From positions 124,001-188,000 of the forward strand of contig NZ_JALLPL010000001.1 of assembly GCF_023276355.1 (NCBI RefSeq): a stretch of DNA of 64,000 bases, read 5' to 3'. The DNA is from Haloplanus sp. XH21 (lineage in GTDB: Archaea > Halobacteriota > Halobacteria > Halobacteriales > Haloferacaceae). The notes below the pieces were generated by a model. The model saw only the letters and a program-made list of their open reading frames with translations, was not told where the DNA came from and ran no database searches. Shown in pieces: positions 1 to 64,000 of this stretch (within the stretch, counting starts at the first letter, position 1; every line of letters starts with the position of its first letter). The translations under genes were made by a program, and so were the position numbers.

Positions 1-218
1 ACCCACCGAGGGCAGGGAGATGCCACGTGGGAGATACCACGTCTCTCCGAGGCGTGCGATGCTACTGCGCGCCTTCGGGACCCGTCGGGTCCCGTAACGA
101 CCGAGAACGGATGGAACGGCGAATCCTCACCGGTGCAAGTCCGCCTCGTCAAGGTAGTCCGGACGCGGAGGTAGACGCTCAGCCGAATGCCGGGTCGAAC
201 AGAAGGGGGCTTACTCCT
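1..218 (+). ncRNA. rnpB: RNase P RNA, 3' part (5' end outside window)
   Basis: This is the catalytic RNA of RNase P, which trims the 5' leader of pre-tRNAs. No protein gene fits this stretch. It carries the hallmarks of the 3' half of archaeal RNase P RNA: a GGCGAATCCTC box near 120, GTGCAAGTCCGC near 134, GACGCTCAGCCGAATGCC near 174, and the conserved 3' signature AACAGAAGG-GGGCTTACTCC near 199-217. The 3' boundary is estimated from that last box, just before the convergent stop codon at 220. The 5' half lies left of the window, so length and P4 pairing cannot be checked here. I am confident of the family and less sure of the exact end. Confidence 0.88.
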
Positions 219-219
219 C

Positions 220-945
220 TCAGCCGCTTTTCCCGCCGAGCCACCGGTGTAGTGGATAGTCGGTTATCAGTTCATCGGCGCCCGTCGCGTCGGCGTCGGC
301 CGCCTGACGCCGCGTGCGGATGGTCCAGACGGCCACCGTTCGGCCGGCGTCGTGAGCGGCCTCGACCACCGCCTCGTCGACGGCCGACCGCGACAGGTGG
401 ACCGCACCGGCGTCGTACCAGTCAGCGAGTTCGGCAGCCGTCGCCGCGTCCCGAGACAGGGGCGCGAGCGGGACCGTGGAATCACGCTCCCGAACCGCCG
501 CGAGCGCCCCCTCACGGAACGAGGAGAGGCGAATCTCGCGGCCGTCGATGGCGTCGAGCACTCGGTCCACGAAGGGTTGCCAGCGCTCGCGGGGAGCGTC
601 GTCCCCCGCTGCCGGACGCTTGAGTTCGACGTTGAGCGGCGCGTCCGTGGCGTCGAGGAGGTCGTCGAAGGTCGGCACCGTCTCGCCGCTCTCCAGGACT
701 TCCGCGGCGGTCACCGTCTCGGGCGGCAGGTCCGCGACGGCGCCGTGGCCGTCGGTGATGCCGCGACTCCCGCTCTCGCCACCGAGTCGATGATCGTGAA
801 AGACGACCGGCGTGCCGTCCGCGCAGGCGACGACGTCGATTTCGACCATATCGGCGTCGGGAGCGGCGGCGTTGACAGCCCTGATCGTGTTCTCGGGGGT
901 GACGCCCGCGAATCCGCGGTGGGCGATGACCATCGGATCCGTCAT
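220..945 (-). CDS. Glycerophosphodiester phosphodiesterase (GDPD family)
   Basis: A 241-residue cytoplasmic enzyme expected to hydrolyse glycerophosphodiesters to glycerol-3-phosphate (or, in archaea, glycerol-1-phosphate) plus an alcohol. The N-terminus has the GDPD signature AHRGFAGVTPENT (His-Arg catalytic and metal-binding region), followed by MVEIDVVACADG and VVFHDH with the second catalytic His. NVELK and a C-terminal VAVWTIR / ELITDYP complete the TIM-barrel pattern. The start at 945 is chosen because its ATG overlaps the TGA of the upstream aminopeptidase (ATGA, 942-945), so the two are translationally coupled. A longer in-frame start at 972 would lie inside the upstream gene. The gene converges on RNase P RNA. 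Confidence 0.9.
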   Translation of the reverse strand: MTDPMVIAHRGFAGVTPENTIRAVNAAAPDADMVEIDVVACADGTPVVFHDHRLGGESGSRGITDGHGAVADLPPETVTAAEVLESGETVPTFDDLLDATDAPLNVELKRPAAGDDAPRERWQPFVDRVLDAIDGREIRLSSFREGALAAVRERDSTVPLAPLSRDAATAAELADWYDAGAVHLSRSAVDEAVVEAAHDAGRTVAVWTIRTRRQAADADATGADELITDYPLHRWLGGKSG

Positions 946-2042
946 CCGTCGGCGTCGAAACCGTCCTCCCACCGGAACGTGCCGTTTCGCTGGATCGTCT
1001 CGCCGTCGACCACGAGCCGCGACCCCTCGTCCATGCGCGTGATGAGGTCGACGTGGACGGCGCTGTCGTTGCCGGTGTCGCCCGCGGGGAGACAGGCGTC
1101 GTAGGCGCGGCCGAGCGCGAGGTGGACGGTTCCACCCATCTTCTCGTCGAAGAGCGTGTTGTCCGTCGCGCGGGTGATGCCGCGGTTCATCCCGACGCCG
1201 AGTTCGCCGAGACGGCGCGCGCCGTCGTCGGTGGCGAGGAGGTCCGCGAGAGCGTCTTCGCCCTCCGCGGCCGCGTGGTCGACCACCTCACCGTCCTCGA
1301 AGACGAGGCGGGCGTCGCGGACGCGCCGCCCTCGCACGGTGATGGGCACGTCGAAGGTCACTTCGCCCTGCGTCGCCGTCGGCGCGGTGAACACCTCGCC
1401 GCTCGGCAGGTTGTGTGAGTCGTAGGCGACGGAGGCGGCGCTGTTGACCGCGGTTCGGTTCGCGATGGACATGGTGAGGTCCGTCCCCTCGGCGACGAGC
1501 CGGACCTCGCTCCCGGCGTCGAGGATGTCCTTCAACTGCGCCATCTCGGCGGCGAGGGCCTCCCAGTCCCGGAGGACGGCGTCGTAGACGAAGTCGCGGT
1601 AGGCCTCGTAGGACATGCCGGCGGCCTGGGCGAGCGACCGGGTGGGGTGGACCGTCGACACCCAGTCGGTCGCCATGCGGGCCTCGCGTACGTCCTCCCG
1701 GGCCCGGGCGTGGGCGCTCTGGGTCTCGCCGGACACGTCGGCCGTGGCAGCGGTGTTGCGGCTGCCGCCGAGCGAGAGATAGACGTCGGCGCGGTCGTAG
1801 AGGGCACGTTCGGCGTCGGCGGGCGCAAAGTCGCCGTCGTGGGCGCGGAGATAGGCCCGGGTCACTTCGTCGGCGCCGTAGGTGGCGACGAGGTTCGCGC
1901 CGCGAGCGCCGAGTTCGGCCGCGACGGCGACGGCGAGGTCGTGGGCGCCCTCGGCGACGCGCACCACCACGTCGTCGCCGGATTCGACGCGGGCGCTCCA
2001 GTCCACGAGCGTCTCGGCGTGGGCGCGGATGCGGTCGTCCAT
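942..2042 (-). CDS. Aminopeptidase, M29 (thermophilic metalloaminopeptidase) family
   Basis: A 366-residue protein resembling the M29 aminopeptidases (AmpS / aminopeptidase T), two-metal exopeptidases that remove N-terminal residues in the cytoplasm. Visible family features are the N-terminal alpha/beta part (MDDRIRAHAETLVDWS), a central LVAEGTDLTMSI, the NLPSGEVFTAPT stretch carrying a metal-ligand Glu, and the C-terminal LGELGVGMNRGITR followed by DEKMGGTVHLALGRAY. The start at 2042 is the first ATG inside the conserved domain; an open frame continues antisense through the neighbouring gnd gene and is not coding. It heads an operon with the GDPD gene (4-nt overlap) and is divergent from gnd, with 81 nt between the starts. 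Substrate specificity is not predictable. Confidence 0.88.
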   Translation of the reverse strand: MDDRIRAHAETLVDWSARVESGDDVVVRVAEGAHDLAVAVAAELGARGANLVATYGADEVTRAYLRAHDGDFAPADAERALYDRADVYLSLGGSRNTAATADVSGETQSAHARAREDVREARMATDWVSTVHPTRSLAQAAGMSYEAYRDFVYDAVLRDWEALAAEMAQLKDILDAGSEVRLVAEGTDLTMSIANRTAVNSAASVAYDSHNLPSGEVFTAPTATQGEVTFDVPITVRGRRVRDARLVFEDGEVVDHAAAEGEDALADLLATDDGARRLGELGVGMNRGITRATDNTLFDEKMGGTVHLALGRAYDACLPAGDTGNDSAVHVDLITRMDEGSRLVVDGETIQRNGTFRWEDGFDADG

Positions 2043-2123
2043 GGCCGAGCGTCGGCGGCGACGGGCAAAAGCCACACGCCGGGAACCGCAACCACTACCT
2101 CCCGGCGCGCCGCAGGCCGGACC

Positions 2124-3017
2124 ATGCAACTGGGCGTCATCGGACTGGGGCGGATGGGGCAGATCGTCGTCGAACGAACGCTCGCGGCCGGCCACGACGT
2201 GGTCGCGTTCGACATCAGCGAGGAGGCGGTGGCGACGGCGGCCGACGCCGGCGCCGAACCGGCCGACTCGCTCGAAGATCTCTGTGACCGACTGGGCACC
2301 GAGAAACGCATCTGGCTGATGGTGCCCGCGGGCGACGCCGTCGACGCCGCGCTCGACGACCTGGCGCCGCATCTCGGCGAGGACGACATCGTGGTCGACG
2401 GCGGCAACTCCCATTTCGAGGACAGCGTCCGGCGGGCCCAAGACTGCGACGCCGCCTACCTCGACTGTGGGACGAGCGGCGGTCCCGCGGGCGCCGAACT
2501 GGGCTTCTCTCTCATGGTCGGCGGCCCCGAGGACGCCTACGAGGCGATGCGGCCCGTGTTCGACGCCGTCGCCACCGGGCCGGCGGGCCACGACCGGATG
2601 GGCGCCGCCGGCTCCGGCCACTACGTGAAGATGGTCCACAACGGCGTGGAGTACGCGCTGATGCAGGCCTACGGCGAGGGGTTCGAACTGCTCCACGAGG
2701 GGCGCTACGACCTCGATCTCGAAGCCGTCGCCCGGACCTGGAACAACGGCGCCGTCATCCGGTCGTGGCTGCTCGAACTCTGCGAGGAGGCGTTCCGCGA
2801 GGAAGGCAGCGACCTGGGCGACGTGGCGGATCACGTCTCCGGCGGGTCGACGGGTACGTGGACGGTTCAGGAAGCGCTGGAACTGGAAGTGCCGGTGCCG
2901 CTGATCCACGGCGCCCTCGCGGAGCGGTTCGCCTCGCGTCGCGACCGATTCTCGCGCCGACTGGCCAACCGCCTGCGCTACGGGTTCGGGCGTCACGAAG
3001 TCGTTCGGCGGGAGTGA
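2124..3017 (+). CDS. gndA: 6-phosphogluconate dehydrogenase, decarboxylating (short archaeal type)
   Basis: A 297-residue enzyme converting 6-phosphogluconate to ribulose-5-phosphate with NAD(P)+, the oxidative pentose phosphate step. The N-terminal Rossmann motif GLGRMG (residues 7-12) is followed by the substrate-binding CGTSGGPAGAELG and the catalytic region YVKMVHNGVEYALMQAYGE with the active-site Lys and Asn. The C-terminal GTWTVQEA resembles the short (about 300-residue) NAD-preferring homologues, not the 470-residue bacterial enzyme. The start at 2124 begins directly at the Rossmann strand; upstream in-frame sequence is antisense to the aminopeptidase gene. This route is a source of pentose phosphates and reducing equivalents in haloarchaea. 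Confidence 0.93.
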   Translation: MQLGVIGLGRMGQIVVERTLAAGHDVVAFDISEEAVATAADAGAEPADSLEDLCDRLGTEKRIWLMVPAGDAVDAALDDLAPHLGEDDIVVDGGNSHFEDSVRRAQDCDAAYLDCGTSGGPAGAELGFSLMVGGPEDAYEAMRPVFDAVATGPAGHDRMGAAGSGHYVKMVHNGVEYALMQAYGEGFELLHEGRYDLDLEAVARTWNNGAVIRSWLLELCEEAFREEGSDLGDVADHVSGGSTGTWTVQEALELEVPVPLIHGALAERFASRRDRFSRRLANRLRYGFGRHEVVRRE

Positions 3018-3098
3018 TCCGACCGCCGAGAGGGTGACGAACCGGCTCACGTGCCGGCAATCACAATCCCCTTAACCCCCACGTTCGTACCGCCGCGC

Positions 3099-3698
3099 AT
3101 GGTCGAGGTAAATCTGGTGGGGCTGAGCATCGGCGTGGCCCTGACGCTCACCGCCGTTGTGCTCCACCTGTCGAAGGGGACGGGATGGACGCCCACCACC
3201 GACATCTCACAGGAAGTGCTCGAGCGCCGAGCGGAGTCGGTGCCGGAGACGGACTTCCCGGAACCGATGAACCGGGCCATCGGCGCGGGCGGCGGTGGCG
3301 CCGTCGCGGCCGGTGCCGGCGGCGGCGAAGCGGAAGGCGCCGAACTCGAAGGCGGTGCGGCGGCCAGCGAGGAGGAAGGGCCGTGGACGCTCTCCGACGA
3401 CGAAGCAGACACCTTCGAGGTCGAATACGCCAAGGAGGGCGACACCATCGAAGTCGCCGAAAACGAGACGGTCCTCGAAGCCGGCGAGGACCAGGGCTGG
3501 GACCTGCCCTACGCCTGCCGGCAGGGCCAGTGTGTCTCGTGTGCCGGCCAGATCACCTCGGGCGGGAACGCCGAGGACTACGTCGTCCACAACGACCAGC
3601 AGATGCTCGACGACAACGAACTCGACGAGGGCTACACGCTGACCTGTGTGGCCTACCCGAGAGACGACTTCACCATCGAGACGGGCGAGGCGCCGTAG
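3099..3698 (+). CDS. Membrane-anchored [2Fe-2S] plant-type ferredoxin
   Basis: A 199-residue electron carrier. Residues about 3-24 (VNLVGLSIGVALTLTAVVLH) form a single N-terminal membrane anchor. A linker rich in Gly, Ala and Glu (about 65-105) leads into the ferredoxin domain, where ACRQGQCVSCAG gives the CxxxxCxxC cluster ligands and LTCVAYP gives the fourth Cys. The start at 3099 is preferred over an ATG at 3051 because a TATA-like CTTAA lies at 3071-3075, about 27 nt upstream, as expected for a leaderless transcript. The partner oxidoreductase is unknown. It converges on a DoxX-family membrane gene, with a structured repeat between them. Confidence 0.9.
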   Translation: MVEVNLVGLSIGVALTLTAVVLHLSKGTGWTPTTDISQEVLERRAESVPETDFPEPMNRAIGAGGGGAVAAGAGGGEAEGAELEGGAAASEEEGPWTLSDDEADTFEVEYAKEGDTIEVAENETVLEAGEDQGWDLPYACRQGQCVSCAGQITSGGNAEDYVVHNDQQMLDDNELDEGYTLTCVAYPRDDFTIETGEAP

Positions 3699-3775
3699 CG
3701 CGCCCGCGTCGACACTCGGCCAGTTCTTCGACGTATCGATCCGACAGCGGCAGTACCGGCGCCACGTCGTCAGAC

Positions 3776-3850
3776 GGACGGTTGTACGTTCCGGTGGGCC
3801 AACGATCCGTCTTGGCGACCCACCGTACTGACTCACACGAACTTGTATCA
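3776..3850 (-). repeat. Stop-codon-adjacent palindromic element, copy A
   Basis: An imperfect palindrome read on the minus strand, starting at the TGA of the DoxX gene that ends at 3848. It contains GAGTCAGTACGGTGGGTCGCC, then a short loop, then GGCCCACCGG. GTCAGTAC and the CGGTGGGTCGCCAAG-CGGATCG segment match copies at 47700 and 55917. The inner arms CGGTGGG and CCAA pair with CCCACCG and TTGG across 3792-3825. It lies in the 3' region of both convergent genes. It may act as a terminator or 3'-UTR structure, or be a short mobile palindrome; the sequence alone does not decide. Confidence 0.6.
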
Positions 3851-4951
3851 GTCGGCCGGCGTGGCCGTCTCCGACGCGTCCGAAGAGCGACGGCCGATTC
3901 GGTCACGGAGCGCGGGGATCACCGTCCGGTCGACGGCGAACGGGCCACTGCCCGTGATGAGCAGGGCGGACGTGAGGCCGAACAGCGTGATGTGAGCGAG
4001 CACGGGGTCGTCGGGAAGGCCGAACAGCGTCGTGGTGAGGATGATGAAACCCGCGCCGGCGGCGCTCCGGGTGAACGTCCCCGTGAGGATACACAGCCCC
4101 ACGACGAGTTCGCCGAGGCCCGCGCCGAACACCCACATCTCGGGGGCGACGGGCACCACGGCGGTCAGATCGTATTTGTCGACGACCTGGAGCGCGCGGC
4201 CGGGGGTGAGCCACTTCTCGACCAGGCCGAGATAGGCGAAGTTGAAGCCGAGAAAGAGGCGGATGAGCAGCGGCGCGACGCCTTTCTCGACGCCGAATCG
4301 GGTGAGGAGGTCGGCGGGCGTCGTCACGTCACGGAACCGGCTCATGATGGTGCCGTCAGTGACGACCAGCCGGCGGAGCAGGAGGTCGGCACTCGGCTGT
4401 CCGGGACCGAGGACGAGGATGCCGAGGAAGCCGGCGATGTATTCGGAACTGTGCAGGAGCGCCGGGAAATACGTCGCCAGGCCGACGAGATAGGCGACGA
4501 GGCCGGCGAGGGCGGCCAGTCGCGTCGCCAGCCCGAACAGGAGGAAGAAGGCGATGGTGACCTGGATCAGGCGTACCTCGACGGTGACGATGGGCGAGAA
4601 GTAGTAGCCGGCGAAGCCGGCGCCCATGAGCGGGAGGCCGGTCGCGAGCCGGAGGAGCCAGCCCAGATACGGCTGGTAGGAGCGGAGGGTGCGCCGCGTG
4701 ACCGTCACGTCCTCGATGTGGTCGCCGTAGCGGAGCCAGCCGAGGGCGGCGACGGTGACGCCGACGGCGCCGGCAACGAGCAGCGCGACGTTGAGCGGGT
4801 CCGAAAACACGGCCATCAGAAACTCGGTGACGCTCGACCCCGAGCCGTCGTCTTCGGTGACGTAGTCGACGTGTGCGGCCCCGGGACGCGACGCGAGCAG
4901 CACGACCGCGAACAGGCCGGTCGTGGCGCGGCGCAACCAGTCGGTGTGCAT
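3848..4951 (-). CDS. DoxX-family multi-pass membrane protein
   Basis: A 367-residue membrane protein with about eight to nine hydrophobic segments. An N-terminal signal-like segment (ATTGLFAVVLLASRPGAAH) is followed by a short extracellular stretch, then helices such as VALLVAGAVGVTVAALGWL, GLPLMGAGFAGYYFS and IAGFLGILVLGPGQPS. The second half (about 220-345) has the DoxX pattern RLFLGFNFAYLGLVEKW and GAGLGELVVGLCILTGTF. DoxX-type proteins are linked to quinone or thiosulfate redox chemistry in some species and unassigned in most. The start at 4951 sits 27 nt downstream of TTTTATGA (about 4975-4985), fitting a leaderless mRNA. A second, shorter DoxX gene lies directly upstream on the same strand. 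Confidence 0.75.
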   Translation of the reverse strand: MHTDWLRRATTGLFAVVLLASRPGAAHVDYVTEDDGSGSSVTEFLMAVFSDPLNVALLVAGAVGVTVAALGWLRYGDHIEDVTVTRRTLRSYQPYLGWLLRLATGLPLMGAGFAGYYFSPIVTVEVRLIQVTIAFFLLFGLATRLAALAGLVAYLVGLATYFPALLHSSEYIAGFLGILVLGPGQPSADLLLRRLVVTDGTIMSRFRDVTTPADLLTRFGVEKGVAPLLIRLFLGFNFAYLGLVEKWLTPGRALQVVDKYDLTAVVPVAPEMWVFGAGLGELVVGLCILTGTFTRSAAGAGFIILTTTLFGLPDDPVLAHITLFGLTSALLITGSGPFAVDRTVIPALRDRIGRRSSDASETATPAD

Positions 4952-5010
4952 TGGCCTAGCTATGCATCACGGCGATCATAAAAGCAAAGCCTCGGTGCGG
5001 CTGGAGCCGA

Positions 5011-5427
5011 TTACAGGCCGAGATTCGCCGCCAGCGGCCACGCCTGGCTGGCGAAGACGAGGAACGCAAGCGCGCCACCGAGGAGAGCGACGTTTTTCAG
5101 GAAGTTGTTGGTCTCGCCCTGTTTCTGATCCGGCGGTGCGTTCCAGAAGTCGTGCATCTTGGGCGTCGAGACGATGAGGAAGACGGCGATGGCGCCAGCC
5201 GCCACTGTCGGATAGACGCCGAGGATGATGCCGAGGCCGCCAGCGATGAGCAGACCGCCGGAGAAGGGGACCGCGAGCGACGCCGCAGGGACGCCTTTCG
5301 CGTCCGCGTAGCCGATCATGCTCTCCGCGTCCAGAAAGTGATTCAGGCCGGTGAATGCGAAAACGCCACCGAACAGCACGCGCGCGACGAGGAAGGCGGC
5401 GCCGGCGCCAGCAGTGTCGAAGACCAT
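5011..5427 (-). CDS. DoxX family membrane protein (short)
   Basis: A 138-residue four-helix membrane protein of the DoxX/SURF4 type. VARVLFGGVFAFTGLNHFLD is the conserved first helix with its Asn-His pair, followed by GYADAKGVPAASLAVPFSG, GGLLIAGGLGIILGVYP, a conserved KMHDFWN loop and a last helix ALLGGALAFLVFASQAW. The start codon overlaps the stop of a short leader frame (TGATG at 5425-5429). The gene is divergent from an HxlR-type regulator at 5642 and shares its promoter region, which holds a TGTTA-N10-TAACA palindrome, so regulation by that protein is likely. The quinone or redox role is inferred from family and context only. Confidence 0.85.
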   Translation of the reverse strand: MVFDTAGAGAAFLVARVLFGGVFAFTGLNHFLDAESMIGYADAKGVPAASLAVPFSGGLLIAGGLGIILGVYPTVAAGAIAVFLIVSTPKMHDFWNAPPDQKQGETNNFLKNVALLGGALAFLVFASQAWPLAANLGL

Positions 5428-5498
5428 CAGACCACCACCGTTGCCACAGCGGTCGTTGACAGCGATACATCGGACGACATCGTACTCAGTTCGGTCAT
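5427..5498 (-). CDS. Candidate 23-residue leader ORF ahead of doxX
   Basis: A short frame (MTELSTMSSDVSLSTTAVAT and three Val) starts 25-30 nt downstream of a strong TATA-like element (ACGTATATATCC read on the minus strand, near 5521-5532). That is exactly where a leaderless haloarchaeal mRNA would begin. It ends in TGA overlapping the doxX ATG (TGATG), so doxX could be reached by termination-reinitiation. This would explain why doxX itself lies about 100 nt from the promoter. No homologue is recognised and the length makes chance possible, so it may simply be 5' untranslated RNA. Confidence 0.35.
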   Translation of the reverse strand: MTELSTMSSDVSLSTTAVATVVV

Positions 5499-5565
5499 CG
5501 CATCGATGGTATGTGGCGCGCGGATATATACGTTATCTGCCAATTATGTTACCAGGTGACGACAG

Positions 5566-5585
5566 TGTTACCGGGAGAACTAACA
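5566..5585. promoter_or_regulatory. Palindromic operator candidate between doxX and hxlR
   Basis: The sequence TGTTACCGGGAGAACTAACA has perfect TGTTA / TAACA arms with a 10-nt spacer, the geometry expected for a dimeric winged-helix regulator. Related GTTACC half-sites recur at 5548-5553, 5567-5572 and 5590-5595. The site lies between the doxX TATA element and the HxlR-type regulator gene at 5642, so autoregulation plus control of doxX is a natural reading. Binding is inferred, not shown. Confidence 0.5.
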
Positions 5586-5641
5586 TTTCGTTACCTGATT
5601 CGGATCGGAACTGCTAACCAAACGGGAGTCCTGGTGTCGGT

Positions 5642-5989
5642 ATGACGACGCCAGCGAACGACGAGGCCGAGACGTGTTACGTCATCGACTCGCTCGAACA
5701 GATCGGTTCGCAGTGGCGACTGGCCGTCCTCCACGACCTACAGGGCGAGGAGAAACGGTTCAACGAACTCAAACGGTCGACGGGTGCGAGTTCGCGGACG
5801 CTCTCGCGAGTCGTCGACGACCTGCAGGAGATGGGCTTCGTCGACCGACGGATGGAGGAGGACGCCCCGGTGGCCACGTACTACTCGCTGACGGAGAAGG
5901 GGCAGTCGCTCTGCCCGGTGTTCGACGCCATCGGCGACTGGGCCCAGGAGTGGATGGACGACGATCGCGAACTCGAGGCGCCGGCCTAG
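5642..5989 (+). CDS. HxlR-family winged-helix transcriptional regulator
   Basis: A 115-residue DNA-binding protein of the HxlR/MarR-like family. It has the canonical flow C-x-V-IDSLEQIGSQWRLAVLHDL (helices 1-2), RFNELKRSTGASSRTLSRVVDDL (helix-turn-helix) and DRRMEEDAPVATYYSLTEKG (wing). Residue Cys12 sits where redox-sensing HxlR proteins such as HypR and YodB carry their reactive cysteine; a second Cys lies near residue 91. It is divergent from a DoxX membrane gene and likely controls it through the palindrome at 5566-5585. Its TAG stop shares the tetranucleotide CTAG (5986-5989) with the convergent downstream gene. Confidence 0.9.
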   Translation: MTTPANDEAETCYVIDSLEQIGSQWRLAVLHDLQGEEKRFNELKRSTGASSRTLSRVVDDLQEMGFVDRRMEEDAPVATYYSLTEKGQSLCPVFDAIGDWAQEWMDDDRELEAPA

Positions 5990-6330
5990 TCGCGGTCGAG
6001 CCAGACGAGAACCGGACCGGCGATCACCAGCATGACGCCGACGAGCGCCACGAGCGTCCAGACGCCGTCGAGCGAGACGGCGGTCTCGGCGGTCGTCTGC
6101 CGCGACCGGGCGATGGACGGATCGTTCAACAGCAACAGCGCCTTGTCCTGGGGCATCACGGCCGGGTAGGTGCGCTCCGGCGGCACGGAGAAAAAGCGGA
6201 TCAGATCGGGCGCGGTGCCGGCAGGGACCGAAAGCGACCGCCCATAGCCACCGACGATGACGGCGATCAGACCGAGGAGCGTGATGTCCATGCCCGACGG
6301 ACTGTCCCCGTCGATGAGGCGGGGTTCCAT
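5986..6330 (-). CDS. Small membrane protein, function unknown
   Basis: A 114-residue protein with two hydrophobic segments: ITLLGLIAVIVGGYG near the N-terminus and WTLVALVGVMLVIAGPVLVWL at the C-terminus. A soluble loop of about 55 residues between them would face one side of the membrane. No family is recognised. The start at 6330 (MEPRLIDGD) is favoured because GTATTTGTG on the minus strand lies about 25-30 nt upstream, giving a leaderless mRNA. An in-frame ATG at 6291 directly before the first helix is the alternative. It converges on the HxlR gene, their TAG stops meeting in one CTAG. Confidence 0.65.
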   Translation of the reverse strand: MEPRLIDGDSPSGMDITLLGLIAVIVGGYGRSLSVPAGTAPDLIRFFSVPPERTYPAVMPQDKALLLLNDPSIARSRQTTAETAVSLDGVWTLVALVGVMLVIAGPVLVWLDRD

Positions 6331-6436
6331 GCCGTGTGGTACGTGATCGAGACACAAATACGCTGCTGACGTTCATCGCGTCGAGCCACGATCACCCCAG
6401 CGGAGCGTTTATATCCGAATCGACGGAGACCCATCC

Positions 6437-6760
6437 ATGACTGCGCTCGTCGCCGTACTCGGTCTCCTCGTGTCACCGGCCCTCTCGGCGCTCGTGTACT
6501 GGGATGCTGCCCGACTCGGCCGCACCCGGTCGGCGTGTGTCGCGTGGGCCATCTGCGTCGGCGTCATCAGTTTCGCCGGATTTCTCGCCTCCGCCCTCGC
6601 CGGCGGGGCGCTCGCGCGAGTGTATCTCGTCTGGGTGAAGGGGGAACCGATCGTGACAGCCCCGCGCGAAATACTCGGCCTGTACGTCGCCGTCGGCCTG
6701 GCGACGAGCGTGCTCGCGCTGGCGCTCTACGGGATCGACCGCGGTCGCGCTCGGCGGTGA
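6437..6760 (+). CDS. Small three-helix membrane protein, function unknown
   Basis: A 107-residue protein made almost entirely of hydrophobic helices: ALVAVLGLLVSPALSALVYW, CVAWAICVGVISFAGFLASALAG and LYVAVGLATSVLALALYGI, ending in a basic tail (DRGRARR) that suggests a cytoplasmic C-terminus. A TATA-like GTTTATATCC near 6409 lies 27 nt before the ATG, so the mRNA is leaderless. The 70-nt gap to the divergent membrane gene at 6330 probably carries both promoters. I recognise no family. Confidence 0.7.
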   Translation: MTALVAVLGLLVSPALSALVYWDAARLGRTRSACVAWAICVGVISFAGFLASALAGGALARVYLVWVKGEPIVTAPREILGLYVAVGLATSVLALALYGIDRGRARR

Positions 6761-6832
6761 GTGGCGTCGCGAGCCTCGTACGGGAGACCGTCGGTTCCGG
6801 TCGTCGACGCCGGGAAACAGGGGGGATCGGCG

Positions 6833-6970
6833 TCAGTCGGGGTCGACGACCGCCTCGCAGGCGGGACACTCGGCGAACACGCCGGTTTCGTATTCGATGA
6901 GCGTCCACGCCGACGGAATCGACTCCCCACAGCGCGGACAGCAGCCGAGGGAGTCGGTCGTGGTGGTCAT
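6833..6970 (-). CDS. Small zinc-ribbon protein (45 aa)
   Basis: A 45-residue protein with two CPxC knuckles, CCPRCGES and CPACEAVVD, 20-odd residues apart. This is the layout of the small CPxCG-type zinc proteins common in haloarchaea, which are often regulators or adaptors. The start at 6970 (MTTTTDSLG) gives the compact domain; the frame stays open upstream to 7105 but that part is rich in Trp and Arg and does not look coding. AGGTG lies about 10 nt ahead of the start. It is divergent from hemE with about 145 nt between, and no specific partner is evident. Confidence 0.75.
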   Translation of the reverse strand: MTTTTDSLGCCPRCGESIPSAWTLIEYETGVFAECPACEAVVDPD

Positions 6971-7114
6971 CGGCACCTGGCAGTGGCAGCGCTCCACCGT
7001 CGGTCGTCCAGGGGTAAAAACAGTTGTCCAAATTACAACAACGGCTGCGGCGTCACGCCACCACAGACCGAATCGAATCCGAATACTTAGCCACCCGGAG
7101 TCCAATCACCCCCC

Positions 7115-8122
7115 ATGACGCACCTCCTCGTCCGCGCGGCTCGGGGCGAACGAACCGACCGCCCGCCCGTCTGGTTGATGCGACAGGCCGGGCGCCACAT
7201 CCCGGAGTACCGGGAGATCCGCGCCGAGTACAGTTTCCGCGAGGCCATCGAGACGCCCGACGTGGCCAAGCGCATCACGCTCCTCCCGTGGGACCTGTAC
7301 GAACCGGACGGACTGGTGATGTTCTCCGACATCCTGACCGTGCTCGAACCGCTGGGGTTCGACTACCACATCGAGAGCGGCGTCGGGCCGGTCGTCGAGA
7401 ATCCGGTCGAGGGGCCGGACGACGCGGAGCGCCCCCGTGGCGATGTCGCCGACGATCTGTCGTTCGTGGGCGACCTGCTGACGAAACTGGTCGACGAGGT
7501 GGGCGACGAGACCGCAATCATCGGATTCGCCGGCGGACCCTTTACCCTCGCGTCCTACGCCGTCGCGGGCGGTGCCTCGCGCAACCACGGCCCCGTCCGA
7601 CGATTCCGCGCGCGCCACCCCGAGGCCTTCCGCACCCTCCTTTCGGCCTTCGCCGACGTCGTGCGCGACTATCTGGAGTATCAGGCCGCCAACGGCGCCG
7701 ACGTGGTGCAGTTGTTCGACACGTACGCGGGCGTGCTGTCGCCCGCGGACTACCGCGAGTTCGTCCTGCCGCTGCACCGCGAAATCCTCGACGGGCTCTC
7801 GGTGCCATCCATCGTCTTCGTGCGCAACATGGGCGGGCGACTGGACCAGCTCGACGCCGTTGGTGCGGATGTCGTCAGCCTCGACTGGACCGTCGACATG
7901 GGCGACGCGCGCGCCGAACTCGGCGACCGGCCGGTACAGGGGAATCTCGATCCGCAGTATCTGTTCGGGGAGCAGTCGTTCGTTCGCGAGAAGACGCGTG
8001 AGGTCATCGACGCCGCCGGCCCGCGCGGCCACATCCTCAATCTCGGCCACGGCGTCCACCGGGACACGCCCGTCGAGTCCGTGCGCGCGTTCGTCGAGAC
8101 GGCGAAATCGGTCGAGCGCTAG
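7115..8122 (+). CDS. hemE: Uroporphyrinogen III decarboxylase
   Basis: A 335-residue cytoplasmic enzyme that removes four carboxyls from uroporphyrinogen III to give coproporphyrinogen III. Diagnostic features are the N-terminal PPVWLMRQAGRHIPEYRE (anion-binding Arg residues), MFSDILTVLEPLG with the catalytic Asp, GFAGGPFTLASY, and the C-terminal NLGHGVHRDTPVESV. GAATACTTA at 7080-7088 lies 27 nt before the ATG, so it is leaderless. It converges on the porphyrinogen oxidase gene, the two TAG stops sharing CTAG at 8119-8122. With the next two genes and the decarboxylase at 51809 it completes uroporphyrinogen-to-heme by the coproporphyrin route. Confidence 0.96.
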   Translation: MTHLLVRAARGERTDRPPVWLMRQAGRHIPEYREIRAEYSFREAIETPDVAKRITLLPWDLYEPDGLVMFSDILTVLEPLGFDYHIESGVGPVVENPVEGPDDAERPRGDVADDLSFVGDLLTKLVDEVGDETAIIGFAGGPFTLASYAVAGGASRNHGPVRRFRARHPEAFRTLLSAFADVVRDYLEYQAANGADVVQLFDTYAGVLSPADYREFVLPLHREILDGLSVPSIVFVRNMGGRLDQLDAVGADVVSLDWTVDMGDARAELGDRPVQGNLDPQYLFGEQSFVREKTREVIDAAGPRGHILNLGHGVHRDTPVESVRAFVETAKSVER

Positions 8123-9384
8123 GCCGCCTCGGCGAACCCGTCGGCGAGGCGTTTCGCCTCCCTGACGCGGGAGGGCACGCCCATCCGGCCGGCGTAGTTG
8201 GTCGCCAGCGTGATACCGTCCGGGAGGTCGACCGCCTCCATCGCCGTCCACGACCCGTCGTAGGCGGGCATGCCGCGGGGGTGCCGCGTGATGTTGCACA
8301 CCTCGGCCGACGCGCCCATCACCGCCTCGAACTCCTCGCGAGCGATGCGACCGAGTTCGCGGTCCGAGCGGTCGACCAGGTCCGGGTTCTGCATCCCGCC
8401 GAGGAAGCAGGTGTAGACCCCGTCGCGGTCGAACAGACTGGCGTTCCACGTCACGCCGAGGGTGTCGAGGGATTCGTCGTGGCGGACCTGATAGCCGTAG
8501 CCGTCCGGGTCGGCGTCCGAGACGAGGTGGACGTACGCCAGCGGGTTGTAGTAGAGACGGCGGAGCGCGCGGGCGCTCTCGGCGTCGACCGACTCCAGTA
8601 AGCCGGCGGCCACATCCGCACGCGTGGTGACGACCACGCTGTCGACGGTGACGCTTTCGTCCGCAGTGTCGAGGCGATAGCCGTCGCCGGCGGCGTGGAT
8701 CCCCTCGACCGGCGTCTCCAGTTCCACCCGGTCGGCGTTGCGTTCGTACAGTGCGCGGGGGAGTTGGGCCATGCCGTCGTCGAACGACACCGGCGGCGGG
8801 CGCTCGGCGTCGGTGAGCGCGCGGTGGGCCACGGCGCGGACGAGGCTCCCCGAGCGCTCCATCTTACGGACCGTCTGCAGGGCGTACTTGCCGGGCATCT
8901 CCTTCGGATCGGACCCGTAGATGCCGCCGAACAGGGGTTCGACCAGGTTGCGGTAGGTCTCGGGGCCGAACTTCCGGGTGAAGTACTCACCCGCCGTCTC
9001 GTCGTCGCGGGCGCCCTCGGTCAGCGGCTCCGCGAGCAGCCGCAGTTTCCCGCGGGTCGAGAGCAGGTCGGTCGTCAGGAACTGTCGTGGCGAGAACGGC
9101 ACCCGCCGGAGGCGGCCATCGGCGTAGACGTAGAGCGGGAGGTCGGTGTCCGCCGTCCGCAGGGCCGAACGGAGGTCACACGCCTCGACGAGTTCCTCGA
9201 TGGCCGGCGTCAGGCGCGTTCGCTGAGGGCCGTGTTCGAGGATGCGGCCGTCGACGCGACTGGAGCGGATCACGCCGCCCGGCTCCGACGCCGCCTCGAA
9301 CGCGATGGAGTCGACGCCCCGTTCGCGGAGATACTGCGAGAGGGCGAGCCCCGTGATCCCCGCGCCGACGATGCCGACCCTCAT
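8119..9384 (-). CDS. cgoX: Coproporphyrinogen/protoporphyrinogen oxidase (HemY/CgoX type)
   Basis: A 421-residue FAD-dependent amine-oxidase-fold enzyme. The N-terminal MRVGIVGAGITGLALSQYL is the dinucleotide-binding motif, followed by AFEAASEPGGVIRS and HGPQRTRL, typical of HemY-type oxidases. The C-terminal ITLATNYAGRMGVPSRVREAK matches the family's second FAD-binding segment. It oxidises a porphyrinogen by six electrons. Because a coproheme decarboxylase is present in the same window, coproporphyrinogen III is the likelier substrate, but HemY and CgoX cannot be told apart by eye. The start at 9384 overlaps the ferrochelatase stop (ATGA); a longer start at 9408 would lie inside that gene. 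Confidence 0.88.
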   Translation of the reverse strand: MRVGIVGAGITGLALSQYLRERGVDSIAFEAASEPGGVIRSSRVDGRILEHGPQRTRLTPAIEELVEACDLRSALRTADTDLPLYVYADGRLRRVPFSPRQFLTTDLLSTRGKLRLLAEPLTEGARDDETAGEYFTRKFGPETYRNLVEPLFGGIYGSDPKEMPGKYALQTVRKMERSGSLVRAVAHRALTDAERPPPVSFDDGMAQLPRALYERNADRVELETPVEGIHAAGDGYRLDTADESVTVDSVVVTTRADVAAGLLESVDAESARALRRLYYNPLAYVHLVSDADPDGYGYQVRHDESLDTLGVTWNASLFDRDGVYTCFLGGMQNPDLVDRSDRELGRIAREEFEAVMGASAEVCNITRHPRGMPAYDGSWTAMEAVDLPDGITLATNYAGRMGVPSRVREAKRLADGFAEAA

Positions 9385-10427
9385 GCGTCGTGAGGGGCGT
9401 TGAGACACATCGTCCCGGGTTCGTCACGACACTCACACTGTCTGAGGCCGGCGTATTCAGGGTCGTAGCCGGCGACGAAGGGTTCGACCAGATCCGCGAG
9501 CGCGCCGATGAACCGCTCGTCGTCGTAGGGGATGGGCACGCGGTAGAAGTCGAGCCCGCGCTCCTCGGCCTCCTCGCGGAGTTCGATGTCGAGCTCCGAG
9601 AGCGTCTCGCTCTGTTCGTGCATGAAGCTCACCGGTTCGACCACGACCCGTTCGGCGTCGACGGTTTCGATGACATCCTCCACGTCGGGGTCGGTCCAGT
9701 CCACATCGCGGTTCTCGTGGTTCTGGTAGCCGAGTGCGTAGTCGTCGACGCCGAGCGACGCAGCCACCACGTCACAGAACTCCTCGACGTACTCCTCGTA
9801 GCGGCTGCCTTCGTCGAGATAGTACTGGGGCGTGCCGTGGGCGGAGAAGACGAGGCGCGTGTCGCCGCCGAGCGAGAGGTCGTTCGCCTCGACGAACGAT
9901 CGGATGTTATCGACGCGGGTGCGGGTGTACGCGGGGTGTTTGTGCCAGCCGGTGAGCCGGTCGGTGGGAACGTCCCATCCCACCTCGTCGAGCGCCTCGT
10001 CGAGTTCGTCGAGCGACTGGACGGTCGTCGAGGGGCCACAGAGGGGGTAGACGGGCAGGCCGACCAGGTGATCCACGCCGTCGTCGCGGGCGGCCTCCAC
10101 CGCGTCGGTGATGAACGGCGCCGTGTACTGCATACCGTGATAGGTTTCGACGTCGTAGCCGCGGCGATCGAGTTCGTCGCCGAGCAGCGACGCCTGCGCG
10201 CTGGCGTGGTCGATGAGCGGCGAGCCGCCGACTTCCTCGTACTCCTCAAGAAGACCGGGGGCGCGGCGTTCGGCCAGTTGGCGAGACCGCTCTCGGGCCT
10301 CCCGCTCGGTCGCCTCCCCCTCGATCGACGCGTTCGCAAAGAAGATGCGCTCGAGGTAGTCGACGACGGTGTCACGGTCCGTCCCCGTCGGTTCGCCGAA
10401 GTTGAGCAAGACGACGCCGGAGGTCAT
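9381..10427 (-). CDS. hemH: Ferrochelatase (probably coproporphyrin type) with C-terminal Cys cluster
   Basis: A 348-residue enzyme inserting Fe(II) into a porphyrin. MTSGVVLLNFGEP begins the domain, LVFSAHGTPQYYLDEG holds the catalytic His, and GYQNHENRDVDW plus PVSFMHEQSETLSELD hold the conserved Glu. Residues C331, C333 and C341 in QCECRDEPGTMC, together with C130 in YPLCGPS, mirror the one-plus-three cysteine layout of [2Fe-2S] ferrochelatases. The start at 10427 is chosen over 10496 because GGTTTTGTATCG lies upstream as a promoter and the domain starts immediately. First gene of a two-gene operon with the oxidase. Confidence 0.93.
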   Translation of the reverse strand: MTSGVVLLNFGEPTGTDRDTVVDYLERIFFANASIEGEATEREARERSRQLAERRAPGLLEEYEEVGGSPLIDHASAQASLLGDELDRRGYDVETYHGMQYTAPFITDAVEAARDDGVDHLVGLPVYPLCGPSTTVQSLDELDEALDEVGWDVPTDRLTGWHKHPAYTRTRVDNIRSFVEANDLSLGGDTRLVFSAHGTPQYYLDEGSRYEEYVEEFCDVVAASLGVDDYALGYQNHENRDVDWTDPDVEDVIETVDAERVVVEPVSFMHEQSETLSELDIELREEAEERGLDFYRVPIPYDDERFIGALADLVEPFVAGYDPEYAGLRQCECRDEPGTMCLNAPHDA

Positions 10428-10588
10428 ACTCCGCCTAGGGGTAGGTCGATACAAAACCTGTCGGTCATCCCGAGCGTATGGGTTTGGCCGGATCATTTAA
10501 CTCGGTCGAGCGGGCGCGCCGTGCCCCCGAAATCGGCCCGACTAACGCTATAGTAATCGTTATACGCGGGGTGGACTAGGCCCCACGT

Positions 10589-11449
10589 ATGCAACGACGC
10601 GCTGCGGCCATCTACGTCGCGTTCTTTATCGTGCTCGGCGCGGCGTCGTACTCGGTGATCGCAACGGCCACTGCGCCGACCGTCGAGTTCGACGATCCGG
10701 ACCACCGGCTCTCACAGGGCGATCAGTTCTCGGTCGACGACCGGCAGTACACCGTCTCGGCGATCACCGCAGAGACATCCGGCGGGGGCGGCCACGGCGG
10801 CGGCGCGAGCGTCACCCGCTCGGGCGAACTCTCGTGGACGAACGACTCGGCACGCTACACCGCGACCTGGGAGCACAACGCGACCGTCACGTACCAAGAC
10901 GACCAGTACCGCGTCGTCGTCGGCGAGGGCGACGATCCGACGACGTTCCGGCTACAGGAGGAGATCAACCGGAGCGCCATCCTCCAGGAGGATCCGAACG
11001 TCCGTGACGAACTCGTCACCGTGAACGGCACCGAGTACGTCGTCGAGGAGTCCGGCGAGAACCGCACGCTCACGCCGGCCAGCGAGTATTTCCCGGCGCC
11101 GGCGTCCACGCAGTACAGCGAGGGCGACCGCCTCCAGTACCAGGGGAACGCAACGACGGTCGACAGCGTCGCCAGCGAGAGCGTGACGCTCGCGTGGACC
11201 GCGCCGCGGACCAACACGGTCGAGGTCGATAACGAGGCCAACGTCACGCTCAGCGGGCAGCAGTACGTCGCGTACTTCCCCGACAACAGCACGCTGGTCC
11301 TCGAAAGCGATTACGGCGTGTACGAGCGCCAGACCGCAGAGATCGACGAGTACCACGGCCACGTCAACGGTCTCTGGGGCGTCTCCATCGTGAGTTTCGC
11401 CACGGCGATCATGCTGCTCGGCATGGCGTACATGCCGTCGCGGTACTGA
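10589..11449 (+). CDS. Cell-surface protein with two membrane helices, function unknown
   Basis: A 286-residue protein with an N-terminal helix (AAIYVAFFIVLGAASYSVIAT) and a C-terminal helix (GVSIVSFATAIMLLGMAYM), enclosing about 225 residues likely exposed outside the cell. The ectodomain has at least seven N-x-T/S sequons (for example NDSA, NATV, NGTE, NRTL, NVTL, NNST), consistent with an N-glycosylated haloarchaeal surface protein. It appears to contain two repeated short beta units built around the pattern GD-x-F-x-V-x-x-x-x-Y-x-V. A TATA-like GTTATACG lies near 10558. No family or partner is recognised. Confidence 0.7.
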   Translation: MQRRAAAIYVAFFIVLGAASYSVIATATAPTVEFDDPDHRLSQGDQFSVDDRQYTVSAITAETSGGGGHGGGASVTRSGELSWTNDSARYTATWEHNATVTYQDDQYRVVVGEGDDPTTFRLQEEINRSAILQEDPNVRDELVTVNGTEYVVEESGENRTLTPASEYFPAPASTQYSEGDRLQYQGNATTVDSVASESVTLAWTAPRTNTVEVDNEANVTLSGQQYVAYFPDNSTLVLESDYGVYERQTAEIDEYHGHVNGLWGVSIVSFATAIMLLGMAYMPSRY

Positions 11450-11534
11450 GTTACCCGCAGTTTCGTCGCGGTTCCAACAGATCGTGTAGTGAACTTCGAG
11501 CTGGCACAGTGCTCCAAAAAACCGGCGGCAGCAA

Positions 11535-12476
11535 TCAGAACGCGTGTGCGTCGTCGTCGTAGCCACAGAGTTCGTCGTAGAGGTCGGTGCGTCGGTCCCG
11601 CGGGATGACGTTGTGGTCGTTCCAGGTCTTCTGTTTCCGGGCGTCCATGAGGTTGCAGTCCTCGACCAAGAGGAGTTCCTCGTCTTCCTGGCTCGCGGGG
11701 CCCGCGATGGGGTTTCCAGCGGGGTCGACGACGAGACTCCGACCGAGGAACGGCTGGCCGCGCTCGGTGCCGACGCGGTCCGCACAGGCGAACCAGACCG
11801 TGTTCACGTGGGCGTTCGAGACGGCAAGGTAGTTCGCCCGAGCGAGTTCGTCCTCGTCCATCTGCCCCGACTGTTCGTACTCGTTGATCGGCACCCAGTT
11901 CGTCGGTTCGGCGATGATGTCGGCACCCTTGCCCGCCTGAATCCGGGTCAGTTCGGGGAACCACTGGTCGTAACAGATCTGCATCCCGATGCGACCGATC
12001 TTCGTCTCGAACACCTCGACATCGTCGCCGGGTTCGAACCAGAGTTTCTCCTCGTTCCAGAGGTGCACCTTCCGGTGCGTGCCGATGTAGCCGTCGGGAC
12101 CGACGAGGATCGACGAGTTGTAGAGCAGGTCGCCGTCCTGTTCGGCGTAGCCACCGACGATGTAGGCGTCGTGTTTCGCGGCGAGGTCGATCCATCGCTG
12201 TGCCGTCTCCCCCTCGGGGATCGGTTCGGAGAGCGACCGTGCCTCCTCGCGGGAGTTGAAGACGTACCCCGAGTTGGCGAGTTCCGGCAACACGATGAAA
12301 TCGGCGCCCTGCTCGGCGGCGTTCTCGATGAACTCGCAGGACTTCTCGCGGTTCCCCTCGAGGTCACCGACCCGCGGTTCGAACTGTGCACAGGCGATCG
12401 TGACGAGCGATTCCCGTCCCGGCTGGCGTTCGTCGACGATCGGCGCGTCCCGTTCGACCGCGTCAGGTTGTGACAT
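11535..12476 (-). CDS. Nitrilase-superfamily amidohydrolase (beta-ureidopropionase / carbamoylputrescine amidase type)
   Basis: A 313-residue carbon-nitrogen hydrolase. The Glu-Lys-Cys triad is visible: Glu in FIVLPELANSGY, Lys in GTHRKVHLWNEE and Cys in GMQICYDQWFPE. The insert WNEEKLWFEPGDD and the C-terminus resemble N-carbamoyl-amide hydrolases more than true nitrilases. It would release CO2 and NH3 from an N-carbamoyl compound, or cleave a small amide. The start at 12476 lies about 27 nt after a CTTTTGCT element on the minus strand. It follows the M20-type carbamoylase gene with only 55 nt between, and both are divergent from an amide-type ABC transporter, suggesting uptake and breakdown of a ureido or amide nitrogen source. 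Confidence 0.85.
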   Translation of the reverse strand: MSQPDAVERDAPIVDERQPGRESLVTIACAQFEPRVGDLEGNREKSCEFIENAAEQGADFIVLPELANSGYVFNSREEARSLSEPIPEGETAQRWIDLAAKHDAYIVGGYAEQDGDLLYNSSILVGPDGYIGTHRKVHLWNEEKLWFEPGDDVEVFETKIGRIGMQICYDQWFPELTRIQAGKGADIIAEPTNWVPINEYEQSGQMDEDELARANYLAVSNAHVNTVWFACADRVGTERGQPFLGRSLVVDPAGNPIAGPASQEDEELLLVEDCNLMDARKQKTWNDHNVIPRDRRTDLYDELCGYDDDAHAF

Positions 12477-12531
12477 ACCGTACAGTAGGGGCGGGTAGAG
12501 CAAAAGCGTTAGTGATAGCGCGACGGCGCAG

Positions 12532-13791
12532 TCACGCACCACCCATCGAGGCGACAGCCTCCGCGAGCACCGCCGTCGCAGTCGCACAGTCCGTCCAGTC
12601 GGTCCACTCACGGGGGCTGTGAGAGACGCCGTCGCGCGAGGGGGCAAAGAGTAGGGCGGCGTCCGTCACGTCCGCGACGGACATGGTGTCGTGGAAGGCG
12701 CCGGAGTGGAGGTCGAGCGTCTCGACGCCGAGCCGGTCGCCGGCGGCGTGGACCGACTCCCTGAGACGCAGGCTCATATCCGTCGGTTCCTGATCGAACT
12801 CCCGAACGAGTGCCGTCGCCACCCCACGCTCCGCTTCGAGACGCGACAGCTCCCGGATGAGCGTCTCGACGACGCCCTCGATGGCGTCGGCGCTGACATC
12901 CCGCACGTCGAGGCTCAGTTCGACCTCGCCGGGGATGACGTTGACCGCGTCGGGCGAGACGTCGAGATGGCCGACGGTGCCGACCAGCGTGTCGGGAGCC
13001 CCGTCGGCCGTGGCCGCGTCTTCGACCGCGAGGACGAGTTCGCTCGCCGCTGTCAGCGCGTCGGTCCGCTCGGTCATCGGGGTCGATCCAGCGTGGTTCG
13101 CGTCGCCGGTCACGGTCACTTCGCCGTGGGTAACGCCAGCGATGGTCGTGACGACGCCGACCGGGACGCCGGCCCGCTCCAGCCGCGTCGCCTGTTCGAC
13201 GTGGAGTTCGAGCCAAGCGTCCCAGCCGGCTGCATCGAGTCGCCCCTCGCCCCGATACCCGATGTCGTCGAGTGCGTCGGCCAGCGTGATTCCGTCGTCG
13301 TCGGTGAGCGCGAGCGCGTCCTCGACGGACCGGTGCCCGGCGGCCACGGAGGATCCGAGGAGGCCGTCGGCAAAGCGCGTCCCTTCCTCCTCCGTGAACG
13401 AGACGACATCTACGGGGCAGTCGGGATATCGCTCTGCCACCTGCAGCGCCCGGACCGTCTCGACCCCCGCGTACACCCCGAGAACGCCGTCGAAGATACC
13501 GCCGCGGGGCACGGAGTCTAGATGACTCCCGACGGCGATGGGCGCAGCGTCCGGATCCGCGCCGGGCGGCGTCCAGCGACCGGCGATATTTCCCACCGCG
13601 TCGACGCGAACGTTCATGTTCGCGTCTTCCAGACGGTCGACGAGTCGGTCCCGCGCCTGACCGTTCGCCGGCGTGCCGGTGAGGACCGTCCGTCCCCGTC
13701 CCTCGTCGGCGTCGACGGCACCGAAGGCAGCCGTCGCTTCGATGTCGGCCCGCAAGCGACTCTCGTCGATCGGTGGTGTGTCATCGGTCAT
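12532..13791 (-). CDS. M20-family N-carbamoyl amino acid hydrolase / allantoate amidohydrolase-like
   Basis: A 419-residue zinc enzyme. Metal ligands are seen in IAVGSHLDSVPRGGIFDGVLG (His and Asp), in VVSFTEEEGTRF (Glu-Glu) and in LELHVEQATRLE (His), with a final His in SHSPRE near the C-terminus. GDANHAGSTPM is the dimerisation-domain signature of the hydantoinase/carbamoylase subfamily. The substrate is probably an N-carbamoyl amino acid, beta-ureidopropionate or an allantoate-like ureide. The start at 13791 sits 27 nt after GTTTATGAA (13818-13826). It appears to be co-transcribed with the nitrilase-fold gene and is divergent from the transporter genes. Confidence 0.9.
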   Translation of the reverse strand: MTDDTPPIDESRLRADIEATAAFGAVDADEGRGRTVLTGTPANGQARDRLVDRLEDANMNVRVDAVGNIAGRWTPPGADPDAAPIAVGSHLDSVPRGGIFDGVLGVYAGVETVRALQVAERYPDCPVDVVSFTEEEGTRFADGLLGSSVAAGHRSVEDALALTDDDGITLADALDDIGYRGEGRLDAAGWDAWLELHVEQATRLERAGVPVGVVTTIAGVTHGEVTVTGDANHAGSTPMTERTDALTAASELVLAVEDAATADGAPDTLVGTVGHLDVSPDAVNVIPGEVELSLDVRDVSADAIEGVVETLIRELSRLEAERGVATALVREFDQEPTDMSLRLRESVHAAGDRLGVETLDLHSGAFHDTMSVADVTDAALLFAPSRDGVSHSPREWTDWTDCATATAVLAEAVASMGGA

Positions 13792-13876
13792 GGCTGCTCG
13801 ATTGCCCAGGGGCCACATTCATAAACGTATTCGTCCGACTGTGCCACGGATATCTCAAAATATTACCTTTCATCCA

Positions 13877-13885
13877 GTATAAATA
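13877..13885 (+). promoter_or_regulatory. TATA element of the ABC transporter operon
   Basis: GTATAAATA is a strong archaeal TATA-like box. Transcription would begin near 13905, about 15 nt before the ATG at 13920. GAGGT five nt upstream of that ATG could serve as a Shine-Dalgarno site, so this operon probably has a short leader. The surrounding 128-nt gap is AT-rich and also carries the divergent promoter of the carbamoylase operon. Confidence 0.65.
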
Positions 13886-13919
13886 AACTATATGCCGGAG
13901 GAGCGCAGTTAGAGGTACT

Positions 13920-15206
13920 ATGTCTCAACGAGATGCAGAACCGGAGTCGACAGGGCACCCACGACTGAGCCGGCGGCGATTGCTCCAAACCGGCGCGGCG
14001 TCAGCCAGCGTGACGGCCCTCGCTGGCTGTATCGGTGGCGGCGGTGGCGGCAGTTCGGGACCGGTACGGGTCGGCGTCCTCTCGCCGCTCAGCGGTGCAT
14101 GGACCGTCTACGGCGAAGCCCACCGTCGAGGGTTCGAACTCGCGATGCAGGAGGTCAACGACAACGGTGGCATCAACGGCCGCGACGTGGAGGTCATCGT
14201 CGAGGACACGCAGACCGATCCCAGCACCGTCACCGAGAAGGCCCAGAAAGTGATCCGCCAGGACAACGTCGATGTCGTCGCGGGCACGTTCAGCAGCGCC
14301 TCGCGGAACGCCGCGGCGCCCGTGGTGACTCAGGAGGACAAGGTTCTGCTCTACCCCACCTTCTACGAGGGACAGGACCAGGAGAACTTCCCGGGGACGT
14401 GTAACGACCTCCTGTTCATGTTCGGCATCGTGCCGTCCCAGCAGGCGGCCCCGTGGATGGACTACATGACCTCCGAGCACGGGTCGAACTTCTACATGGT
14501 CGGCTCCGACTACGTGTGGCCGCGGTACACCAACCAGCGCGTCAAGCAGTCCCTCGAAGAGCTGGGCGGGAACGTCGTGGGCGAGGAGTACATCCCGCTC
14601 GGCACGTCCGACTTCGGGTCGGTGCTCTCGCGCATCTCGAACTCCGACGCCGACATCGTCTTCGGCACGCTCACCGGCACGGACACCATCGCCTTCGCCA
14701 AGCAGTTCTACAGCCGCGGACTCAACGAGGAGTTCACCTACTGGACCGTCGACGACGAGGAGTTCGCCACGCAGGGGAAGGGTCCGCAGGCCTCCCAGGG
14801 AACCTACGTGAGCTTCGACTACTTCCAGACCATCGACACGGACCTCAACAACCAGTTCGTCGACAAGGTGAAATCGCAGTACGGCGAGGACGCCGGGATG
14901 GACACCGTCGGCGCCGCGATGTACAATGCCGGCCACATGTTCGCGAACGCGGCGAACGAAGTCGGGTCGGTCAACACCGACGACATCATCAGCGGCCTCG
15001 AAGGACAGTCGTTCACCGGGCCACAGGGCGACGTGACGATGCGCGAGCAGGACCACCAGATGGTGCTGCCCTCGTATCTCGTGCAGGTGCCCGACGACTG
15101 GTCCGACCCCAACGACTTCGAGGGGATGTTCGAAATCATCGATCACCAGGAGTCGGTGACCCCGGCAACGGCGAACTGTGAGTTCCCGCTCGGGAAGGGC
15201 CAGTAG
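13920..15206 (+). CDS. Substrate-binding lipoprotein of amide/urea/branched-chain amino acid ABC transporter
   Basis: A 428-residue exported binding protein. The twin-arginine signal SRRRLLQTGAASASVTALAGC ends in a lipobox Cys (residue 38), followed by a Gly/Ser linker typical of haloarchaeal Tat lipoproteins. The mature part is a type I periplasmic-binding fold: VRVGVLSPLSGAWTVYGEAH, then INGRDVEVIVEDTQTDPSTV. The YPTFYEGQ and IVPSQQAAPWMDYM segments resemble the UrtA/AmiC branch (urea and short amides) more than LivJ. Located outside the membrane, it would deliver solute to the permeases that follow. The flanking carbamoyl and nitrilase hydrolases support an amide or ureide ligand, which remains inference. 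Confidence 0.9.
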   Translation: MSQRDAEPESTGHPRLSRRRLLQTGAASASVTALAGCIGGGGGGSSGPVRVGVLSPLSGAWTVYGEAHRRGFELAMQEVNDNGGINGRDVEVIVEDTQTDPSTVTEKAQKVIRQDNVDVVAGTFSSASRNAAAPVVTQEDKVLLYPTFYEGQDQENFPGTCNDLLFMFGIVPSQQAAPWMDYMTSEHGSNFYMVGSDYVWPRYTNQRVKQSLEELGGNVVGEEYIPLGTSDFGSVLSRISNSDADIVFGTLTGTDTIAFAKQFYSRGLNEEFTYWTVDDEEFATQGKGPQASQGTYVSFDYFQTIDTDLNNQFVDKVKSQYGEDAGMDTVGAAMYNAGHMFANAANEVGSVNTDDIISGLEGQSFTGPQGDVTMREQDHQMVLPSYLVQVPDDWSDPNDFEGMFEIIDHQESVTPATANCEFPLGKGQ

Positions 15207-15216
15207 CTCCGCCGAA

Positions 15217-16071
15217 ATGATCGACTTCGCCAGCATCATCAGCCAGACCCTGTTCGCCACGTCGATACTGATCGTGGCGGCGTTAGGGCTGGCGATCATC
15301 TTCGGGATGATGGGCGTGATCAATCTGGCCCACGGCGCCCTGATAACCGCCGGTGCGTACGTCGCGTACGCGGTCACCAGCGCGGGACTGAGCATCTGGG
15401 CTGCGTTCCTCATCGCGCCGGTCGTCGTCGCGCTCGTCGGTCTCGTGATGGAGCGAACGGTGATCAACCGGCTCTACGACCGACCGGTCGATACGCTGTT
15501 GGCGACCTGGGGGTTCGCGCTCGTGATTCAGGAACTCATCAAGGTCATCTTCGGCACGAGCGCCCAGTCGGTCCCGAACCCGTATTCGGCGCCGATCGAA
15601 ATCCTGGGAGCGAACCTCCCCCGGTACCGGATCTTCCTGACGGCGCTCGCTGCCGCCCTGCTAGTGGTGACGTACGCGACGTTCAAATACACCGACTTCG
15701 GTGTCAAATCCCGCGCAGTCATCCAGAACGACGAGATGGCGGGGCTGCTCGGGACCGACGTCCGCTCCATCTACATGTGGACGTTCATGATTGGCGCTGG
15801 CCTGGCCGGCTTGGCCGGGGCCGCCGTCGCGCCCATCGTCGGCGCCGACCCACGAACCGGGCTGGGGTATCTCGTCCAGTCCTTTTTCGTCGTCATCGTC
15901 GGCGGAACGGGGCAGTTGCTCGCAGGGACGCTCGGTGGGGCCGGACTCATTGGCGGGTCGGCGGCGGCGCTCTCGTTCGTCAGTTCACAGACGTTCGCAC
16001 AGACGGTCGTGTTCGCCCTCGCGATCGTCGTCATCCGACTGAAACCCGAGGGGCTGTTCGGAGGAACATAA
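15217..16071 (+). CDS. ABC transporter permease, LivH/UrtB type
   Basis: A 284-residue integral membrane subunit with about eight helices. TSILIVAALGLAIIFGMMGVINLAHGALITAGAY is split around the family signature MGVINLAHG, and GTDVRSIYMWTFMIGAGLAGLAG is the conserved cytoplasmic coupling loop and following helix. The start at 15217 (MIDFASIISQ) lies 10 nt after the binding-protein stop; the frame opens earlier but inside that gene. It pairs with the LivM-type permease directly downstream to form the channel of the transporter. Confidence 0.92.
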   Translation: MIDFASIISQTLFATSILIVAALGLAIIFGMMGVINLAHGALITAGAYVAYAVTSAGLSIWAAFLIAPVVVALVGLVMERTVINRLYDRPVDTLLATWGFALVIQELIKVIFGTSAQSVPNPYSAPIEILGANLPRYRIFLTALAAALLVVTYATFKYTDFGVKSRAVIQNDEMAGLLGTDVRSIYMWTFMIGAGLAGLAGAAVAPIVGADPRTGLGYLVQSFFVVIVGGTGQLLAGTLGGAGLIGGSAAALSFVSSQTFAQTVVFALAIVVIRLKPEGLFGGT

Positions 16072-17079
16072 ATGTCGTATATCGACCGAACGAAAGTCGC
16101 GTTTGGTGACGCATCGGGGTCGGCGAAAGTGATACTGACTGGTGCCGTGATCGCGTTCCTTCTCCCGGCAGTGTTGAGTCCGTATTTCGCCTTCCTCGCC
16201 GCACAGTACTACCTGTTCGCACTGTTGGCGCTGAGTCTCGGACTCCTGTGGGGCTACGTTGGCATCCTCAGCTTCGGCCAGGCAGCCTTCTTCGGCCTCG
16301 GCGCATATATCATGGCGTGGTCGTTCCAGTACACGTTCGTCCCGGGCATCAACCCGGCGTACGTGGCCCTGGTACTGGCGCCGCTAGTCACGGGCGGGAT
16401 CGCCGGCGTACTCGGCCTGTTCCTGTTCTACTCGGACGTGAAAGACGTCTACTTCGTCATCATCACACTCGCGCTGTCGGTGATCCTCGAACAGCTCGCG
16501 GTCAGCGTGACGAGCGTCTTCGGCGGCTTCAACGGCATCTACCTGCCACGGATGGCCGTCTCGATTCCCGGCGTGTTCAACTACCAGCTCAGCAACGACC
16601 GCCTGTTTTACTACGTCGCCCTGCTCGCGCTCGTCGGCGGATATCTCGTCTGTCGACGCATCGTCCGCTCCGACTTCGGCGAGACGCTGCTCGCCATCAA
16701 GGAAAACGAGGCCCGGACGAAGAGTCTCGGGTACAACACGGCGCGCTACAAGACGCTGGTGTTCATGGTCGCGGGCGCGCTCGCCAGCGTCGCCGGCGCC
16801 CTGTACGCCACGCTCGCACAGTTCGTCTCGCCGCCGGTGACCGGGTTCGTCCTCTCGACGGAAGTGGTCATCTGGGTCGCGGTCGGCGGCCGGGGACTAC
16901 TTCTGGGAGCCATCACGGGTGGAATCCTGATCAACGCCGCGTCGACGGGACTGAGCTCGCTGGTCGCGGACCGGTACATCCTGATCCTCGGCCTGATATT
17001 CATCGCAGTGGTTGTGACCTTCCGGAAAGGCGTCGTCGGCTACGTCGCCGACCGGTACGACTGGGGTGAGAAACTGTGA
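16072..17079 (+). CDS. ABC transporter permease, LivM/UrtC type
   Basis: A 335-residue membrane subunit with eight to ten helices. LLWGYVGILSFGQAAFFGLGAYIM is the LivM-type signature region (written here in full only as WGYVGILSFGQAAFFGLGAY), and AIKENEARTKSLGYNTARYK is the conserved coupling loop contacting the ATPases. It starts directly after the stop of the preceding permease gene (no gap) and its TGA overlaps the GTG start of the next gene, so the operon is tightly coupled. Together with the preceding permease it forms the membrane pore. Confidence 0.92.
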   Translation: MSYIDRTKVAFGDASGSAKVILTGAVIAFLLPAVLSPYFAFLAAQYYLFALLALSLGLLWGYVGILSFGQAAFFGLGAYIMAWSFQYTFVPGINPAYVALVLAPLVTGGIAGVLGLFLFYSDVKDVYFVIITLALSVILEQLAVSVTSVFGGFNGIYLPRMAVSIPGVFNYQLSNDRLFYYVALLALVGGYLVCRRIVRSDFGETLLAIKENEARTKSLGYNTARYKTLVFMVAGALASVAGALYATLAQFVSPPVTGFVLSTEVVIWVAVGGRGLLLGAITGGILINAASTGLSSLVADRYILILGLIFIAVVVTFRKGVVGYVADRYDWGEKL

Positions 17080-17789
17080 GCGCAATCTTGCGTACCGTGG
17101 ACCTAGTCAAGGAGTTCGACGGCGTCGTCGCCACGGACCATCTCGACTACGAGATGCCGGAAGGGGAGATTCAGTGCATCATCGGTCCCAACGGGGCCGG
17201 GAAGACAACGTTCTTCAACCTCATCACCGGCGTCCTGACCCCCGATTCCGGACAGATTTACTTCGACGGAGAGGACATCACGGGGGAGGATATTCACGAA
17301 ATCGCCCAACGCGGGATGGTCCGGAAGTATCAGACCCCCTCGGTGTACGACGAGATGAGCGTGCGGCGAAACATCCGCATCGCGTTCGGTGAGGACAAGC
17401 CAGCAGACGGAGAGGCACGACTGACGGAGATTCTGGATCTCATCGAACTGGCGGACCGCGTCGACGAGCCGGCCGGGGCGCTCGACCACGGCACGAAACA
17501 GTGGCTCGAAATCGGCATGGTGCTCGCGAACGACCCGCGTCTCATCTTGCTCGACGAGCCGACCGCGGGCATGACGACCGACGAAACGATGCGAACGGCG
17601 GACCTGATCACGTCCATCAACGAACAGGAAGAGACGTCGCTCATCGCCATCGAACACGACATCGAATTCGTCAGACGACTGTCCTCGCCGGTTACGGTCC
17701 TCCACCAGGGATCGGTCCTCGCACAGGGCCCCGTCGAGGAAATCGAGGAGAACGAGGAGGTACAGAACGTGTATCTCGGGAGTGGATGA
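17076..17789 (+). CDS. ABC transporter ATPase, LivG/UrtD type
   Basis: A 237-residue nucleotide-binding subunit. Walker A is GPNGAGKTTFFN, the Q-loop region reads RGMVRKYQTPSVYDEM, and Walker B is LILLDEPTAGMT. Where canonical ATPases have LSGGQ, this protein reads LDHGTKQWLEIGMVLA, as in many LivG/UrtD subunits. The start is GTG at 17076, overlapping the permease stop (GTGA). It partners with the second ATPase immediately downstream to drive import. Confidence 0.93.
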   Translation: MSAILRTVDLVKEFDGVVATDHLDYEMPEGEIQCIIGPNGAGKTTFFNLITGVLTPDSGQIYFDGEDITGEDIHEIAQRGMVRKYQTPSVYDEMSVRRNIRIAFGEDKPADGEARLTEILDLIELADRVDEPAGALDHGTKQWLEIGMVLANDPRLILLDEPTAGMTTDETMRTADLITSINEQEETSLIAIEHDIEFVRRLSSPVTVLHQGSVLAQGPVEEIEENEEVQNVYLGSG

Positions 17790-17792
17790 TAG

Positions 17793-18494
17793 ATGGTACT
17801 CGACATCGACGCACTGAACGTCTCGTACGGGGAGACCCGAATCATCAACGACCTCTCGCTGCACTGCGAGGAGGACGAAATCCTCGCCGTCCTCGGGCGC
17901 AACGGGATGGGCAAGACGACGCTCCTGAAAAGCATCGCCGGCGCGCTCGAACCGGATTCGGGGACGATCACGTTCCGGGGTGAAGACGTGACCGACCTCT
18001 CGTCGCACGAACGCGCGCGCCGGGGGATCACGCTCATTCCACAGGGGCGCGAGATCTTCCCCGACCTCACCATCGACGAGAACCTCCAGATGGGAACGTA
18101 CGCCGTGGGCGACCGGCAGCCGGTCGACCGCGAGCAGATCTACGAGTACTTCCCGATTCTGGAGGAACGACTCGAACAGAAGGGTGGGACGCTCAGCGGC
18201 GGCCAACAGCAGATGCTCGCCATCGCGCGCGGGCTGATAACCAACCCCAAACTCATCCTCCTCGACGAGCCATCGGAGGGGATCCAGCCCTCGATCGTCG
18301 AGGAGATTGGCGAGATCATCCCGGAGATCCACCGGAACGAGGGCATTCCCGTCGTCCTCGTCGAACAGAACATCGACCTCGTGTTCGCGATAGCCGACCG
18401 GGGCTACGTCATCGAAAACGGCCGGATCGTCGAGTCGGGGAGCATCGAGGAACTGCAGGACGACGATCTCATCAAGGAACACATCGGTATCTGA
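17793..18494 (+). CDS. ABC transporter ATPase, LivF/UrtE type
   Basis: A 233-residue nucleotide-binding subunit. Walker A is GRNGMGKTTLLKS, the signature is GGTLSGGQQQMLAIARG and Walker B is LILLDEPSEGIQPS, with the switch His replaced by the VLVEQNIDLVF pattern usual in LivF/UrtE. The EGIQPS sequence after Walker B is characteristic of the UrtE/LivF branch. It is the last gene of the operon, 3 nt after the preceding ATPase. About 150 nt with no gene follow. Confidence 0.93.
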   Translation: MVLDIDALNVSYGETRIINDLSLHCEEDEILAVLGRNGMGKTTLLKSIAGALEPDSGTITFRGEDVTDLSSHERARRGITLIPQGREIFPDLTIDENLQMGTYAVGDRQPVDREQIYEYFPILEERLEQKGGTLSGGQQQMLAIARGLITNPKLILLDEPSEGIQPSIVEEIGEIIPEIHRNEGIPVVLVEQNIDLVFAIADRGYVIENGRIVESGSIEELQDDDLIKEHIGI

Positions 18495-18644
18495 CCGCCG
18501 TCGGGAGTCGCGCTCGCCGGAATCGACCACTCGGCGGTGATAGTTCGGTGCTGCCGGGGTCGCGTCGGTCAGTGCTCATGCGGCCGCTGACGGGGCTGCT
18601 CGAACCGCGGCCACTAAGACCACCGGGGGACAACGGCCGAACGA

Positions 18645-19472
18645 ATGCGGGTGACGCTCCTTGGCACCGGCGACACGACGGGGACGCCGACCGTCGGGTG
18701 TGAGTGTGCCACCTGCCGGCGCGCTCGGGAACTCGATGTCGAACGCTCGCGCTTCTCGGTCCACGTCGAAAACGATCGGACGGGCGAGTCGCTGCTGGTG
18801 GACTGCAGCCCCGATTTCAGACACCAGTTTCTCACCCAGGACGTGCCCCTGCCCGACGCCGCGTTGGTGACCCATATCCACTTCGACCATCTCGATGGGT
18901 TGGGAAACGCGTATCGCGTCTTCGATAACCTACCCGTCCACGCGGCGAACGTCACCGATCCGGCCACCGACGAGAGCGTCGCGGACACCATCCGCCGGAA
19001 ATACGACTATCTCGACCGGGTGACCGTCCACAACCAGACCCCGAGCGAACGGTTCCGCATCTGTGGCCTGGACGTTCGGTTCGTTCCCGTCGATCACCCA
19101 CCGCTCCGGTGTTACGGCGTCGTCATCGAAGACCCCGAAACGGGGGCGAAATGCTCGCTTACGGGCGATACGAGCTACGACATTCCGGAGGCGTCGCGGG
19201 CGGCGCTCGCGGATCCCGACCTCCTGCTGGCCGACGCCATCGTCCCCGCGTCGGTGTGCGAGCATCATCCGCTCGGCGGCAAAGACCACGACGACGAGGG
19301 CGTGCCGCGGACGTTCGGCACGAAACACATGACTCGCGAGGGGGCGCTCGACCTGGCGGCCGAACTCGGCGCCACGCGGACGCGGCTGGTGCATCTGGCG
19401 CATTTCTATCCGGCCGACGAAGCGTTCGAGGACCCGCTCGCCGTCGACGGCGAAGTGTACGAGCTTGAATGA
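18645..19472 (+). CDS. Metallo-beta-lactamase-fold hydrolase (PhnP-like)
   Basis: A 275-residue MBL-fold enzyme. MRVTLLGTGDTTGTP opens the fold, CECATCRRARE is a Cys pair seen in PhnP-like proteins, THIHFDHLDG is the HxHxDH metal motif, SLTGDTSY carries the bridging Asp, and LVHLAHFYP gives the last ligand region. PhnP and relatives are cyclic-nucleotide or cyclic-phosphate phosphodiesterases, so phosphoester hydrolysis is likely; the exact substrate is unknown. The insert GGKDHDDEGVPRTFGTKHM contains further His residues. CACTAAGAC near 18612 may be the TATA element. A palindromic element begins 10 nt after its stop. Confidence 0.85.
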   Translation: MRVTLLGTGDTTGTPTVGCECATCRRARELDVERSRFSVHVENDRTGESLLVDCSPDFRHQFLTQDVPLPDAALVTHIHFDHLDGLGNAYRVFDNLPVHAANVTDPATDESVADTIRRKYDYLDRVTVHNQTPSERFRICGLDVRFVPVDHPPLRCYGVVIEDPETGAKCSLTGDTSYDIPEASRAALADPDLLLADAIVPASVCEHHPLGGKDHDDEGVPRTFGTKHMTREGALDLAAELGATRTRLVHLAHFYPADEAFEDPLAVDGEVYELE

Positions 19473-19482
19473 GCGCCCGACT

Positions 19483-19562
19483 CATACGGGTCCTTGTACG
19501 TCAGTACCGGTGACCGCCCGGACGGGACAGCGACCCACCGGAAGACAGTTATAAGACTCCGT
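19483..19562 (+). repeat. Stop-adjacent palindromic element, copy B
   Basis: It starts CATACGGGTCC about 10 nt after the MBL gene stop, then GTACGTCAGTACCGGTGACCG, a loop and GCGACCCACCGGAAGACAGT. The GTCAGTACCGG and GACAGTTA blocks match copies at 47700 and 55917. The arms CCGGTGACCGC and GCGACCCACCGG pair imperfectly. The right arm continues into TTATAAGACTCCG, which doubles as the TATA box of the small gene at 19577, so this copy may have been co-opted as a promoter. Confidence 0.6.
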
Positions 19563-19576
19563 CTCAAGCCAGGCGT

Positions 19577-19753
19577 ATGACCGTCGTCTCGACGATCGGC
19601 CGTGGGGCCGCGAGCGGCCTCGCGGGCGTACTGATCTGGACCGCCGTCGCGGTGCTCGTTCTCGACACCGTCGACCCGCGACGGGCGCTCGCCGTCGGCG
19701 TTGCCATCGGCGTCGCCGTCACGGTAGTGGCGGCCATCGACGCCCTCAGGTGA
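19577..19753 (+). CDS. 58-residue two-helix membrane protein
   Basis: A small protein (MTVVSTIGRGAASG..., ending AAIDALR) consisting of two hydrophobic helices, LAGVLIWTAVAVLVL and AVGVAIGVAVTVVAAI, separated by DTVDPRR. A clear TATA box (GTTATAAGAC, about 19549-19557) lies 25 nt upstream of the ATG, indicating a leaderless mRNA. Its last codons overlap by 8 nt the end of the convergent gene at 19746. Codon use and third-position GC match the neighbours. The function is unknown. Confidence 0.65.
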   Translation: MTVVSTIGRGAASGLAGVLIWTAVAVLVLDTVDPRRALAVGVAIGVAVTVVAAIDALR

Positions 19754-20720
19754 ACTGATCGAGGCCGGTCTGCCGGCGCGTGACGCCCTCGGGGTCGGCG
19801 ACCCAGGGCGTCCGGGCGTCGCGCAAGGCGGCTCGGTCCACGGCTGGCGACTCACCCGGTTCGTAGGCCGAACACGCCGGCCCGCAGTCGGTCCCGGGGT
19901 CGACAACGCGGTCGAACGCGGCACAGAAGGGACGGCCGTCGTCGGTCGGGCACATCGACGCGCAGGCGGGGTAGTCGCGGGGACGCCACCCCTTGCCGTA
20001 AGCGCGTTCGGCGATCGCTCGGCGCTTTTGCGCCTTCGCCGACGGTGAAACGAACTCCACGTCGGTCCGGAGCGGGTGGTCGGTGAGGGGTTCGACGCCC
20101 GTCGTCTCGGGATCGAGCGGGGTCGGCTCACGGACGACGGTCAGGTCGCCGGTGGCCGACTCGTCTCCGGCCTCGAACCGCCAGATGCCGACCGCGTCGG
20201 GGATGCGGTTCAAGTGGGCACCCGTGACGTAGCTCTCGGTCGCGAGGACGACAGTGTCGAACAGCCCGAGGGAGACATCGTGGCGCAGCTGTCGTTCGAG
20301 ATCGCCGGGTCGACCGAGGTCGGGTTTGTTTTCGATGCCGACGAGGCGGTCGATCCAGTCGGGGTACCGGGTGGTCTGACGGACGTGGCGTCGACTCCCC
20401 TCGCGTTCGGTCTCGAAAAAGCCGACCTCGACCGCGCGGTCGGCGGTGCGCTGGGCGACCTCAGGAGAGCAGTCGAAGGCAGCGGTCGGATCGACCGCAC
20501 GGCCGGGGCCGACCGCACTCTCGACGGCGCGGGGCGGGATCGTCTCGCTCGTGATCGCAGCGCGGCGGTCGAACTCGGAGCCGGGAACGACGCCACAGAC
20601 GTCGGTGACGCGGGAGCCAGGATTCGCGACGGCAGCGCCGAGTTGGCGTCCGAGCACCCAGTCCCGGGTCCGTTCGAGGTGGGTACACAGCGCCAGTTCG
20701 AAGGCGTACTCCGATTCCAC
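19746..20720 (-). CDS. Haloarchaeal conserved protein (DUF5787-like), possible nuclease fold
   Basis: A 324-residue cytoplasmic protein I recognise only as a haloarchaeal conserved family (resembling DUF5787). The N-terminus reads EYAFELALCTHLE; VTDVCGVVPG and LVGIENKPDLGRPGDLE further on resemble the D...ExK core of PD-(D/E)XK nucleases, but no experiment is implied. Near the C-terminus, CASMCPTDDGRPFCAAFDRVV and CGPACSAYE provide several cysteines that could hold a metal or Fe-S cluster. That pairing of a nuclease-like core with a C-terminal Cys cluster is seen in Cas4/AddB-type enzymes. It lies 3 nt from the next upstream gene. Confidence 0.6.
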   Translation of the reverse strand: MESEYAFELALCTHLERTRDWVLGRQLGAAVANPGSRVTDVCGVVPGSEFDRRAAITSETIPPRAVESAVGPGRAVDPTAAFDCSPEVAQRTADRAVEVGFFETEREGSRRHVRQTTRYPDWIDRLVGIENKPDLGRPGDLERQLRHDVSLGLFDTVVLATESYVTGAHLNRIPDAVGIWRFEAGDESATGDLTVVREPTPLDPETTGVEPLTDHPLRTDVEFVSPSAKAQKRRAIAERAYGKGWRPRDYPACASMCPTDDGRPFCAAFDRVVDPGTDCGPACSAYEPGESPAVDRAALRDARTPWVADPEGVTRRQTGLDQFT

Positions 20721-20723
20721 GCC

Positions 20724-20999
20724 CTAGTCGTCGACGACGACTTCGACGGGGTCGTCGGCCGCCTCGTCCGTCTCGGTGCTCTCGCCGCCGCGCTCCTGCC
20801 AGAGCAGGACGCCCGCGACGAGGACGACGAGCCAGGAGCGCCAGTTCGCCAGATTCAGCGTGTAGCCGATGCCGAACGGTTTCTCGACGACCATCCCCTC
20901 GCCGGGTTTCCAGTGGGCGGAGAGCAGTCGGCCGAGGCTGGGGCGTTCGAAGTTGTAGGGAACACCCAGAATCGTTCCGGATTGCGGTTTGTCGACCAT
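20724..20999 (-). CDS. DUF5808-like small membrane protein
   Basis: A 91-residue protein. The N-terminal 55 residues (GVPYNFERPSLGRLLSAHWK and KPFGIGYTLNLAN) match my memory of the DUF5808 domain, which is found alone or fused in haloarchaea. A single membrane helix WRSWLVVLVAGVLLW follows, then an acidic tail. The start at 20999 is supported by GATTTATCC (about 21023-21031) 27 nt upstream. Upstream in-frame sequence to 21344 runs antisense to the next gene. It is probably co-transcribed with the gene at 19746. No function is known. Confidence 0.7.
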   Translation of the reverse strand: MVDKPQSGTILGVPYNFERPSLGRLLSAHWKPGEGMVVEKPFGIGYTLNLANWRSWLVVLVAGVLLWQERGGESTETDEAADDPVEVVVDD

Positions 21000-21182
21000 G
21001 TCCGATCGTACGGCGCCCCGGGATAAATCGTTTCTCCTCGGGAGCGCCGGCGGTGCCGTGCGACGACCGAGGCCGGCCGAGCGGCCTCCGTCCGTGCTTC
21101 GCTCGAAAGCGAATCGTTCATTATCGACCGTTTTGTGGCCTCTGGCGCCAGAATTATCCGTCTCGGACCCCAACCATGCGTA

Positions 21183-21395
21183 ATGAGTTCCGCCACCCCT
21201 GCCCCGTCGGACCCCGCCCCCGACGACACGCACCGCAAGTCGGCGCTGTTCTGCCCGGCGTGTGGCCACACCAGCCCCGTCGACGGCGACTGGCACGTCA
21301 AAACGGTCGCCGATCACCGCCAGCTCCGCTGTCCGGACTGCCACCGCGTCGTCGACGACCGCGACGACGCCGAGGCGCTCCTCTGTGCGGATTGA
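21183..21395 (+). CDS. Small zinc-ribbon protein (70 aa)
   Basis: A 70-residue protein with two zinc knuckles, FCPACGHTS and RCPDCHRVV, separated by about 25 residues, and an unstructured Ser/Pro N-terminus. The start at 21183 is chosen because GAATTATCC lies about 28 nt upstream; an earlier in-frame ATG at 21135 overlaps that promoter. It is divergent from the DUF5808-like gene and converges on kae1-bud32, whose stop begins 2 nt after its own. Zinc binding and perhaps protein or nucleic acid contacts are expected. Confidence 0.75.
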   Translation: MSSATPAPSDPAPDDTHRKSALFCPACGHTSPVDGDWHVKTVADHRQLRCPDCHRVVDDRDDAEALLCAD

Positions 21396-21396
21396 C

Positions 21397-23028
21397 CTAC
21401 TGATACCGTCCCCGCCGCTCTATCTTCCGAAGCCGTGAGATGACCGCCTCGTCGCCGACGGCGGCGTAGCCCGCCTCGAACGCCGACAGCACGTCCGCGG
21501 CCGCCGTTTCCGTGGCTGTGCCCCGGACGCTCCCGCCGAAGACGTGGAGGTCCATCGCGTGGTCCTCGACGTGACCGCTGTGGTAGCCGAGGCCGAAATC
21601 GATGAGAAACAGGCGGCCGTCCTCGATGCGGACGTTCCGCACCGTGGGATCGCCGTGGACGATGCCGGCCTCGTGGAGCGTCGCGAGGTGTTCGCCGACG
21701 GTGCGAGCGCGGGCGGGCGTGAGTGCGGCCGCCAGGTCCCGGTCGCCGACGTGTTCGAACGTGAGCGTCGCCTCGGCCACGTCCACGTCGAACACGACGG
21801 GCGTGGGGACGCCGTGCCGCCGCGCCTCGCTGGTGAGACGGGCCTCGGCGACCGTCCGCTCGCGACGGAGGCGGGCGTCGAGTTCGGGATGGCGGTACGC
21901 CTTCGGCACGCGCCGCTTGACGACGCTGGCGGCGCCGTCGACGGCGGGCGCATCCCCCTCGCCGGCCTGCTCGACCGTCACGACGGCTTCGGCGCCGCGG
22001 CGTTCATCTCCCGCCGTGGGCGTGAGCGTGACTGACTCGTCGTCGCGCCACGTGACCGCCACCTCGTCGGGCCGACAGTTGGGGTCGACGGCGGAGTCGT
22101 CGACATCGAGACGCTCCCCCGCGAGAAACATCTTCGCGCCGAGGACCGCGATCATCCCCGCGTTGTCGCGGAGATACCGCGGCTCTGGCGCGTAAAACTC
22201 CGCGCCGCGCGCCTCGCACATGCTCGCGAGCATCTCCCGGAGGCGGGCGTTCTGCCCGACGCCGCCGCCGAGGACGAGTTCGTCCGCGCCGGTGAGCGAG
22301 AGCGCGCGCTCCGCGACTTCGGTGAGCATGGCGAAGATGGTCTCCTGCAGCGAGAAACAGACGTCCTCGACGGGGACGCCGTCGTCGTACGCGGCCTTGG
22401 CGGCGCTCATCAGGCCGGAAAAGGAGAAGTCCATCCCCTTGACGACGTAGGGCAGGTCGATATACTCGCCGTCTTTGGCCGCCTCTTCGACTTTGGGGCC
22501 GCCGGGGTGTGACCAGCCGACGTGTCGGGTGAACTTATCGAGTGCGTTGCCGACGCCGGTGTCCATCGTCTCGCCGAGGACGCGATACCGGCCGTCGTGG
22601 TAGCCGAGCAGGTGGGCGTTGGCGCCGCTGGCGTTCAGACAGACCGGCGAGTCGAAGTCGGCGCCGTGACGACCGATCTCCAGGTGGGCGACCATATGGT
22701 TGACGCCGATCAGGGGAACGTCGAGCGTACCGGCGAGGGCGCGCGCGGCGGTACCGACGATGCGCAGACAGGGACCGAGACCGGGTCCCTGTGAGAAAGC
22801 GACGGCGTCGATAGGGCCGTCAGCGGCGTCGAGAACCGTCTCGATCACCGCAGGGATGGCCTCGCCCATGTGTTCGGCGGCCTCGCGCGGGTGAAGGCCG
22901 CCGCTCTCCGGCTGGTAGGCGTCAGTTTCGATGACTGGGGGATCGGCGTCCGCGACGGCGTCGGGGTCGAACTCGAACACAGCGGCGCTGGCCGCCCACG
23001 CCGTCCCCTCGACGCCGAGCACGCGCAT
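21397..23028 (-). CDS. kae1-bud32: Bifunctional tRNA threonylcarbamoyladenosine synthase Kae1 / Bud32 kinase
   Basis: A 543-residue fusion acting in the KEOPS complex, which makes N6-threonylcarbamoyl-A37 in tRNAs decoding ANN codons. Residues 1 to about 330 are Kae1: MRVLGVEGTAWAAS, the Fe-binding NHMVAHLEIG, the ASGANAHLLGY strand and LVLGGGVGQNARLREML. Residues from about 345 are the Bud32 P-loop-less kinase: VVKRRVPKAYRHPELD with the catalytic Lys, IVHGDPTVRNV and LFLIDFGLGY. The fused arrangement is common in Euryarchaeota. It sits 11 nt downstream of the S24e gene. Confidence 0.97.
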   Translation of the reverse strand: MRVLGVEGTAWAASAAVFEFDPDAVADADPPVIETDAYQPESGGLHPREAAEHMGEAIPAVIETVLDAADGPIDAVAFSQGPGLGPCLRIVGTAARALAGTLDVPLIGVNHMVAHLEIGRHGADFDSPVCLNASGANAHLLGYHDGRYRVLGETMDTGVGNALDKFTRHVGWSHPGGPKVEEAAKDGEYIDLPYVVKGMDFSFSGLMSAAKAAYDDGVPVEDVCFSLQETIFAMLTEVAERALSLTGADELVLGGGVGQNARLREMLASMCEARGAEFYAPEPRYLRDNAGMIAVLGAKMFLAGERLDVDDSAVDPNCRPDEVAVTWRDDESVTLTPTAGDERRGAEAVVTVEQAGEGDAPAVDGAASVVKRRVPKAYRHPELDARLRRERTVAEARLTSEARRHGVPTPVVFDVDVAEATLTFEHVGDRDLAAALTPARARTVGEHLATLHEAGIVHGDPTVRNVRIEDGRLFLIDFGLGYHSGHVEDHAMDLHVFGGSVRGTATETAAADVLSAFEAGYAAVGDEAVISRLRKIERRGRYQ

Positions 23029-23039
23029 CGCGTGAGTCG

Positions 23040-23366
23040 TCAGGCCTCTTCGGCTTCCACGTCGGCCTCGTCGGCCTCCTCACCGTCGGGGCTGATCTTG
23101 TTTCGGACGAGCATGAAGTCCTGCTCCACGTCACGGGCGTGGTCCGCGCTCTCGTACACCTTCGCGTAGCCGACGGTCTTGCGCATCCCGAACTTCGTGT
23201 CGAGTTCGTGGACGACGACTTCCGAAGAGTCTTTGTTGAGCTTGGCCGCGAGACTGTCACGAACCGAGAGACGCGACGGGGTCGCGTCCTCGTGGGTGAC
23301 CTGGAATCTGACGTCCGTCCGGTGCAACATGGGGTTCTCGTCTTCCTCGATGATATCGATGTCCAT
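23040..23366 (-). CDS. rps24e: 30S ribosomal protein S24e
   Basis: A 108-residue small-subunit ribosomal protein. MDIDIIEEDENPMLHRTDVRF is the family N-terminus (quoted to 21; the diagnostic part is ENPMLHRTDVRF), followed by FGMRKTVGYAKVYES, the conserved core. An acidic Glu/Asp-rich tail is typical of haloarchaeal versions. In many archaea the small gene for S27ae lies between S24e and Kae1. Here only 11 nt separate them, so S27ae must be encoded elsewhere. Confidence 0.96.
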   Translation of the reverse strand: MDIDIIEEDENPMLHRTDVRFQVTHEDATPSRLSVRDSLAAKLNKDSSEVVVHELDTKFGMRKTVGYAKVYESADHARDVEQDFMLVRNKISPDGEEADEADVEAEEA

Positions 23367-23440
23367 CGTTCAGTTACACGTACGTCGTCCCGAACTGGAC
23401 AAAAGGATTACGAAGCGGCAGGCGACCGTCTCCGCCGGCC

Positions 23441-23971
23441 CTACGCGACGCCGAGGAGTGCGAGCGCGGCGTCGATGTCGCCGTCGAGTCGCGAAAACAG
23501 GGTGCGGGCGTGGGCCTGCGTCTCGTCGGTCACGGGTACGAGCACCATCCCCTCGCCCGGTTGGCCGTAGACGACACAGCCACCGCGGGGCGTCGCGAGG
23601 ATGGCCGGCAGCGCCGCCAGGTCCTCCTCGCCGTCGACGCGGATGACGGTTGGCTCTGCGGCGTCGAGAGCGGCCACGAGCGCCTGGAGCAGGTCTCGGG
23701 AGAGCGTCGCCGGCGGGTTCGTCACGGAGATGTCCCCGCCGGGGAGGTCGCGTTCGATGGCCGCGTCGACGCGTTCGCGTTCGGTGCGGCCGTCGATCAC
23801 CGCGACATCCGGCGGCCGACCGGCGCGGATGAGGTGTGCGGTGACCACGTCGCCGACGGCGACGAGGGGAGTGCCGGCACCCGGCGCGTCGAGAAGGGTC
23901 TCGGGATCGGTGAACACGCGACCCAGTGGGTCTTTGAAGGCTCCCCGGAGGTCGTCGGGGAGTTCGAGCAC
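23441..23971 (-). CDS. GTP-dependent dephospho-CoA kinase (DUF359 family)
   Basis: A 176-residue enzyme phosphorylating dephospho-CoA with GTP, the last step of archaeal CoA biosynthesis. DPLGRVF begins the domain, VAVGDVVTAHLI and VAVIDGRTERE follow, and ISVTNPPATLSRDLLQAL with VRVDGEEDLAALPAILATPRG are diagnostic for the archaeal family. The start is a GTG at 23971 (reading LELPDDLRGAF after the initiator), two nt after the Spt4 stop. Upstream in-frame sequence is antisense to or overlaps spt4 and is not coding. It is part of the spt4-rpo7 operon. Confidence 0.92.
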   Translation of the reverse strand: MLELPDDLRGAFKDPLGRVFTDPETLLDAPGAGTPLVAVGDVVTAHLIRAGRPPDVAVIDGRTERERVDAAIERDLPGGDISVTNPPATLSRDLLQALVAALDAAEPTVIRVDGEEDLAALPAILATPRGGCVVYGQPGEGMVLVPVTDETQAHARTLFSRLDGDIDAALALLGVA

Positions 23972-23973
23972 GG

Positions 23974-24171
23974 TTAGCGGACCTTCAGCGCGTAGCCGCC
24001 GGGTTCGCTGACGTTCATCTCTTCGGCCACCTCGGACTGCTCCGGATGGGTGATGATGACGTAGCCCGCCCAGTCCTCCGTGAGACTCGACGCGCCGCAG
24101 TTGCCGCAGGTCTGCGTGTCCGGCTCGTTGATGTAGTGGCACTCACGGCAGGCGAGGCGGTCCTCGGCCAT
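23974..24171 (-). CDS. spt4: Transcription elongation factor Spt4 (RNA polymerase subunit E'')
   Basis: A 65-residue zinc protein that dimerises with Spt5 to keep RNA polymerase processive. The four zinc ligands are in LACRECHYIN and TCGNCGASS, followed by WAGYVIITHPEQSEVA, the Spt5-contact strand, and the C-terminal GGYALKVR. The ATG at 24171 overlaps the rpo7 stop region by one nt. Conserved archaeal order: eIF2 gamma, PIN, rpo7, spt4, dephospho-CoA kinase. Confidence 0.96.
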   Translation of the reverse strand: MAEDRLACRECHYINEPDTQTCGNCGASSLTEDWAGYVIITHPEQSEVAEEMNVSEPGGYALKVR

Positions 24172-24743
24172 CAGTTACCCTCCATCTGGGCCTCGCGTTC
24201 CTGTCGCTCCTCCTCGAGCCAGCCGTGTTTGCCGAGACCGGGCTGTTTCGCCGTCAGTCCGATCTTGCTGTCCCGGGGGTTGCGTTCGTCGATGCTCTTG
24301 GTGACGATGCGCACCCGGACCTCGTCGTCGACGCCGAGGGTGCGATTCGTCTCCGTCGAGGCGAGCTGCTGGTTCTCGCCGTCGTAGGCGAGATATTCGT
24401 CGGAGATCTGCGAGACGTGGAGCAGGCCGTCGACGGGACCGATCCCGACGAACGCCCCGAACTCCACGACTTCGACGACCGTACCGTCGACGACCTCCTG
24501 CATCTGTGGGTCGAAGGTGATGGCGTCGAACTCGGCCTCGTAGTAGACGCCGGGGCGGTTGGGCAGCACGGCGCCGTCGCCGATGTCGTGGACTTCGACC
24601 ACGCTCACGACGCTCCCCACCTCCTCGTCCATCCGGCCTTCGAGTTTGTCTTGGAGCAGGCGCTTTACCCGCTCGGGCGTCACGTCGGCGAGGTGCCGTG
24701 GGGGCACCTCGACTGTGTCCTTGAGTCGTACCCGTTTGTACAT
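24171..24743 (-). CDS. rpo7: DNA-directed RNA polymerase subunit Rpo7 (E')
   Basis: A 190-residue subunit forming the RNA polymerase stalk with Rpo4. The N-terminal RNP domain begins MYKRVRLKDTVEVPP, and the S1 domain has GTVVEVVEFGAFVGIGPVDG and LLHVSQISDEYL. A basic C-terminal part (DSKIGLTAKQPGLGKHGW) completes it. Length and motifs are as in other archaea. It lies 1 nt downstream of the PIN-domain gene in the same operon. Confidence 0.97.
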   Translation of the reverse strand: MYKRVRLKDTVEVPPRHLADVTPERVKRLLQDKLEGRMDEEVGSVVSVVEVHDIGDGAVLPNRPGVYYEAEFDAITFDPQMQEVVDGTVVEVVEFGAFVGIGPVDGLLHVSQISDEYLAYDGENQQLASTETNRTLGVDDEVRVRIVTKSIDERNPRDSKIGLTAKQPGLGKHGWLEEERQEREAQMEGN

Positions 24744-24744
24744 G

Positions 24745-25131
24745 CTAAGGTTGTGTTATGTTCAGTGTGTTCCGACCCCTTAAACCGATTACCCGAACGC
24801 CGCGTTCGAGCAGGCGGTCACGAAGGGGACCGTCATTCGTCACGACGTACTCGCAGTCGCCCCGTTCGGCGAGTTCGACGAGCGCGTCGTCGGCGTACGA
24901 TTCGTCAGTCTCCACCACACGGCACCGTTCGGCGAGGTCGCGACCCACGCTCGCCGCGGTGGCCTCCTCACCGGCACCCGTCGCCAGCGACTCCAGTTCC
25001 TCGATGACTGCGGTCGGGGCGACGAACGCCACGTCGTCGAGCAGGCGTTCGAGCTCGTCGAACACCCGCACGTCGCATTCGACCGGCATCATGAGGGCAC
25101 TGGTGTCCATGGCAACGAGTGTCTCCGTCAC
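24745..25131 (-). CDS. PIN-domain protein (archaeal VapC9/Fcf1-like)
   Basis: A 128-residue putative Mg-dependent RNase. MDTSALMMP gives the first PIN Asp, VIEELESLA the Glu, and [17 protein letters not shown] the acidic C-terminal site. GTG at 25131 overlaps the eIF2 gamma TGA (GTGA) and is used here; ATG at 25110 (MDTSALMMP) is an equally good alternative. Its place between eIF2 gamma and rpo7 is conserved in Euryarchaeota, which argues for a housekeeping role such as rRNA maturation over a toxin. The target is not known. Confidence 0.88.
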
Positions 25132-26360
25132 GTCAGGGTGCCGATACCGATGAGCCGCCAGCGCGCGCCGACGCGGCGGTTGATGGCGATCTGTGTCCCC
25201 GGCTCCGCGCAGACGGGGCGTTTCAGCGATACCTCGCACTCGCCCGATCGGGCACTGGTGACCGCGCCGACGGTCGTCGCGGTGCCGACGGTGAGCATCA
25301 GCGGTTCGCCGGTCGAGATCTCCTCGATCTCCTCTTCCTCTTCGCCGACGACGCGGTCCAGCAGTTCGACCTCCATCTCGAAGGCCTCGTGGGTTGGCGG
25401 GAGCGTCCCCGGTTCACCCGCGACCTGCCCCGCGAGCGCGTCGCCTTTCGTGAGCGACGGATCGAGACCGGTACCGACGCCGAGAAGGCCACCGGGGCGG
25501 GCCGCGTCGACCGACTGGTTGCCCGCCTGCAGCGAGCGCACGTCGGTCGTGATGGGTCGCCATTCGGTCTGGCCCTCTTCCTCGACTTCGCGGCCGGGCC
25601 GGAGTTCGAGTTCGTCGTCGACCTCGAGCGTCCCCTCGACGAGACTGCCGCCGACGACGCCGCCTTTCAGGTCCTCCCAGGTCGTCCCCGGGCGGTTGAT
25701 GTCGAAACTCCGCGCGACGAACATCCGGGCCGCGTCGGCCTCGTCGCGGTCCGGCGTCGGGATTTCCTCTTCGATCGCGTTGATGAGGAGGTCCATGTTG
25801 ACCTCCTGCTGAGCGCTGATCGGGACGATCGGCGCCCCCTCGGCGACCGTGCCCTCGACGAAGGATTCGATCTGCTCGCGGTTCCGGATCGCCTGCTCGC
25901 GGTCCACGAGGTCGATCTTGTTCTGGGCGATGACGATGTTCTCGACGCCGATGATGTCGAGCGCCATCAGGTGTTCCTCGGTCTGGGCCTGCGGAACGGG
26001 ATCCGCCGCGCTGATCACGAGGACGGCGCCGTCCATGAGCGCGGCGCCCGAGAGCATCGTCGCCATCAGCGTCTCGTGGCCCGGCGCGTCGACGAAGGAG
26101 ACCGTGCGGATCGGTTCGCTCTCCGACCCGTCGGGACACGTTTCGTCGACGGTGAAACACTCGGGCGCGTCGAGGTCGGGACACCGACGGAACGTCGCGT
26201 CGGCATACCCCAACCGAATCGAGATCCCGCGTTTCATCTCCTCGGAGTGCTGGTCCGTCCACGACCCGCTGAGGGCCTGGACCAGCGTCGTCTTTCCGTG
26301 ATCGACGTGGCCGACGAGACCGATGTTCACCTCCGGTTGCTGGGGTGTTTCCTTCGCCAT
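25128..26360 (-). CDS. eif2g: Translation initiation factor 2 subunit gamma
   Basis: A 410-residue GTPase core of aIF2, which brings Met-tRNAi to the 30S subunit. G1 is GHVDHGKTT, switch I contains [10 protein letters not shown], a zinc knuckle [17 protein letters not shown] follows, G3 is DAPGHE and G4 is AQNKIDLV. Beta-barrel domains 2 and 3 fill the C-terminal half, including the conserved [13 protein letters not shown]. The start at 26360 ([12 protein letters not shown]) is the conserved one. It is divergent from the ITPase gene; about 115 nt between starts hold both promoters. First gene of the PIN-rpo7-spt4 operon. Confidence 0.98.
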
Positions 26361-26476
26361 TGAGAGTAATCTTGGAGGAAATTCGCTTCCTGCCGGTGAT
26401 AAAGTTGCTGTTCTCCGACGCAGAGCGGTGCCGGCACAACCGACGCCTCTTTGCACCGACCGACCGGACGGCCGGT

Positions 26477-27103
26477 ATGCTCCGGTACGTCACGACCAAC
26501 GCGGGGAAGGTCCGCGAGGCCCGCGACTATCTCGACGACGGCGTCGCCCAACTCGATTTCGACTACCCCGAGATACAGGCGCCGGACCTGAAACCGATCG
26601 CCGCCCGCGGCGCCCGAGCGGCGTATCGGCACGCCGGCGAACCGGTCCTCGTCGACGACGCCGGCCTGTTCGTCGACGGCCTCGACGGCTTCCCCGGTCC
26701 CTACTCCTCGTACGTCGAGGAGACGCTCGGCATCCGCCGCGTCAGCGAACTCGCCCGCGACGACGCTGCGCCGGACCCGGCACGCGCCGCGTTCCGCTGC
26801 GTGCTCGCCTACTGCGATGGCGAGTCGTTCGACGCGAGTCCGGACCCGATCGACCGGGCCGACCGCGCGGCCGCCGCCGCGGCGGACCAGAACGACGAGA
26901 CGGCCGACCTACCCGTCAAACTCTTCGAGGGCGTCGTTCGCGGGCGGATGGTCGAAGCGCGTGGCGAGGGCGGGTTCGGCTACGATCCCGTGTTCGAACA
27001 CGACGGAACGACGTTCGCGGAGATGACGGCCGCCGAGAAAAACGCCATCTCACACCGCGGGCGGGCGCTAGAGAAGTTCGCCGAGTGGTACGCGGGCCGG
27101 TGA
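26477..27103 (+). CDS. Non-canonical purine NTP pyrophosphatase (XTP/dITP; RdgB/HAM1 family)
   Basis: A 208-residue enzyme hydrolysing ITP, dITP and XTP to the monophosphate and PPi, cleaning the nucleotide pool. [15 protein letters not shown] is the substrate-binding start, [12 protein letters not shown] and [14 protein letters not shown] are family motifs, and [15 protein letters not shown] with [16 protein letters not shown] closes the active site. An insertion of about 20 residues ([20 protein letters not shown]) makes it longer than the usual 185-190. The start at 26477 begins at the first beta strand; earlier in-frame ATGs overlap the eIF2 gamma promoter. Confidence 0.93.
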
Positions 27104-27110
27104 CCGGCAG

Positions 27111-27587
27111 TCACGCCCGCGGATCCTGATCCGGCCCCGGATACGCGTCGCCGACCACCTGCCGGTAGAGGCCCTCGGCGTCGAACACCGTCGCGAACGC
27201 GCGCGGGTGGCGAACGCTGGTCTCGACGCGGCCACGGATGGCCGTCCCCGCCGACGCCGACAGCAGCGACTCGTCGAGGGTCAGCAGGTGCATCGCCCCG
27301 CCGCGGTAGGCCGAAGCGAGGGCGGGGTGGTCGTCGGGCGGATGATCGACGCGTTCGCAGGCCGGTTCGACGCGATCGCGCCAGTCGGCCGCCAGCGAGT
27401 CGTCGGCGAGGTCGGCGATGACGGCCGCCGCGTCGTCGAGCAACGGGTCGCTGGCCACGAGGGTCATCCACGAATGCCGGCGCACGCAGTCGAGCGCCCG
27501 GCGGGCGTCGCCGCCGACGAGCAGGTCGGCAGCCAGCACGTCGGCGTCGGCGGTCACCCGCGCCGGCGACGGGTCAGCGTCAGTCAT
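27111..27587 (-). CDS. PIN-like haloarchaeal protein
   Basis: A 158-residue protein. ADADVLAADLLVGGDAR at the N-terminus and LLTLDESLLSASAGTAI near residue 105 resemble the first and later acidic strands of the PIN nuclease fold, but ligands are not complete enough to be certain. I recall it as a conserved haloarchaeal DUF (DUF7384-like). Its ATG overlaps the stop of a 33-residue gene upstream by 8 nt, so the two are translationally coupled. That layout would also suit an antitoxin-toxin pair. It converges on the ITPase gene. Confidence 0.6.
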   Translation of the reverse strand: MTDADPSPARVTADADVLAADLLVGGDARRALDCVRRHSWMTLVASDPLLDDAAAVIADLADDSLAADWRDRVEPACERVDHPPDDHPALASAYRGGAMHLLTLDESLLSASAGTAIRGRVETSVRHPRAFATVFDAEGLYRQVVGDAYPGPDQDPRA

Positions 27588-27681
27588 CCTCGCGCTCGCG
27601 ACGCTGGCGGAGCGCCGTAACGACGTCCGCCTCGGTCAGGTCGTAGTCGTCAGCACGGGCAAAGAGGTCGACCCAGGTCAC
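27580..27681 (-). CDS. 33-residue protein coupled to the PIN-like gene
   Basis: A very small acidic protein beginning with GTG (VTWVDLFARADDYDLTEADV, ending RQRREREDD). Its TGA lies inside the start region of the PIN-like gene (8-nt overlap), and codon third positions are GC-rich as in real genes. The sequence reads as two short amphipathic helices. The arrangement of a tiny helical protein directly ahead of a PIN-like protein recalls antitoxin-toxin modules, but no DNA-binding motif is seen. Below usual gene-calling thresholds. Confidence 0.6.
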   Translation of the reverse strand: MTWVDLFARADDYDLTEADVVTALRQRREREDD

Positions 27682-27748
27682 GGCTCGTCGTGTGTTCCGG
27701 AGGGTGAAAGAGTTGCTGCCAACGTTCCTGACGGCGGGATGGCCGAGT

Positions 27749-27826
27749 ATAGGGATATCGGAAGTCCGCGGAGATTCTCGACGGGAGAGGCCGCCGAGAA
27801 TCCCTGTACAGTGACGATACCCCCTA
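27749..27826 (+). repeat. Palindromic element, copy E (E/F subtype)
   Basis: ATAGGGATATCGGAAGTCCG and a right end CAGTGACGATACCCCCTAT form the outer arms. Inside, GATTCTCG (27773-27780) pairs perfectly with CGAGAATC (27794-27801). The sequence GAGATTCTCG and the right arm CAGTGACGAT are shared with the copy at 50662, and GGAAGTC is shared with copies C and D. It lies in a 418-nt gene-free region, just upstream of a TATA box and a candidate non-coding RNA. Confidence 0.55.
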
Positions 27827-27867
27827 TGAATGTCTGACGCATATTTAAGTCAGGGGATGGTAACTGT

Positions 27868-27980
27868 ACGGCCGGGCGCGCACTACCGGCTTCAGTTCCC
27901 ATCCTCCCCACCCGCGCGCCCGGCACACCCCACTGGCACCTCGGTGCTCGGCGCCGTTTTCCCCCCACGGCGCCGCCTTC
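27868..27980 (+). ncRNA. Candidate structured non-coding RNA
   Basis: A TATA-like TATTTAAGT at 27842-27850 predicts a transcript starting near 27868-27871. Exactly there begins GCCGGGCGCGC (27871-27881), whose perfect reverse complement GCGCGCCCGGC lies at 27914-27924. Two more hairpins follow: GCACC/GGTGC near 27937-27947 and GGCGCCGT / ACGGCGCC around a pyrimidine loop near 27950-27974. No start codon or coding pattern fits. I do not recognise SRP, RNase P, tRNA, C/D or H/ACA signatures. The 3' end is a guess, and the stretch to 28099 holds no gene that I can see. Confidence 0.4.
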
Positions 27981-28099
27981 GGTGACGAACGACTCCGGAG
28001 CGGAAGTCCACACGCTCACGGGGCCGGGCACCGAGCCAGGGTGACCGGTTCACCGGCCGATCGGTCAGAGCGACGACTCAAAAACGGAGCCAACACGCG

Positions 28100-28435
28100 T
28101 TAGTGTTCGATCTCGATCGTGGTTCCCTGCGTCGCGTCCTCGAGGACGGGCAGTCGAACCTCGAGGATTCCGTTGTGATAGGTCGCCGAGATGTCCTCGA
28201 CGTCGACCGACTTGGGGAACCGGAACCGGCGGTGGTAGGTCCGCCGGTGCGACCGCGATTCGTCCGTGTGTTCGGCGGCGATGTTGAGGACGCCGTCGTC
28301 CCACGTCACGTCGATTTCGGCGGGGTCGAACCCCGGCATCTCGACGCTCAGGACGAACTCGTCGTCCGCCTCGTACAGTTCGCAGTCGTTGCTGCCGGTT
28401 TCGAACAACTGACTCGGGAAGCCGAGACCACCCAT
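28100..28435 (-). CDS. Hsp20 / alpha-crystallin small heat-shock protein
   Basis: A 111-residue ATP-independent holdase chaperone. The alpha-crystallin domain reads YEADDEFVLSVEMPGFDPAEI, then VTWDDGVLNIAAEHTDE, FRFPKSVDVEDISATYHNGILEVRLPV, the last containing the A-x-x-x-NGILEVRLP signature (quoted segments shortened: NGILEVRLPV is diagnostic). The N-terminal arm is only about 15 residues and no IxI tail is evident, so large oligomers may form differently. ATG at 28435 is the only start in this frame after an upstream stop. A strong TATA box (28510-28519) about 80 nt upstream implies a 5' leader of about 50 nt, unusual among these leaderless neighbours and possibly regulatory. Confidence 0.92.
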   Translation of the reverse strand: MGGLGFPSQLFETGSNDCELYEADDEFVLSVEMPGFDPAEIDVTWDDGVLNIAAEHTDESRSHRRTYHRRFRFPKSVDVEDISATYHNGILEVRLPVLEDATQGTTIEIEH

Positions 28436-28509
28436 CCAGGAACTCGCGGGACTCGGCTGCAGAGCTATGGCTGTTCACCTCGATTGCAACGGGATGTTGC
28501 TTGCGGTTC

Positions 28510-28519
28510 TATATAAATC
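28510..28519 (-). promoter_or_regulatory. TATA element of the hsp20 gene
   Basis: Read on the minus strand the sequence is GATTTATATAG, a near-consensus archaeal TATA box. Transcription would start near 28485, leaving roughly 50 nt of leader before the ATG at 28435. Heat-shock genes in haloarchaea are controlled by alternative TFB/TBP and repressors acting at such elements; that is known for the class and not shown here. Confidence 0.6.
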
Positions 28520-29164
28520 TTACTCCGAAAAGGCCGGGAGATCCAGCTCCGCAATCGACGGCGAGACGTCGTATTTCGCCTCCATCTCGGCCATATACGC
28601 GGGGAGTTGGGACAGATCCACGTCGTCGGGGTTCGGTTGGTCTGCGCCGACGTGAATCTCGCCGGCGGCGTCCTCGACGTACACGTCGTCGGCGTAGCCA
28701 GCGGTCGCGTTGGGGAACGTGGGGTCGCTCCGTCGCTCCGGCGTCGCCGGGGCGTCCGGCAGGTCGTCCGGGCGGAACGCGCCGAGCGGATCCTCGCGAG
28801 TGACGCCGTGGCGCTCGAAAAAGGCCCGGTGGCGCTCGAGATGGGGGTCGAGTCCCGCGGCGGGGAACTCCATCAACTCCGTCCAGCCGTGGATCCAGAA
28901 ATCGAGGTTGGCCATGACGTGGACGCATTCGCGGGCGCCCGCCTCGGGGTTTCCCTCGTCCAAGGCGACCCGGTAGCCGTCGATGAGGCCGTCGAACAGG
29001 GACGCGAAATACGCGCGCCGCTCGTCGGCGTGGCCAGGGGCGCTCCGGTCGGTGAAAACGTCGACGTGAACGCTGACGAGTCGGCGCTGGGCGATGGCCG
29101 CGAAGCGCTCGGACGTGAGCGCGCGTTTGGCCAGCCAGTGGTGACGGTCCTGATCGAGTAACAC
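28520..29164 (-). CDS. Haloarchaeal conserved helical protein (DUF6149-like)
   Basis: A 214-residue cytoplasmic protein, mostly helical, resembling the haloarchaeal family DUF6149. Recognisable stretches are HHWLAKRALTSERFAAIAQR near the N-terminus, FASLFDGLIDGYRVALDEG and CVHVMANLDFWIHGWTELME. A low-complexity Pro/Asp middle and an acidic end (VSPSIAELDLPAFSE) follow. The start is GTG at 29164, about 29 nt after CTTATTCC on the minus strand, so leaderless. No function is known. Its stop is adjacent to the hsp20 TATA box. Confidence 0.65.
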   Translation of the reverse strand: MLLDQDRHHWLAKRALTSERFAAIAQRRLVSVHVDVFTDRSAPGHADERRAYFASLFDGLIDGYRVALDEGNPEAGARECVHVMANLDFWIHGWTELMEFPAAGLDPHLERHRAFFERHGVTREDPLGAFRPDDLPDAPATPERRSDPTFPNATAGYADDVYVEDAAGEIHVGADQPNPDDVDLSQLPAYMAEMEAKYDVSPSIAELDLPAFSE

Positions 29165-29521
29165 GGGCGGTGGTGAACCGTCGAGCGGAATAAGTGCCGA
29201 ACCGAACCGGTTAGGGTCGGGCGGGGGAGTCCCGTTCGACAGCCGGGCTCTCGACGCGCTGGCAGTTACCGGCGGCTCCGTAGCAGCCCGGACCGAGTGA
29301 GACGACAGCCGCCGCCGTCGTTTCCGTAACCGATCGCGGATATGTTGGAAGAAACGCCATCCTCAGCCCGAAGCAGTGCTGATCGAACCCGGGACCATCT
29401 ATATTTTCGACGACGCGGCCTGACAACACGTCCAGCCGCTGGGGCCGCGCGAATAGCCGGGGAGAGCTGGCGTCGCCAATCGTCGGAAGGAACGCAGCTG
29501 GTCGAGACGAAGAGTGGAAAG
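29165..29521. other. Gene-free flank left of the integrated element
   Basis: About 357 nt between the DUF6149-like gene and attL. Frames open here run across the attL boundary in AT-poor, unconserved sequence and do not look coding. The first 40 nt contain the DUF6149-like promoter. I see no RNA gene or repeat. Confidence 0.5.
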
Positions 29522-29567
29522 AGCCTAGGCCGGAATTTGAATCCGGGGTCTCGTCCTTACCAAGGAC
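29522..29567 (-). other. attL: partial tRNA-Thr copy
   Basis: AGCCTAGGCC through CTTACCAAGGAC repeats the 3' half of the tRNA-Thr gene (acceptor 3' strand, T arm, variable region, anticodon stem-loop) with three substitutions. Two of these, in the T arm, would weaken pairing. The 19 nt TCTCGTCCTTACCAAGGAC at the anticodon end are identical, suggesting the crossover lies there. The 5' half of a tRNA is missing, so this is an attachment-site remnant and not a gene. Confidence 0.9.
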
Positions 29568-29745
29568 TTTTTCGAGATCGCCCCAAATCGGCCGCTTCAC
29601 GGCCAATATTGCTGGTTCTCGGCTGAGGTCGAACCTTCTCATCCCGAAATAACTGACCGATCCTATAAATAAACAATGGTACACTCTCGGGAGTCACAGG
29701 AGCACGTTCCAGATAACAACCCACCGAACCAGCAATCACCCACCA

Positions 29746-30255
29746 CTAAAGACCCAAAATCGATTCACTATCCGGCATCGGATTCAGCGAGGAAATCGGC
29801 ACCAGATAGTTATAGTGGCCAAACTGTGACTGCCTTCGCTTTCCATTGAGAACCATCTCCTTCGTAGCTGTCCCCAAGAACGTCACAGTCCGGCCCTCCA
29901 GATGCCCAAGAACATAGTAATCAGCATTAACACGATACTCCTTCACCGGTAACGCGTGAGGCTCCTTCTGGCTGGTCTTCACATCAATCGTCCGCTCAAC
30001 ACCCTCGATGGAGGCCTCAAAATCAATACCTCCATCTGACCACGCTACGACTTCAGTATCGACCTGTAGATCAGCATAGATAGCGAACGCAATCTCACCC
30101 ATAGCCCCAACCGTATGGCGGTCATCTGGCTCTACTCCCCAGGTATCCGAATCATTATCCCAGCCATTGTTCTCTTCGAACGACTGGTTCCGTTCCTTTG
30201 CTATCTTAGAGGCAAGCCGGGCGTATCGGGGCGGTACTTCGACAGAAACGGTCAT
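29746..30255 (-). CDS. PD-(D/E)XK-like nuclease candidate
   Basis: A 169-residue protein. VGAMGEIAFAIYADLQVD, then DGGIDFEASIEGVERTIDVKTSQ, gives the E...D-x(n)-DVK arrangement of a restriction-endonuclease-like core. YVLGHLEGRTVTFLGTATKEM resembles the strand following it in mobile-element nucleases. Such proteins occur as solitary genes in archaeal viruses and plasmids and may cut foreign or recombination DNA; the role here is inferred. ATG at 30255 overlaps the stop of a 25-residue frame. First gene inside attL. Confidence 0.6.
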   Translation of the reverse strand: MTVSVEVPPRYARLASKIAKERNQSFEENNGWDNDSDTWGVEPDDRHTVGAMGEIAFAIYADLQVDTEVVAWSDGGIDFEASIEGVERTIDVKTSQKEPHALPVKEYRVNADYYVLGHLEGRTVTFLGTATKEMVLNGKRRQSQFGHYNYLVPISSLNPMPDSESILGL

Positions 30256-30329
30256 TCGTGTACCTCACCTCCAGTTTGGAAACTGGTGAGTTCGTCGAGA
30301 AGTCCGTGCCACGAGACACTGGACGGCAT
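30252..30329 (-). CDS. 25-residue frame coupled to the nuclease-like gene
   Basis: MPSSVSWHGLLDELTSFQTG plus five residues, ending in TGA that overlaps the next gene's ATG (ATGA). Such overlap often marks a genuine coupled small gene, for instance an immunity peptide. Its size means chance cannot be excluded, and no homologue is recognised. Confidence 0.35.
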   Translation of the reverse strand: MPSSVSWHGLLDELTSFQTGGEVHE

Positions 30330-30637
30330 ATCTGGTCTGTCACCGGAAACAGCCAAAATCCTGTGGGTTCAATCCAGATCGGCGTATGCTGTCAGAACCG
30401 TAGGCAAAGAAACACCAGACAGCGGCCACCTCGCAGATCGCGCTATTGTGTTCTATAAATAACGACATCTGCGAGGTAGGTTGCCTGTTAGTTGAGCCGA
30501 CCCCTGGGTTAAAATTCGGAGCACGGTCCAACGAGGCTGTCAGCACCCCGGCGCAGTCCAGACCTTATCCAGAAGCCTTTGCGCACGTAGCCGATTATTC
30601 GAACTACACTGATCCAAGTCCCTGATCGATCAAAACG
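30330..30637. other. Intergenic region with 11-bp inverted repeat around a TATA-like site
   Basis: No gene is seen in these 308 nt. ACCTCGCAGAT (30428-30438) and ATCTGCGAGGT (30467-30477) are perfect inverted repeats separated by 28 nt that include TCTATAAATAA. This could be an operator enclosing a promoter or a recombinase arm site. The last 60 nt presumably hold the promoter of the VTT-family gene. Confidence 0.5.
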
Positions 30638-31321
30638 ATGTTCTTTACTCGGTTTCGGTCGCACTGGATGTTGATGCCAACTTGGCAAAGACGGACACTC
30701 CAGATTCTCCCTCTATTCGGCCTCGTCTTTGTCATCGGTGTTCACTGGTTATATTCGCCAGCGGCCTTATTCGAGAATCTCGACGAACGTGGATGGATGC
30801 TCGTAGCCGTTGGCGTGACTATCTTCTATCTGATTCGTCCCTTCGTACTCTGGCCGCTGAGCCTCGCCTCTGTGTTCCTCGGGTATCTCGTCGGATTTCC
30901 GAGTGGCGTGCCGCTCGTCTTGACTGGAACCTTGGTCACGTGTTTCCCGCCGTTCCTTCTCGCAGACTACTTTCAGGATGTGAATGGCTACGTCTCACAG
31001 ATCTCGGCAACTGGTGAGTCTATTGTGACGACGACAGGCGAACTTCGGGGGATGGTCGCCGCTCGACTATCACCCGCGCCCGCAGATAGTGTCTCCATTG
31101 GCGCTGGCTTGGCCGGTATCTCCAGTTGGTACTTTGCGCTCGGGACTCTCATCGGTGAACTACCCTGGGCTATCTTCTACGTCACTATCGGACAATCACT
31201 CCAAAGCTTCTCTTCGGGTACAGTTCAGACGGTCAATATCGAGTTCCTGCTGATCGTCAGTTGCATTGCAGTGCTTCTGTTAGCACGACCGATCTACCAA
31301 TTTATATTCCAAACCCAGTAG
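30638..31321 (+). CDS. VTT/DedA (TVP38/TMEM64) family membrane protein
   Basis: A 227-residue membrane protein. FVLWPLSLASVFLGYLVGFPSG is the conserved re-entrant region of the VTT/SNARE-associated domain, and LAGISSWYFALGTLIGELPWAIFYVTIG with a Gly-Pro-like break is the second. DedA/VTT proteins act as lipid scramblases or transporters, including of polyprenyl phosphates in bacteria. In this island it could recycle or flip the polyprenyl-phosphate carrier used by the UbiA-type enzyme at 32951. It lies on the opposite strand to the UPF0104-PHP-UbiA operon, converging on it. Confidence 0.8.
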   Translation: MFFTRFRSHWMLMPTWQRRTLQILPLFGLVFVIGVHWLYSPAALFENLDERGWMLVAVGVTIFYLIRPFVLWPLSLASVFLGYLVGFPSGVPLVLTGTLVTCFPPFLLADYFQDVNGYVSQISATGESIVTTTGELRGMVAARLSPAPADSVSIGAGLAGISSWYFALGTLIGELPWAIFYVTIGQSLQSFSSGTVQTVNIEFLLIVSCIAVLLLARPIYQFIFQTQ

Positions 31322-31335
31322 CGAACCAGCTTAAA

Positions 31336-32316
31336 TCAGTTGCTCGGGCTTGTGACTTGACCCTGATTTCTCACAAACCGGTAGACGACAAAGACACACG
31401 TTCCTAGGATTGCTCCGTACCAGAGCGTGCCAACCCGGATAATTACCGTCGCACTCACCGCAATAGTCTGGGTGTATCCTAAGATGACGAGCATCCCGAC
31501 CATACTGGCTTCTGCGGCCGCTAATCCCCCGGGGAGGAGGCTGGCCGCACCCACGACCGATCCCAACCCGAACACGAACAACGCGGCGAGGAGGGTCGCT
31601 TCTGAACTGAACCCACTTAGTACCGACCACAGCGCAACTCCCTCTAAGCCCCACGCAACGAGGCTAATGAGAAACGCGATACTGAGCGGTCGCACCTGGA
31701 ACAGCGTGTACGTATTCTCATAGAACTCCTCTAACTCAGTTGCATACGACCCGACAACCGGAAGCGTCTCCAACCATCTCAAAACACGCAGACAAAACGT
31801 TCGCCACTGAAGCAGGCTGATGCCGAGAAGGAACAGGAGGATCACGCCGATCAATACGGCGGACGATCGCTGATAGATGAGTAGGCCGAGAAACGCGAAC
31901 GCCGATAGCGCGATCAGATCAGTCACTCTCTCAGCACCGACCACGGACGCTGTCTGACTGACTGGTACATCGCGGAGGTCGCGGAGGAACCATGCCTTCC
32001 AGACTTCACCTGCTTTTCCAGGTGTCACGACCATCATCAGGCCGCTAAAAAACACGATCAGACTCGTCTTGAGTGGGATGTCAATGTCTAAGTGGCGGAG
32101 ATAGTATTCCCACTTGAGAAACCGTACACCGTAGCTAATCGTAGCGAGGAGGAACACAACACCAACCCGCCAGAGATCAACCGCAAGGAGTGCCGAAACA
32201 ACTTGCGAGGCATCACCGACGACGAACAGCCCAAAGAACACGGCAACCGTCAGGAGTGCTGTGACCCAGAGCCCGTGTTGGCGGATCGATCGTTGGACTG
32301 TCGAAAGGACACGCAT
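31336..32316 (-). CDS. PF03706 (UPF0104, lysylphosphatidylglycerol synthase TM region) flippase-like membrane protein
   Basis: A 326-residue protein with eight or nine membrane helices. VVFLLATISYGVRFLKWEYYL, SLIVFFSGLMMVVTPGKAGEVWKAW and AERVTDLIALSAFAFLGLLI are the conserved blocks of PF03706; the P-G-K-x-G-E motif is clear. LLPGGLAAAEASMVGMLVILG is the later conserved segment. Relatives include MprF N-domains, which flip lipids, and the C-terminal half of AglD of haloarchaeal N-glycosylation. Here it may move a lipid-linked sugar across the membrane. Its ATG overlaps the PHP gene stop by 1 nt (TGATG). Confidence 0.85.
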   Translation of the reverse strand: MRVLSTVQRSIRQHGLWVTALLTVAVFFGLFVVGDASQVVSALLAVDLWRVGVVFLLATISYGVRFLKWEYYLRHLDIDIPLKTSLIVFFSGLMMVVTPGKAGEVWKAWFLRDLRDVPVSQTASVVGAERVTDLIALSAFAFLGLLIYQRSSAVLIGVILLFLLGISLLQWRTFCLRVLRWLETLPVVGSYATELEEFYENTYTLFQVRPLSIAFLISLVAWGLEGVALWSVLSGFSSEATLLAALFVFGLGSVVGAASLLPGGLAAAEASMVGMLVILGYTQTIAVSATVIIRVGTLWYGAILGTCVFVVYRFVRNQGQVTSPSN

Positions 32317-32954
32317 CAGAGATTCACCATTCTGAGTGCGTCATTCAGTTTTGTCGCAGTATGACCTGAGAGGTACCCCCCTCGTCCTGCTGTCTGGGTC
32401 GTTGTAGATTCGATAGCCGCACGGAGTGACTGATCACACAGTGTTGTAGACCGTCCCACCTCCATCGGAAAGTGGGCATCACTTCCGCCCGTGATCGCTA
32501 AGTCGTGCTGTGTAGCGAACTCCCGGGCACGACGGTTGAATCGGGGGAGCAGACAACGTGAATTTTGAGCCTCAACAGCATCAACGCGTGAGGCAACTGC
32601 GTCGAGGTCTGTGTCGTAATACTCTCGAAATCGGTCAAACGGATGTGAGAGGATCGCAATCCCATCTTGCTCGTGGACGTGTTCAATTACGGTTACTGGG
32701 TCCGCTTGCGGTGGTTCATCGTTGACGTACAACGCGAGAAGGTGGCCCTGTGTCGTCGTTACTTCCACACCAGGAATCACAGTTAGGCCAGCAGGCGCGA
32801 GATCGGCGACCTCATCGTATCCCGCCAACGTATCGTGATTTGTGATAGCAATTCCATCTAATCCGGCATCAACAGCCGCATTAACAACGTCAGCGGGAGA
32901 TGCTCGTGAGCACGGTGAGGCGTCGGTATGGACTTGGAGGTCGTATCGATTCAC
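32316..32954 (-). CDS. PHP-family phosphoesterase
   Basis: A 212-residue metal-dependent hydrolase. Motif I reads YDLQVHTDAS, with the usual first His replaced by Gln but the second kept. AITNHDTLAGYDE, VIPGVEVTTTQGH, AILSHPFDRF and AITGGSDAHF give the remaining ligands, including the hallmark SDAH. PHP proteins hydrolyse phosphate monoesters or nucleotides. Between a phosphoribosyl-polyprenyl synthase and a flippase, the attractive role is removing the 5-phosphate from polyprenyl-phosphoribose-5-phosphate; that is inference. Overlaps UbiA by 4 nt (ATGA) and the next gene by 1 nt. Confidence 0.85.
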   Translation of the reverse strand: MNRYDLQVHTDASPCSRASPADVVNAAVDAGLDGIAITNHDTLAGYDEVADLAPAGLTVIPGVEVTTTQGHLLALYVNDEPPQADPVTVIEHVHEQDGIAILSHPFDRFREYYDTDLDAVASRVDAVEAQNSRCLLPRFNRRAREFATQHDLAITGGSDAHFPMEVGRSTTLCDQSLRAAIESTTTQTAGRGGYLSGHTATKLNDALRMVNL

Positions 32955-33862
32955 TGTATCACCTCAACAGCTATCTCTGGCACGTTGTAGAGGACAGCAA
33001 TAGCGACGACACTCCAGAGGATAAGATTCACGACGGAGGGGCGATCCGTGAGGAGATATTCGGGCTGACCAGCAATATTCGTTGTGTGGACAAGATGGTG
33101 ATAGCGAAACACGCCAAAAAATGCGAACGGGAGCGTTGCCATCATCGTCGGGTCCGTCCGTGAGAACGTGTAGAGCGAGTACGACATCAGCAGAGTTGCC
33201 ATCACCATCACAAGGAGTTGATCAATATTGTTCTCCGAATACTCGCCCAAGACATCACGTGTTTCCTCTGGGTTGGTCGCCACCTCCAGTTCATTCCGAC
33301 GCTTTCCAAACGCGAGTACCAACGCAAGGAGGAACGTACTCACTATTAACCACGGACTCAAGAATACCTCGATAGCGATGACTCCCGCGATAGCGCGGAG
33401 CACGAACCCGATAGCGACGATCAGTACATCAACGAAGACGAACTGCTTCAGAACGAGCGAATACAGGGCGTTCTGTGCGAGGTAGGCAAGTAAAACTGCG
33501 AGAAAGAGGGGGCCGAGACTGTAGGCGGCTCCGAGCCCGATACCAGCTAAGATGAGACCGAAGATTACGGCAACCGGGACTGACACCTGTCCGCTTGCAA
33601 TTGGACGGTGCTGTTTTTCCGGATGATTGCGGTCTTCTTCAACGTCGCTAATGTCGTTGAAAATGTATGTTGCGCTGGCGACAGTTGTGAACGCCACAAT
33701 GCCGACCATGAGGCTAAGCCAGGCATCCCAATTAAGAATATTCTGCGAAAAGACGATCCCGAGAAGCATTACGCCCTGTTTGTACCATTGCCACGGGCGA
33801 ATCTCTCGAACCAGTCCAGTGACTGTGGTTACTGGATTAATCGTCTGCGATGAGCTGGCCAT
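32951..33862 (-). CDS. UbiA prenyltransferase, decaprenyl-phosphate phosphoribosyltransferase (DPPR synthase) type
   Basis: A 303-residue enzyme with about nine helices. Features match mycobacterial DPPR synthase (Rv3806c) closely: IRPWQWYKQG (residues 21-30), the Asp-rich NDISDVEEDRNHPEK (69-83) followed by RPIASG, LRAIAGVIAIEVFLSPW (155-171), FGKRRNEL (185-192) and a late GQPEYLLTDR. That enzyme moves 5-phosphoribose from PRPP to polyprenyl phosphate at the membrane. The PHP, flippase-like and epimerase neighbours fit a lipid-linked pentose pathway. ATG at 33862 is the first in frame. First gene of a three-gene overlapping operon. Confidence 0.88.
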   Translation of the reverse strand: MASSSQTINPVTTVTGLVREIRPWQWYKQGVMLLGIVFSQNILNWDAWLSLMVGIVAFTTVASATYIFNDISDVEEDRNHPEKQHRPIASGQVSVPVAVIFGLILAGIGLGAAYSLGPLFLAVLLAYLAQNALYSLVLKQFVFVDVLIVAIGFVLRAIAGVIAIEVFLSPWLIVSTFLLALVLAFGKRRNELEVATNPEETRDVLGEYSENNIDQLLVMVMATLLMSYSLYTFSRTDPTMMATLPFAFFGVFRYHHLVHTTNIAGQPEYLLTDRPSVVNLILWSVVAIAVLYNVPEIAVEVIQ

Positions 33863-33932
33863 TCAGTGTCTAATCCAGAGACCAACAGGACAATAAAGAT
33901 ACTGTTAACTTGTGTGATTGAGGAATAGGAAC

Positions 33933-34355
33933 CTACTCACTTTGGCTGAGATAGGCGTCTCTGGTTTGTATATCTGAGTAGAGATCCGCAAGGACGTGCG
34001 TATAGATGGTAACGGTCGTGACGAAGGCTAAATACTCGCTAATAAACCATACTAATCCGATGAGAACGCCGCCGATAAGAAGATGACTAAACAACCGTTG
34101 ATCCCGCCATATATCACCTCGCTCGAATATCGATGCTTGGTCTACGAATACCTGCGACGGGCTCCGAATACAACGAGTGAGGTTAGACCAATCACCGCGA
34201 TTAATCCGTCCAATTACGAAGTGATCCAAGTCAATTCCGACTCCCAGAACGACCACATATATCAGTATGTATAATTGTTGGTGAAATTCTGGCGCAGTAA
34301 CTGCCAGTGGGACGCCTATTATACCAGAAATAATCGCGTGGCTCCGCGAGTACAT
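33933..34355 (-). CDS. Membrane-bound metal-dependent hydrolase-like protein (YdjM/PF04307 type)
   Basis: A 140-residue membrane protein with about four helices. YSRSHAIISGIIGVPLAV gives the N-terminal His, VLGVGIDLDHFVIGRIN the Asp-Leu-Asp-His motif, LFSHLLIGGVLIG the central His and YTHVLADLYSD the last His/Asp pair. These match the YdjM/YfhO-like family PF04307, whose enzymatic activity is only predicted. ATG at 34355 directly precedes the conserved domain; an earlier in-frame ATG at 34412 would add 19 residues. It is co-oriented with the UbiA operon, 70 nt away. Confidence 0.7.
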   Translation of the reverse strand: MYSRSHAIISGIIGVPLAVTAPEFHQQLYILIYVVVLGVGIDLDHFVIGRINRGDWSNLTRCIRSPSQVFVDQASIFERGDIWRDQRLFSHLLIGGVLIGLVWFISEYLAFVTTVTIYTHVLADLYSDIQTRDAYLSQSE

Positions 34356-34520
34356 CGTACAGTCGTAGTGTTCATAGGAGATTCGTAGTTTTACCGTTCT
34401 ACTGGTCGACACCGGATTGAAGCAGATCCGCTTGATCAGTAGGTTCGAAAACAGGTGTCAGGGCTCATCGGTATGCGGCAATAGGAAGTATAAAGACATT
34501 ACGCTAACTTCCCCGACATA

Positions 34521-35612
34521 ATGAGTACGACTGAGCAGATGGACTCCACGGATAGCCAGTATGATTCTGTCGTGGTCACTGGTGGAACTGGCTTTCTGGG
34601 ACTTCACACGTGCCAGTACTTTGCTGAGCAGGGCTGGGACGTAACCGCACTCGATCTCAAACCGTTCAACGAGGAAGACGATACGGAAGACATCGACTAC
34701 ATAGAGGGGGATGTGCGTGACGAGGAGAAAGTATCCGAGGCAATCGAGGAAGCTGACGCGGATGTCATCGTCCACAGTGCGGCGGCGCTCCCGCTGTGGG
34801 ACGACGACGAAATCTGGGAGGTGACAGTCGAGGGTACTCGCTCGGTATTGTGGGCCGCAAAAGAACACGATGTCGAGCGGGTGGTCTATATTTCGTCCAC
34901 AGCTGTCTACGGTACCCACGATACCCATCCAATTACCGAGGAATCGCCGTTAGACGGTGTCGGACCCTACGGAGACGCGAAGATCGAAGCAGAGAACGTC
35001 TGTCGAGACTTCCGTCGAATGGGGATGTGCGTTCCGATTATTCGCCCGAAGACGTTCATCGGGCCACAGCGACTTGGCGTGTTCCAGGTCTTGTTCGACT
35101 GGATCGAGGATGGTGCAAACATCCCGATGGTCGGGTGGGGAAACAACAAGTATCAGTTACTCCACGTTCACGATCTCGTTCGAGCAATCGAGATGATGTT
35201 CACCTTGGATGAAAGCGAGGTGAATGACGAGTTCAACGTGGGTGCGACGGAATACGGGGCGATGAAAGAAGACTTCCAAGCCCCGATTGACGAAGCGGGG
35301 ACAAGGAAGCGAGTTGTCGGAACGCCAGCGACACTGACCCGCTTTGCTCTCCGAGTGTTGAACAAACTCAATTTGTCACCACTCTACCCGTGGGTATATG
35401 AAACGGCTCACGAGGACTCGTACGTCTCCGTCGAGAAGCTTTGTAACCTCGGCTGGGAACCAGAGTACTCGAACCAAGAGGCGCTGGTTGACACGTATCA
35501 GTGGTACTTAGAAAACTATGAAGAAAGTGAAGATGAAACGGGGAAAGATCATCGTGTTGCGTGGGATCAAGGAGCTTTAGAGATAGTTAAGAAGGTTTTC
35601 AAGCAATTTTAG
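34521..35612 (+). CDS. Extended SDR NAD-dependent sugar epimerase/dehydratase
   Basis: A 363-residue enzyme with GGTGFLG (residues 21-27), IEGDVRD (61-67), SST (125-127), and the catalytic Tyr150/Lys154 in PYGDAK. IIRPKTFIGPQRLG and the GNNKYQLLHVHDL segment resemble nucleotide-sugar or sterol-type epimerases of the extended SDR class. A strong TATA (GTATAAAGAC near 34487) 27 nt upstream gives a leaderless mRNA. In this context it may epimerise a lipid-linked or nucleotide-linked pentose; the second enzyme of the mycobacterial pathway, a DprE1-type FAD oxidase, is not seen. The substrate is unknown. Confidence 0.85.
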   Translation: MSTTEQMDSTDSQYDSVVVTGGTGFLGLHTCQYFAEQGWDVTALDLKPFNEEDDTEDIDYIEGDVRDEEKVSEAIEEADADVIVHSAAALPLWDDDEIWEVTVEGTRSVLWAAKEHDVERVVYISSTAVYGTHDTHPITEESPLDGVGPYGDAKIEAENVCRDFRRMGMCVPIIRPKTFIGPQRLGVFQVLFDWIEDGANIPMVGWGNNKYQLLHVHDLVRAIEMMFTLDESEVNDEFNVGATEYGAMKEDFQAPIDEAGTRKRVVGTPATLTRFALRVLNKLNLSPLYPWVYETAHEDSYVSVEKLCNLGWEPEYSNQEALVDTYQWYLENYEESEDETGKDHRVAWDQGALEIVKKVFKQF

Positions 35613-36747
35613 ATAGTGGTGTTTGATACTCTTGGAAGCAAAAGTAAGCTATAACGAGTTCGTGTATACCAAAGATCGTACCTACCCAAGGTACCAATCC
35701 ACCTACTCCTAATATAAACGATACTCCTCCCCCGACGATCCCCAATATTCCACTACCTACAGCAACCAGCGCAATCATCGTTGTGAGGGTTGATTCTTCT
35801 GAGAAGGCTACAAGAGATATTGGAATGAGAATCGGGAACCCCAGAAAAAGTAATCGTGTAGTTGAAACACCAAGGAAAATCTGAAGAGATACGGGAATTA
35901 TGGCTACTAAGGATGCCGTCAAGATCGGCTTCCGAAGATCCACAGATCCAAATGGGAATAATATCCAGAGAGATCCAAATATAATGTAAATATTCCCGAG
36001 GAACATTATCGGGCTTGTTAGAATACTTGATTGCAAGTGTTCAAGAACCCGAATAACCTCTGATATGGTATAATACGATTCAAAACCGAAAATCAACCTG
36101 ATACCCAGATAAGGAATAATCCCTGCTATCCCTATTGGGATTCCTTGCCTAATTCCAGCCCAAATACCATTTTCGAACCATATCTTCAGACCATAGATTC
36201 CCACCAATAGAAGTGTTGTTTCTTTTGCCAACATACCAATAAATATCGAAGAAGAAAGAAGAAGAATATTATCGTCTCTAATAGCTATTAACCCAACCAT
36301 CAGGAAAACATATGAGAGTGGATCGACAGTCGAAGTTATTTCCCATAAATATATTAAAACCATAGGAGATAATAAGAATGAAAGCATCCCGAGTTGGCTC
36401 AATTTCTCATTAAAATTTAGCTTCTCTAAGTAAATATACAGAAGTGAAGAGACAGTTGCTAATGATAATATGTTCACTACAACAAAGCCGGTCGTGGCTT
36501 CAACCGGTAACAACCATACGATGACTGGGGTGAGGATTCGGTATCCGAAAGGAGCACCAGCAAATTGAGTCGGATTACTTGCCATTGAAAAGTATGCTTG
36601 ATCACCCGCGGTAGTGGCTGTGGACATTGAGAATGTAGAGAAATTATAAAATATAAAGAATAATGCTGTTATATATGCTAAACTCCCTATAAAGTATTTT
36701 ATTTCTGTTTTGTATCGATTCCCGAAGCGTTGAAGAGTGAATCTCAT
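35599..36747 (-). CDS. Multi-pass membrane protein, GT-C glycosyltransferase-like
   Basis: A 382-residue protein with about ten helices and markedly AT-rich codons. After the first helix, TTAGDQAYFSMASNPTQFAG places an Asp (D49) in the first extracytoplasmic loop, followed by PFGYRILTPVIVWLLP and ITSTVDPLSYVFLM. This layout is usual for GT-C enzymes, which transfer sugars from polyprenyl-phosphate donors. KETTLLLVGIYGL and other family-specific patterns are weak, so the assignment is tentative. If correct, it could use the lipid-linked pentose made by the neighbours. It overlaps the convergent epimerase gene by 14 nt. Confidence 0.6.
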   Translation of the reverse strand: MRFTLQRFGNRYKTEIKYFIGSLAYITALFFIFYNFSTFSMSTATTAGDQAYFSMASNPTQFAGAPFGYRILTPVIVWLLPVEATTGFVVVNILSLATVSSLLYIYLEKLNFNEKLSQLGMLSFLLSPMVLIYLWEITSTVDPLSYVFLMVGLIAIRDDNILLLSSSIFIGMLAKETTLLLVGIYGLKIWFENGIWAGIRQGIPIGIAGIIPYLGIRLIFGFESYYTISEVIRVLEHLQSSILTSPIMFLGNIYIIFGSLWILFPFGSVDLRKPILTASLVAIIPVSLQIFLGVSTTRLLFLGFPILIPISLVAFSEESTLTTMIALVAVGSGILGIVGGGVSFILGVGGLVPWVGTIFGIHELVIAYFCFQEYQTPLSKIA

Positions 36748-36879
36748 CTACGGAAGTGACGTATTGCTCATCGGTTTATTGTTTCGATTTGTCGCTTAAG
36801 AGTCCATATTGATTCGCCCAGACAGATTGAAGTGGACTTCCACGAGGTCGGTAGTCTAATCTGACCTATGAGTGACTGA

Positions 36880-37149
36880 TCAATTTCTATCTCTCACAGT
36901 CACCGACACCAACCTATGCGCGAAGAACACCCCAAGTAGTATCGCTTCGTCGGCGTCGTCAGTGGTAGGATCGACCCCCTCCGGACAGCAGTCCAAACAG
37001 TAGGTTCTTCGTGGGGTCCATCCTCCTTCGTCGTACCACGTCACGTACATCCCAGCCTTCTCACCGTGGTCGATTCTCCGGTTGCACCGATCGCATATGT
37101 GCCCCGTACCGACCCCGTTCATCGCCGCCGCTGGATCTGGACGGCTCAT
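36880..37149 (-). CDS. Small zinc-binding protein of the element
   Basis: An 89-residue protein with HICDRCNRRIDHGEKAG and TYCLDCCPEG, giving a four- or five-Cys zinc site around a YVTWYDEGGW turn. The start at 37149 (MSRPDPAAAM) overlaps the TGA of the preceding small gene by 4 nt, fixing the frame; the open frame extends back to 37281 inside that gene. Similar proteins with paired CxxC occur in haloarchaeal viruses and plasmids without assigned function. Last gene of a six-gene overlapping operon that begins near 38763. Confidence 0.65.
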   Translation of the reverse strand: MSRPDPAAAMNGVGTGHICDRCNRRIDHGEKAGMYVTWYDEGGWTPRRTYCLDCCPEGVDPTTDDADEAILLGVFFAHRLVSVTVRDRN

Positions 37150-37310
37150 TCTTCCTCCAGCGTGTCGAGGGTGTTCTGTAGGTTCTCCTCCGAGAGCGTG
37201 ATCCACTGCTCGACACGATCTTCCTGACCAGTGAACCGACCCAGTATCCGTAGCACCGGATACCACACCCGCATCACCCACCAGAGGAACCGAACGAGTC
37301 GTTCAAGCAT
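37146..37310 (-). CDS. 54-residue amphipathic protein of the element
   Basis: A small gene (MLERLVRFLWWVMRVWYPVL, then RILGRFTGQEDRVEQWITLS and an acidic end). The N-terminal 25 residues form a basic, Trp-rich hydrophobic helix that could lie in or on the membrane; the rest is an acidic helix. It overlaps the upstream gene by 8 nt and the downstream gene by 4 nt, strongly supporting translation. No homologue is recognised. Confidence 0.6.
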   Translation of the reverse strand: MLERLVRFLWWVMRVWYPVLRILGRFTGQEDRVEQWITLSEENLQNTLDTLEEE

Positions 37311-37722
37311 CGGCGATCATCTCCCGACGCCACTCGTCGAGGTCGGTCTTCGTCAGTGTCCATCCTTCCTCGGGAAGGTTCGCTACAACCTCGTGCTTGA
37401 ACCGCTGGTAGTACTCGCAGGCGAACTCATCATCGAACGCGTGAGCCAGCATCGCCACCGCCAACTGGGCGGGGCCCGAGCCACCGTAACCAAACTCCAG
37501 TCCGGAGGGACTGGCGCTGAGCAGATCGTACCGACAGTCCAGCGGCTCACCATCAGCCGTTACCTCAACCTCTTCACCGACCGGTGCGGCCGGATCACGA
37601 TGACCCCTGTAGACTGTGTTCTTCGCCGTTGGTGACCTACCGCGATCACCCGTAATTGGGGGGCGTTCATCGAGGGTTTCTCCGCTCAACCCCCTGGTTT
37701 CGGTTGGAACATCACGGCTCAT
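37303..37722 (-). CDS. DUF6166-like plasmid/virus protein
   Basis: A 139-residue protein whose second half, TVYRGHRDP, GYGGSGPAQLAVAMLAHAF, YYQRFKHEVVANLPEEGWTL, matches my memory of DUF6166. That family is widespread in haloarchaeal plasmids and proviruses (and some bacterial phages) and has no known function. The GYGGSGPAQLA motif is the strongest mark. The N-terminal 35 residues are unstructured. It overlaps the SWIM gene by 4 nt (ATGA) and the 54-residue gene by 8 nt. Confidence 0.75.
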   Translation of the reverse strand: MSRDVPTETRGLSGETLDERPPITGDRGRSPTAKNTVYRGHRDPAAPVGEEVEVTADGEPLDCRYDLLSASPSGLEFGYGGSGPAQLAVAMLAHAFDDEFACEYYQRFKHEVVANLPEEGWTLTKTDLDEWRREMIADA

Positions 37723-38102
37723 CGAGCCACCTCTTGAAGCCGATCAATCGCGGCCTCCAGCGTCGAGGCCTCCTCGCTGAGATCCTGTGCCTGCTGTTCG
37801 AGTTGCTCGGCACTCATCTCCAACTCGCTGGCGGTCCGTTCGAGTTCGCTGGCCAGCGTCTCGACATCGACTTGTCCGACTTCCATCCGGGTCCTGCGCA
37901 GATGCTTACAGCCACCCTCTGGCTCGCGATTGCGGTAGTCGGGACAGGAGCAGACACCCTCGCGCAGATCCACTATGTACTCGGAGCCGGATTGTGTCGT
38001 CACCGAGAATAACGCAGGAGCCTCCTCGATGACGGTCATGTGCTCCGTGGCCGCCCGAACCGTCCGCGGTTCCACGTCGGGCTGGATCGATTCGGAGCTC
38101 AT
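37719..38102 (-). CDS. SWIM zinc-finger protein
   Basis: A 127-residue protein with an N-terminal beta-rich SWIM domain, SEYIVDLREGVCSCPDYRN through GCKHLRR, giving CxC...CxH zinc ligands (about residues 51-68). A long C-terminal coiled coil of heptads (VETLASELERTASELEMSAE and onwards) follows. SWIM domains bind DNA or proteins in transposases, RNA polymerase-linked and plant FAR1-type proteins. Together with DUF6166 it forms a recurrent gene pair in haloarchaeal mobile elements. ATGA overlaps on both sides. Confidence 0.8.
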   Translation of the reverse strand: MSSESIQPDVEPRTVRAATEHMTVIEEAPALFSVTTQSGSEYIVDLREGVCSCPDYRNREPEGGCKHLRRTRMEVGQVDVETLASELERTASELEMSAEQLEQQAQDLSEEASTLEAAIDRLQEVAR

Positions 38103-38269
38103 GCCTCGTCACCTCGGGTGGCCAGTACCTCGCTGACGTAGACCCGGTCGCGAGCCTTCTCGGCGTGTTCTGTACAAGCAGGGTCTTCTGCGTAGCCGCG
38201 CGTCGGTGCGTTGACGATGACGGTGTGCGTGGCCTCGCGATGGCACCCGAGTTCTCGACACGTCGTCAT
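38099..38269 (-). CDS. 56-residue Cys/His-rich protein of the element
   Basis: A small gene: MTTCRELGCHREATHTVIVN, then a DPACTEHAEKARDRVYVSEV segment. The pattern C-x4-C-x-H ... C-x2-H would suit one zinc ion. Its ATG overlaps the preceding stop by 1 nt (TGATG) and its TGA overlaps the SWIM gene start (ATGA), so the operon is continuous. Similar short zinc proteins accompany SWIM and DUF6166 genes in haloarchaeal proviruses. Function unknown. Confidence 0.65.
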   Translation of the reverse strand: MTTCRELGCHREATHTVIVNAPTRGYAEDPACTEHAEKARDRVYVSEVLATRGDEA

Positions 38270-38763
38270 CAGATCTCACCCCTATCGTCCCGGACAGGAA
38301 CCCAGTAGAGCTCGTCCGAATCGAACTTGGTAACGCGTTCCAAGTGGGCGTCCTCCTCCGCGAGGTCGATGGCTTGCTTCGCCGCCGAGAGGGTGAGCGT
38401 TCCACTCCGGAACGTGTAGCCGCGTTCGAGGACTGCCGGATCTGTGGCGAGTCGCACGTCCACGACCGGGCCGAACCTTCGCTGGTTGACGCACCCGGCC
38501 CGCGAACTCCACGGTCCCCTGAGCGTCACCTGTTCGCCGTCGGTCGTCGTGATCTCGAAGCACCGCCCCGAGAAGCCGCCGTCGTTACCGTCACCGGACC
38601 ACGAAAAATATTCGACATATCCGTTGTCGATAGCGACCCAGAGACCGTCGTCGTGCTGGAACCGCAGTTCCGAACGGTCGGGGGTCTCGTCTACGAGCAC
38701 CTCTAACCGCGGGTCGTTGCCGACATCCTCGCGCCAGTCTACCTGCGCGTCAAGGATCTTCAT
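38269..38763 (-). CDS. Element protein of unknown function, haloarchaeal virus/plasmid type
   Basis: A 164-residue beta-rich protein: LRFQHDDGLWVAIDNGYVEY, GFSGRCFEITTTDGEQVTLR, GPWSSRAGCVNQRRFGPVVD and LERGYTFRSGTLTL. The GPWSSRAG motif and its surroundings recur in my memory of hypothetical proteins of haloarchaeal proviruses. The start at 38763 (MKILDAQVDW) fits that family; the frame remains open to a GTG at 38934, but a TATA-like CTTTAAGT overlaps that codon, so transcription probably begins after it. First recognised gene of the operon running to 36880. Confidence 0.6.
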   Translation of the reverse strand: MKILDAQVDWREDVGNDPRLEVLVDETPDRSELRFQHDDGLWVAIDNGYVEYFSWSGDGNDGGFSGRCFEITTTDGEQVTLRGPWSSRAGCVNQRRFGPVVDVRLATDPAVLERGYTFRSGTLTLSAAKQAIDLAEEDAHLERVTKFDSDELYWVPVRDDRGEI

Positions 38764-39231
38764 CGGCAACCGACCTCCGTAGTGAGCGAGCGATTCGACA
38801 GCGATTCCTCTATCGAGTTCGTTGGTTCCATTGGCTTCTTGCCTCCATTGGGAAGCCACAGCCCGGCGGTCCAGCGCCGGGTTTTCAGCTCCGAACGAGA
38901 GCCCGAAGCTTTCGCTGGTGGCCTGTTTCCCCACTTAAAGGGTGGGGTGGTAAGAGGTTAGTAGTATCTGAAACGGTGGTTTTCGCGGTTTCCAAACGCT
39001 CTACCGATTGTTTCTCTCATCGAAGATCGCCCTGCTGTCAGCACCGGCGGCCAGGCACACGCAGGGCGCGGAAGCCGCTACCCAGGCAGAAGAGGCTGAC
39101 AGCAGGGTTCGAGGATCAGCTTAATCTTACGTCTGAATCGCCCTATCTATTTAATTCGAGACTTTCGTGGTGGCTGTTTGTATCCTATAATAGCAGTTTT
39201 CTAATTCTACCGAATTAAATCAGTAGGGGCA
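38764..39231. other. Intergenic region with 13-bp inverted repeat
   Basis: No convincing gene lies here. It holds the promoter of the operon to the left (CTTTAAGT at about 38934-38940), a long inverted repeat at 39030-39107 and an AT-rich segment (39150-39230) before the helicase stop. Some sequence at 38764-38934 might encode an N-terminal extension of the gene at 38269. The AT-rich part next to repeats and a helicase gene would suit a replication origin, which is inference only. Confidence 0.45.
39030..39107. repeat. 13-bp inverted repeat, CTGCTGTC family
   Basis: CCCTGCTGTCAGC (39030-39042) and GCTGACAGCAGGG (39095-39107) are perfect reverse complements flanking 52 nt. The 10-mer GACAGCAGGG recurs at 44195-44204 in a second inverted repeat next to the integrase stop. 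Both copies lie in the 3' region of minus-strand genes of the element. Confidence 0.6.
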
Positions 39232-41175
39232 CTATGAGCGGTATTTCTTGGTTGGGCGGCCGCGGCCTTCCGACTCTGTTGTATGTTCAATACGGCCCTG
39301 TTCGACAAGACGGTCACGGGCGGCAAGATACTGTTCGCCGATCTCAGTTTTAAATTCGGTCCCGGTCATCCAGCCATCCCACTGATCCAACTTCTCAACT
39401 ACGTGGTCTTCTCGCTCGATTCGTTCTCCGTGTGCCTCTATCTCGCTGGTTAACTTGTCTCTCAACCGTGGCACCGACATCGTCACATGGGACTCATCAA
39501 AGTCCGTTCTGAAGTCGGGTGTATTTGACCAAATGTACGCCCGCACTCCGTCTTTCTGAGCGGGACGGATCCGGTGTAGTGCATCCCGCATCTCGCCCTG
39601 GCATTTCTCGAAGCTGAGTTCTTCGTCAGAAATGCCCGTCATCAGTTGATTGAGTTTTAACACCTCGTCGGGGTAGCCTGGCTTCCCGTGGAGAACTACA
39701 GCCTCGCAATCTTCGTATTTATTGCTCCCACTCAGACCGTAGTAATGGGCGATCTCGTAATCGTCCCCTTCGACGAACCCTTCGTTATCGAGGGCATCCC
39801 GGATGCTCTCTTTCAAGGCCTTCTTCGAGACGATGAGCGTCTTGCGGTCTCGAAGTGCCTCTCGTCGCACAGCCAACGTAGTTAACTCACGCAGGTTACG
39901 GGCCAACCTTTTGTCTTCTCCCAACGCCCAGATCCCTGCGCCATGCTTGCCAAGCTGAAGTACATCGACTGGCGGTTTCAGGTCGTCTGAAACCTCGACA
40001 ACGGGAAGTTTGAATACCGCCTCAGAGATCTCCTTGGGCCACTCTGTGGCGAGAACAAAGACAGGCTTCTCGCGGGCAACACTCCGCAATGGGGAGAGGT
40101 CAGCATAAGCAATCTCAAGTTTTGGTTGATCTCCGCCCGTGACGCTCCAGAGGTGCTCAATCACGTATTCCTGAGTTAGGCTTCGGTCGCTCTCCATCGC
40201 GTCAGCAATCACAGCCCGTAGGTCAGGGATTGCATCCAGGATGGGCAACACGATTGGACTACCAGTTCGGTCCGATTGCTCGCCCCATTGCTGGCCGACC
40301 ACTCTGTCGAACGCTTCGTTCTCGTCGTATTCCTCGTAGAACGCAGTCCATTCTTCGAACAGCGAAACCGTATCGCCGTCGTCTTCGATCACCGCCTTGG
40401 TAGTGTCGAGGAGATCTGCAGTCTTTGAGATCAGATCCGCCACCTCCTGATCGCCAGGATCGCTCTGGTCGAGGACATCCAACTCCGCCCGGATGTCGCT
40501 GAGTTCTACTGTGATCTGGTCCGTTACGAGGGAACCATACGGGGACTCGTCGATAATGACTGCGTCAATAAGCTCCCACGTGGAGGGTTGATCCGAGTCG
40601 TCGGAATCGAACACGTCTGGAAGAACCGAAAGGTGCTGATGGACTGCCATGAAGCTCGGGGCTGAAGCCTTTACAGAATCCGTCGGTGGTACTTTCTCCG
40701 GATCCCAACTCCCTACCGACCTGTACGCAGTGAAGTACTCACAACTGTCCCGAAGATGGCATCCACGGCACCATTCCTGACTAACGGTGTTCGGGACTTG
40801 GTGATGTTTACCAGCGTAGTCGTCGTTCTCGCAGACGCGATCTTTCCCTCTAAAGTGATAGTCGAACCGATTACCTAAGGCTGTTCCGTCCAAGTCCTCA
40901 TCTATATCCTGGTGTCGAGGAGCGAATACTGCGGTGAATCCGAGGTCGTACGCCACAGTTTCGATCAACCCAGTGCTCTTTCCCGTCCCTTGTGTCGTTT
41001 TAACGTGGACGACGAACGGCTTGTCTGGCGACCACTGCTCTACCAGTTTGACAGTCGCTAATGCGATTTTACGCGATCGCTCCTCGATGGTGCCGTATGC
41101 ACTGAGTTTGAGTACCAGATCCTCAGGTGTCTGATATTCCGTCGAGTCGTCGCCTGTTCGCTGAGATCCTGTCAT
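39232..41175 (-). CDS. Helicase-like ATPase with four-Cys cluster and C-terminal winged helix (replication gene candidate)
   Basis: A 647-residue protein. Walker A is TTQGTGKST (60-68) and a DExx box is VIIDES (206-211). Between them, C115, C136, C139 and C145 (in RVCENDD and WCRGCHLRDSCEYF) lie where XPD/Rad3-type helicases place a [4Fe-4S] cluster. LRDRKTLIVSKKAL starts the second RecA-like half, and the last 60 residues (GEQYLAARDRLVEQGRIEHT...RGRPTKKY) form a winged helix. It is probably the element's replication or recombination helicase. ATG at 41175 is the first in frame. It follows a small RHH-like gene. Confidence 0.7.
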   Translation of the reverse strand: MTGSQRTGDDSTEYQTPEDLVLKLSAYGTIEERSRKIALATVKLVEQWSPDKPFVVHVKTTQGTGKSTGLIETVAYDLGFTAVFAPRHQDIDEDLDGTALGNRFDYHFRGKDRVCENDDYAGKHHQVPNTVSQEWCRGCHLRDSCEYFTAYRSVGSWDPEKVPPTDSVKASAPSFMAVHQHLSVLPDVFDSDDSDQPSTWELIDAVIIDESPYGSLVTDQITVELSDIRAELDVLDQSDPGDQEVADLISKTADLLDTTKAVIEDDGDTVSLFEEWTAFYEEYDENEAFDRVVGQQWGEQSDRTGSPIVLPILDAIPDLRAVIADAMESDRSLTQEYVIEHLWSVTGGDQPKLEIAYADLSPLRSVAREKPVFVLATEWPKEISEAVFKLPVVEVSDDLKPPVDVLQLGKHGAGIWALGEDKRLARNLRELTTLAVRREALRDRKTLIVSKKALKESIRDALDNEGFVEGDDYEIAHYYGLSGSNKYEDCEAVVLHGKPGYPDEVLKLNQLMTGISDEELSFEKCQGEMRDALHRIRPAQKDGVRAYIWSNTPDFRTDFDESHVTMSVPRLRDKLTSEIEAHGERIEREDHVVEKLDQWDGWMTGTEFKTEIGEQYLAARDRLVEQGRIEHTTESEGRGRPTKKYRS

Positions 41176-41293
41176 TATGTAGATGGGCGACAGCGGGGCT
41201 GAAAGTCACGGAAGCCGACGTACGAGGCGAAACCTCCAAGATCGCACGTACCATAAATACGTACGGAGAGCCCGCGCCTGTCGGCCTCCGAAA

Positions 41294-41319
41294 GCCGAGC
41301 ATCCTCCCTTATGCTCGGC
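41294..41319. terminator. Perfect 9-bp hairpin
   Basis: GCCGAGCAT and ATGCTCGGC form a perfect stem around the loop CCTCCCTT. It lies between the RHH-like gene (stop at 41335, minus) and the helicase start at 41175. It could attenuate readthrough from the small gene or shape the helicase leader. No U-tract follows on the minus strand, so intrinsic termination is uncertain. Confidence 0.4.
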
Positions 41320-41334
41320 GCTTCCAGCTACCGA

Positions 41335-41466
41335 TCAGTCTTTACTGTTCACCTCCTCGATGAGCCATGAGACTGTGGCGTCGTAGTGCGGGAATGACTG
41401 TTCCTCCTTGACCGCTTGGAGGGCATCCCGAGTGGACTTGTCGAGGCTGACGGTCGTGATCTCCAT
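41335..41466 (-). CDS. 43-residue ribbon-helix-helix-like protein
   Basis: A small gene encoding MEITTVSLDKSTRDALQAVK and continuing EEQSFPHYDATVSWLIEEVN. The pattern TTVSLDKSTRDAL (beta strand then helix) followed by a second helix (DATVSWLIEEV) is that of CopG/Arc-type ribbon-helix-helix DNA-binding proteins, which act as dimers on short inverted repeats. It could regulate copy number or replication of the element; the helicase gene is next downstream, 160 nt away. Located between two other minus-strand regulators. The short size lowers certainty. Confidence 0.65.
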   Translation of the reverse strand: MEITTVSLDKSTRDALQAVKEEQSFPHYDATVSWLIEEVNSKD

Positions 41467-41552
41467 GTGTGATATATTAATAGAGTAGATACTCCCTTAA
41501 TACCAGTTTTCCCCGTAGCGAGTTTCCTACGTTCGATTTCGTCGAAAGCGGG

Positions 41553-41819
41553 TTACTGTTCGTGCTTCGGCGGCAGGTCGTCGGCGTTGAGTTCGCCAGC
41601 GAGATAAGCCCGGCCCCGGTCGGTAATCCGGTACAACGCACCACCAGTGTTCTCGACGAGATTGTTGTGCTCCAGAATACGGAGACGTTCGTTGACGTAC
41701 TGCTGAGAGTAGTCAATGTTCGCGGAGATAACGTGCGGCGTGGCGACGATGTCCTTCTCATCGAGAAACTCAAGGACGCGATTATCGGCGCTGGTCATCC
41801 ACGGTACACGGGGCCGCAT
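41553..41819 (-). CDS. PhiH1-repressor-like winged-helix regulator
   Basis: An 88-residue regulator. VPWMTSADNRVLEFLDEKDI, then VISANIDYSQQYVNERLRIL (helix-turn-helix) and RITDRGRAYLAGEL (wing) match the haloarchaeal PhiH1-repressor family (MTxADxxILEFL start). ATG at 41819 (MRPRVPWM) lies 27 nt after a TATA-like GCTATACTC near 41847-41855, so leaderless. It faces a nuclease gene across 128 nt containing a palindrome that overlaps the nuclease TATA box, a layout typical of a lysogeny-type switch. Confidence 0.85.
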   Translation of the reverse strand: MRPRVPWMTSADNRVLEFLDEKDIVATPHVISANIDYSQQYVNERLRILEHNNLVENTGGALYRITDRGRAYLAGELNADDLPPKHEQ

Positions 41820-41859
41820 TACCCCCCGGTCGATTAGCACCTGAGTATAGCATTACTGT

Positions 41860-41912
41860 CTCAAGTCAATCGCCTATAGTAATCAATTCTTTAGACTTGA
41901 GTACGCAAGTCT
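41860..41912. promoter_or_regulatory. Operator candidates of the PhiH1-type repressor
   Basis: AGACTTG (41893-41899) and CAAGTCT (41906-41912) form a perfect palindrome with a 6-nt spacer; its right arm overlaps the TATA box GTCTATATG of the nuclease gene. A further half-site, CTCAAGTC (41860-41867), lies just upstream of the repressor gene's own TATA box. Occupancy would block the nuclease promoter and could modulate the repressor promoter. Binding is inferred from geometry. Confidence 0.6.
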
Positions 41913-41947
41913 ATATGTGCGAATAGTGTAACTTCCTGGTCGGACGC

Positions 41948-43057
41948 ATGAGAGTATTCGAAACAGGTGACGGGCAGACCGTTGGACTAACCCAACTGGA
42001 CCAGCGGCCTGTCGAAACCGAACAGGAACTCGAATCGATCCTCAACCAGAACCCGGACGTGCTTCTCGACGAACCGGTGCTCATTTTCAGCCGTCAACCG
42101 AGCCTCGACCCTGGCCTTCCGGATCTCGTCGGACTCGATCAGTACGGGAACGTCATCGTGTTCGAGCTCAAGAAGGGACTCAGCGGGACCGGAAGCGCAA
42201 GTGAGGAAACGATTCTCAGCCAGCCACAGAACTACGCGCGAGCCCTTGGCCCGTGCGACTACGACGACCTGAACGAACTCTACCAGGAGTACCAACAGCA
42301 GATCCGGAGTGGCGAGTGGGCTGTCGATGAATCACTCATCCCTGCCGAGTCGCTGGACGATGCGTTCGAGGCAGTCTTCGGACGGGTGATCAAGCCCAGG
42401 GACTACAACCAGTATCAGCGGATGGTCATCGTCGCCGAGACCATCACTGGCCAAACCGCGGAGAACGTGCGTTACCTCCAGGACCAAGGCCTGCATCTCC
42501 AAGCCCAAGAGGTGCAACTGTTCGAGTCTGCCGACGGCGCATCGGAGACGTTGGCAACGACAGTTGTCGTCGATTACGATGACAGGCGGGTGCGTCCGAG
42601 TCGTGTCGGCAACCCCACCTACGACGAGGTCAACCGCGAGATCCTCGAACGCGTCTATCCGCAGATTCAGTCGCTCGTCGGCGGTTCGACCGTCGGCCAG
42701 CTCGTAAATTCCTTCGACAGTCGAGAGCCGCGACTCCACTCAGAGCATCTGGACCATCCCGAGGCAGTCGAGTTCAGTCTGCGAGTCAAGCCCCGGACCG
42801 ACGGACAAGTTCGAGTAACCCTCGATGTCGATAACGACGAGGAGGCTGTCAAGACGATTCGGGAGCACGCGGACCTGTTCGAGGAGCACGGCTTCGAGGT
42901 GAGCCACACGCGGTCGCGCCACCGTGTGGTGATGTTCACCTGGGAAATGGACAGTTTCGAACCGCTGAATCAGGATGAGGTACTCGACGAGATCGCCGAG
43001 ACGTTCGCCCTTCTCGTTGAACTCAGTCACGAGGTGTTCGGGGCCTCACCGCAGTAA
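41948..43057 (+). CDS. NucS/DUF91-like PD-(D/E)XK nuclease
   Basis: A 369-residue protein. The N-terminal 150 residues carry a nuclease core: ELESILNQNPDVLLDEPVLI, LPDLVGLDQYGNVIVFELKK with the Asp and the E-x-K motif, then SQPQNYARAL, as in NucS/EndoMS C-terminal and DUF91 domains. The remainder (about 200-369) has no domain I recognise; LRVKPRTDGQVRVTLDVDN and onwards is alpha/beta. A TATA element at 41909 lies within a palindromic operator. It may act in element recombination or exclude competing DNA. Divergent from the PhiH1-type repressor. Confidence 0.75.
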   Translation: MRVFETGDGQTVGLTQLDQRPVETEQELESILNQNPDVLLDEPVLIFSRQPSLDPGLPDLVGLDQYGNVIVFELKKGLSGTGSASEETILSQPQNYARALGPCDYDDLNELYQEYQQQIRSGEWAVDESLIPAESLDDAFEAVFGRVIKPRDYNQYQRMVIVAETITGQTAENVRYLQDQGLHLQAQEVQLFESADGASETLATTVVVDYDDRRVRPSRVGNPTYDEVNREILERVYPQIQSLVGGSTVGQLVNSFDSREPRLHSEHLDHPEAVEFSLRVKPRTDGQVRVTLDVDNDEEAVKTIREHADLFEEHGFEVSHTRSRHRVVMFTWEMDSFEPLNQDEVLDEIAETFALLVELSHEVFGASPQ

Positions 43058-43296
43058 TCGAAAGGTGGCTAAAGCCGATTCCGCTCGGTCGAAACGTCCG
43101 TGATCCGTCCGTAGTCTATCAATCTCTAACCCGTCTCACGGTTGCGGGATAGGATTGAGACACATCGCACGCAGTATTCCGGTATCCACGGGCCAGCCTG
43201 GTCGTGCTATTCGTGTGTTCGAGTGAAAGTGGTCGCGGTCCCCTATGGTCCGTCCAACCACCCGGTGGTGGGGAGCCAACTCGGGGTGGGGTCGGC

Positions 43297-44025
43297 TTAG
43301 TGTCGTGGGAACCCGATCTCGCGAGAGTGTTCCCAGGGTTTGTCGTCGGGAACAGGTGTCGTCCCGTGCTCGATCTGCTCGTCGGTCAGGTCGTAGCTGA
43401 TCTCATGCTCCATGATCAGTCTCTGGTACTGCTGACCCAGCTCCGATTGGTCAGTCGTTCGGCTGGACTCGATCAGATAGTGTGCGAGATTCCTGCCTGC
43501 TCTCGAGCCTGCCGCAGTGTGGGTATCGTTCACGACGTAGCCCAGCTCGCCCAGGTCTTTGCTCTCTGGCTGTACGGGGAAGTCGTGCTCTGGCTGTTCA
43601 CCACGCTGAAGCGACTCCATTCGATCTCCGGCGATCTCCAGCCACCAGTTCTTCATCGGGAGGAGTTCACGAGCAGATTCGGCTTCAGCGAGTAAGCTCG
43701 CGGCTCGCATAGCGCAGGCAATTCCCATTCCCTCTTCCGGGTCCCACTTCTTCGTGGCGAGTTGTCGGAGTCGTTCGATAGCTGGGAGCAGGTCAGCATC
43801 GGTGATCGAGACTCGGCAGTCCTCGAGCAGAACCGTCTGTGCTCGGTCCCAGAAGTTCCAGCTATATCCACTACGGCAGAGCTCGAACGCCGCGAAACAG
43901 GCCTTCTCTCGATCTCCACGACGGACGGCCTTCTGAAGCAGGCTGGCCATTGTGTAGCGGGAGAACCCGCCCTTCGTCATGTTGTTGTCAAGTGGCTTTC
44001 CAAGGTCGTTCGTATCGTTGCTCAT
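43297..44025 (-). CDS. Element protein resembling the C-terminal region of RarA/MgsA ATPases
   Basis: A 242-residue, mostly helical protein. FSRYTMASLLQKAVRRGDRE followed by KACFAAFELCRSGYSW, LPAIERLRQLATKKWDPEEG and ALRAASLLAEA-like helices resembles the C-terminal tetramerisation/replication-linked part of RarA (MgsA) AAA+ proteins, without their ATPase domain. Free-standing versions are found in phages. The C-terminal 70 residues (GYVVNDTHTAAGSRAGRNLA onward) are distinct. It may modulate replication of the element. The preceding 180 nt are AT-rich and hold its promoter. Confidence 0.5.
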   Translation of the reverse strand: MSNDTNDLGKPLDNNMTKGGFSRYTMASLLQKAVRRGDREKACFAAFELCRSGYSWNFWDRAQTVLLEDCRVSITDADLLPAIERLRQLATKKWDPEEGMGIACAMRAASLLAEAESARELLPMKNWWLEIAGDRMESLQRGEQPEHDFPVQPESKDLGELGYVVNDTHTAAGSRAGRNLAHYLIESSRTTDQSELGQQYQRLIMEHEISYDLTDEQIEHGTTPVPDDKPWEHSREIGFPRH

Positions 44026-44165
44026 AGTTCGTTTGTTCGTTGTCGTTGGTCTGGGAGCGATGCCTCTGGCGAGTAGTGCTGTATCCCTGAGTTAGTGTTT
44101 AGTAGTTAACTTATTGGTTAGTAAATACTTCTGTTTGCCAGCCAAAGCCGAAGGACAGCGCGCCA

Positions 44166-44204
44166 CTGCTGTCGCGACGTAGGACAACGCTCCGACAGCA
44201 GGGT
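44166..44204. repeat. 9-bp inverted repeat at the integrase stop, CTGCTGTC family
   Basis: CTGCTGTCG (44166-44174) and CGACAGCAG (44193-44201) are perfect reverse complements. GACAGCAGGG (44195-44204) is identical to 39098-39107 in the other copy. It lies directly after the integrase stop on the minus strand, consistent with a 3' hairpin or a protein-binding site. Confidence 0.55.
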
Positions 44205-44206
44205 GT

Positions 44207-45406
44207 CTACCAGATCTGCTCGGCGGCGTCGTTGCGAGTTTCAGCGTCGGAGTGAAGGTACTTCATCGTCGTAGTGACGCTCTTGTGACGAAGCTGTTCC
44301 TTTGCGTGATGTGGGCCGATGTGGTTCGCCCAGTAGGTTGCTACCCCATGACGAATCGAGTACCACGTGATCTCCTTGTGCTCCGGAATGGGGAGATCTC
44401 CCTCGTCAACCAGACGGCTCAGTAGATAGTTACACGACTTCGAACTGTACTTGCTCCCTTGCTTCGTGAGCCAGAGTTCGTTCCGATCGTTGTACTTGTC
44501 GTACGTTGCTCGCTCCTCTAACCACCGCTTGAGGACTCGTGACGTACGCTTCTTGATCGAGCAGTTCCAGTGGGCTTCGTTCTTCGTGGACTCGTCCTTG
44601 GGGATGTTGAGCTCGTTATTCTCAAGATTGACCCAGTCCGTGCTGGCTCGACCGACTTCGATGGGACGGAGTCCAGTGTCCAGCGTCACCGCGATGATCG
44701 ATGGCTCCTTCCACGAGTTCGCCTGTTCGAAGTGTTCAGGGCCGACCTCGGACTTGGGGACACCGAGGCGCTGGGAGACGTGTGTCTTCAGCCGATCACG
44801 CTCCTCGGTGGACATTTCACTGTGATAGCTCTTGACAGAGTTGTATTCCAGCGCGGCCTGATAGAGTGGCTTGAACGCTGTCCGGCGAAGGTAATCACGT
44901 TCGTCACCGGTTGCCTGACTCAGCTCGGGTTTCGGCTCCCAGTCGTAATCGGTGCCGTGGATGTGGTTCTGGTACTTGAATAGCCGTTGTACAGCTTTCC
45001 CGTAGTGAAGCACGCTGGAGTCGGCCATCTCGTCTGAGCGATTGAGGAGGCGGATGAAGCGGTCAGCGTGATCCGGTGTGAGGGCTGTCGTGTAGGCGTC
45101 TTCGTCCTCCCAGAGCCACCGAAAGACGATCTCCAGCTTGTAGTGTGTTGACTGAAGGGTGCTCTGTGCGAGGCCCTGACCTTTCTCTGGGTGCTTCCCG
45201 TATGTGGCGAGCCACGAGAGAACTTCCTTCTTGAAGTCGTGGTAGTCCTCGACCATATTGAGCCCGTACGCTTCGAGGTCTTCGCGTGAGCGTTCGCTGA
45301 CGAGCGGGAAGTCGAACTCGACAGACTCCGGAGCAGGCGGAAGGCCCTCCCGTGGAGTGCCATCTCCGGCGGGAAGGTTGTCGAGGGGATCGGGCTGATT
45401 GGTCAT
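44207..45406 (-). CDS. int: Tyrosine recombinase (integrase) of the element
   Basis: A 399-residue site-specific recombinase. An N-terminal SAM-like core-binding domain spans about 40-170. The catalytic domain has Arg247 in TLDTGLRPIEVG, Lys-rich IKKRTSRVLKRW, Arg352 in WYSIRHGVATYW, Arg373-His374 in QLRHKSVTTTMKY and the nucleophile Tyr383. The usual box II His (H-x-x-R) is Tyr349 here, as in other haloarchaeal integrases I recall. The start at 45406 overlaps the stop of a 33-residue gene (ATGA). The gene lies 155 nt from tRNA-Thr, its target, and recombines the 46-nt tRNA repeat. Confidence 0.93.
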   Translation of the reverse strand: MTNQPDPLDNLPAGDGTPREGLPPAPESVEFDFPLVSERSREDLEAYGLNMVEDYHDFKKEVLSWLATYGKHPEKGQGLAQSTLQSTHYKLEIVFRWLWEDEDAYTTALTPDHADRFIRLLNRSDEMADSSVLHYGKAVQRLFKYQNHIHGTDYDWEPKPELSQATGDERDYLRRTAFKPLYQAALEYNSVKSYHSEMSTEERDRLKTHVSQRLGVPKSEVGPEHFEQANSWKEPSIIAVTLDTGLRPIEVGRASTDWVNLENNELNIPKDESTKNEAHWNCSIKKRTSRVLKRWLEERATYDKYNDRNELWLTKQGSKYSSKSCNYLLSRLVDEGDLPIPEHKEITWYSIRHGVATYWANHIGPHHAKEQLRHKSVTTTMKYLHSDAETRNDAAEQIW

Positions 45407-45504
45407 CGGCGCACCCCTCGTTTTGTTTGTGTGCCATGACACGTTTCGGAATCGCAAGACGGCGCGGCTTTCGGGTTGTAGTCTTTTCGGACGTTATTGG
45501 GCAT
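45403..45504 (-). CDS. 33-residue protein coupled to the integrase
   Basis: A tiny basic protein: MPNNVRKDYNPKAAPSCDSE followed by TCHGTQTKRGVRR. It contains Cys17, Cys22 and His23, too few for a clear zinc site unless it dimerises. AGGAG lies about 13 nt before its ATG, and its TGA overlaps the integrase ATG (ATGA). Position suggests a role in recombination directionality or simply translational coupling. No homologue is recognised. Confidence 0.5.
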   Translation of the reverse strand: MPNNVRKDYNPKAAPSCDSETCHGTQTKRGVRR

Positions 45505-45560
45505 GGTTCGTCTCTCCTGAGAAGGTCGAAATCAGCCGAGAGAGACGCTAAGGCCGCTTA

Positions 45561-45632
45561 AGCCTAGGCCGGGATTTGAACCCGGGCTCTCGTCCTTACC
45601 AAGGACGCGCTTTACCGCTAAGCTACCCAGGC
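45561..45632 (-). tRNA. tRNA-Thr (GGT anticodon), element integration site (attR side)
   Basis: A 72-nt tRNA gene read on the minus strand. Acceptor GCCTGGG pairs with CCTAGGC (one G-T wobble), the anticodon stem CGTCC/GGACG holds the loop TTGGTAA, giving anticodon GGT (plus-strand 45598-45600) for Thr ACC codons, and the T arm is CCGGGTTCAAATCCCGG. Discriminator base is T; CCA is not encoded. The 46 nt from the acceptor end to the anticodon stem are repeated at 29522-29567. The intact gene is kept after integration. Confidence 0.95.
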
Positions 45633-45675
45633 ACGCATGCATCGATTGGCCGGAGGTATCTTTAGGCGTTTCGAT

Positions 45676-46335
45676 TTAGGGGTCCGTGGCGGCGGTCGCA
45701 TCCCCGTCGACGAGCGAGAGGATGCGGTCGGCAGTCGTCTCCGGCAGCGCCGCGTCGGGCGGCGGCAGGTCGGATCCGTCGAGGGTGCGAGCGAGGCCCG
45801 CGGCGTAGTCGAGCAGGTCGTCTCCGGGGTCGACGCCAGCGGCGGTCGCGCCGGCGGCGACGGCGAGTTCGAAGACGTCGGCTTCGAGGTTCCGGTCGAG
45901 GGCCCCACGGTCCGCGTCGGCCTCGCGCCGGCGGGTCTGATCCCGGCCGAACGCCCGGACCACCTCGACGGCGCGACCGGCGGTTTCGGTTCGGGCGAGG
46001 AGGTAGAACCCCCGCGAGACGAGGACATCGGCGGCGAGGATATCCAAGTCGGCCCGCCGGGCGGCCGCCGCCTCGCCGTCGACCCAGGGTTCGGCGTGGG
46101 CGAGCGACCGGGTGAGTCGGAGCCCCTCGTAGATGAGCTGGACGCCAGCACCGCGTTCGGCGACGCTCTCGGCGTCGACGGTGGCGTCCAGCGCGCGAGC
46201 GCTGACCAGCGTCAGGACGCTGGGCGTCATGGAGGCGTCGTCGAGTCGCTCCCGAATCACGCCCCGGAGGCGTTCGGGTTCGATATCAGCGAGGGCGTCA
46301 CGGGCGACACGCCGGGCCCGAACGGCGTTGTCCAT
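45676..46335 (-). CDS. Haloarchaeal conserved helical protein, prenyl-synthase-like (DUF7114-like)
   Basis: A 219-residue all-helical protein. GVQLIYEGLRLTRSLAHAEP, DLDILAADVLVSRGFYLLAR and AVEVVRAFGRDQT resemble the helical bundle of isoprenyl diphosphate synthases and their regulatory subunits, with LAADVLVSRGF matching the usual D-x-LAs-GF region. The Asp-rich catalytic motifs DDxxD are missing, so it is probably not a synthase itself. I recall it as a haloarchaeal DUF. It is upstream of tRNA-Thr on the same strand and downstream of nadE. Confidence 0.6.
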   Translation of the reverse strand: MDNAVRARRVARDALADIEPERLRGVIRERLDDASMTPSVLTLVSARALDATVDAESVAERGAGVQLIYEGLRLTRSLAHAEPWVDGEAAAARRADLDILAADVLVSRGFYLLARTETAGRAVEVVRAFGRDQTRRREADADRGALDRNLEADVFELAVAAGATAAGVDPGDDLLDYAAGLARTLDGSDLPPPDAALPETTADRILSLVDGDATAATDP

Positions 46336-46418
46336 TACCGATCGATTGCGGTGGAAGCGCCAAAGGCTTTTGGAAACGGCCGCTGGCGCCCGATTCGGTC
46401 CACGGGGCGACGGGGCGC

Positions 46419-47276
46419 CTACAGGTGTAACGGGTCGGGCGCGGGCGGCATCGAACGCTTGTGCGCGCTCCGCTCGTAGAGGGTGACGACCCGCTCGACC
46501 TGCTCGGGGGTCACGTCGAGGTGGCGGACGGTGGCCGACTGCGAGAGCGGGCCGTCGATGTGGAGCGCGAGGATGGCGTCGAGGGTGTCATAGCCCACGC
46601 CCATCTCCGCCTCGTCGGTCTGTCCCGTCCACATCTCGGCCGAGGGCGTCTTGGCCACCAGGTCGTCGTCGACATCGACGTGGGCGGCCAGTTGGCGGAC
46701 CTGCTGTTTGTAGAGGTTGCCGATCGGGTGACAGTCGACGGCGCCGTCGCCGTACTTCGTGAAGTAGCCGGTGAGCGTCTCGCTCCGGTTGCCCGTCCCG
46801 AGGACGAGACGGCTCTCGGCGTTGGCGACGAAGTAGTTCAGGACGGCCCGGATGCGTACCCGGACGTTCCCCGCGGCCGTTCGGAGCGGGTCGGTTTCGA
46901 CCTGTTCGGCCGTCGACTCGCCGGGAAACGCCTCGACGAAGGCGTCGTAGATCGGGCCGATGTCGATCACGTCGTACGCGATGTCCAGGTCGCGGGCGAC
47001 GCGTTCGGCGTCGCTCATGTTGTCGGCGGTGTTCACCTCGCTGGGCATGACGAGTCCGTGGACGTGGTCTGCGCCCAACGCTTCCACGGCGAGATGCGCG
47101 GTCAGGGTGCTGTCGATCCCACCCGAGAGGCCGAGCACCGCGCCGTCGGCACCGGCGCGGTCGACCATCGCCGAGACGAACGAGACGATGTGTTCCCGTG
47201 TCGCGTCGAGTTCCGCCTCCGAGAGGCGGAGGTCGAGCGGAGCCGACTCGGACAGGATGACGGATTCGTCGCTCAT
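46419..47276 (-). CDS. nadE: NH3-dependent NAD+ synthetase
   Basis: A 285-residue enzyme amidating deamido-NAD to NAD with ammonia and ATP. The PP-loop is GLSGGIDSTLTAHLA, followed by MPSEVNTADNMSDAERVA, NVRVRIRAVLNYFVAN, LVLGTGNRSETLTGYFTKYGDG (shortened diagnostic: GTGNRSETLTGYFTKYGDG) and CHPIGNLYKQQVRQLA. There is no nitrilase-like glutaminase domain, so free ammonia is the donor. ATG at 47276 (MSDESVILS) is preferred to a GTG two codons earlier. It is followed after 83 nt by the DUF7114-like gene. Confidence 0.96.
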   Translation of the reverse strand: MSDESVILSESAPLDLRLSEAELDATREHIVSFVSAMVDRAGADGAVLGLSGGIDSTLTAHLAVEALGADHVHGLVMPSEVNTADNMSDAERVARDLDIAYDVIDIGPIYDAFVEAFPGESTAEQVETDPLRTAAGNVRVRIRAVLNYFVANAESRLVLGTGNRSETLTGYFTKYGDGAVDCHPIGNLYKQQVRQLAAHVDVDDDLVAKTPSAEMWTGQTDEAEMGVGYDTLDAILALHIDGPLSQSATVRHLDVTPEQVERVVTLYERSAHKRSMPPAPDPLHL

Positions 47277-47382
47277 CGCCACCGAATACGACTCCCGGTT
47301 TGAAATACCCTCCCGTTGACGCGATCTGGTTGACGGTTGTCCGGTTCAGCGGCGACAGGTGGTCGAGATCGGTAGTTCGCGG

Positions 47383-47652
47383 TCATCCAACGTCCAGATC
47401 CGCGTCGTCGACGGTGCCTGCGGTCCCGCTGGATGCGTCCCGTCGCTCTCCCGGTTCCTGGCTGCTGTCGGTCGTCGTCTCCACCTCGCGGATCCGGAGG
47501 ATGCGCTCGTACGGGAAGAAATCACGACCGTCGACGTGAGAGATCCAGGCTCCGGAGTCGTAGAACTCGACACTGTCGGCACGAACCGGGTCGTCGCCGA
47601 ACGCGTCGCTCGCCTCGTCTGTCAGGTGTACCTGATACGAGAGTGATGCCAT
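47383..47652 (-). CDS. Small haloarchaeal protein of unknown function
   Basis: An 89-residue acidic protein: SLSYQVHLTDEASDAFGDDP, SVEFYDSGAWISHVDGRDFF and PYERILRIREVET form a compact beta-rich domain of about 60 residues, followed by a disordered tail (TTTDSSQEPGERRDASSG...). The FYDSGAWISHVDGRDFFPYERI stretch (its core GAWISHVDGRDFFPYE) looks like a small conserved fold of the kind annotated as hypothetical in many haloarchaea. A palindromic element lies upstream, 48 nt from its start. No function is proposed. Confidence 0.6.
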   Translation of the reverse strand: MASLSYQVHLTDEASDAFGDDPVRADSVEFYDSGAWISHVDGRDFFPYERILRIREVETTTDSSQEPGERRDASSGTAGTVDDADLDVG

Positions 47653-47699
47653 GACACTAGTTCACTACCACGGCGCGCGGCATAAGCGTTCGTTCGCCT

Positions 47700-47782
47700 C
47701 ATACGGATTAGTGGAAGTCAGTACCGGTGAGTCGCCAAGGCGGATCGGCGACTCGCCGGATGACAGTTACAATAATCCGCAT
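47700..47782 (+). repeat. Stop-adjacent palindromic element, copy C
   Basis: The left arm starts CATACGGATTAGTGGAAGTC and the right arm ends GACAGTTACAATAATCCGCAT; the whole is an imperfect palindrome with arms of about 36 nt. The inner stem TGAGTCGCC (47728-47736) pairs with GGCGACTCG (47747-47755). It abuts the TGA of the minus-strand sensor kinase gene. Copy D at 55917 keeps GGAAGTCAGTACCGG and CAATAATCCG but has TGGGTCGCC in the stem with a matching change on the other side. Confidence 0.65.
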
Positions 47783-49077
47783 CACACGTGGGGGAGCGTC
47801 ACCGAGAACACCGCCCCGCGTGGGTCGTTGTCCGAGACATCGATCGTGCCGCCGTAGGCCTCGACGATCTCCTTAACGAAGTACAGCCCAAAGCCCGTCC
47901 CAGGACTCTCGAACCGCTTCTCGCCACGCTGGAAGATGGTCTCTTTCATCTCGTTCGGGACGCCCGGACCGTTGTCGGCGATACGCACCGTCGTCGTCTC
48001 CGCGTCCCGTTCGACCTCGATAGTGATCCGTGGCCGCTCCGTGTCGTTGTGCTGGACGGCGTTCGACAACAGGTTCTCGAACGCCTCCTCCAGCAACTCG
48101 TCGGCGACGACGACGCCCACATCGTCGAGTGACCCCTGAACCTCGTACGTCGCCTGCTCGAACGTCGCTTCGGCTCGGTCGAGTTCTCGACGGAGGACAT
48201 CCCCGAGGTCGATCCGTTCCAGTTCTCGGTCCTTGGACGTCGTGAGGACATCCATCAGCGCACGCAGCTTCTCGACGAGGTCGATCATCTCCTCGGTGTG
48301 GTCGGCCGCCGTCTCGACGTGCGTGTAGGCTTCGGGATCGGCGTACTGCCTGATCAGTCCGAGCCGCGCGTCGACGACGTTGAGACTGTTCAGCAGGTTG
48401 TGCCGCACGAGACGGTTGATGAACTCCAGACGCTCGCGTTCGTGTTCGAGTTGCTGTTCGTACTCCCGGCGCTCCGTCATGTCCTGCGTGATCTTGATGA
48501 ATCCCCGTACGTCGCCGTCGTCGTCGTCGCGGAGCGCCGTGATGGTGACGTTGGCCCAGAACGTCGACCCGTCGTTTCGGACGCGTTTGCCTTCGTCCTC
48601 GATCCGACCGTGTTCGGCCGCTTTCCGGATGTTCGCCGCCGGACGGCCGGCCGCACGGTCTTCCTCGGTGTAGAACGTCGAGAAATGCTCGCCGATGACC
48701 TCCGACCGATCGTAGCCTTTCAACCGTTTCGCGCCAGCGTTCCAGGTCCGGATATAGCCGTCCCGGTCGAGGACGAAGATGGCGTAGTCCGCCACGGCGC
48801 GGACGAGTTCCTGGAACTGGGCGGGGGCGAAATCAGCAGGCCCCTCGGACGGCCGTTTCTGATCGACCGGTCGCCACCAGATGCGCTGAGAGCCGACCGG
48901 TTTGGTCCGGAGCGCCCCCTCGTCTACCAGGGTTCGGAGGCGGGCGGCGGCAGTCCGCTGGTCACACGCCAGTTCGGCGGCGACTTCGCCCGTCGTGAGT
49001 GGCGTCCCAGCGGACTCCGTCCGGCGGAAGACCGCCAGCGGCTGGTCGGCGTCTTCCGACGACGACTCGTCGGCCAT
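47782..49077 (-). CDS. PAS-domain sensor histidine kinase with N-terminal HTH
   Basis: A 431-residue soluble signalling protein with no membrane segment. The N-terminal 70 residues form a helix-turn-helix (TGEVAAELACDQRTAAARLR, then TLVDEGALRTKPVGSQRIWW), followed by a PAS domain (VRAVADYAIFVLDRDGYIRT, TWNAGAKRLKGYDRSEVIGE, PAC region VRGFIKITQDMTERREYE). The kinase has INRLVRHNLLNSLNVVDARL with the phospho-acceptor His, NLLSNAVQHND (N box), RIADNGPGVP and GTGFGLYFVKEIVEAYGG. ATG at 49077 fits a TTTTTTTTA box about 27 nt upstream better than an ATG at 49092. The cognate regulator is not adjacent. Confidence 0.92.
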   Translation of the reverse strand: MADESSSEDADQPLAVFRRTESAGTPLTTGEVAAELACDQRTAAARLRTLVDEGALRTKPVGSQRIWWRPVDQKRPSEGPADFAPAQFQELVRAVADYAIFVLDRDGYIRTWNAGAKRLKGYDRSEVIGEHFSTFYTEEDRAAGRPAANIRKAAEHGRIEDEGKRVRNDGSTFWANVTITALRDDDDGDVRGFIKITQDMTERREYEQQLEHERERLEFINRLVRHNLLNSLNVVDARLGLIRQYADPEAYTHVETAADHTEEMIDLVEKLRALMDVLTTSKDRELERIDLGDVLRRELDRAEATFEQATYEVQGSLDDVGVVVADELLEEAFENLLSNAVQHNDTERPRITIEVERDAETTTVRIADNGPGVPNEMKETIFQRGEKRFESPGTGFGLYFVKEIVEAYGGTIDVSDNDPRGAVFSVTLPHV

Positions 49078-49256
49078 ACGTGAGACACCCATCCTCGGAC
49101 GTAAAAAAAACTGGTCTCCAGCGGTGAGTGCCCGGATATCGAGCGTCTTCGCCGAGATAGAGTGGTGAGACCGAGCGATCCGATGTATTTATACGAATCA
49201 TGCACCATTGTCCGACTGTCCCGGCGCGGGACAGCGAAACCGGACGGAGACCGTCT

Positions 49257-49327
49257 GCGCCGTTGGTCCAGTGGTAGGACAGTGGCTTCCCAAGCCACTA
49301 GCCCGGGTTCAATTCCCGGACGGCGCA
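49257..49327 (+). tRNA. tRNA-Gly (CCC anticodon)
   Basis: A 71-nt tRNA gene. Acceptor GCGCCGT pairs with ACGGCGC, D arm GGTCCAGTGGTAGGAC, anticodon stem GTGGC/GCCAC around TTCCCAA gives anticodon CCC (Gly GGG), T arm CCGGGTTCAATTCCCGG, discriminator A, no encoded CCA. The T-rich CTCCTTTC immediately after may terminate transcription. No integrated element is attached to it in this window. Confidence 0.96.
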
Positions 49328-49488
49328 CTCCTTTCAGTCGTTTGCCGTCCGACATCCCACTCGCTCACTTCGTTCCCTCGCGGGACTCCCGGCCGGCGCA
49401 TTTCCGCCGAACGAAGTGAGGCGGAATCGACACGGGAAGTGAACCCTATCAGTCGCAGCGTCCCAGTGTCTTCGCACAACGCTGCACC

Positions 49489-50601
49489 TCACGACGGAAC
49501 GAACCGAATCACTCTGTCGTCGGCCGCAACCGGCGACCCCCGCCCGTCGCGGTTGCTGGTTACGGCGTGGAGATGGCCGTCGGGACCGGTGAACACCGTC
49601 CGAATCCGGCCGAACTCGCCGTCGAACAGGCGCTCCTCGGTGGCGACATCGGCGTCGATGCCCTCGCCGCGGAATCGTACTCGGTGGACGTGCTCGGCCA
49701 CGAGTGTCCCGAAAAAGAAGTCCCCCCGCCAGGCGTCGATGGGGCCGTCGTAGAAGGTGGCGCTCCCCGGCGCGATGGTCGGCGTGTAACTGGTGACGGG
49801 GTCAGTGAAGCGGTCGTCGGCGCTCGGGCCGGTCACTACGGGCCAGCCGTAGTTGTCGCCGGGGCGCAGGACGTTGATCTCGTCGCCGACACGCGGGCCG
49901 TGTTCGGTACTGTAGAGCGTGCCGTCGCGGACGGCGAGTCCCTGCGGGTTGCGGTGGCCGTAACTGAACACCGGGGAGTCGAAGGGGTTGTCCGGGTGTG
50001 GATCGCCGTCGAACGTCACGCGGAGCACCGACCCGGCGAGGACATCGGGGTTCTGTCCCCGATCCTCGACGGCGGCGTCGCCACAGGTCATGTAGAGCGC
50101 GTCGTCGTGGACGAGGAGTCGGCCGCCATCGTGGATGTTCGCGCCGGGGATGCCGGCGAGCAGCGTCTCCGACACCCAGCCGTCGTCGAGGTCGTGGCGA
50201 ACGAGGCGATTCGCCCGTCGGCCCGCGTCCGTCTCGTAGGTCTGGTGCGTGTAGGCGTACGGTTCGTCGGGGTGGAAGGCGAGTCCAAGGAGGCCGCCCT
50301 CGCCGACCGGGGCGAGGTCGGGGATCCCCTCGACGACGGGGACGACCCGGCCGTCGTCGAGGCGGCTGATCCGCCCCGGACGCTCGGTGAGATGGAGCGT
50401 CCCGTCTCGGAAGGCCGTGCCCCACGGCACCTCCAGACCCGTCGCGAGTATCTCGGCCGTCACCCCCTCGGCGTCGACGGCGTGGGTAGCGGGCGTCGCG
50501 CTCCTCGCCGGCGTGTCGGTGTCCGGCCCTCCCTGTCGACCCGCACACCCGCCGAGCGCCACCGCCGCGCCGACGGTCGTCAGATAGCGGCGCCGGTCCA
50601 T
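49489..50601 (-). CDS. PQQ-dependent sugar dehydrogenase family protein (soluble aldose dehydrogenase type), Tat lipoprotein
   Basis: A 370-residue exported beta-propeller. MDRRRYLTTVGAAVALGGCAG is a twin-arginine signal with lipobox Cys19. LEVPWGTAFRDGTLHLTERP, EGGLLGLAFHPD, NRLVRHDL, IHDGGRLLVHDDALYMTCGD, SYGHRNPQGLAV, EHGPRVGDEINVLRPGDNYGWP (core GPRVGDEIN) match the GDH-B/Asd family (YliI-like). It would oxidise aldoses with PQQ outside the cell, if PQQ is available; no PQQ genes are seen here. A palindromic element lies just upstream of its start. Confidence 0.9.
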   Translation of the reverse strand: MDRRRYLTTVGAAVALGGCAGRQGGPDTDTPARSATPATHAVDAEGVTAEILATGLEVPWGTAFRDGTLHLTERPGRISRLDDGRVVPVVEGIPDLAPVGEGGLLGLAFHPDEPYAYTHQTYETDAGRRANRLVRHDLDDGWVSETLLAGIPGANIHDGGRLLVHDDALYMTCGDAAVEDRGQNPDVLAGSVLRVTFDGDPHPDNPFDSPVFSYGHRNPQGLAVRDGTLYSTEHGPRVGDEINVLRPGDNYGWPVVTGPSADDRFTDPVTSYTPTIAPGSATFYDGPIDAWRGDFFFGTLVAEHVHRVRFRGEGIDADVATEERLFDGEFGRIRTVFTGPDGHLHAVTSNRDGRGSPVAADDRVIRFVPS

Positions 50602-50661
50602 ACCGACACCTGGGGAGCGAGGGACAAAAGCCTGTAGTAGCGGTCGTGTACAGGGCGGCGA

Positions 50662-50742
50662 ACTAGGGTTTCTCCGAAGTCGGCAGAGATTCTCGGGGGA
50701 CCGTCCCCGCGAGGATCGCTGGACAGTGACGATGATCCGATG
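50662..50742 (+). repeat. Palindromic element, copy F (E/F subtype)
   Basis: ACTAGGGTTTCTCCGAAGTC and CAGTGACGATGATCCGAT form the outer arms. Inside, GATTCTCG pairs with CGAGGATC (one wobble) and is extended by GGGGA/TCCCC. GAGATTCTCG and CAGTGACGAT are shared with copy E at 27749. It lies 12 nt after the TAG stop of the minus-strand acyltransferase gene and upstream of the PQQ-type dehydrogenase gene. Confidence 0.55.
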
Positions 50743-50753
50743 AGCGACAGCCG

Positions 50754-51665
50754 CTAGTTCGGCGCGGTGCGATCCCGCTGGAACTCGTCGAAGACGTCGA
50801 GGTCGTCCGGCAGGTCGTAGTCGATGCGGCGCGCCTCCTGGCGGTTCTCGCCGCCCGCATCGAGCGGTTCGGCCACCTCCTCCCAGCCGGGCTTGACGCG
50901 AACGCTCTTGGCGGGCATGCCGACGGCGATGTGGTGGTCCGGCACGTCGCCCTGGACGACCGCTCGGGCACCGACGACGGCGTTCTCGCCGACGCGGGAC
51001 CCCGCGCTGACCATCGCGTCGTAGGTGACGCGGACGTCGTCCTCAATGATCGTGTGGTAGTTGCGCACCTCGGTCTGGTCGACGATGTCGTGGTCGTGGC
51101 TGTAGAGGTGGACGCCGTCGGAGATGGAGACGCGGTCGCCGATCGTCAGTCGCCCGCGGTCGTCGAGGTGGACGTCGTCGTGGATGACGACGTTGTCGCC
51201 GATGGAGATGTTGTGCCCGTAGGTGACCGAGATGCCCTTGAAGAATCGGCAGTTGTCGCCACACTCCGCAAAGAGGTGATCGGCGAGCATCCGGCGGAAC
51301 CGGAGGGCGAACTCGACGTTGTCGGCCATCGGCGTGGCGTCGAACTGTCGCCAGAGCCACTGGAGATGTTTCGACCGCTGGAACCGGTCTTCGTCTTTCT
51401 CGGCGTAGTACTCGCTTTCGAGCGTGGCGTTACAGGGGTCGTACCCCTGCAGGCGGACGCGCTCCGCCGGCGACACCGACTCGCCCGCCTGCCATCGCTC
51501 GTACGCCTCGCGGTCCCCGAACAGGTCGACCAACACGTCCTGAACCACCGCACACGTTTCTTCCTCGGAGGAGAGGCGTTCGTCGACGTGATCGATAAAT
51601 TCCTCGACACCCGCGTCGGCCGTCGCGGGGAGCGAGACGCGTCGCTTCGTCATAGCACGCGTCAT
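50754..51665 (-). CDS. Left-handed beta-helix acyltransferase (hexapeptide repeat)
   Basis: A 303-residue protein. The first 130 residues are helical and unassigned (VQDVLVDLFGDREAYERWQA, DRFQRSKHLQWLWRQFD). From about 140 the hexapeptide repeat follows: NCRFFKGISVTYGHNISIGD, NVVIHDDVHLDDRGRLTIGD, RVSISDGVHLYSHDHDIVD, then VGENAVVGARAVVQGDVPDH, as in maltose/galactoside O-acetyltransferases, with a likely catalytic His in HLYSHDHD. The acceptor is unknown. ATG at 51665 is used; ATG at 51653 is possible. It lies downstream of the coproheme decarboxylase on the same strand. Confidence 0.85.
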   Translation of the reverse strand: MTRAMTKRRVSLPATADAGVEEFIDHVDERLSSEEETCAVVQDVLVDLFGDREAYERWQAGESVSPAERVRLQGYDPCNATLESEYYAEKDEDRFQRSKHLQWLWRQFDATPMADNVEFALRFRRMLADHLFAECGDNCRFFKGISVTYGHNISIGDNVVIHDDVHLDDRGRLTIGDRVSISDGVHLYSHDHDIVDQTEVRNYHTIIEDDVRVTYDAMVSAGSRVGENAVVGARAVVQGDVPDHHIAVGMPAKSVRVKPGWEEVAEPLDAGGENRQEARRIDYDLPDDLDVFDEFQRDRTAPN

Positions 51666-51741
51666 TAGCTATGGGCCCCCAAATGGGTTCGGGTGTGCGC
51701 AGCCGGCGAACAGCAGGGGGGAGAGAGCTGGCCGAACCGTG

Positions 51742-51810
51742 CGGAATGGGTCCCGACAGTCACCGCCTCCGTGATGGCGATCGCCGGAACTGACGTCTAC
51801 GGCCCGTATC
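51742..51810 (-). repeat. Stop-adjacent palindromic element, copy G
   Basis: Read on the minus strand it begins at the TGA of the coproheme decarboxylase gene: ATACGGGCCGTAGACGTCAG, TTCCGGCGATCGCC, a loop and GGCGGTGACTGTCGGGACCC. ATACGGG-CC-T-GACGTCAGT-CCGG matches copy B at 19483. The arms are less complementary than in copies C and D. It is the most diverged copy recognised. Confidence 0.45.
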
Positions 51811-53305
51811 AGGCGAGGAAGACGTGACGCGGGCGGTCCGCGAGCACGTCACGCCCCCACGAGACGGTGTCGGCGAAGTCGTCGGAGCGGAAGAAGTCCA
51901 TGGCGTCCTCCTTCGAGCGCCACTGGCTGGCGATGAACATGTCGTTCTCGTCTTCGAGGTTGATCATTAGATCCGTCTCGCCGTGGCCCGCCATCTCCGC
52001 GAGCACGTCGCCGACCGTCTCAAACTTCTCGACGAAGTCCTCGCGGTGTTCGGGCTTGACGGTGTAGAACATGCCCATCGTCCCGAAGCCGGACTCCTCG
52101 CCCGCCCGACTCACGATGCCCGGCAGTTCCGAGAGGAACCCCGCGGCGGTGTCGGCGGCGCTCGCGGTGTCCCAGATGCTCACGACCGCCCGCCGGTCGC
52201 GGTCGAGGGCGTCGTACACAGCGGTCTTGACGTGCGTATCGTAGTGATCGAAGTTCGAGCGGAGTCCCTCGACCTCGTCGAACAGGTCGTCGGCGTCGGC
52301 CTCGGAGTAGAGCACCGTCGCGTAGACATCCTCGCCGTGAGGCTGGCCGGCGTAGATGTCCAGATCCGCGAGTTCGCCGCGGATATCGTCGTCCTCGCCC
52401 TCGCTGTCGTCGGCTTCGGCGCCGTCGTGGTGGGTGCCACCCTCGCCGTGTGCGTCGTCGCCGTGGTGGCCGTCGTCGTGACCGCCCTCACCGTGGGCAT
52501 CCGCATCGTGATGGCCGTCGCCCTCGACCGGCACCGACTCGCCCGCGAGGAACGCATCGAGGTCAGTGGGCGGGAACCGGCGACCGACGTAGAACGGCCC
52601 GAACTCGCTGTAGCGAGCGCTGGCCTCGTCGTATCGCATCTCGTAGACGATGTCCTTGAGATGGGTCGGGTCGTCCGAGAAGAGAGTGACGCCCCACTCC
52701 CAGTCGTCGAGACCGACGGAAGAGGCGACGATCTGTTTCACCCGCCCGCCGAACTCCCGGCCGTGTTCGCCGTGCTCTTCCATCATCTCGCGACGGCGCT
52801 CGAAGGGCAGGTCGTACCAGTTGTCCTGTTCGCCCCGCTTCCGACTCATCGGGTAGAAACTGAGGTAGCCGTCGTCCGGGATCTCGGGTTCGAGTTTCCC
52901 CTCGATGTAGCGACGGAGACCGGTGTCGACCTCCTCTTCGTCCTCTTCGAAGTAGGCGTCGGAGACGTAGCCGCTGACCTCGGTGACGGCGACGTAGGAC
53001 GTGGACTGCTCGGTGAACGCGCCGAGGGCCGTGCGGTCGAACTGCCGTTCGGCCGTCGACAGCGCATCGAGCGTGGGGCGCAGGTGGACGATCAGGAGGT
53101 CGGCCTTGTGGCCGACCATCGCGAAGACGGCGGAGGCGCCGTCGTCCGCGTCGGCGACTGCCTCGTGGCGCTGGAGGTAGTCGACGCCCTCGTCGATGGC
53201 GTCCTCGCGTTCGCGCTGGGGCGCGTCGCGCCACGCCGCCCAGTCGATGCGACGGAAGTCGTGCAGTACGTACCAGCCTTCGTCCGTCTGGGGTGGCTCG
53301 CGCAT
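51809..53305 (-). CDS. chdC: Coproheme decarboxylase fused to ABM domains (PitA type, HemQ/ChdC)
   Basis: A 498-residue protein. Residues 1-250 are a chlorite-dismutase-fold heme protein matching Gram-positive ChdC: YPMSRKR with the catalytic Tyr151, then EQDNWYDLPFERR, EEHGEHGREFGGRVKQI with proximal His178, DDWEWGVTLFSDD and EMRYDEASARYSEFG. It would decarboxylate two propionates of coproheme with H2O2 to give heme b. A His/Asp-rich linker (264-298, about ten His) precedes a C-terminal dimeric alpha/beta-barrel monooxygenase-like (ABM) region, as described for Haloferax PitA. The start at 53305 begins the domain; the open frame beyond is non-coding. Confidence 0.92.
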   Translation of the reverse strand: MREPPQTDEGWYVLHDFRRIDWAAWRDAPQREREDAIDEGVDYLQRHEAVADADDGASAVFAMVGHKADLLIVHLRPTLDALSTAERQFDRTALGAFTEQSTSYVAVTEVSGYVSDAYFEEDEEEVDTGLRRYIEGKLEPEIPDDGYLSFYPMSRKRGEQDNWYDLPFERRREMMEEHGEHGREFGGRVKQIVASSVGLDDWEWGVTLFSDDPTHLKDIVYEMRYDEASARYSEFGPFYVGRRFPPTDLDAFLAGESVPVEGDGHHDADAHGEGGHDDGHHGDDAHGEGGTHHDGAEADDSEGEDDDIRGELADLDIYAGQPHGEDVYATVLYSEADADDLFDEVEGLRSNFDHYDTHVKTAVYDALDRDRRAVVSIWDTASAADTAAGFLSELPGIVSRAGEESGFGTMGMFYTVKPEHREDFVEKFETVGDVLAEMAGHGETDLMINLEDENDMFIASQWRSKEDAMDFFRSDDFADTVSWGRDVLADRPRHVFLA

Positions 53306-53507
53306 GTACCGCCCCGTTGGCACCGCGGGAGTATGGGAGTTGCGTGTTCGCGCCGAGGCGGTGTGGTCGGCGGTGGCGAGTGCGGTGCGGTTGCAGTGGC
53401 GGCGGGAGGGGTGTCGACCGCGAACGACCGCAGGGAGTGAGCGGGCCAAGGAGGCCCCGGAGGGACTGACGCAGGCTTTTGGTCGAGCTTTTATCAGCGA
53501 GTGAGCG

Positions 53508-53600
53508 GAGCGAACGAGCGCAATAAAAGGTCGGAGTTGGAGCGAACGAGCGCAATAAAAGGTCGGAGTTGGAGCGAACGAGCGCAATAAAAGGTCGGAG
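53508..53600. repeat. Tandem repeat, 32-nt unit, nearly three copies
   Basis: The unit begins GAGCGAACGAGCGCAATAAA and continues AGGTCGGAGTTG. Copies span 53508-53539, 53540-53571 and 53572-53600 (truncated), with a degenerate AGCAAAAGGTCG tail to about 53615. Copies 1 and 2 are identical, implying recent duplication or conversion. On the minus strand each copy contains CTTTTATTGCG, which resembles a TATA box, lying 200-300 nt upstream of the coproheme decarboxylase start and directly after the site-2 protease stop. Confidence 0.85.
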
Positions 53601-53616
53601 CGCAGCAAAAGGTCGT

Positions 53617-55407
53617 TTAGAGCACCTGCGGCCCGAACAGCATCAGGAGCAGCGACGCGAGCATCGTCAGGCCGACGCCGGTGGTGATGGTCCGCACCAC
53701 GCGCATCGGGTTCTCGACCGGGAGCCGGGAGACCACGGCCTCGGCGCACATCCGCAGGATGCGGCCGCCGTCGAGCGGATAGCCCGGGATGCAGTTGAAC
53801 AGGCCGAGTTGCAGGTTGACCCACGCCGCCCAGAACAGCGTGTTCGCGAGGATGAACACGCCGTCACCCAGGGGCGCGAGCGGTCCCTGAATCACGTAGA
53901 AGTTGGTGATCGAGGGCGTGAAGCCGGGGAAGTTCGGAATGCCGAGGACGAACGACGCCAGCGGCAAGACGAGCGCCAAGTAAACGAGCGCGAACGGCGA
54001 GTCGGTCAGCCCGGAGAACGCGCCAGCCGATCCCGTCTCGTCGGTCCCCCCGAGCAGTTCGAGATACGTGCCCGCGGGGTAGGTCCGGACGCCGAAGTCG
54101 GTCACGAGCATCCCGCTCGTGCCGGGGAAGATGTCGACGCCGAGGAAGCCGTTGCCGTCCCGTGGATTCTCGCCGAGTCGAACGTCGTAGGTCTGGAACT
54201 CTCCGTCGACGTGGGTGCGGACGGGAACCCGGTCGCCCTCGTCGTAGCCGTCGAGGACGCGCGACAGGTCGGTCGAGGAGGTGACGCGCTCGCCACCGAT
54301 CGAGGTGACGATCAGGCTGGTGTTCGTCGGCGCGCTCGCGTTGGCGAGCGGTCCGTTCGGCGCGACGCGGGTGACGTACGCCCCGATGGGGACGACGCGC
54401 TCACCGGCCGTCGTTTCGAGGCTGGCGACCGTGCGGTTTGCCGTCGCCGCCCGGAACTCGCCGCGGGTGTGGACCGGCGTGCCGTTGACCGCGGTCACGC
54501 CGATGGGTTCGCTCCCCTCCTCGACGGAGAGGTTGGCGGGGTTCCCGCCGACGGTGCCGACGATCATCAGCTCCCGCTCGACCTGGACGGTCCGCTCGCC
54601 GTCGAGTTCGACCGTGACCGTCCGGTCCTCGGCCGCGAGGAGGGCGTCGTTCATGTCGCGTTCGGTGGTCACGTTCGTTCCCGCGATGGCGGTGAGACGG
54701 TCGCCGTTGGAGATCCCCGCCGTCGCGGCGGGTGACCCCTCGTACGCACCGTCGACGGCGACGCCCGGCGCGACGCCAATAGCGCCGACGACGGGGCCAA
54801 AGAGGAGGGCAAAGGCCACCGCCGTCAGGACGAAGTTGTTGGTGACGCCGGCGGCGAACATCCGGGTCCGAGCCCCCCGGTCGGCGTCAGCCTGGCTCTC
54901 CTCGTCGGGTTCGACGAACGCGCCGACGGGGAGGAGCGTGAGAAAGACGACGCCCATCGACTCGATGTCGATGTCCTCGACGCGGCAGAGCAGGCCGTGC
55001 CCGCCCTCGTGAACGACGAGGCCGAGGAGCAGGCCGAAGACGATCTCCGGCGCGACCGCGAGCGGGAGGAAGTCGTTGACGCCCGGGACGACGAGGAAGT
55101 TCTGTGGCTGGTTGACCGCCGTCGGTGCCGGCGGATTGCGGACGATGCTCACGGCCTGGAAGACCAGGAGGAAGAACATCCCGGCCATGATGACCAGCGC
55201 GATGCCGACGCCGACGTTGCTCCAAGCCCGCCAGAAGCGTTTCGGACGTGCGAGGCGGGTGAGCAGGGCGCGGCCGCGGCGCGTGTGGACCGTCGCGAGG
55301 GGCCCCTGAATCCGAACGGCGTCCGGGAGATACCCCCGGATCTGGAGGGCTTTCGCCCCGAGGGAGTAGACGAGAACGCCGAGGAGCACCCAGAACAGCG
55401 TGTTCAT
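53617..55407 (-). CDS. Site-2 protease family (M50) membrane metalloprotease with PDZ domains
   Basis: A 596-residue membrane protein. After two N-terminal helices, LLLGLVVHEGGHGLLCRVED holds the zinc-binding HEGGH. Two or more PDZ-like regions occupy about 215-420 (GAYEGSPAATAGISNGDRLT, APTNTSLIVTSIGGERVTSS), several N-x-T/S sequons suggest an extracytoplasmic location, and LGLFNCIPGYPLDGGRILR carries the conserved N/D-P-x-x-DGG third ligand. Such proteases cleave membrane proteins during signalling. The start at 55407 (MNTLFWVLLG) begins the first helix; the longer start at 55434 lies in the divergent promoter region. Confidence 0.9.
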   Translation of the reverse strand: MNTLFWVLLGVLVYSLGAKALQIRGYLPDAVRIQGPLATVHTRRGRALLTRLARPKRFWRAWSNVGVGIALVIMAGMFFLLVFQAVSIVRNPPAPTAVNQPQNFLVVPGVNDFLPLAVAPEIVFGLLLGLVVHEGGHGLLCRVEDIDIESMGVVFLTLLPVGAFVEPDEESQADADRGARTRMFAAGVTNNFVLTAVAFALLFGPVVGAIGVAPGVAVDGAYEGSPAATAGISNGDRLTAIAGTNVTTERDMNDALLAAEDRTVTVELDGERTVQVERELMIVGTVGGNPANLSVEEGSEPIGVTAVNGTPVHTRGEFRAATANRTVASLETTAGERVVPIGAYVTRVAPNGPLANASAPTNTSLIVTSIGGERVTSSTDLSRVLDGYDEGDRVPVRTHVDGEFQTYDVRLGENPRDGNGFLGVDIFPGTSGMLVTDFGVRTYPAGTYLELLGGTDETGSAGAFSGLTDSPFALVYLALVLPLASFVLGIPNFPGFTPSITNFYVIQGPLAPLGDGVFILANTLFWAAWVNLQLGLFNCIPGYPLDGGRILRMCAEAVVSRLPVENPMRVVRTITTGVGLTMLASLLLMLFGPQVL

Positions 55408-55505
55408 CGACCGAACCGAGGTCCGCGACGGCAAAAGGCGTTCGGATACGGACCGACGGGGCGAAACCCCACCGGCTTTTCCCCACCGGGGGCCAAACGA
55501 CAGCC

Positions 55506-55916
55506 ATGACTCGTTTCGACGCTGCCGACCCCAGCGACCGACCGGCGCTGTTCGCGGAGGCGGTGCTCGCCCACCGGAAGCGCGGGAGCCCGTTTCTCAC
55601 CGCCGAAGTCGACCCCGACGACGTGCCGGACGCCGGCGGCGCGGACGAAAGCGCGACCGTTCCCTGGGTCCAGTTCGCCGACGAAACGTTCAACCTCGAC
55701 TGCACCGACGCGGAACTCGACCGCCTGAAGGCGCTACTCGACGAGTTCCCCGAGTTCCGCATCGAACAGATCGAACGGCCGGAGGACGCGGAGGGAGCGA
55801 ACGTCCGCATCACCGCTCGCGCCGATGCGAGCCGCCTCGGTCAGTTCATGGACCGCGCCCTACAGGCGACCTACGACCTCGACGACGACTACCGGGCGTG
55901 GGTGACGCAGGTGTGA
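55506..55916 (+). CDS. Haloarchaeal conserved protein of unknown function
   Basis: A 136-residue acidic soluble protein. FAEAVLAHRKRGSPFLTAEV, VPWVQFADETFNLDCTDAEL, LDRLKALLDEFPEFRIEQIE and LGQFMDRALQATYDLDDDYR outline an alpha/beta fold with a C-terminal helix. Its similarity is to haloarchaeal hypothetical proteins only; no catalytic motif is visible. It is divergent from the site-2 protease gene, with about 98 nt between starts. A palindromic element starts directly after its stop. Confidence 0.65.
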   Translation: MTRFDAADPSDRPALFAEAVLAHRKRGSPFLTAEVDPDDVPDAGGADESATVPWVQFADETFNLDCTDAELDRLKALLDEFPEFRIEQIERPEDAEGANVRITARADASRLGQFMDRALQATYDLDDDYRAWVTQV

Positions 55917-55998
55917 GACGGTTTATTGGAAGTCAGTACCGGTGGGTCGCCGGCCCGTCTTGGTGACCCACCGGTCGACAGGGACAATAATCCGTATG
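55917..55998 (+). repeat. Stop-adjacent palindromic element, copy D
   Basis: GACGGTTTATTGGAAGTCAG, then TACCGGTGGGTCGCC, loop GGCCCGTCTT, GGTGACCCACCGG and GACAGGGACAATAATCCGTA. It begins on the nucleotide after the TGA at 55914-55916. TGGGTCGCC pairs with GGTGACCCA (one wobble). Compared with copy C the third stem pair is changed from A-T to G-C on both sides, a compensatory difference. It lies 86 nt upstream of the UspA gene. Confidence 0.65.
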
Positions 55999-56083
55999 AG
56001 AAGAGGGGAACGACCATATACGTGGAACGCCGGCACTCCGATATGAGCCGAGGACGCCGATCACAACACGGAGGCGTCGCGGC

Positions 56084-56536
56084 GTGAGCGACGCAAACTT
56101 GCTCTCGCGACCGCTGATTCCCGTCGCGACGGCGGAAGACGCCGTCGAAACCAGTCGGACGGCGTTTCCACGCATCGCGGCCGCGGGTGGACGGCCGCTC
56201 GTCATCAACGTTATCGAAAAGGCCGGCGGCGCGCCCGACAAGGCCTCCGTCGAGCAGCGCGAACTGGCCGCCGAAGCGGCGTTTACGGCCGCGCGTGACC
56301 ACGCCGACGACATCGGTCTCGACATCGACACCGAGATCCGATACGGGACCGATGTCGCCGAGACCATCATCCAGGCGGCCGGCGACATCGACGCCAGCGC
56401 CATCGTGTTCCGCCCCCGCGGCGGATCGTGGTGGCTCGACCTCCTGACCGGCGACGTGCGGGATGCGCTCGTCACGGAGAGCGATCGCCCGGTGGTCGTG
56501 TTCCCGGCCGACGAATCCGAGGAGGAAACGCAGTGA
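56084..56536 (+). CDS. Universal stress protein, UspA family
   Basis: A 150-residue single-domain UspA protein. LLSRPLIPVATAEDAVETSR opens the fold and ASAIVFRPRGGSWWLDLLTG resembles the ATP-loop region, though the canonical G-x2-G-x9-G(S/T) is altered by the Trp pair. VRDALVTESDRPVVVFPADE ends the domain. The start is GTG at 56084. Its TGA overlaps the GTG of the transporter gene (GTGA), so it is co-translated with a transporter that itself carries C-terminal USP domains. It probably modulates that transporter. Confidence 0.85.
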   Translation: MSDANLLSRPLIPVATAEDAVETSRTAFPRIAAAGGRPLVINVIEKAGGAPDKASVEQRELAAEAAFTAARDHADDIGLDIDTEIRYGTDVAETIIQAAGDIDASAIVFRPRGGSWWLDLLTGDVRDALVTESDRPVVVFPADESEEETQ

Positions 56537-58761
56537 ACGACGAGGAGCTCGCCAAGGACCTCGGCCCGCTCGCCGCGTTGACCATCGGCGTCGGGACGAT
56601 GATCGGCGCGGGCATCTTCGTGTTGCCGCGGACGGCGATCAGTCAGGCGGGGTCGTTCGCCGTCGTCGCCTTCGTCCTCGGCGGCGGTATCGCGCTCCTG
56701 ACGGCGTTCTCCGCCAGCGAACTCGGGACCGCGATGCCCAAATCCGGCGGCGCCTACTACTACGTCAACCACGCCCTCGGGCCGATGTTCGGCTCCGTCG
56801 CGGGGTGGGCGAACTGGCTCGGCCTCGCCTTCGCCTCCGCGTTCTACATGGTCGGATTCGGCCAGTACATCCAGCAGATATTCGGCATCACGGGCACGGT
56901 TGGGCTGGGGCCGATCGGTCTCGATCCGGTGAAACTCATCGCCCTCGCCGGCGGCGCGCTGTTCGTCGGCATCAACTACGTGGGCGCCAAAGAGACCGGG
57001 CGACTACAGAACATCATCGTCATCCTGCTGGTGGCGATTCTCGGCGTGTTCACCGCCTACGGCGCGCTCCGGGCGGACATCAGCAATCTCCCGCCGGCCG
57101 CTGGTTTCGACGACACGATGGCCGTGACCGGCATCATCTTCGTCTCCTATCTGGGCTTCGTCCAGATCACGAGCGTCGCCGAGGAGATCAAGGATCCGGG
57201 CCGGAACCTGCCGCGGGCGGTCATCGGGAGCGTGCTTCTAGTGACGGTCATCTACGCGCTCGTGCTGGTGACGATGGCCGCCGCGGTGGAACGGGGGTTC
57301 ATCGACGCGCTCCCGACGGAACAGATCGCCGTCGTCGAGGTGGCCCGCCTGTTGCTCGGGCCGCTCGGCGCGATCGCGATGCTGCTCGGCGGCCTGTTGG
57401 CGACGGCCTCCAGCGCGAACGCCTCGATCCTCGCCTCCTCACGCATCAACTTCGCGATGGGCCGTGACGGCATCGTCAGCGAGTCGCTCAACGAGATCCA
57501 TCCCCGGTTCGCGACGCCCTACCGCTCCATCGCCGTCACGGGGGCGCTCATCCTCGCGTTCATCGCCGCCGGGACCGTCGAGACGCTGGCCGCGATGGGC
57601 AGCGTGCTCCACCTGCTCATCTACGCGCTGCTCAACGTCGCGCTCATCGTGATGCGAGAGGCGAACCCCGCGGACTACGACCCCGACTACACGGTGCCGC
57701 TGTATCCCGTCGTCCCCATCCTCGGTGCGCTCACCGCGCTCGGCCTCATCGTCTTCATCGCGCCGCTGGTCATCGCGCTCAGCGCCGTCCTCGTCGCGTG
57801 CGCCATCGCCTGGTATTTCCTCTACGCGCGGACGCGAGCCACCAAGCAGGGCATCCTCTCGCAGTACATCCTCGAACGGGCGGGCGAACTGCCCGACGCC
57901 GCCGTCGACGCCGCGGCGGGCGTCCAACCCGACGGCGGCGACTACCGGGTGATGGTGCCGCTGGCCAATCCCGAACACGAGTCTCACCTGATCGAGCTGG
58001 CGAGTACGATCGCCGATCAGCGCAACGGCACGGTCGTCGCGACCCACATCATCACCGTCCCCGACCAGACCACGCTGCAACAGGCCGCCGATCGGGCCGA
58101 CCAAATCGACGAAACCTCCCAGCAGTTGCTCGACCGTGCTCGCGCCGACGCCGAGACGTTCGGCGTCGACATCGAGACACACACCATCCTCTCGCACCGC
58201 TCCTTCGAGAAAATCTTCGACGCTGCCCGCACCCACGACGCCGACCTCGTCGTGATGGGATGGGGGCCGAACACCCACGGCGCGCCGGGGCGCGCCGAAA
58301 GCGCCACCGAGGAACTCACCCACTCGCTCCCCTGTGACGTGCTCGTCTTCCGTGACCGCGGGTTCGACCCCTCGCGGATCGTCGTGCCGACAGCCGGCGG
58401 TCCGGACTCCGAACTCGCCGCGGAGGTGGCCGCACTCCTGCGGGCGGCACGCGACGCCGAAGTGCGGGTGCTCCACGTCGCCGACGACGTGGCGGCGGGC
58501 CAGGCGTTCCTCGAGGAGTGGGCGGCCGAACACGGCCTGGACGAGGCGGAGCTCGTCGTCCGCTCGGGCGACATCGAACGCGTCATCGCAGCGGAGGCCG
58601 CCGACGCGACGATGCTCGTCATCGGGGCGACCGAACGCGGTCTGCTCTCGCGGCTCGTCAGCGGCACGCTCGTTCTCGACGTAGTCGACGACGTGGACTG
58701 TTCGGTGGTCCTCGCGGAGCGGTCTCGGACCCGCGGCCTACTCGAGCGCCTCTTCGGCTAA
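56533..58761 (+). CDS. APC-superfamily amino acid transporter with C-terminal USP domains
   Basis: A 742-residue protein. The first 430 residues hold twelve helices of the APC family: LTIGVGTMIGAGIFVLPRTA, GGGIALLTAFSASELGTAMP, KSGGAYYYVNHALGPMFGS, then SYLGFVQITSVAEEIKDPGR and SSANASILASSRINFAMGRD. Two tandem universal-stress-protein domains follow (about 470-610, YRVMVPLANPEHESHLIELA, and about 620-735, IVVPTAGGPDSELAAEVAAL with VIGATERGLLSRLVSG). It would import amino acids or polyamines with the USP part sensing nucleotides. The start GTG at 56533 overlaps the UspA stop; a longer frame overlaps uspA. Confidence 0.92.
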   Translation: MNDEELAKDLGPLAALTIGVGTMIGAGIFVLPRTAISQAGSFAVVAFVLGGGIALLTAFSASELGTAMPKSGGAYYYVNHALGPMFGSVAGWANWLGLAFASAFYMVGFGQYIQQIFGITGTVGLGPIGLDPVKLIALAGGALFVGINYVGAKETGRLQNIIVILLVAILGVFTAYGALRADISNLPPAAGFDDTMAVTGIIFVSYLGFVQITSVAEEIKDPGRNLPRAVIGSVLLVTVIYALVLVTMAAAVERGFIDALPTEQIAVVEVARLLLGPLGAIAMLLGGLLATASSANASILASSRINFAMGRDGIVSESLNEIHPRFATPYRSIAVTGALILAFIAAGTVETLAAMGSVLHLLIYALLNVALIVMREANPADYDPDYTVPLYPVVPILGALTALGLIVFIAPLVIALSAVLVACAIAWYFLYARTRATKQGILSQYILERAGELPDAAVDAAAGVQPDGGDYRVMVPLANPEHESHLIELASTIADQRNGTVVATHIITVPDQTTLQQAADRADQIDETSQQLLDRARADAETFGVDIETHTILSHRSFEKIFDAARTHDADLVVMGWGPNTHGAPGRAESATEELTHSLPCDVLVFRDRGFDPSRIVVPTAGGPDSELAAEVAALLRAARDAEVRVLHVADDVAAGQAFLEEWAAEHGLDEAELVVRSGDIERVIAAEAADATMLVIGATERGLLSRLVSGTLVLDVVDDVDCSVVLAERSRTRGLLERLFG

Positions 58762-58799
58762 CCTGACGGTTTTTACCTCTCGACCCCCCGGTAGCGGAT

Positions 58800-61469
58800 A
58801 TGGACGCCGCAGCGGAGACGGGAACCGATCCGGACGCAGTGACCGGCCCACCGGACGGGATGGTCGACGTTCGGGACGAACTCACGCCGATGCTGAGTCA
58901 GTATTTCGACTGCTGTGCCGACTACGAGGACGCCCTCGTGCTCTTTCAGAACGGGGATTTCTACCAGACGTACTGCGAGGCCGCCGAGGAGACGGCGCGG
59001 GTGTGCGAACTCACGCTGACCAAGCGCGAAGACAGCACGGGGACCTACCCGATGGCGGGGATCCCCGTCGAGAACGCCGCCTCGTACGTGGAGCGGTTGC
59101 TCGACGCCGGCTACCGCGTCGCCATCGCAGAACAGGTCGAGACACCCGAAGAGGCGACCGGCCTCGTCGACCGCGCGGTCACCCAGGTCGTGACGCCGGG
59201 GACCGTCCTCGACGACGAACTCCTCGGCACGGGAACGACGAACTACGTCGCGGCGGTTGTGAGAGAGGGATCGACCCGCGCCGTCGCCGCCGTCGACGTC
59301 TCGACGGGCGACTGCCGAGTCACGAGCGTCGACACCGCGGCGGGTCTCGGGGCGGAACTCGATCGTCTCGCTCCGGCGGAACTGCTGGTCGGCCCCGACG
59401 CCAGCGTCGATATCGGCGCGCTGTCGGCCGAACCGATGGTGACCGATCACGCGGCGAGTGAGTTGGACGCGGACGCGGCGACGGAGCGACTCGCCGCGTA
59501 CGTCGCCACGCCCGAAGCCGTGGTCGAATCGGATATCGAACGCCGGGCCTGCGGCGTCGTCCTCGCGTACGCCGAGTGGGCGCAGGGCGACGACGGGCCA
59601 CTGGAGTACGTCACGCGGATCACGCGCTACGACCCCCGCGAGGCGCTCGGTCTGGACGCGACGGCGATGCGGAGCCTCGAACTGTTCGAAAACCGCGGCG
59701 CGGGCGCGAGCGAGACGCTGTTCGGCGTCGTCGACGAGACGGCCTGCGCGCTGGGCCGCCGGCGCCTCGACGAGTGGCTTCGGCGGCCGCTGGTCGACCG
59801 CGACGCCATCGATGCGCGTCTCGACGCCGTGGCCGCCCTCGCCGACGGCGCGCTGGCACGGGAGACGGTCCGAGATGCGCTCCGCGAGGTGTACGACCTC
59901 GAACGCCTGGCCGGGCGCGTGTCGCGCGGCCGAGCGAACGCTCGCGACCTGCGGTCGCTGAAGGCGACGCTCGACGCCGTCCCGGCCGTGCTCGACACGC
60001 TCGAGGAAATGGATCCGGACGCAGACCGTCTCCGTGACCTCCGAGCCGACATCGACCCGCTCGACGACGTGCAGGACCTGATCGACCGAGCCATCCAGGT
60101 CGACCCACCGGTCGAGGTGACGGAGGGCGGCGTGATCCGCGAGGGGTTCGACGACGAACTCGACGACCTGCGCGCGACCGAACGCGAGGGCCGGGAGTGG
60201 GTCGCCGACCTCGAAGCGCGGGAACGCGAACGGACGGGCATCGACTCGCTGTCGGTCGGGCACAACCAGGTCCACGGTTACTACATCGAGGTGACCGACC
60301 CCAACCTGGACCGCGTCCCCGACGACTACACGCGGCGCCAGACGCTGAAAAACGCCGAGCGCTTCTACACGCCGGCGCTCAAGCGCCGCGAAGACGAGAT
60401 TCTGGGGGCGGCCGAACGCGCCGACACGCTGGAGTACGAGCGCTTTCGCGAAGTTCGGACATCGGTCGCAGCGGAAACCGATCGCCTGCAGGCGCTGGCG
60501 TCGCATCTGGCAGACCTCGACGCGCTGGCAGCGCTCGCAACCGTCGCCGTCGAGCGCGATTACGTGCGCCCGTCGTTCCACGACGACGGTGTCGAGGTGG
60601 CGGCCGGCCGCCACCCCGTCGTCGAGGCCACGCAGGAACGGTTCGTCCCGAACGACGCCACGCTGCCGCAGGGGAGCGTAACGCTGGTGACCGGACCGAA
60701 CATGAGCGGGAAGTCGACGTACATGCGTCAGGTGGCGCTCATCGTCGTCCTCGCGCAGATGGGTGGTTTCGTGCCGGCCGACGCGGCCCGCCTGCCGGTG
60801 GTCGACCGGATGTTCACCCGCGTCGGCGCGAGCGACGACATTGCGGGCGGACAGTCCACGTTCATGCGCGAGATGACCGAACTCAGCGACATCCTCCACG
60901 CAGCGACGGACGACTCGCTGGTCCTCTTGGACGAAGTGGGACGAGGGACCAGCACCGCCGACGGCCGCGCCATCGCCCGCGCTACCGCCGAGTTCATCCA
61001 CGACGAGGTGGGCGCCACGACGCTCTTTGCGACCCATTATCACGACCTGACCGGCCTCGCGACGGAACGCGATGGCGTGCGGAATCTGCATTTCGCCGCG
61101 GAGAGCGACGGAGAGACCGGGAGCGACTCCGGCGTGACCTTTCTCCACCGGGTCGCGGAGGGGCCGGCCTCGTCGTCGTACGGCGTCGAGGTGGCGCGCC
61201 TGGCGGGTGTTCCCGACCCCGTCGTCGAGCGGTCACGGGCGCTCGTCGCGGACAGCCCGACCTCGGACGATGGAGCGGCCGAGCAGGCGACGCTCGACGA
61301 TGTCGAGACGAAGGCGGCCGCCAGTGAGACATCGTCGCGAGAGGCTGAGACGAACGGCCCCGACGATGCCGTCGCCAGCGCGCTCCGCGAGGCTGACCTC
61401 GCGACGACCACGCCCATCGAGGCGCTGACTCTGCTCGCAGATCTCAAAGACCGGATCGAGGAACCATGA
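58800..61469 (+). CDS. mutS: DNA mismatch repair ATPase MutS
   Basis: An 889-residue MutS1 protein. Domain I carries the mismatch motif as GDFYQTYCEAAEE (F54-Y55-Q56), with Gln where the canonical F-x-E has Glu. The core and clamp domains follow. The ATPase has VTGPNMSGKSTYMRQVALI (Walker A), ADAARLPVVDRMFTRVGASD, FMREMTELSDILHAAT, LVLLDEVGRGTSTADGRAIA (Walker B) and FATHYHDLTGL. The C-terminal region (from about 820) is acidic. It recognises mismatches and recruits MutL. GGTTTTTACC near 58770 lies 27 nt upstream, so leaderless. It is in an operon with mutL. Confidence 0.96.
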   Translation: MDAAAETGTDPDAVTGPPDGMVDVRDELTPMLSQYFDCCADYEDALVLFQNGDFYQTYCEAAEETARVCELTLTKREDSTGTYPMAGIPVENAASYVERLLDAGYRVAIAEQVETPEEATGLVDRAVTQVVTPGTVLDDELLGTGTTNYVAAVVREGSTRAVAAVDVSTGDCRVTSVDTAAGLGAELDRLAPAELLVGPDASVDIGALSAEPMVTDHAASELDADAATERLAAYVATPEAVVESDIERRACGVVLAYAEWAQGDDGPLEYVTRITRYDPREALGLDATAMRSLELFENRGAGASETLFGVVDETACALGRRRLDEWLRRPLVDRDAIDARLDAVAALADGALARETVRDALREVYDLERLAGRVSRGRANARDLRSLKATLDAVPAVLDTLEEMDPDADRLRDLRADIDPLDDVQDLIDRAIQVDPPVEVTEGGVIREGFDDELDDLRATEREGREWVADLEARERERTGIDSLSVGHNQVHGYYIEVTDPNLDRVPDDYTRRQTLKNAERFYTPALKRREDEILGAAERADTLEYERFREVRTSVAAETDRLQALASHLADLDALAALATVAVERDYVRPSFHDDGVEVAAGRHPVVEATQERFVPNDATLPQGSVTLVTGPNMSGKSTYMRQVALIVVLAQMGGFVPADAARLPVVDRMFTRVGASDDIAGGQSTFMREMTELSDILHAATDDSLVLLDEVGRGTSTADGRAIARATAEFIHDEVGATTLFATHYHDLTGLATERDGVRNLHFAAESDGETGSDSGVTFLHRVAEGPASSSYGVEVARLAGVPDPVVERSRALVADSPTSDDGAAEQATLDDVETKAAASETSSREAETNGPDDAVASALREADLATTTPIEALTLLADLKDRIEEP

Positions 61470-63115
61470 GCGTGCGACGCCTGGATCGGGAGACGGTCGA
61501 CCGCATCGCGGCGGGCGAGGTGGTGACGCGGCCGGCGCGGGTCGTGGTCGAACTCGTGGAAAACGCGCTGGACGCCGGGGCCGGCCGCGTCGAAATCGAG
61601 GTGACGGGAAGCGGGACGGAACGGATCCGCGTCGCGGACGACGGCCGCGGGATGAGCGACGACGAGGCGGCACTCGCCGTCGAGCGCCACACGACGAGCA
61701 AACTCCCCGACGGCGACCTAGAGCGTGTCGACACGCTCGGATTCCGCGGGGAGGCGCTCGCGAGCATCGCCGACGTGTCTCGACTCACGCTGACGACCAA
61801 CGACGGCGGCGCCCGCGGGGTGCGCGTCGGCGTCGACGACGAGGCGAGCGTCGAGTCGGCGGGGCGTGGCTGCGGTACGACCGTCGAAGTCCACGACCTG
61901 TTTCACAACCGCCCGGCGCGCAAGGAGTCGCTGGCCGCGCCGGCGACGGAGTTTGAACGCATCAGCGACCGAGTCGCGGCCTATGCCCTCCTCCGCCCCG
62001 GCGTGGCGTTCACCCTCGACCACGACGGCCGCCGCGTGTTCACGACGCCCGGCTCGGGCTCGTTTCAGGACGCCGCACTCGCGGTGTACGGCCGCGAAGT
62101 GGCCCGCGAGAGCACGACGCTGACCGCCGAGACGAGCGTCGAAATCGGCGACGAGGAAGCGGCGGTCGACCTCCGGGGCCTGCTCGCGTATCCGTCGGTC
62201 ACGCGGTCGGCGAACGACCACGTTCGGATCGCCGTCAACGGGCGACCCGTCTCGGTACCGACGCTGCGCCAAGCGGTCGAACGGGGCTACGGCTCGCTCC
62301 TCCCCGGTGATCGCCACCCTATCGTCGCGCTCGCGGTGTCGCTCCCGCCGCGAGCGGTGGACCCGAACGTGCATCCGACGAAGGAGACGGTGGCGCTTCG
62401 GGCGGGCGACGCCGTCGCCGACGCCGTCGAGGCCGCGGTGAGCGACGCCCTGTCGACGGCCGACCTCCGGCGGTCGGCGGACGTGGCGATGGATCTGGAG
62501 GCGGCGCTCGACCCCGTCGATTCCGGGCCGTCGGTGCTCGGCGACGCCGAGTTCGTCGGCCGGTTCCACGACCTGTATCTCCTGTGTGCGGCCGACGACG
62601 ACCTGCTGGTGATCGATCAGCACGCCGCCCACGAGCGGATCAACTACGAGCGTCTCCGGATGGCGGTCGAATCCGAGGGCGTTCCCTCGGCCGACCTCGA
62701 CCCGCCGGCGACGCTCTCGCTGTCACCCGGCGAAGTGGCCGCCGTCGAGAGCCACGACGACGCCCTCGCGCGCCTGGGCTTCGACTGTGCGCCCTTCGGC
62801 GGCGGAACGGTTCGAATACGGGCAGTGCCCGCCCCGTTCGGCCGGGTGGCCGACCCGGAGTCCCTAGAGGCAGCGCTCGCCGCCCTGCGAGAGGGGGAGT
62901 CAGCCGACTGGCGGGACGACCTGCTTGCGGACCTGGCCTGTCATCCGTCGCTGAAGGCGGGCGATACGCTCTCGGACGACGACGCGGCGGCGCTGATCGA
63001 GCGCCTGGGGGCGTGCGAGCAGCCGTTCTCGTGCCCGCACGGCCGGCCGACGGTGCTGGCCATCGACGAGGCGCATCTCGCGCAGGGGTTCGACCGCCAC
63101 CCGCGGCGGGGCTGA
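61466..63115 (+). CDS. mutL: DNA mismatch repair protein MutL (endonuclease type)
   Basis: A 549-residue GHKL ATPase. IAAGEVVTRPARVVVELVENALDAG carries motif I (core VVVELVENALDAGA), DDGRGM motif II and LGFRGEALASIADV motif III. The C-terminal domain keeps the nicking-endonuclease motifs: IDQHAAHERINYE fits DQHA-x2-E-x4-E, ACHPSLKAGDT fits the A-C-H/R region and CPHGRPT the zinc-site motif. So this MutL probably nicks the daughter strand itself, as expected in an organism without MutH. ATG at 61466 overlaps the mutS TGA (ATGA). Converges on the F420-type gene. Confidence 0.95.
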   Translation: MSVRRLDRETVDRIAAGEVVTRPARVVVELVENALDAGAGRVEIEVTGSGTERIRVADDGRGMSDDEAALAVERHTTSKLPDGDLERVDTLGFRGEALASIADVSRLTLTTNDGGARGVRVGVDDEASVESAGRGCGTTVEVHDLFHNRPARKESLAAPATEFERISDRVAAYALLRPGVAFTLDHDGRRVFTTPGSGSFQDAALAVYGREVARESTTLTAETSVEIGDEEAAVDLRGLLAYPSVTRSANDHVRIAVNGRPVSVPTLRQAVERGYGSLLPGDRHPIVALAVSLPPRAVDPNVHPTKETVALRAGDAVADAVEAAVSDALSTADLRRSADVAMDLEAALDPVDSGPSVLGDAEFVGRFHDLYLLCAADDDLLVIDQHAAHERINYERLRMAVESEGVPSADLDPPATLSLSPGEVAAVESHDDALARLGFDCAPFGGGTVRIRAVPAPFGRVADPESLEAALAALREGESADWRDDLLADLACHPSLKAGDTLSDDDAAALIERLGACEQPFSCPHGRPTVLAIDEAHLAQGFDRHPRRG

Positions 63116-63118
63116 TCG

Positions 63119-64000
63119 CTACTCAGTCGCGCGGTCGTGGGCCGCGGCCGCAAGGTCGATCGCAGCGTCGAGATCCGGGCCGAGCGGCGATCCGATGACG
63201 ACGCTGTCGGCGTGTTCGAGGACGGCATCCAGGCGTGCAGCGACGGCGTCCGGCGTACCGGCGATGCAGAAGGCGTCGATCATGGCGGGCGTCACGAGGT
63301 CGAACGCGGCCGAGAACTCGCCCGCGCTGAGGTGGTCGCCGATGTCGGCCGCGCGGTCCGCGTCGAGGTCGTGGCGGGCGAGGACGGGCGGCGCCGCGCC
63401 GCCCGCGATGAAGGCCACAGGGGGGCGGGCGGCCTCGCGTGCGGCCTCGCCGTCGGCGGCGACGCTGACGCTCGCGTAGGCCGCGAGGTCGAAGTCGCCG
63501 AGACCGTCGAGGCGGTCGTCGAGGCCCTCCGCGACCTGGTCGCGCGCCCAGCGCAGGTCGGCGGGGTGCGAGCCGTTGAACAGCAGACCGTCGGCGTGTT
63601 TGGCGGCCATCTTGCACATATGCGGCCCCTCGCCGCCCACGTAGGTGGGGATGGACCCGGGCACGTCGAAGTTGAGGCCGGCGTCGGTCGCCTCGAAGGT
63701 GCCGTCGTGGGTGACGCGCTCGCCGTCCCAGAGCCGCTGGGCGACTTTGAACGCCTCGAGGACGGGCCGCAGACCCCGCTCCTCGACGAGGCCGAGATTC
63801 TCCAGGGTCGAGGGGTCGCCGGGACCGATGCCGAAGACGGCGCGGCCGTCGCTCGCCTCCGCGAGGGTGGCCACCTCGCCCGCGAGCGTCACCGGGTGGC
63901 GTTCGAGCGGGTTGACGACGCCGGGGCCGAGGCGAACGTCGTCGGTCGCGGCCGCGAGTCGCGAAAGGACGGCAAACGGCGAGCGGTTGTTGTAGTGGCT
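63119..64000 (-). CDS. F420-dependent LLM-class oxidoreductase (Mer-like), N-terminus cut by window end
   Basis: 293 residues are present; the N-terminal part lies right of 64000. The visible frame starts HYNNRSPFAVLSRLAAATDD, then VRLGPGVVNPLERHPVTLAG, LAEASDGRAVFGIGPGDPST, IPTYVGGEGPHMCKMAAKHA and DGLLFNGSHPADL. These match coenzyme F420-dependent bacterial-luciferase-fold enzymes close to methylene-tetrahydromethanopterin reductase (Mer). In haloarchaea, which are not methanogens, such a protein probably works in folate-type C1 metabolism or another F420 reduction. Its stop at 63119 is 3 nt from the mutL stop. Confidence 0.9.
   Translation of the reverse strand, partial: SHYNNRSPFAVLSRLAAATDDVRLGPGVVNPLERHPVTLAGEVATLAEASDGRAVFGIGPGDPSTLENLGLVEERGLRPVLEAFKVAQRLWDGERVTHDGTFEATDAGLNFDVPGSIPTYVGGEGPHMCKMAAKHADGLLFNGSHPADLRWARDQVAEGLDDRLDGLGDFDLAAYASVSVAADGEAAREAARPPVAFIAGGAAPPVLARHDLDADRAADIGDHLSAGEFSAAFDLVTPAMIDAFCIAGTPDAVAARLDAVLEHADSVVIGSPLGPDLDAAIDLAAAAHDRATE

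Follow-up and report, generated by a model that had tools for sequence, protein, structure and literature searches.

The bacterial pathway described by Kelly et al. 2024 comprises a polyprenyl phosphoribose synthase with a HAD phosphatase, a MATE flippase, and a GT-C glycosyltransferase; in the bacterial pentofuranose systems, the SDR decides between xylose and ribose (PMC11127046). Such three-component systems are described as widespread, with Gram-negative, Gram-positive, and phage examples, one of them phage-borne (PMC11127046); a word search of that text revealed no archaeal case. The locus analyzed here was compared with the three-component systems of Citrobacter youngae O1/O2, with the mycobacterial decaprenyl-phosphoryl-arabinose pathway (Rv3806c, Rv3807c, DprE1/DprE2, Rv3789, and Emb/Aft), and with the gtrAB-gtr(type) seroconversion cassettes of Salmonella and Shigella phages (PMC11127046).

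The window, i.e., the whole stretch of DNA that was analyzed, comprises 64,000 nt of Haloplanus sp. XH21 (GCF_023276355.1, NZ_JALLPL010000001.1, positions 124,001–188,000, forward strand). We interpret the locus as a cassette for extracytoplasmic pentosylation, with a probability of roughly 0.78; the evidence is computational, and there are no biochemical or glycan data. The following features were identified in the window:

29522..29567, no strand: attL-like copy of the tRNA-Thr 3' end, left edge of the island; 46-nt direct repeat, 93% identical to 45561–45606; the GC content drops here
30638..31321, plus strand: membrane protein of the VTT/DedA family (PF09335, 7e-14), candidate transporter for polyprenyl-phosphate recycling; an UptA-like role is inferred
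31336..32316, minus strand: PF03706 flippase-like membrane protein (LPG_synthase_TM, 1.4e-39; TIGR00374), proposed flippase of a lipid-linked pentose
32316..32954, minus strand: PHP phosphoesterase (PF02811 (PHP), 7.7e-9; PF13263 (PHP_C), 2e-12), proposed 5'-phosphatase of polyprenyl-P-5-phosphoribose
32951..33862, minus strand: predicted UbiA-superfamily phosphoribosyltransferase of the DPPR-synthase clade (Pfam UbiA, 8.5e-28; NF008977, 232.7 bits; PDB 8j8j, 1.6e-31)
33933..34412, minus strand: small membrane protein carrying D-x-DH, encoded between the UbiA and SDR genes; weak match to an undecaprenyl-diphosphatase model (20 bits), no role assigned
34521..35612, plus strand: extended SDR epimerase (PF01370 (Epimerase), 1.4e-43; motifs TGGTGFLG and Y150-GDA-K154), proposed epimerase of lipid-linked ribofuranose
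35599..36747, minus strand: multi-TM membrane protein of GT-C-like fold (GT-C-class Foldseek matches on a low-confidence model), proposed final pentosyltransferase and variable module
44207..45457, minus strand: tyrosine integrase of the island (PF00589, 3e-15), sharing ~66% identity with its counterparts in HF1/HF2-like haloviruses
45561..45606, no strand: attR-like repeat inside the tRNA-Thr gene, right edge of the island; direct-repeat partner of 29522–29567
45561..45632, minus strand: tRNA-Thr (GGT), the integration target; tRNA-Thr(ggt) also flanks a cassette copy of genome G195

With the C. youngae systems, the cassette would share a PRPP-using UbiA synthase, 5'-dephosphorylation, a single SDR, a flippase, and an external GT-C protein. 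It differs from them in protein families: HAD fused to UbiA, MATE, and GT136 in C. youngae, whereas the archaeal cassette has PHP, PF03706, and GT-C-like proteins of several, seemingly different, families. Profile searches of the window cassette revealed neither the HAD-family PRP domain nor the MATE flippase, PHP and PF03706 being present instead. Since these features are missing, the archaeal cassette is regarded as working like the three-component systems and is not counted as a member of them.

The mycobacterial pathway had been named as the precedent in the preliminary description. This stood for UbiA, which carries the same PRPP-site residues, and an AftA homolog was found beside one haloarchaeal copy; however, the mycobacterial pathway employs PAP2, DprE1/DprE2, and the SMR protein Rv3789, while the cassette has PHP, one SDR, and PF03706, and the single-SDR systems are the nearer precedent (PMC11127046). 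A DprE1-type (PF04030) gene gave no match in the window genome, and the DprE1/DprE2-type arabinose route was excluded for this reason. The gtr cassettes resemble the locus in their conserved donor and flippase genes, variable GT-C, and location on mobile elements; the archaeal cassette likewise pairs a conserved putative donor core with a GT-C that varies between copies, and it is carried by a mobile element. In the gtr cassettes, however, a hexose donor is formed from a UDP-sugar via GtrB, whereas a pentose donor would be formed here from PRPP via UbiA, and a change of surface type has not been shown for the archaeal cassette.

Organization and mobility of the island

All the open reading frames, overlaps, and flanking genes of the preliminary description were found where it had placed them, and the Pfam families matched for all but the multi-TM protein. 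UbiA and PHP overlap by 4 nt, PHP and PF03706 by 1 nt (all on the minus strand), and the multi-TM gene converges on the SDR gene and overlaps its end. The integrated element that had been suspected around these genes was also recovered: the integrase adjoins tRNA-Thr(GGT) at the right repeat, and the 46-nt repeats delimit an island of 16.0 kb with a low G+C content (from ~0.67 to ~0.54), the drop beginning and stopping at the repeats. The remaining island genes mostly lack a known family. The small membrane protein with the D-x-DH motif was also encoded at three other loci and was broken in a fourth. The VTT gene adjoins the cassette in 10 loci; its product matched the UptA model NF052604 with 32 bits, far under the cut-off of 250. 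The flippase role of PF03706 and the recycling role of VTT are proposed on the sole basis of family and position.

The preliminary description had also considered the trait transferable, and two lines of evidence support this. A copy in a genome of another family (G195, copy a) occupies the same tRNA-Thr(ggt) site, with an integrase 93% identical and a core 90–93% identical to those of the window, and carries a different GT-C. The second is a published provirus block: genes HLASA_2007-2013 of Halanaeroarchaeum sulfurireducens M27-SA2 prophage 2 are listed in Table 10 of PMC4866403 without functional comment, and by the published best hits, PF03706, PHP, UbiA, the small protein, and SDR follow in the order of the window (PMC4866403). 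The first and the last genes of the block are inferred from size and position to encode VTT and GT-C. Prophage 2 is a tailed-virus-like provirus, whereas no capsid or tail genes were seen among the window-island ORFs examined. Scans of IMG/VR virus contigs recovered no close relative of the cassette and one contig with a distant UbiA, and a phage collection yielded a single short record, from a human-faecal phage; the link to proviruses rests on PMC4866403. In most hosts, the block has no recognizable island around it and is located either on megaplasmids (four haloarchaeal megaplasmids carry UbiA) or in DNA of ordinary, high G+C content; many of the chromosomal copies are of the latter kind and are not necessarily mobile.

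UbiA and the genes that accompany it

Judged by its sequence, the UbiA protein joins the DPPR synthases of the Rv3806c type, apart from other UbiA families; the phosphoribosyl transfer itself is inferred. It matched the decaprenyl-phosphate phosphoribosyltransferase model NF008977 at 1.3 bits below the naming cut-off of 234, and scored 33–41 bits with the heme, quinone, and archaeal-lipid models (DGGGP synthase ~34 bits, NCBIfam). Its only PDB relatives were the two Rv3806c entries, 8j8j among them. The residues of Rv3806c that bind PRPP and Mg were defined by structure and mutagenesis: Lys28 binds the 5'-phosphate of PRPP, and Asn73/Asp77 bind Mg2+ (PMC10994848). Nine such contact residues are identical in the window UbiA (R22, K28, Y70, N73, D77, K87, R90, Y138, and K143); the DPPR-synthase motifs recognized in the preliminary description are present, and the shared residues coincide with structurally defined contacts. 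Q135 is replaced by N, which most of the sampled bacterial relatives also have, K208 is not conserved, and Y157 is replaced by F, a natural variant in mycobacteria (PMC10994848). Where Rv3806c has K28, the other archaeal UbiA proteins of the comparison carry L or A. In the phylogenetic tree, UbiA formed a clade with Rv3806c (support 98/96), and the PHP-linked archaeal UbiA proteins formed a group with support 92/83; long branches were flagged by the program. In the profile comparison suggested at the outset, as in the residues and the tree, the protein grouped with DPPR synthase rather than with the quinone, heme, or GGGP synthases that would have refuted the initial reading. No archaeal lipid-linked pentose pathway was found in the literature searched, which was open access and left most subscription journals outside. 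The earlier statement that none has been described holds to this extent; however, NCBI already names haloarchaeal orthologs DPPR synthase, the RefSeq name at two loci being decaprenyl-phosphate phosphoribosyltransferase.

The survey covered 391 haloarchaeal genomes of 86 genera, among which UbiA was patchily distributed (45 genomes, 18 genera). The order UbiA, PHP, PF03706 was kept at 44 of 47 haloarchaeal loci, as had been predicted from the single sequence, and a divergent SDR gene was located close upstream at 39 loci. When searched separately, the SDR was found in 44 of the 45 genomes with UbiA, a single one lacking it, and in 0/346 others; in two genomes, it was encoded on a different contig from UbiA. 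The hypergeometric log10 p for this co-occurrence is about -57 with genomes taken as independent, and p is ~5e-17 by genus; relatedness of the genomes inflates both values. A multi-TM neighbour was present within 5.5 kb at 45/49 loci, with no background rate for comparison. The recurring gene order and the co-occurrence of UbiA and SDR exceed chance. In methanogen genomes, the UbiA-PHP-PF03706 triad recurs together with a DUF362 gene. Sulfation-type genes were observed near many copies of the cassette.

HAD and GtrA proteins have phosphatase and flippase roles, respectively, in bacterial systems. An operon from another archaeal lineage (locus L142) encodes UbiA, a HAD-GtrA fusion, an SDR 50% identical to that of the window, and a PMT-type GT-C; the places of PHP and PF03706 are held there by the fusion, which supports the phosphatase and flippase roles of these two proteins. 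Bacterial plasmids carry the arrangements UbiA-HAD-GtrA (Lactococcus), UbiA-PAP2 (Marivivens), and PAP2-UbiA (Tsukamurella). The place beside UbiA is thus occupied by PAP2, HAD, or PHP depending on the lineage, in support of the earlier suggestion that PHP is an unrelated replacement for the phosphatase. The confident AF2 model of PHP (pLDDT 91) had its best PDB matches among PHP phosphoesterases, RNase AM and an entry complexed with AMP and phosphate being two of them. The first metal-ligand His of its H-x-H motif is replaced by Gln (DLQVHT) in all haloarchaeal copies except one extra copy, whereas methanogen PHP proteins retain it; other PHP motifs are conserved. The haloarchaeal enzyme may use fewer metals; no activity data are available.

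The SDR has the TGxxGxxG and YxxxK motifs expected of an epimer-making SDR of pentofuranose systems. Its relatives adjoin UbiA in Streptomyces and Nonomuraea plasmids and are encoded within ~10 kb of UbiA, with an SMR transporter, in rhizobia plasmids; its best PDB matches were nucleotide-sugar enzymes.

The putative GT-C module

The multi-TM protein had been described as GT-C-like, and this agrees with its predicted fold; pentosyl transfer is inferred. We failed to find a Pfam match for it, and a cell surface glycopolymer model (AZOBR_p60025) was matched at 1.9e-8, below its cut-off. The AlphaFold model was of low confidence (pLDDT 55), and no Foldseek match reached E < 0.001; on this model, PDB ranks 1–17 were GT-C-class or related structures (OST, GPI-transamidase subunit U, GPI mannosyltransferase, PMT, and C-mannosyltransferase), and ALG6 and EmbB followed at 20 and 21.

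The preliminary description overlooked the contrast between a constant core, inferred to make the donor, and a GT-C that is swapped from copy to copy. In six cassettes with a mutual UbiA identity of 72–92%, PHP, PF03706, and SDR are 68–95% identical to those of the window, while the GT-C proteins show practically no relationship to one another, their best pairwise E value being just ~1e-5. Homologs of the window GT-C were found in three other genomes of the 391, all cassette-bearing, in two of them directly beside the cassette. Other cassettes are adjoined by DolP-mannose mannosyltransferase, PMT-type, or GT87 proteins. The neighbour of G195 copy b is an AftA-family protein (PF12250, 1.5e-24; PDB 8if8, 2.1e-18), the sole one in the 391 haloarchaeal genomes. 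GT-C candidates thus differ by host, and some are encoded downstream of PF03706 and not upstream of SDR.

Proposed pathway and its meaning

In the pathway we propose, UbiA would transfer 5-phosphoribose from PRPP to a polyprenyl phosphate (dolichyl-type in archaea) on the cytoplasmic side, and PHP would remove the 5'-phosphate. The SDR would epimerize the lipid-linked ribofuranose, most likely to xylofuranose, with arabinofuranose as the alternative: the bacterial systems with a single SDR point to xylofuranose by analogy, and arabinofuranose remains possible because of the AftA homolog in one copy. The PF03706 protein would flip the lipid-linked pentose outward, the GT-C protein would attach the pentose to a glycan or glycoprotein of the cell surface, and the VTT protein may bring back the freed lipid phosphate. 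The clade of UbiA and the co-occurrence of its partners support the polyprenyl-phosphate pentose reading advanced in the preliminary description; the reactions and the direction of the flippase are inferred, as are the product sugar, its lipid acceptor, and the glycan it is meant for, none of these three being proven.

The pentose might be made as proposed but be destined for a secreted polysaccharide or membrane glycolipid instead of S-layer or pilin glycans, the GT-C neighbour belonging to a separate locus. The sulfation-type genes and the varying GT-C candidates, with their changing position relative to PF03706 and SDR, would fit this explanation; the rarity of the window GT-C family, whose three other genomes all have the cassette, and the location of the only AftA-family protein next to one speak against it. 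We regard this explanation as unlikely, though not negligible. It is quite improbable that UbiA makes lipid-linked ribose while the substrate of the SDR is a nucleotide sugar and that of PHP some other compound, the genes being neighbours and not parts of one pathway. The nucleotide-sugar enzymes among the PDB matches of the SDR and the Gln ligand of haloarchaeal PHP would fit such a reading, but UbiA is present in 44/44 genomes with the SDR even when the two are unlinked, SDR relatives occur near UbiA in bacteria, and HAD, PAP2, and PHP exchange at one operon place.

Next to no weight is left for UbiA as an ordinary quinone, heme O, or archaeal-lipid prenyltransferase: it has a weak likeness to those models, but such a function was rejected on the profile scores, on K28 and the other PRPP-site residues, and on the tree placement, and the patchy distribution is that of an accessory gene.

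With exchange of the GT-C, the pentosylation cassette would act as a surface-conversion module of the bacterial gtr type, riding on a tRNA-Thr integrative element. We give even odds to a wider hypothesis, in which proviruses and integrative elements with UbiA-PHP-SDR-PF03706 and a swappable GT-C alter the surface glycans of the host, and through them the adsorption of viruses or mating, PHP being a third and independent family of polyprenyl-phosphoribose phosphatases.

The mycobacterial version of the pathway is a drug-target route. By analogy, the archaeal cassette would work like the three-component pathway known in bacteria, its phosphatase and flippase belonging to other families and its transferase being exchangeable as in gtr cassettes. 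It represents a complete, testable gene set for a lipid-linked pentose that was present in 18 of 86 sampled genera of haloarchaea and has relatives in methanogens. If the proposal is true, the polyprenyl-phosphoribose pathway would gain its third family of phosphatases and one more family of flippases; if PF03706 is the flippase, its deletion offers a function test for a large, poorly defined family. Haloarchaea would then gain a mobile means of changing their surface glycans.

Other genes of the island

Two further genes of the tRNA-Thr island encoded the following products:
41948-43057 of the window, match to the PADLOC candidate defence family PDC-S11 (9.9e-23)
39232-41175 of the window, 647-aa protein with a GTGKST-like motif

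The former product also contained a weak NucS-like stretch. No match to the 647-aa protein was found in Pfam, NCBIfam, PHROGs, or PADLOC.

Incomplete cassettes and a possible divergent version

In genome G195, which carries two cassettes, the SDR gene of copy b was fragmented (locus L080, 7575-8401) and adjoined the AftA-like GT-C gene; an intact second SDR gene was present in the other cassette of this genome. Only a C-terminal fragment of UbiA was left in genome G034 (L007/L116), while PHP, PF03706, and VTT were retained; this cassette is decaying. On a 107 kb contig of the IMG/VR virus collection (L134, 9534-13280), two SDR genes lay downstream of a distant UbiA relative, perhaps the form that the cassette takes in a bacterial phage.

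Genes adjoining the cassette

A DUF362 gene adjoined the UbiA-PHP-PF03706 triad in methanogens (L137-L141); the PF04015 match was confirmed in L138, and the remaining loci were assigned from N-terminal sequence likeness. Downstream of PF03706, ten genomes (loci including L071, L073, L074, L078, and L084) encoded a conserved protein (cluster c16) of 465-486 aa with 9-12 predicted TM segments, which could be assigned to no known family.

Aryl-sulfotransferase, sulfotransferase, adenylyl-sulfate kinase, or sulfatase-type genes were often found near the cassette:
L145, 14312-16633, sulfation-type
L151, 10810-12114, sulfation-type
cluster c11, sulfation-type, 15 loci

These neighbours may point to sulfated surface glycans.
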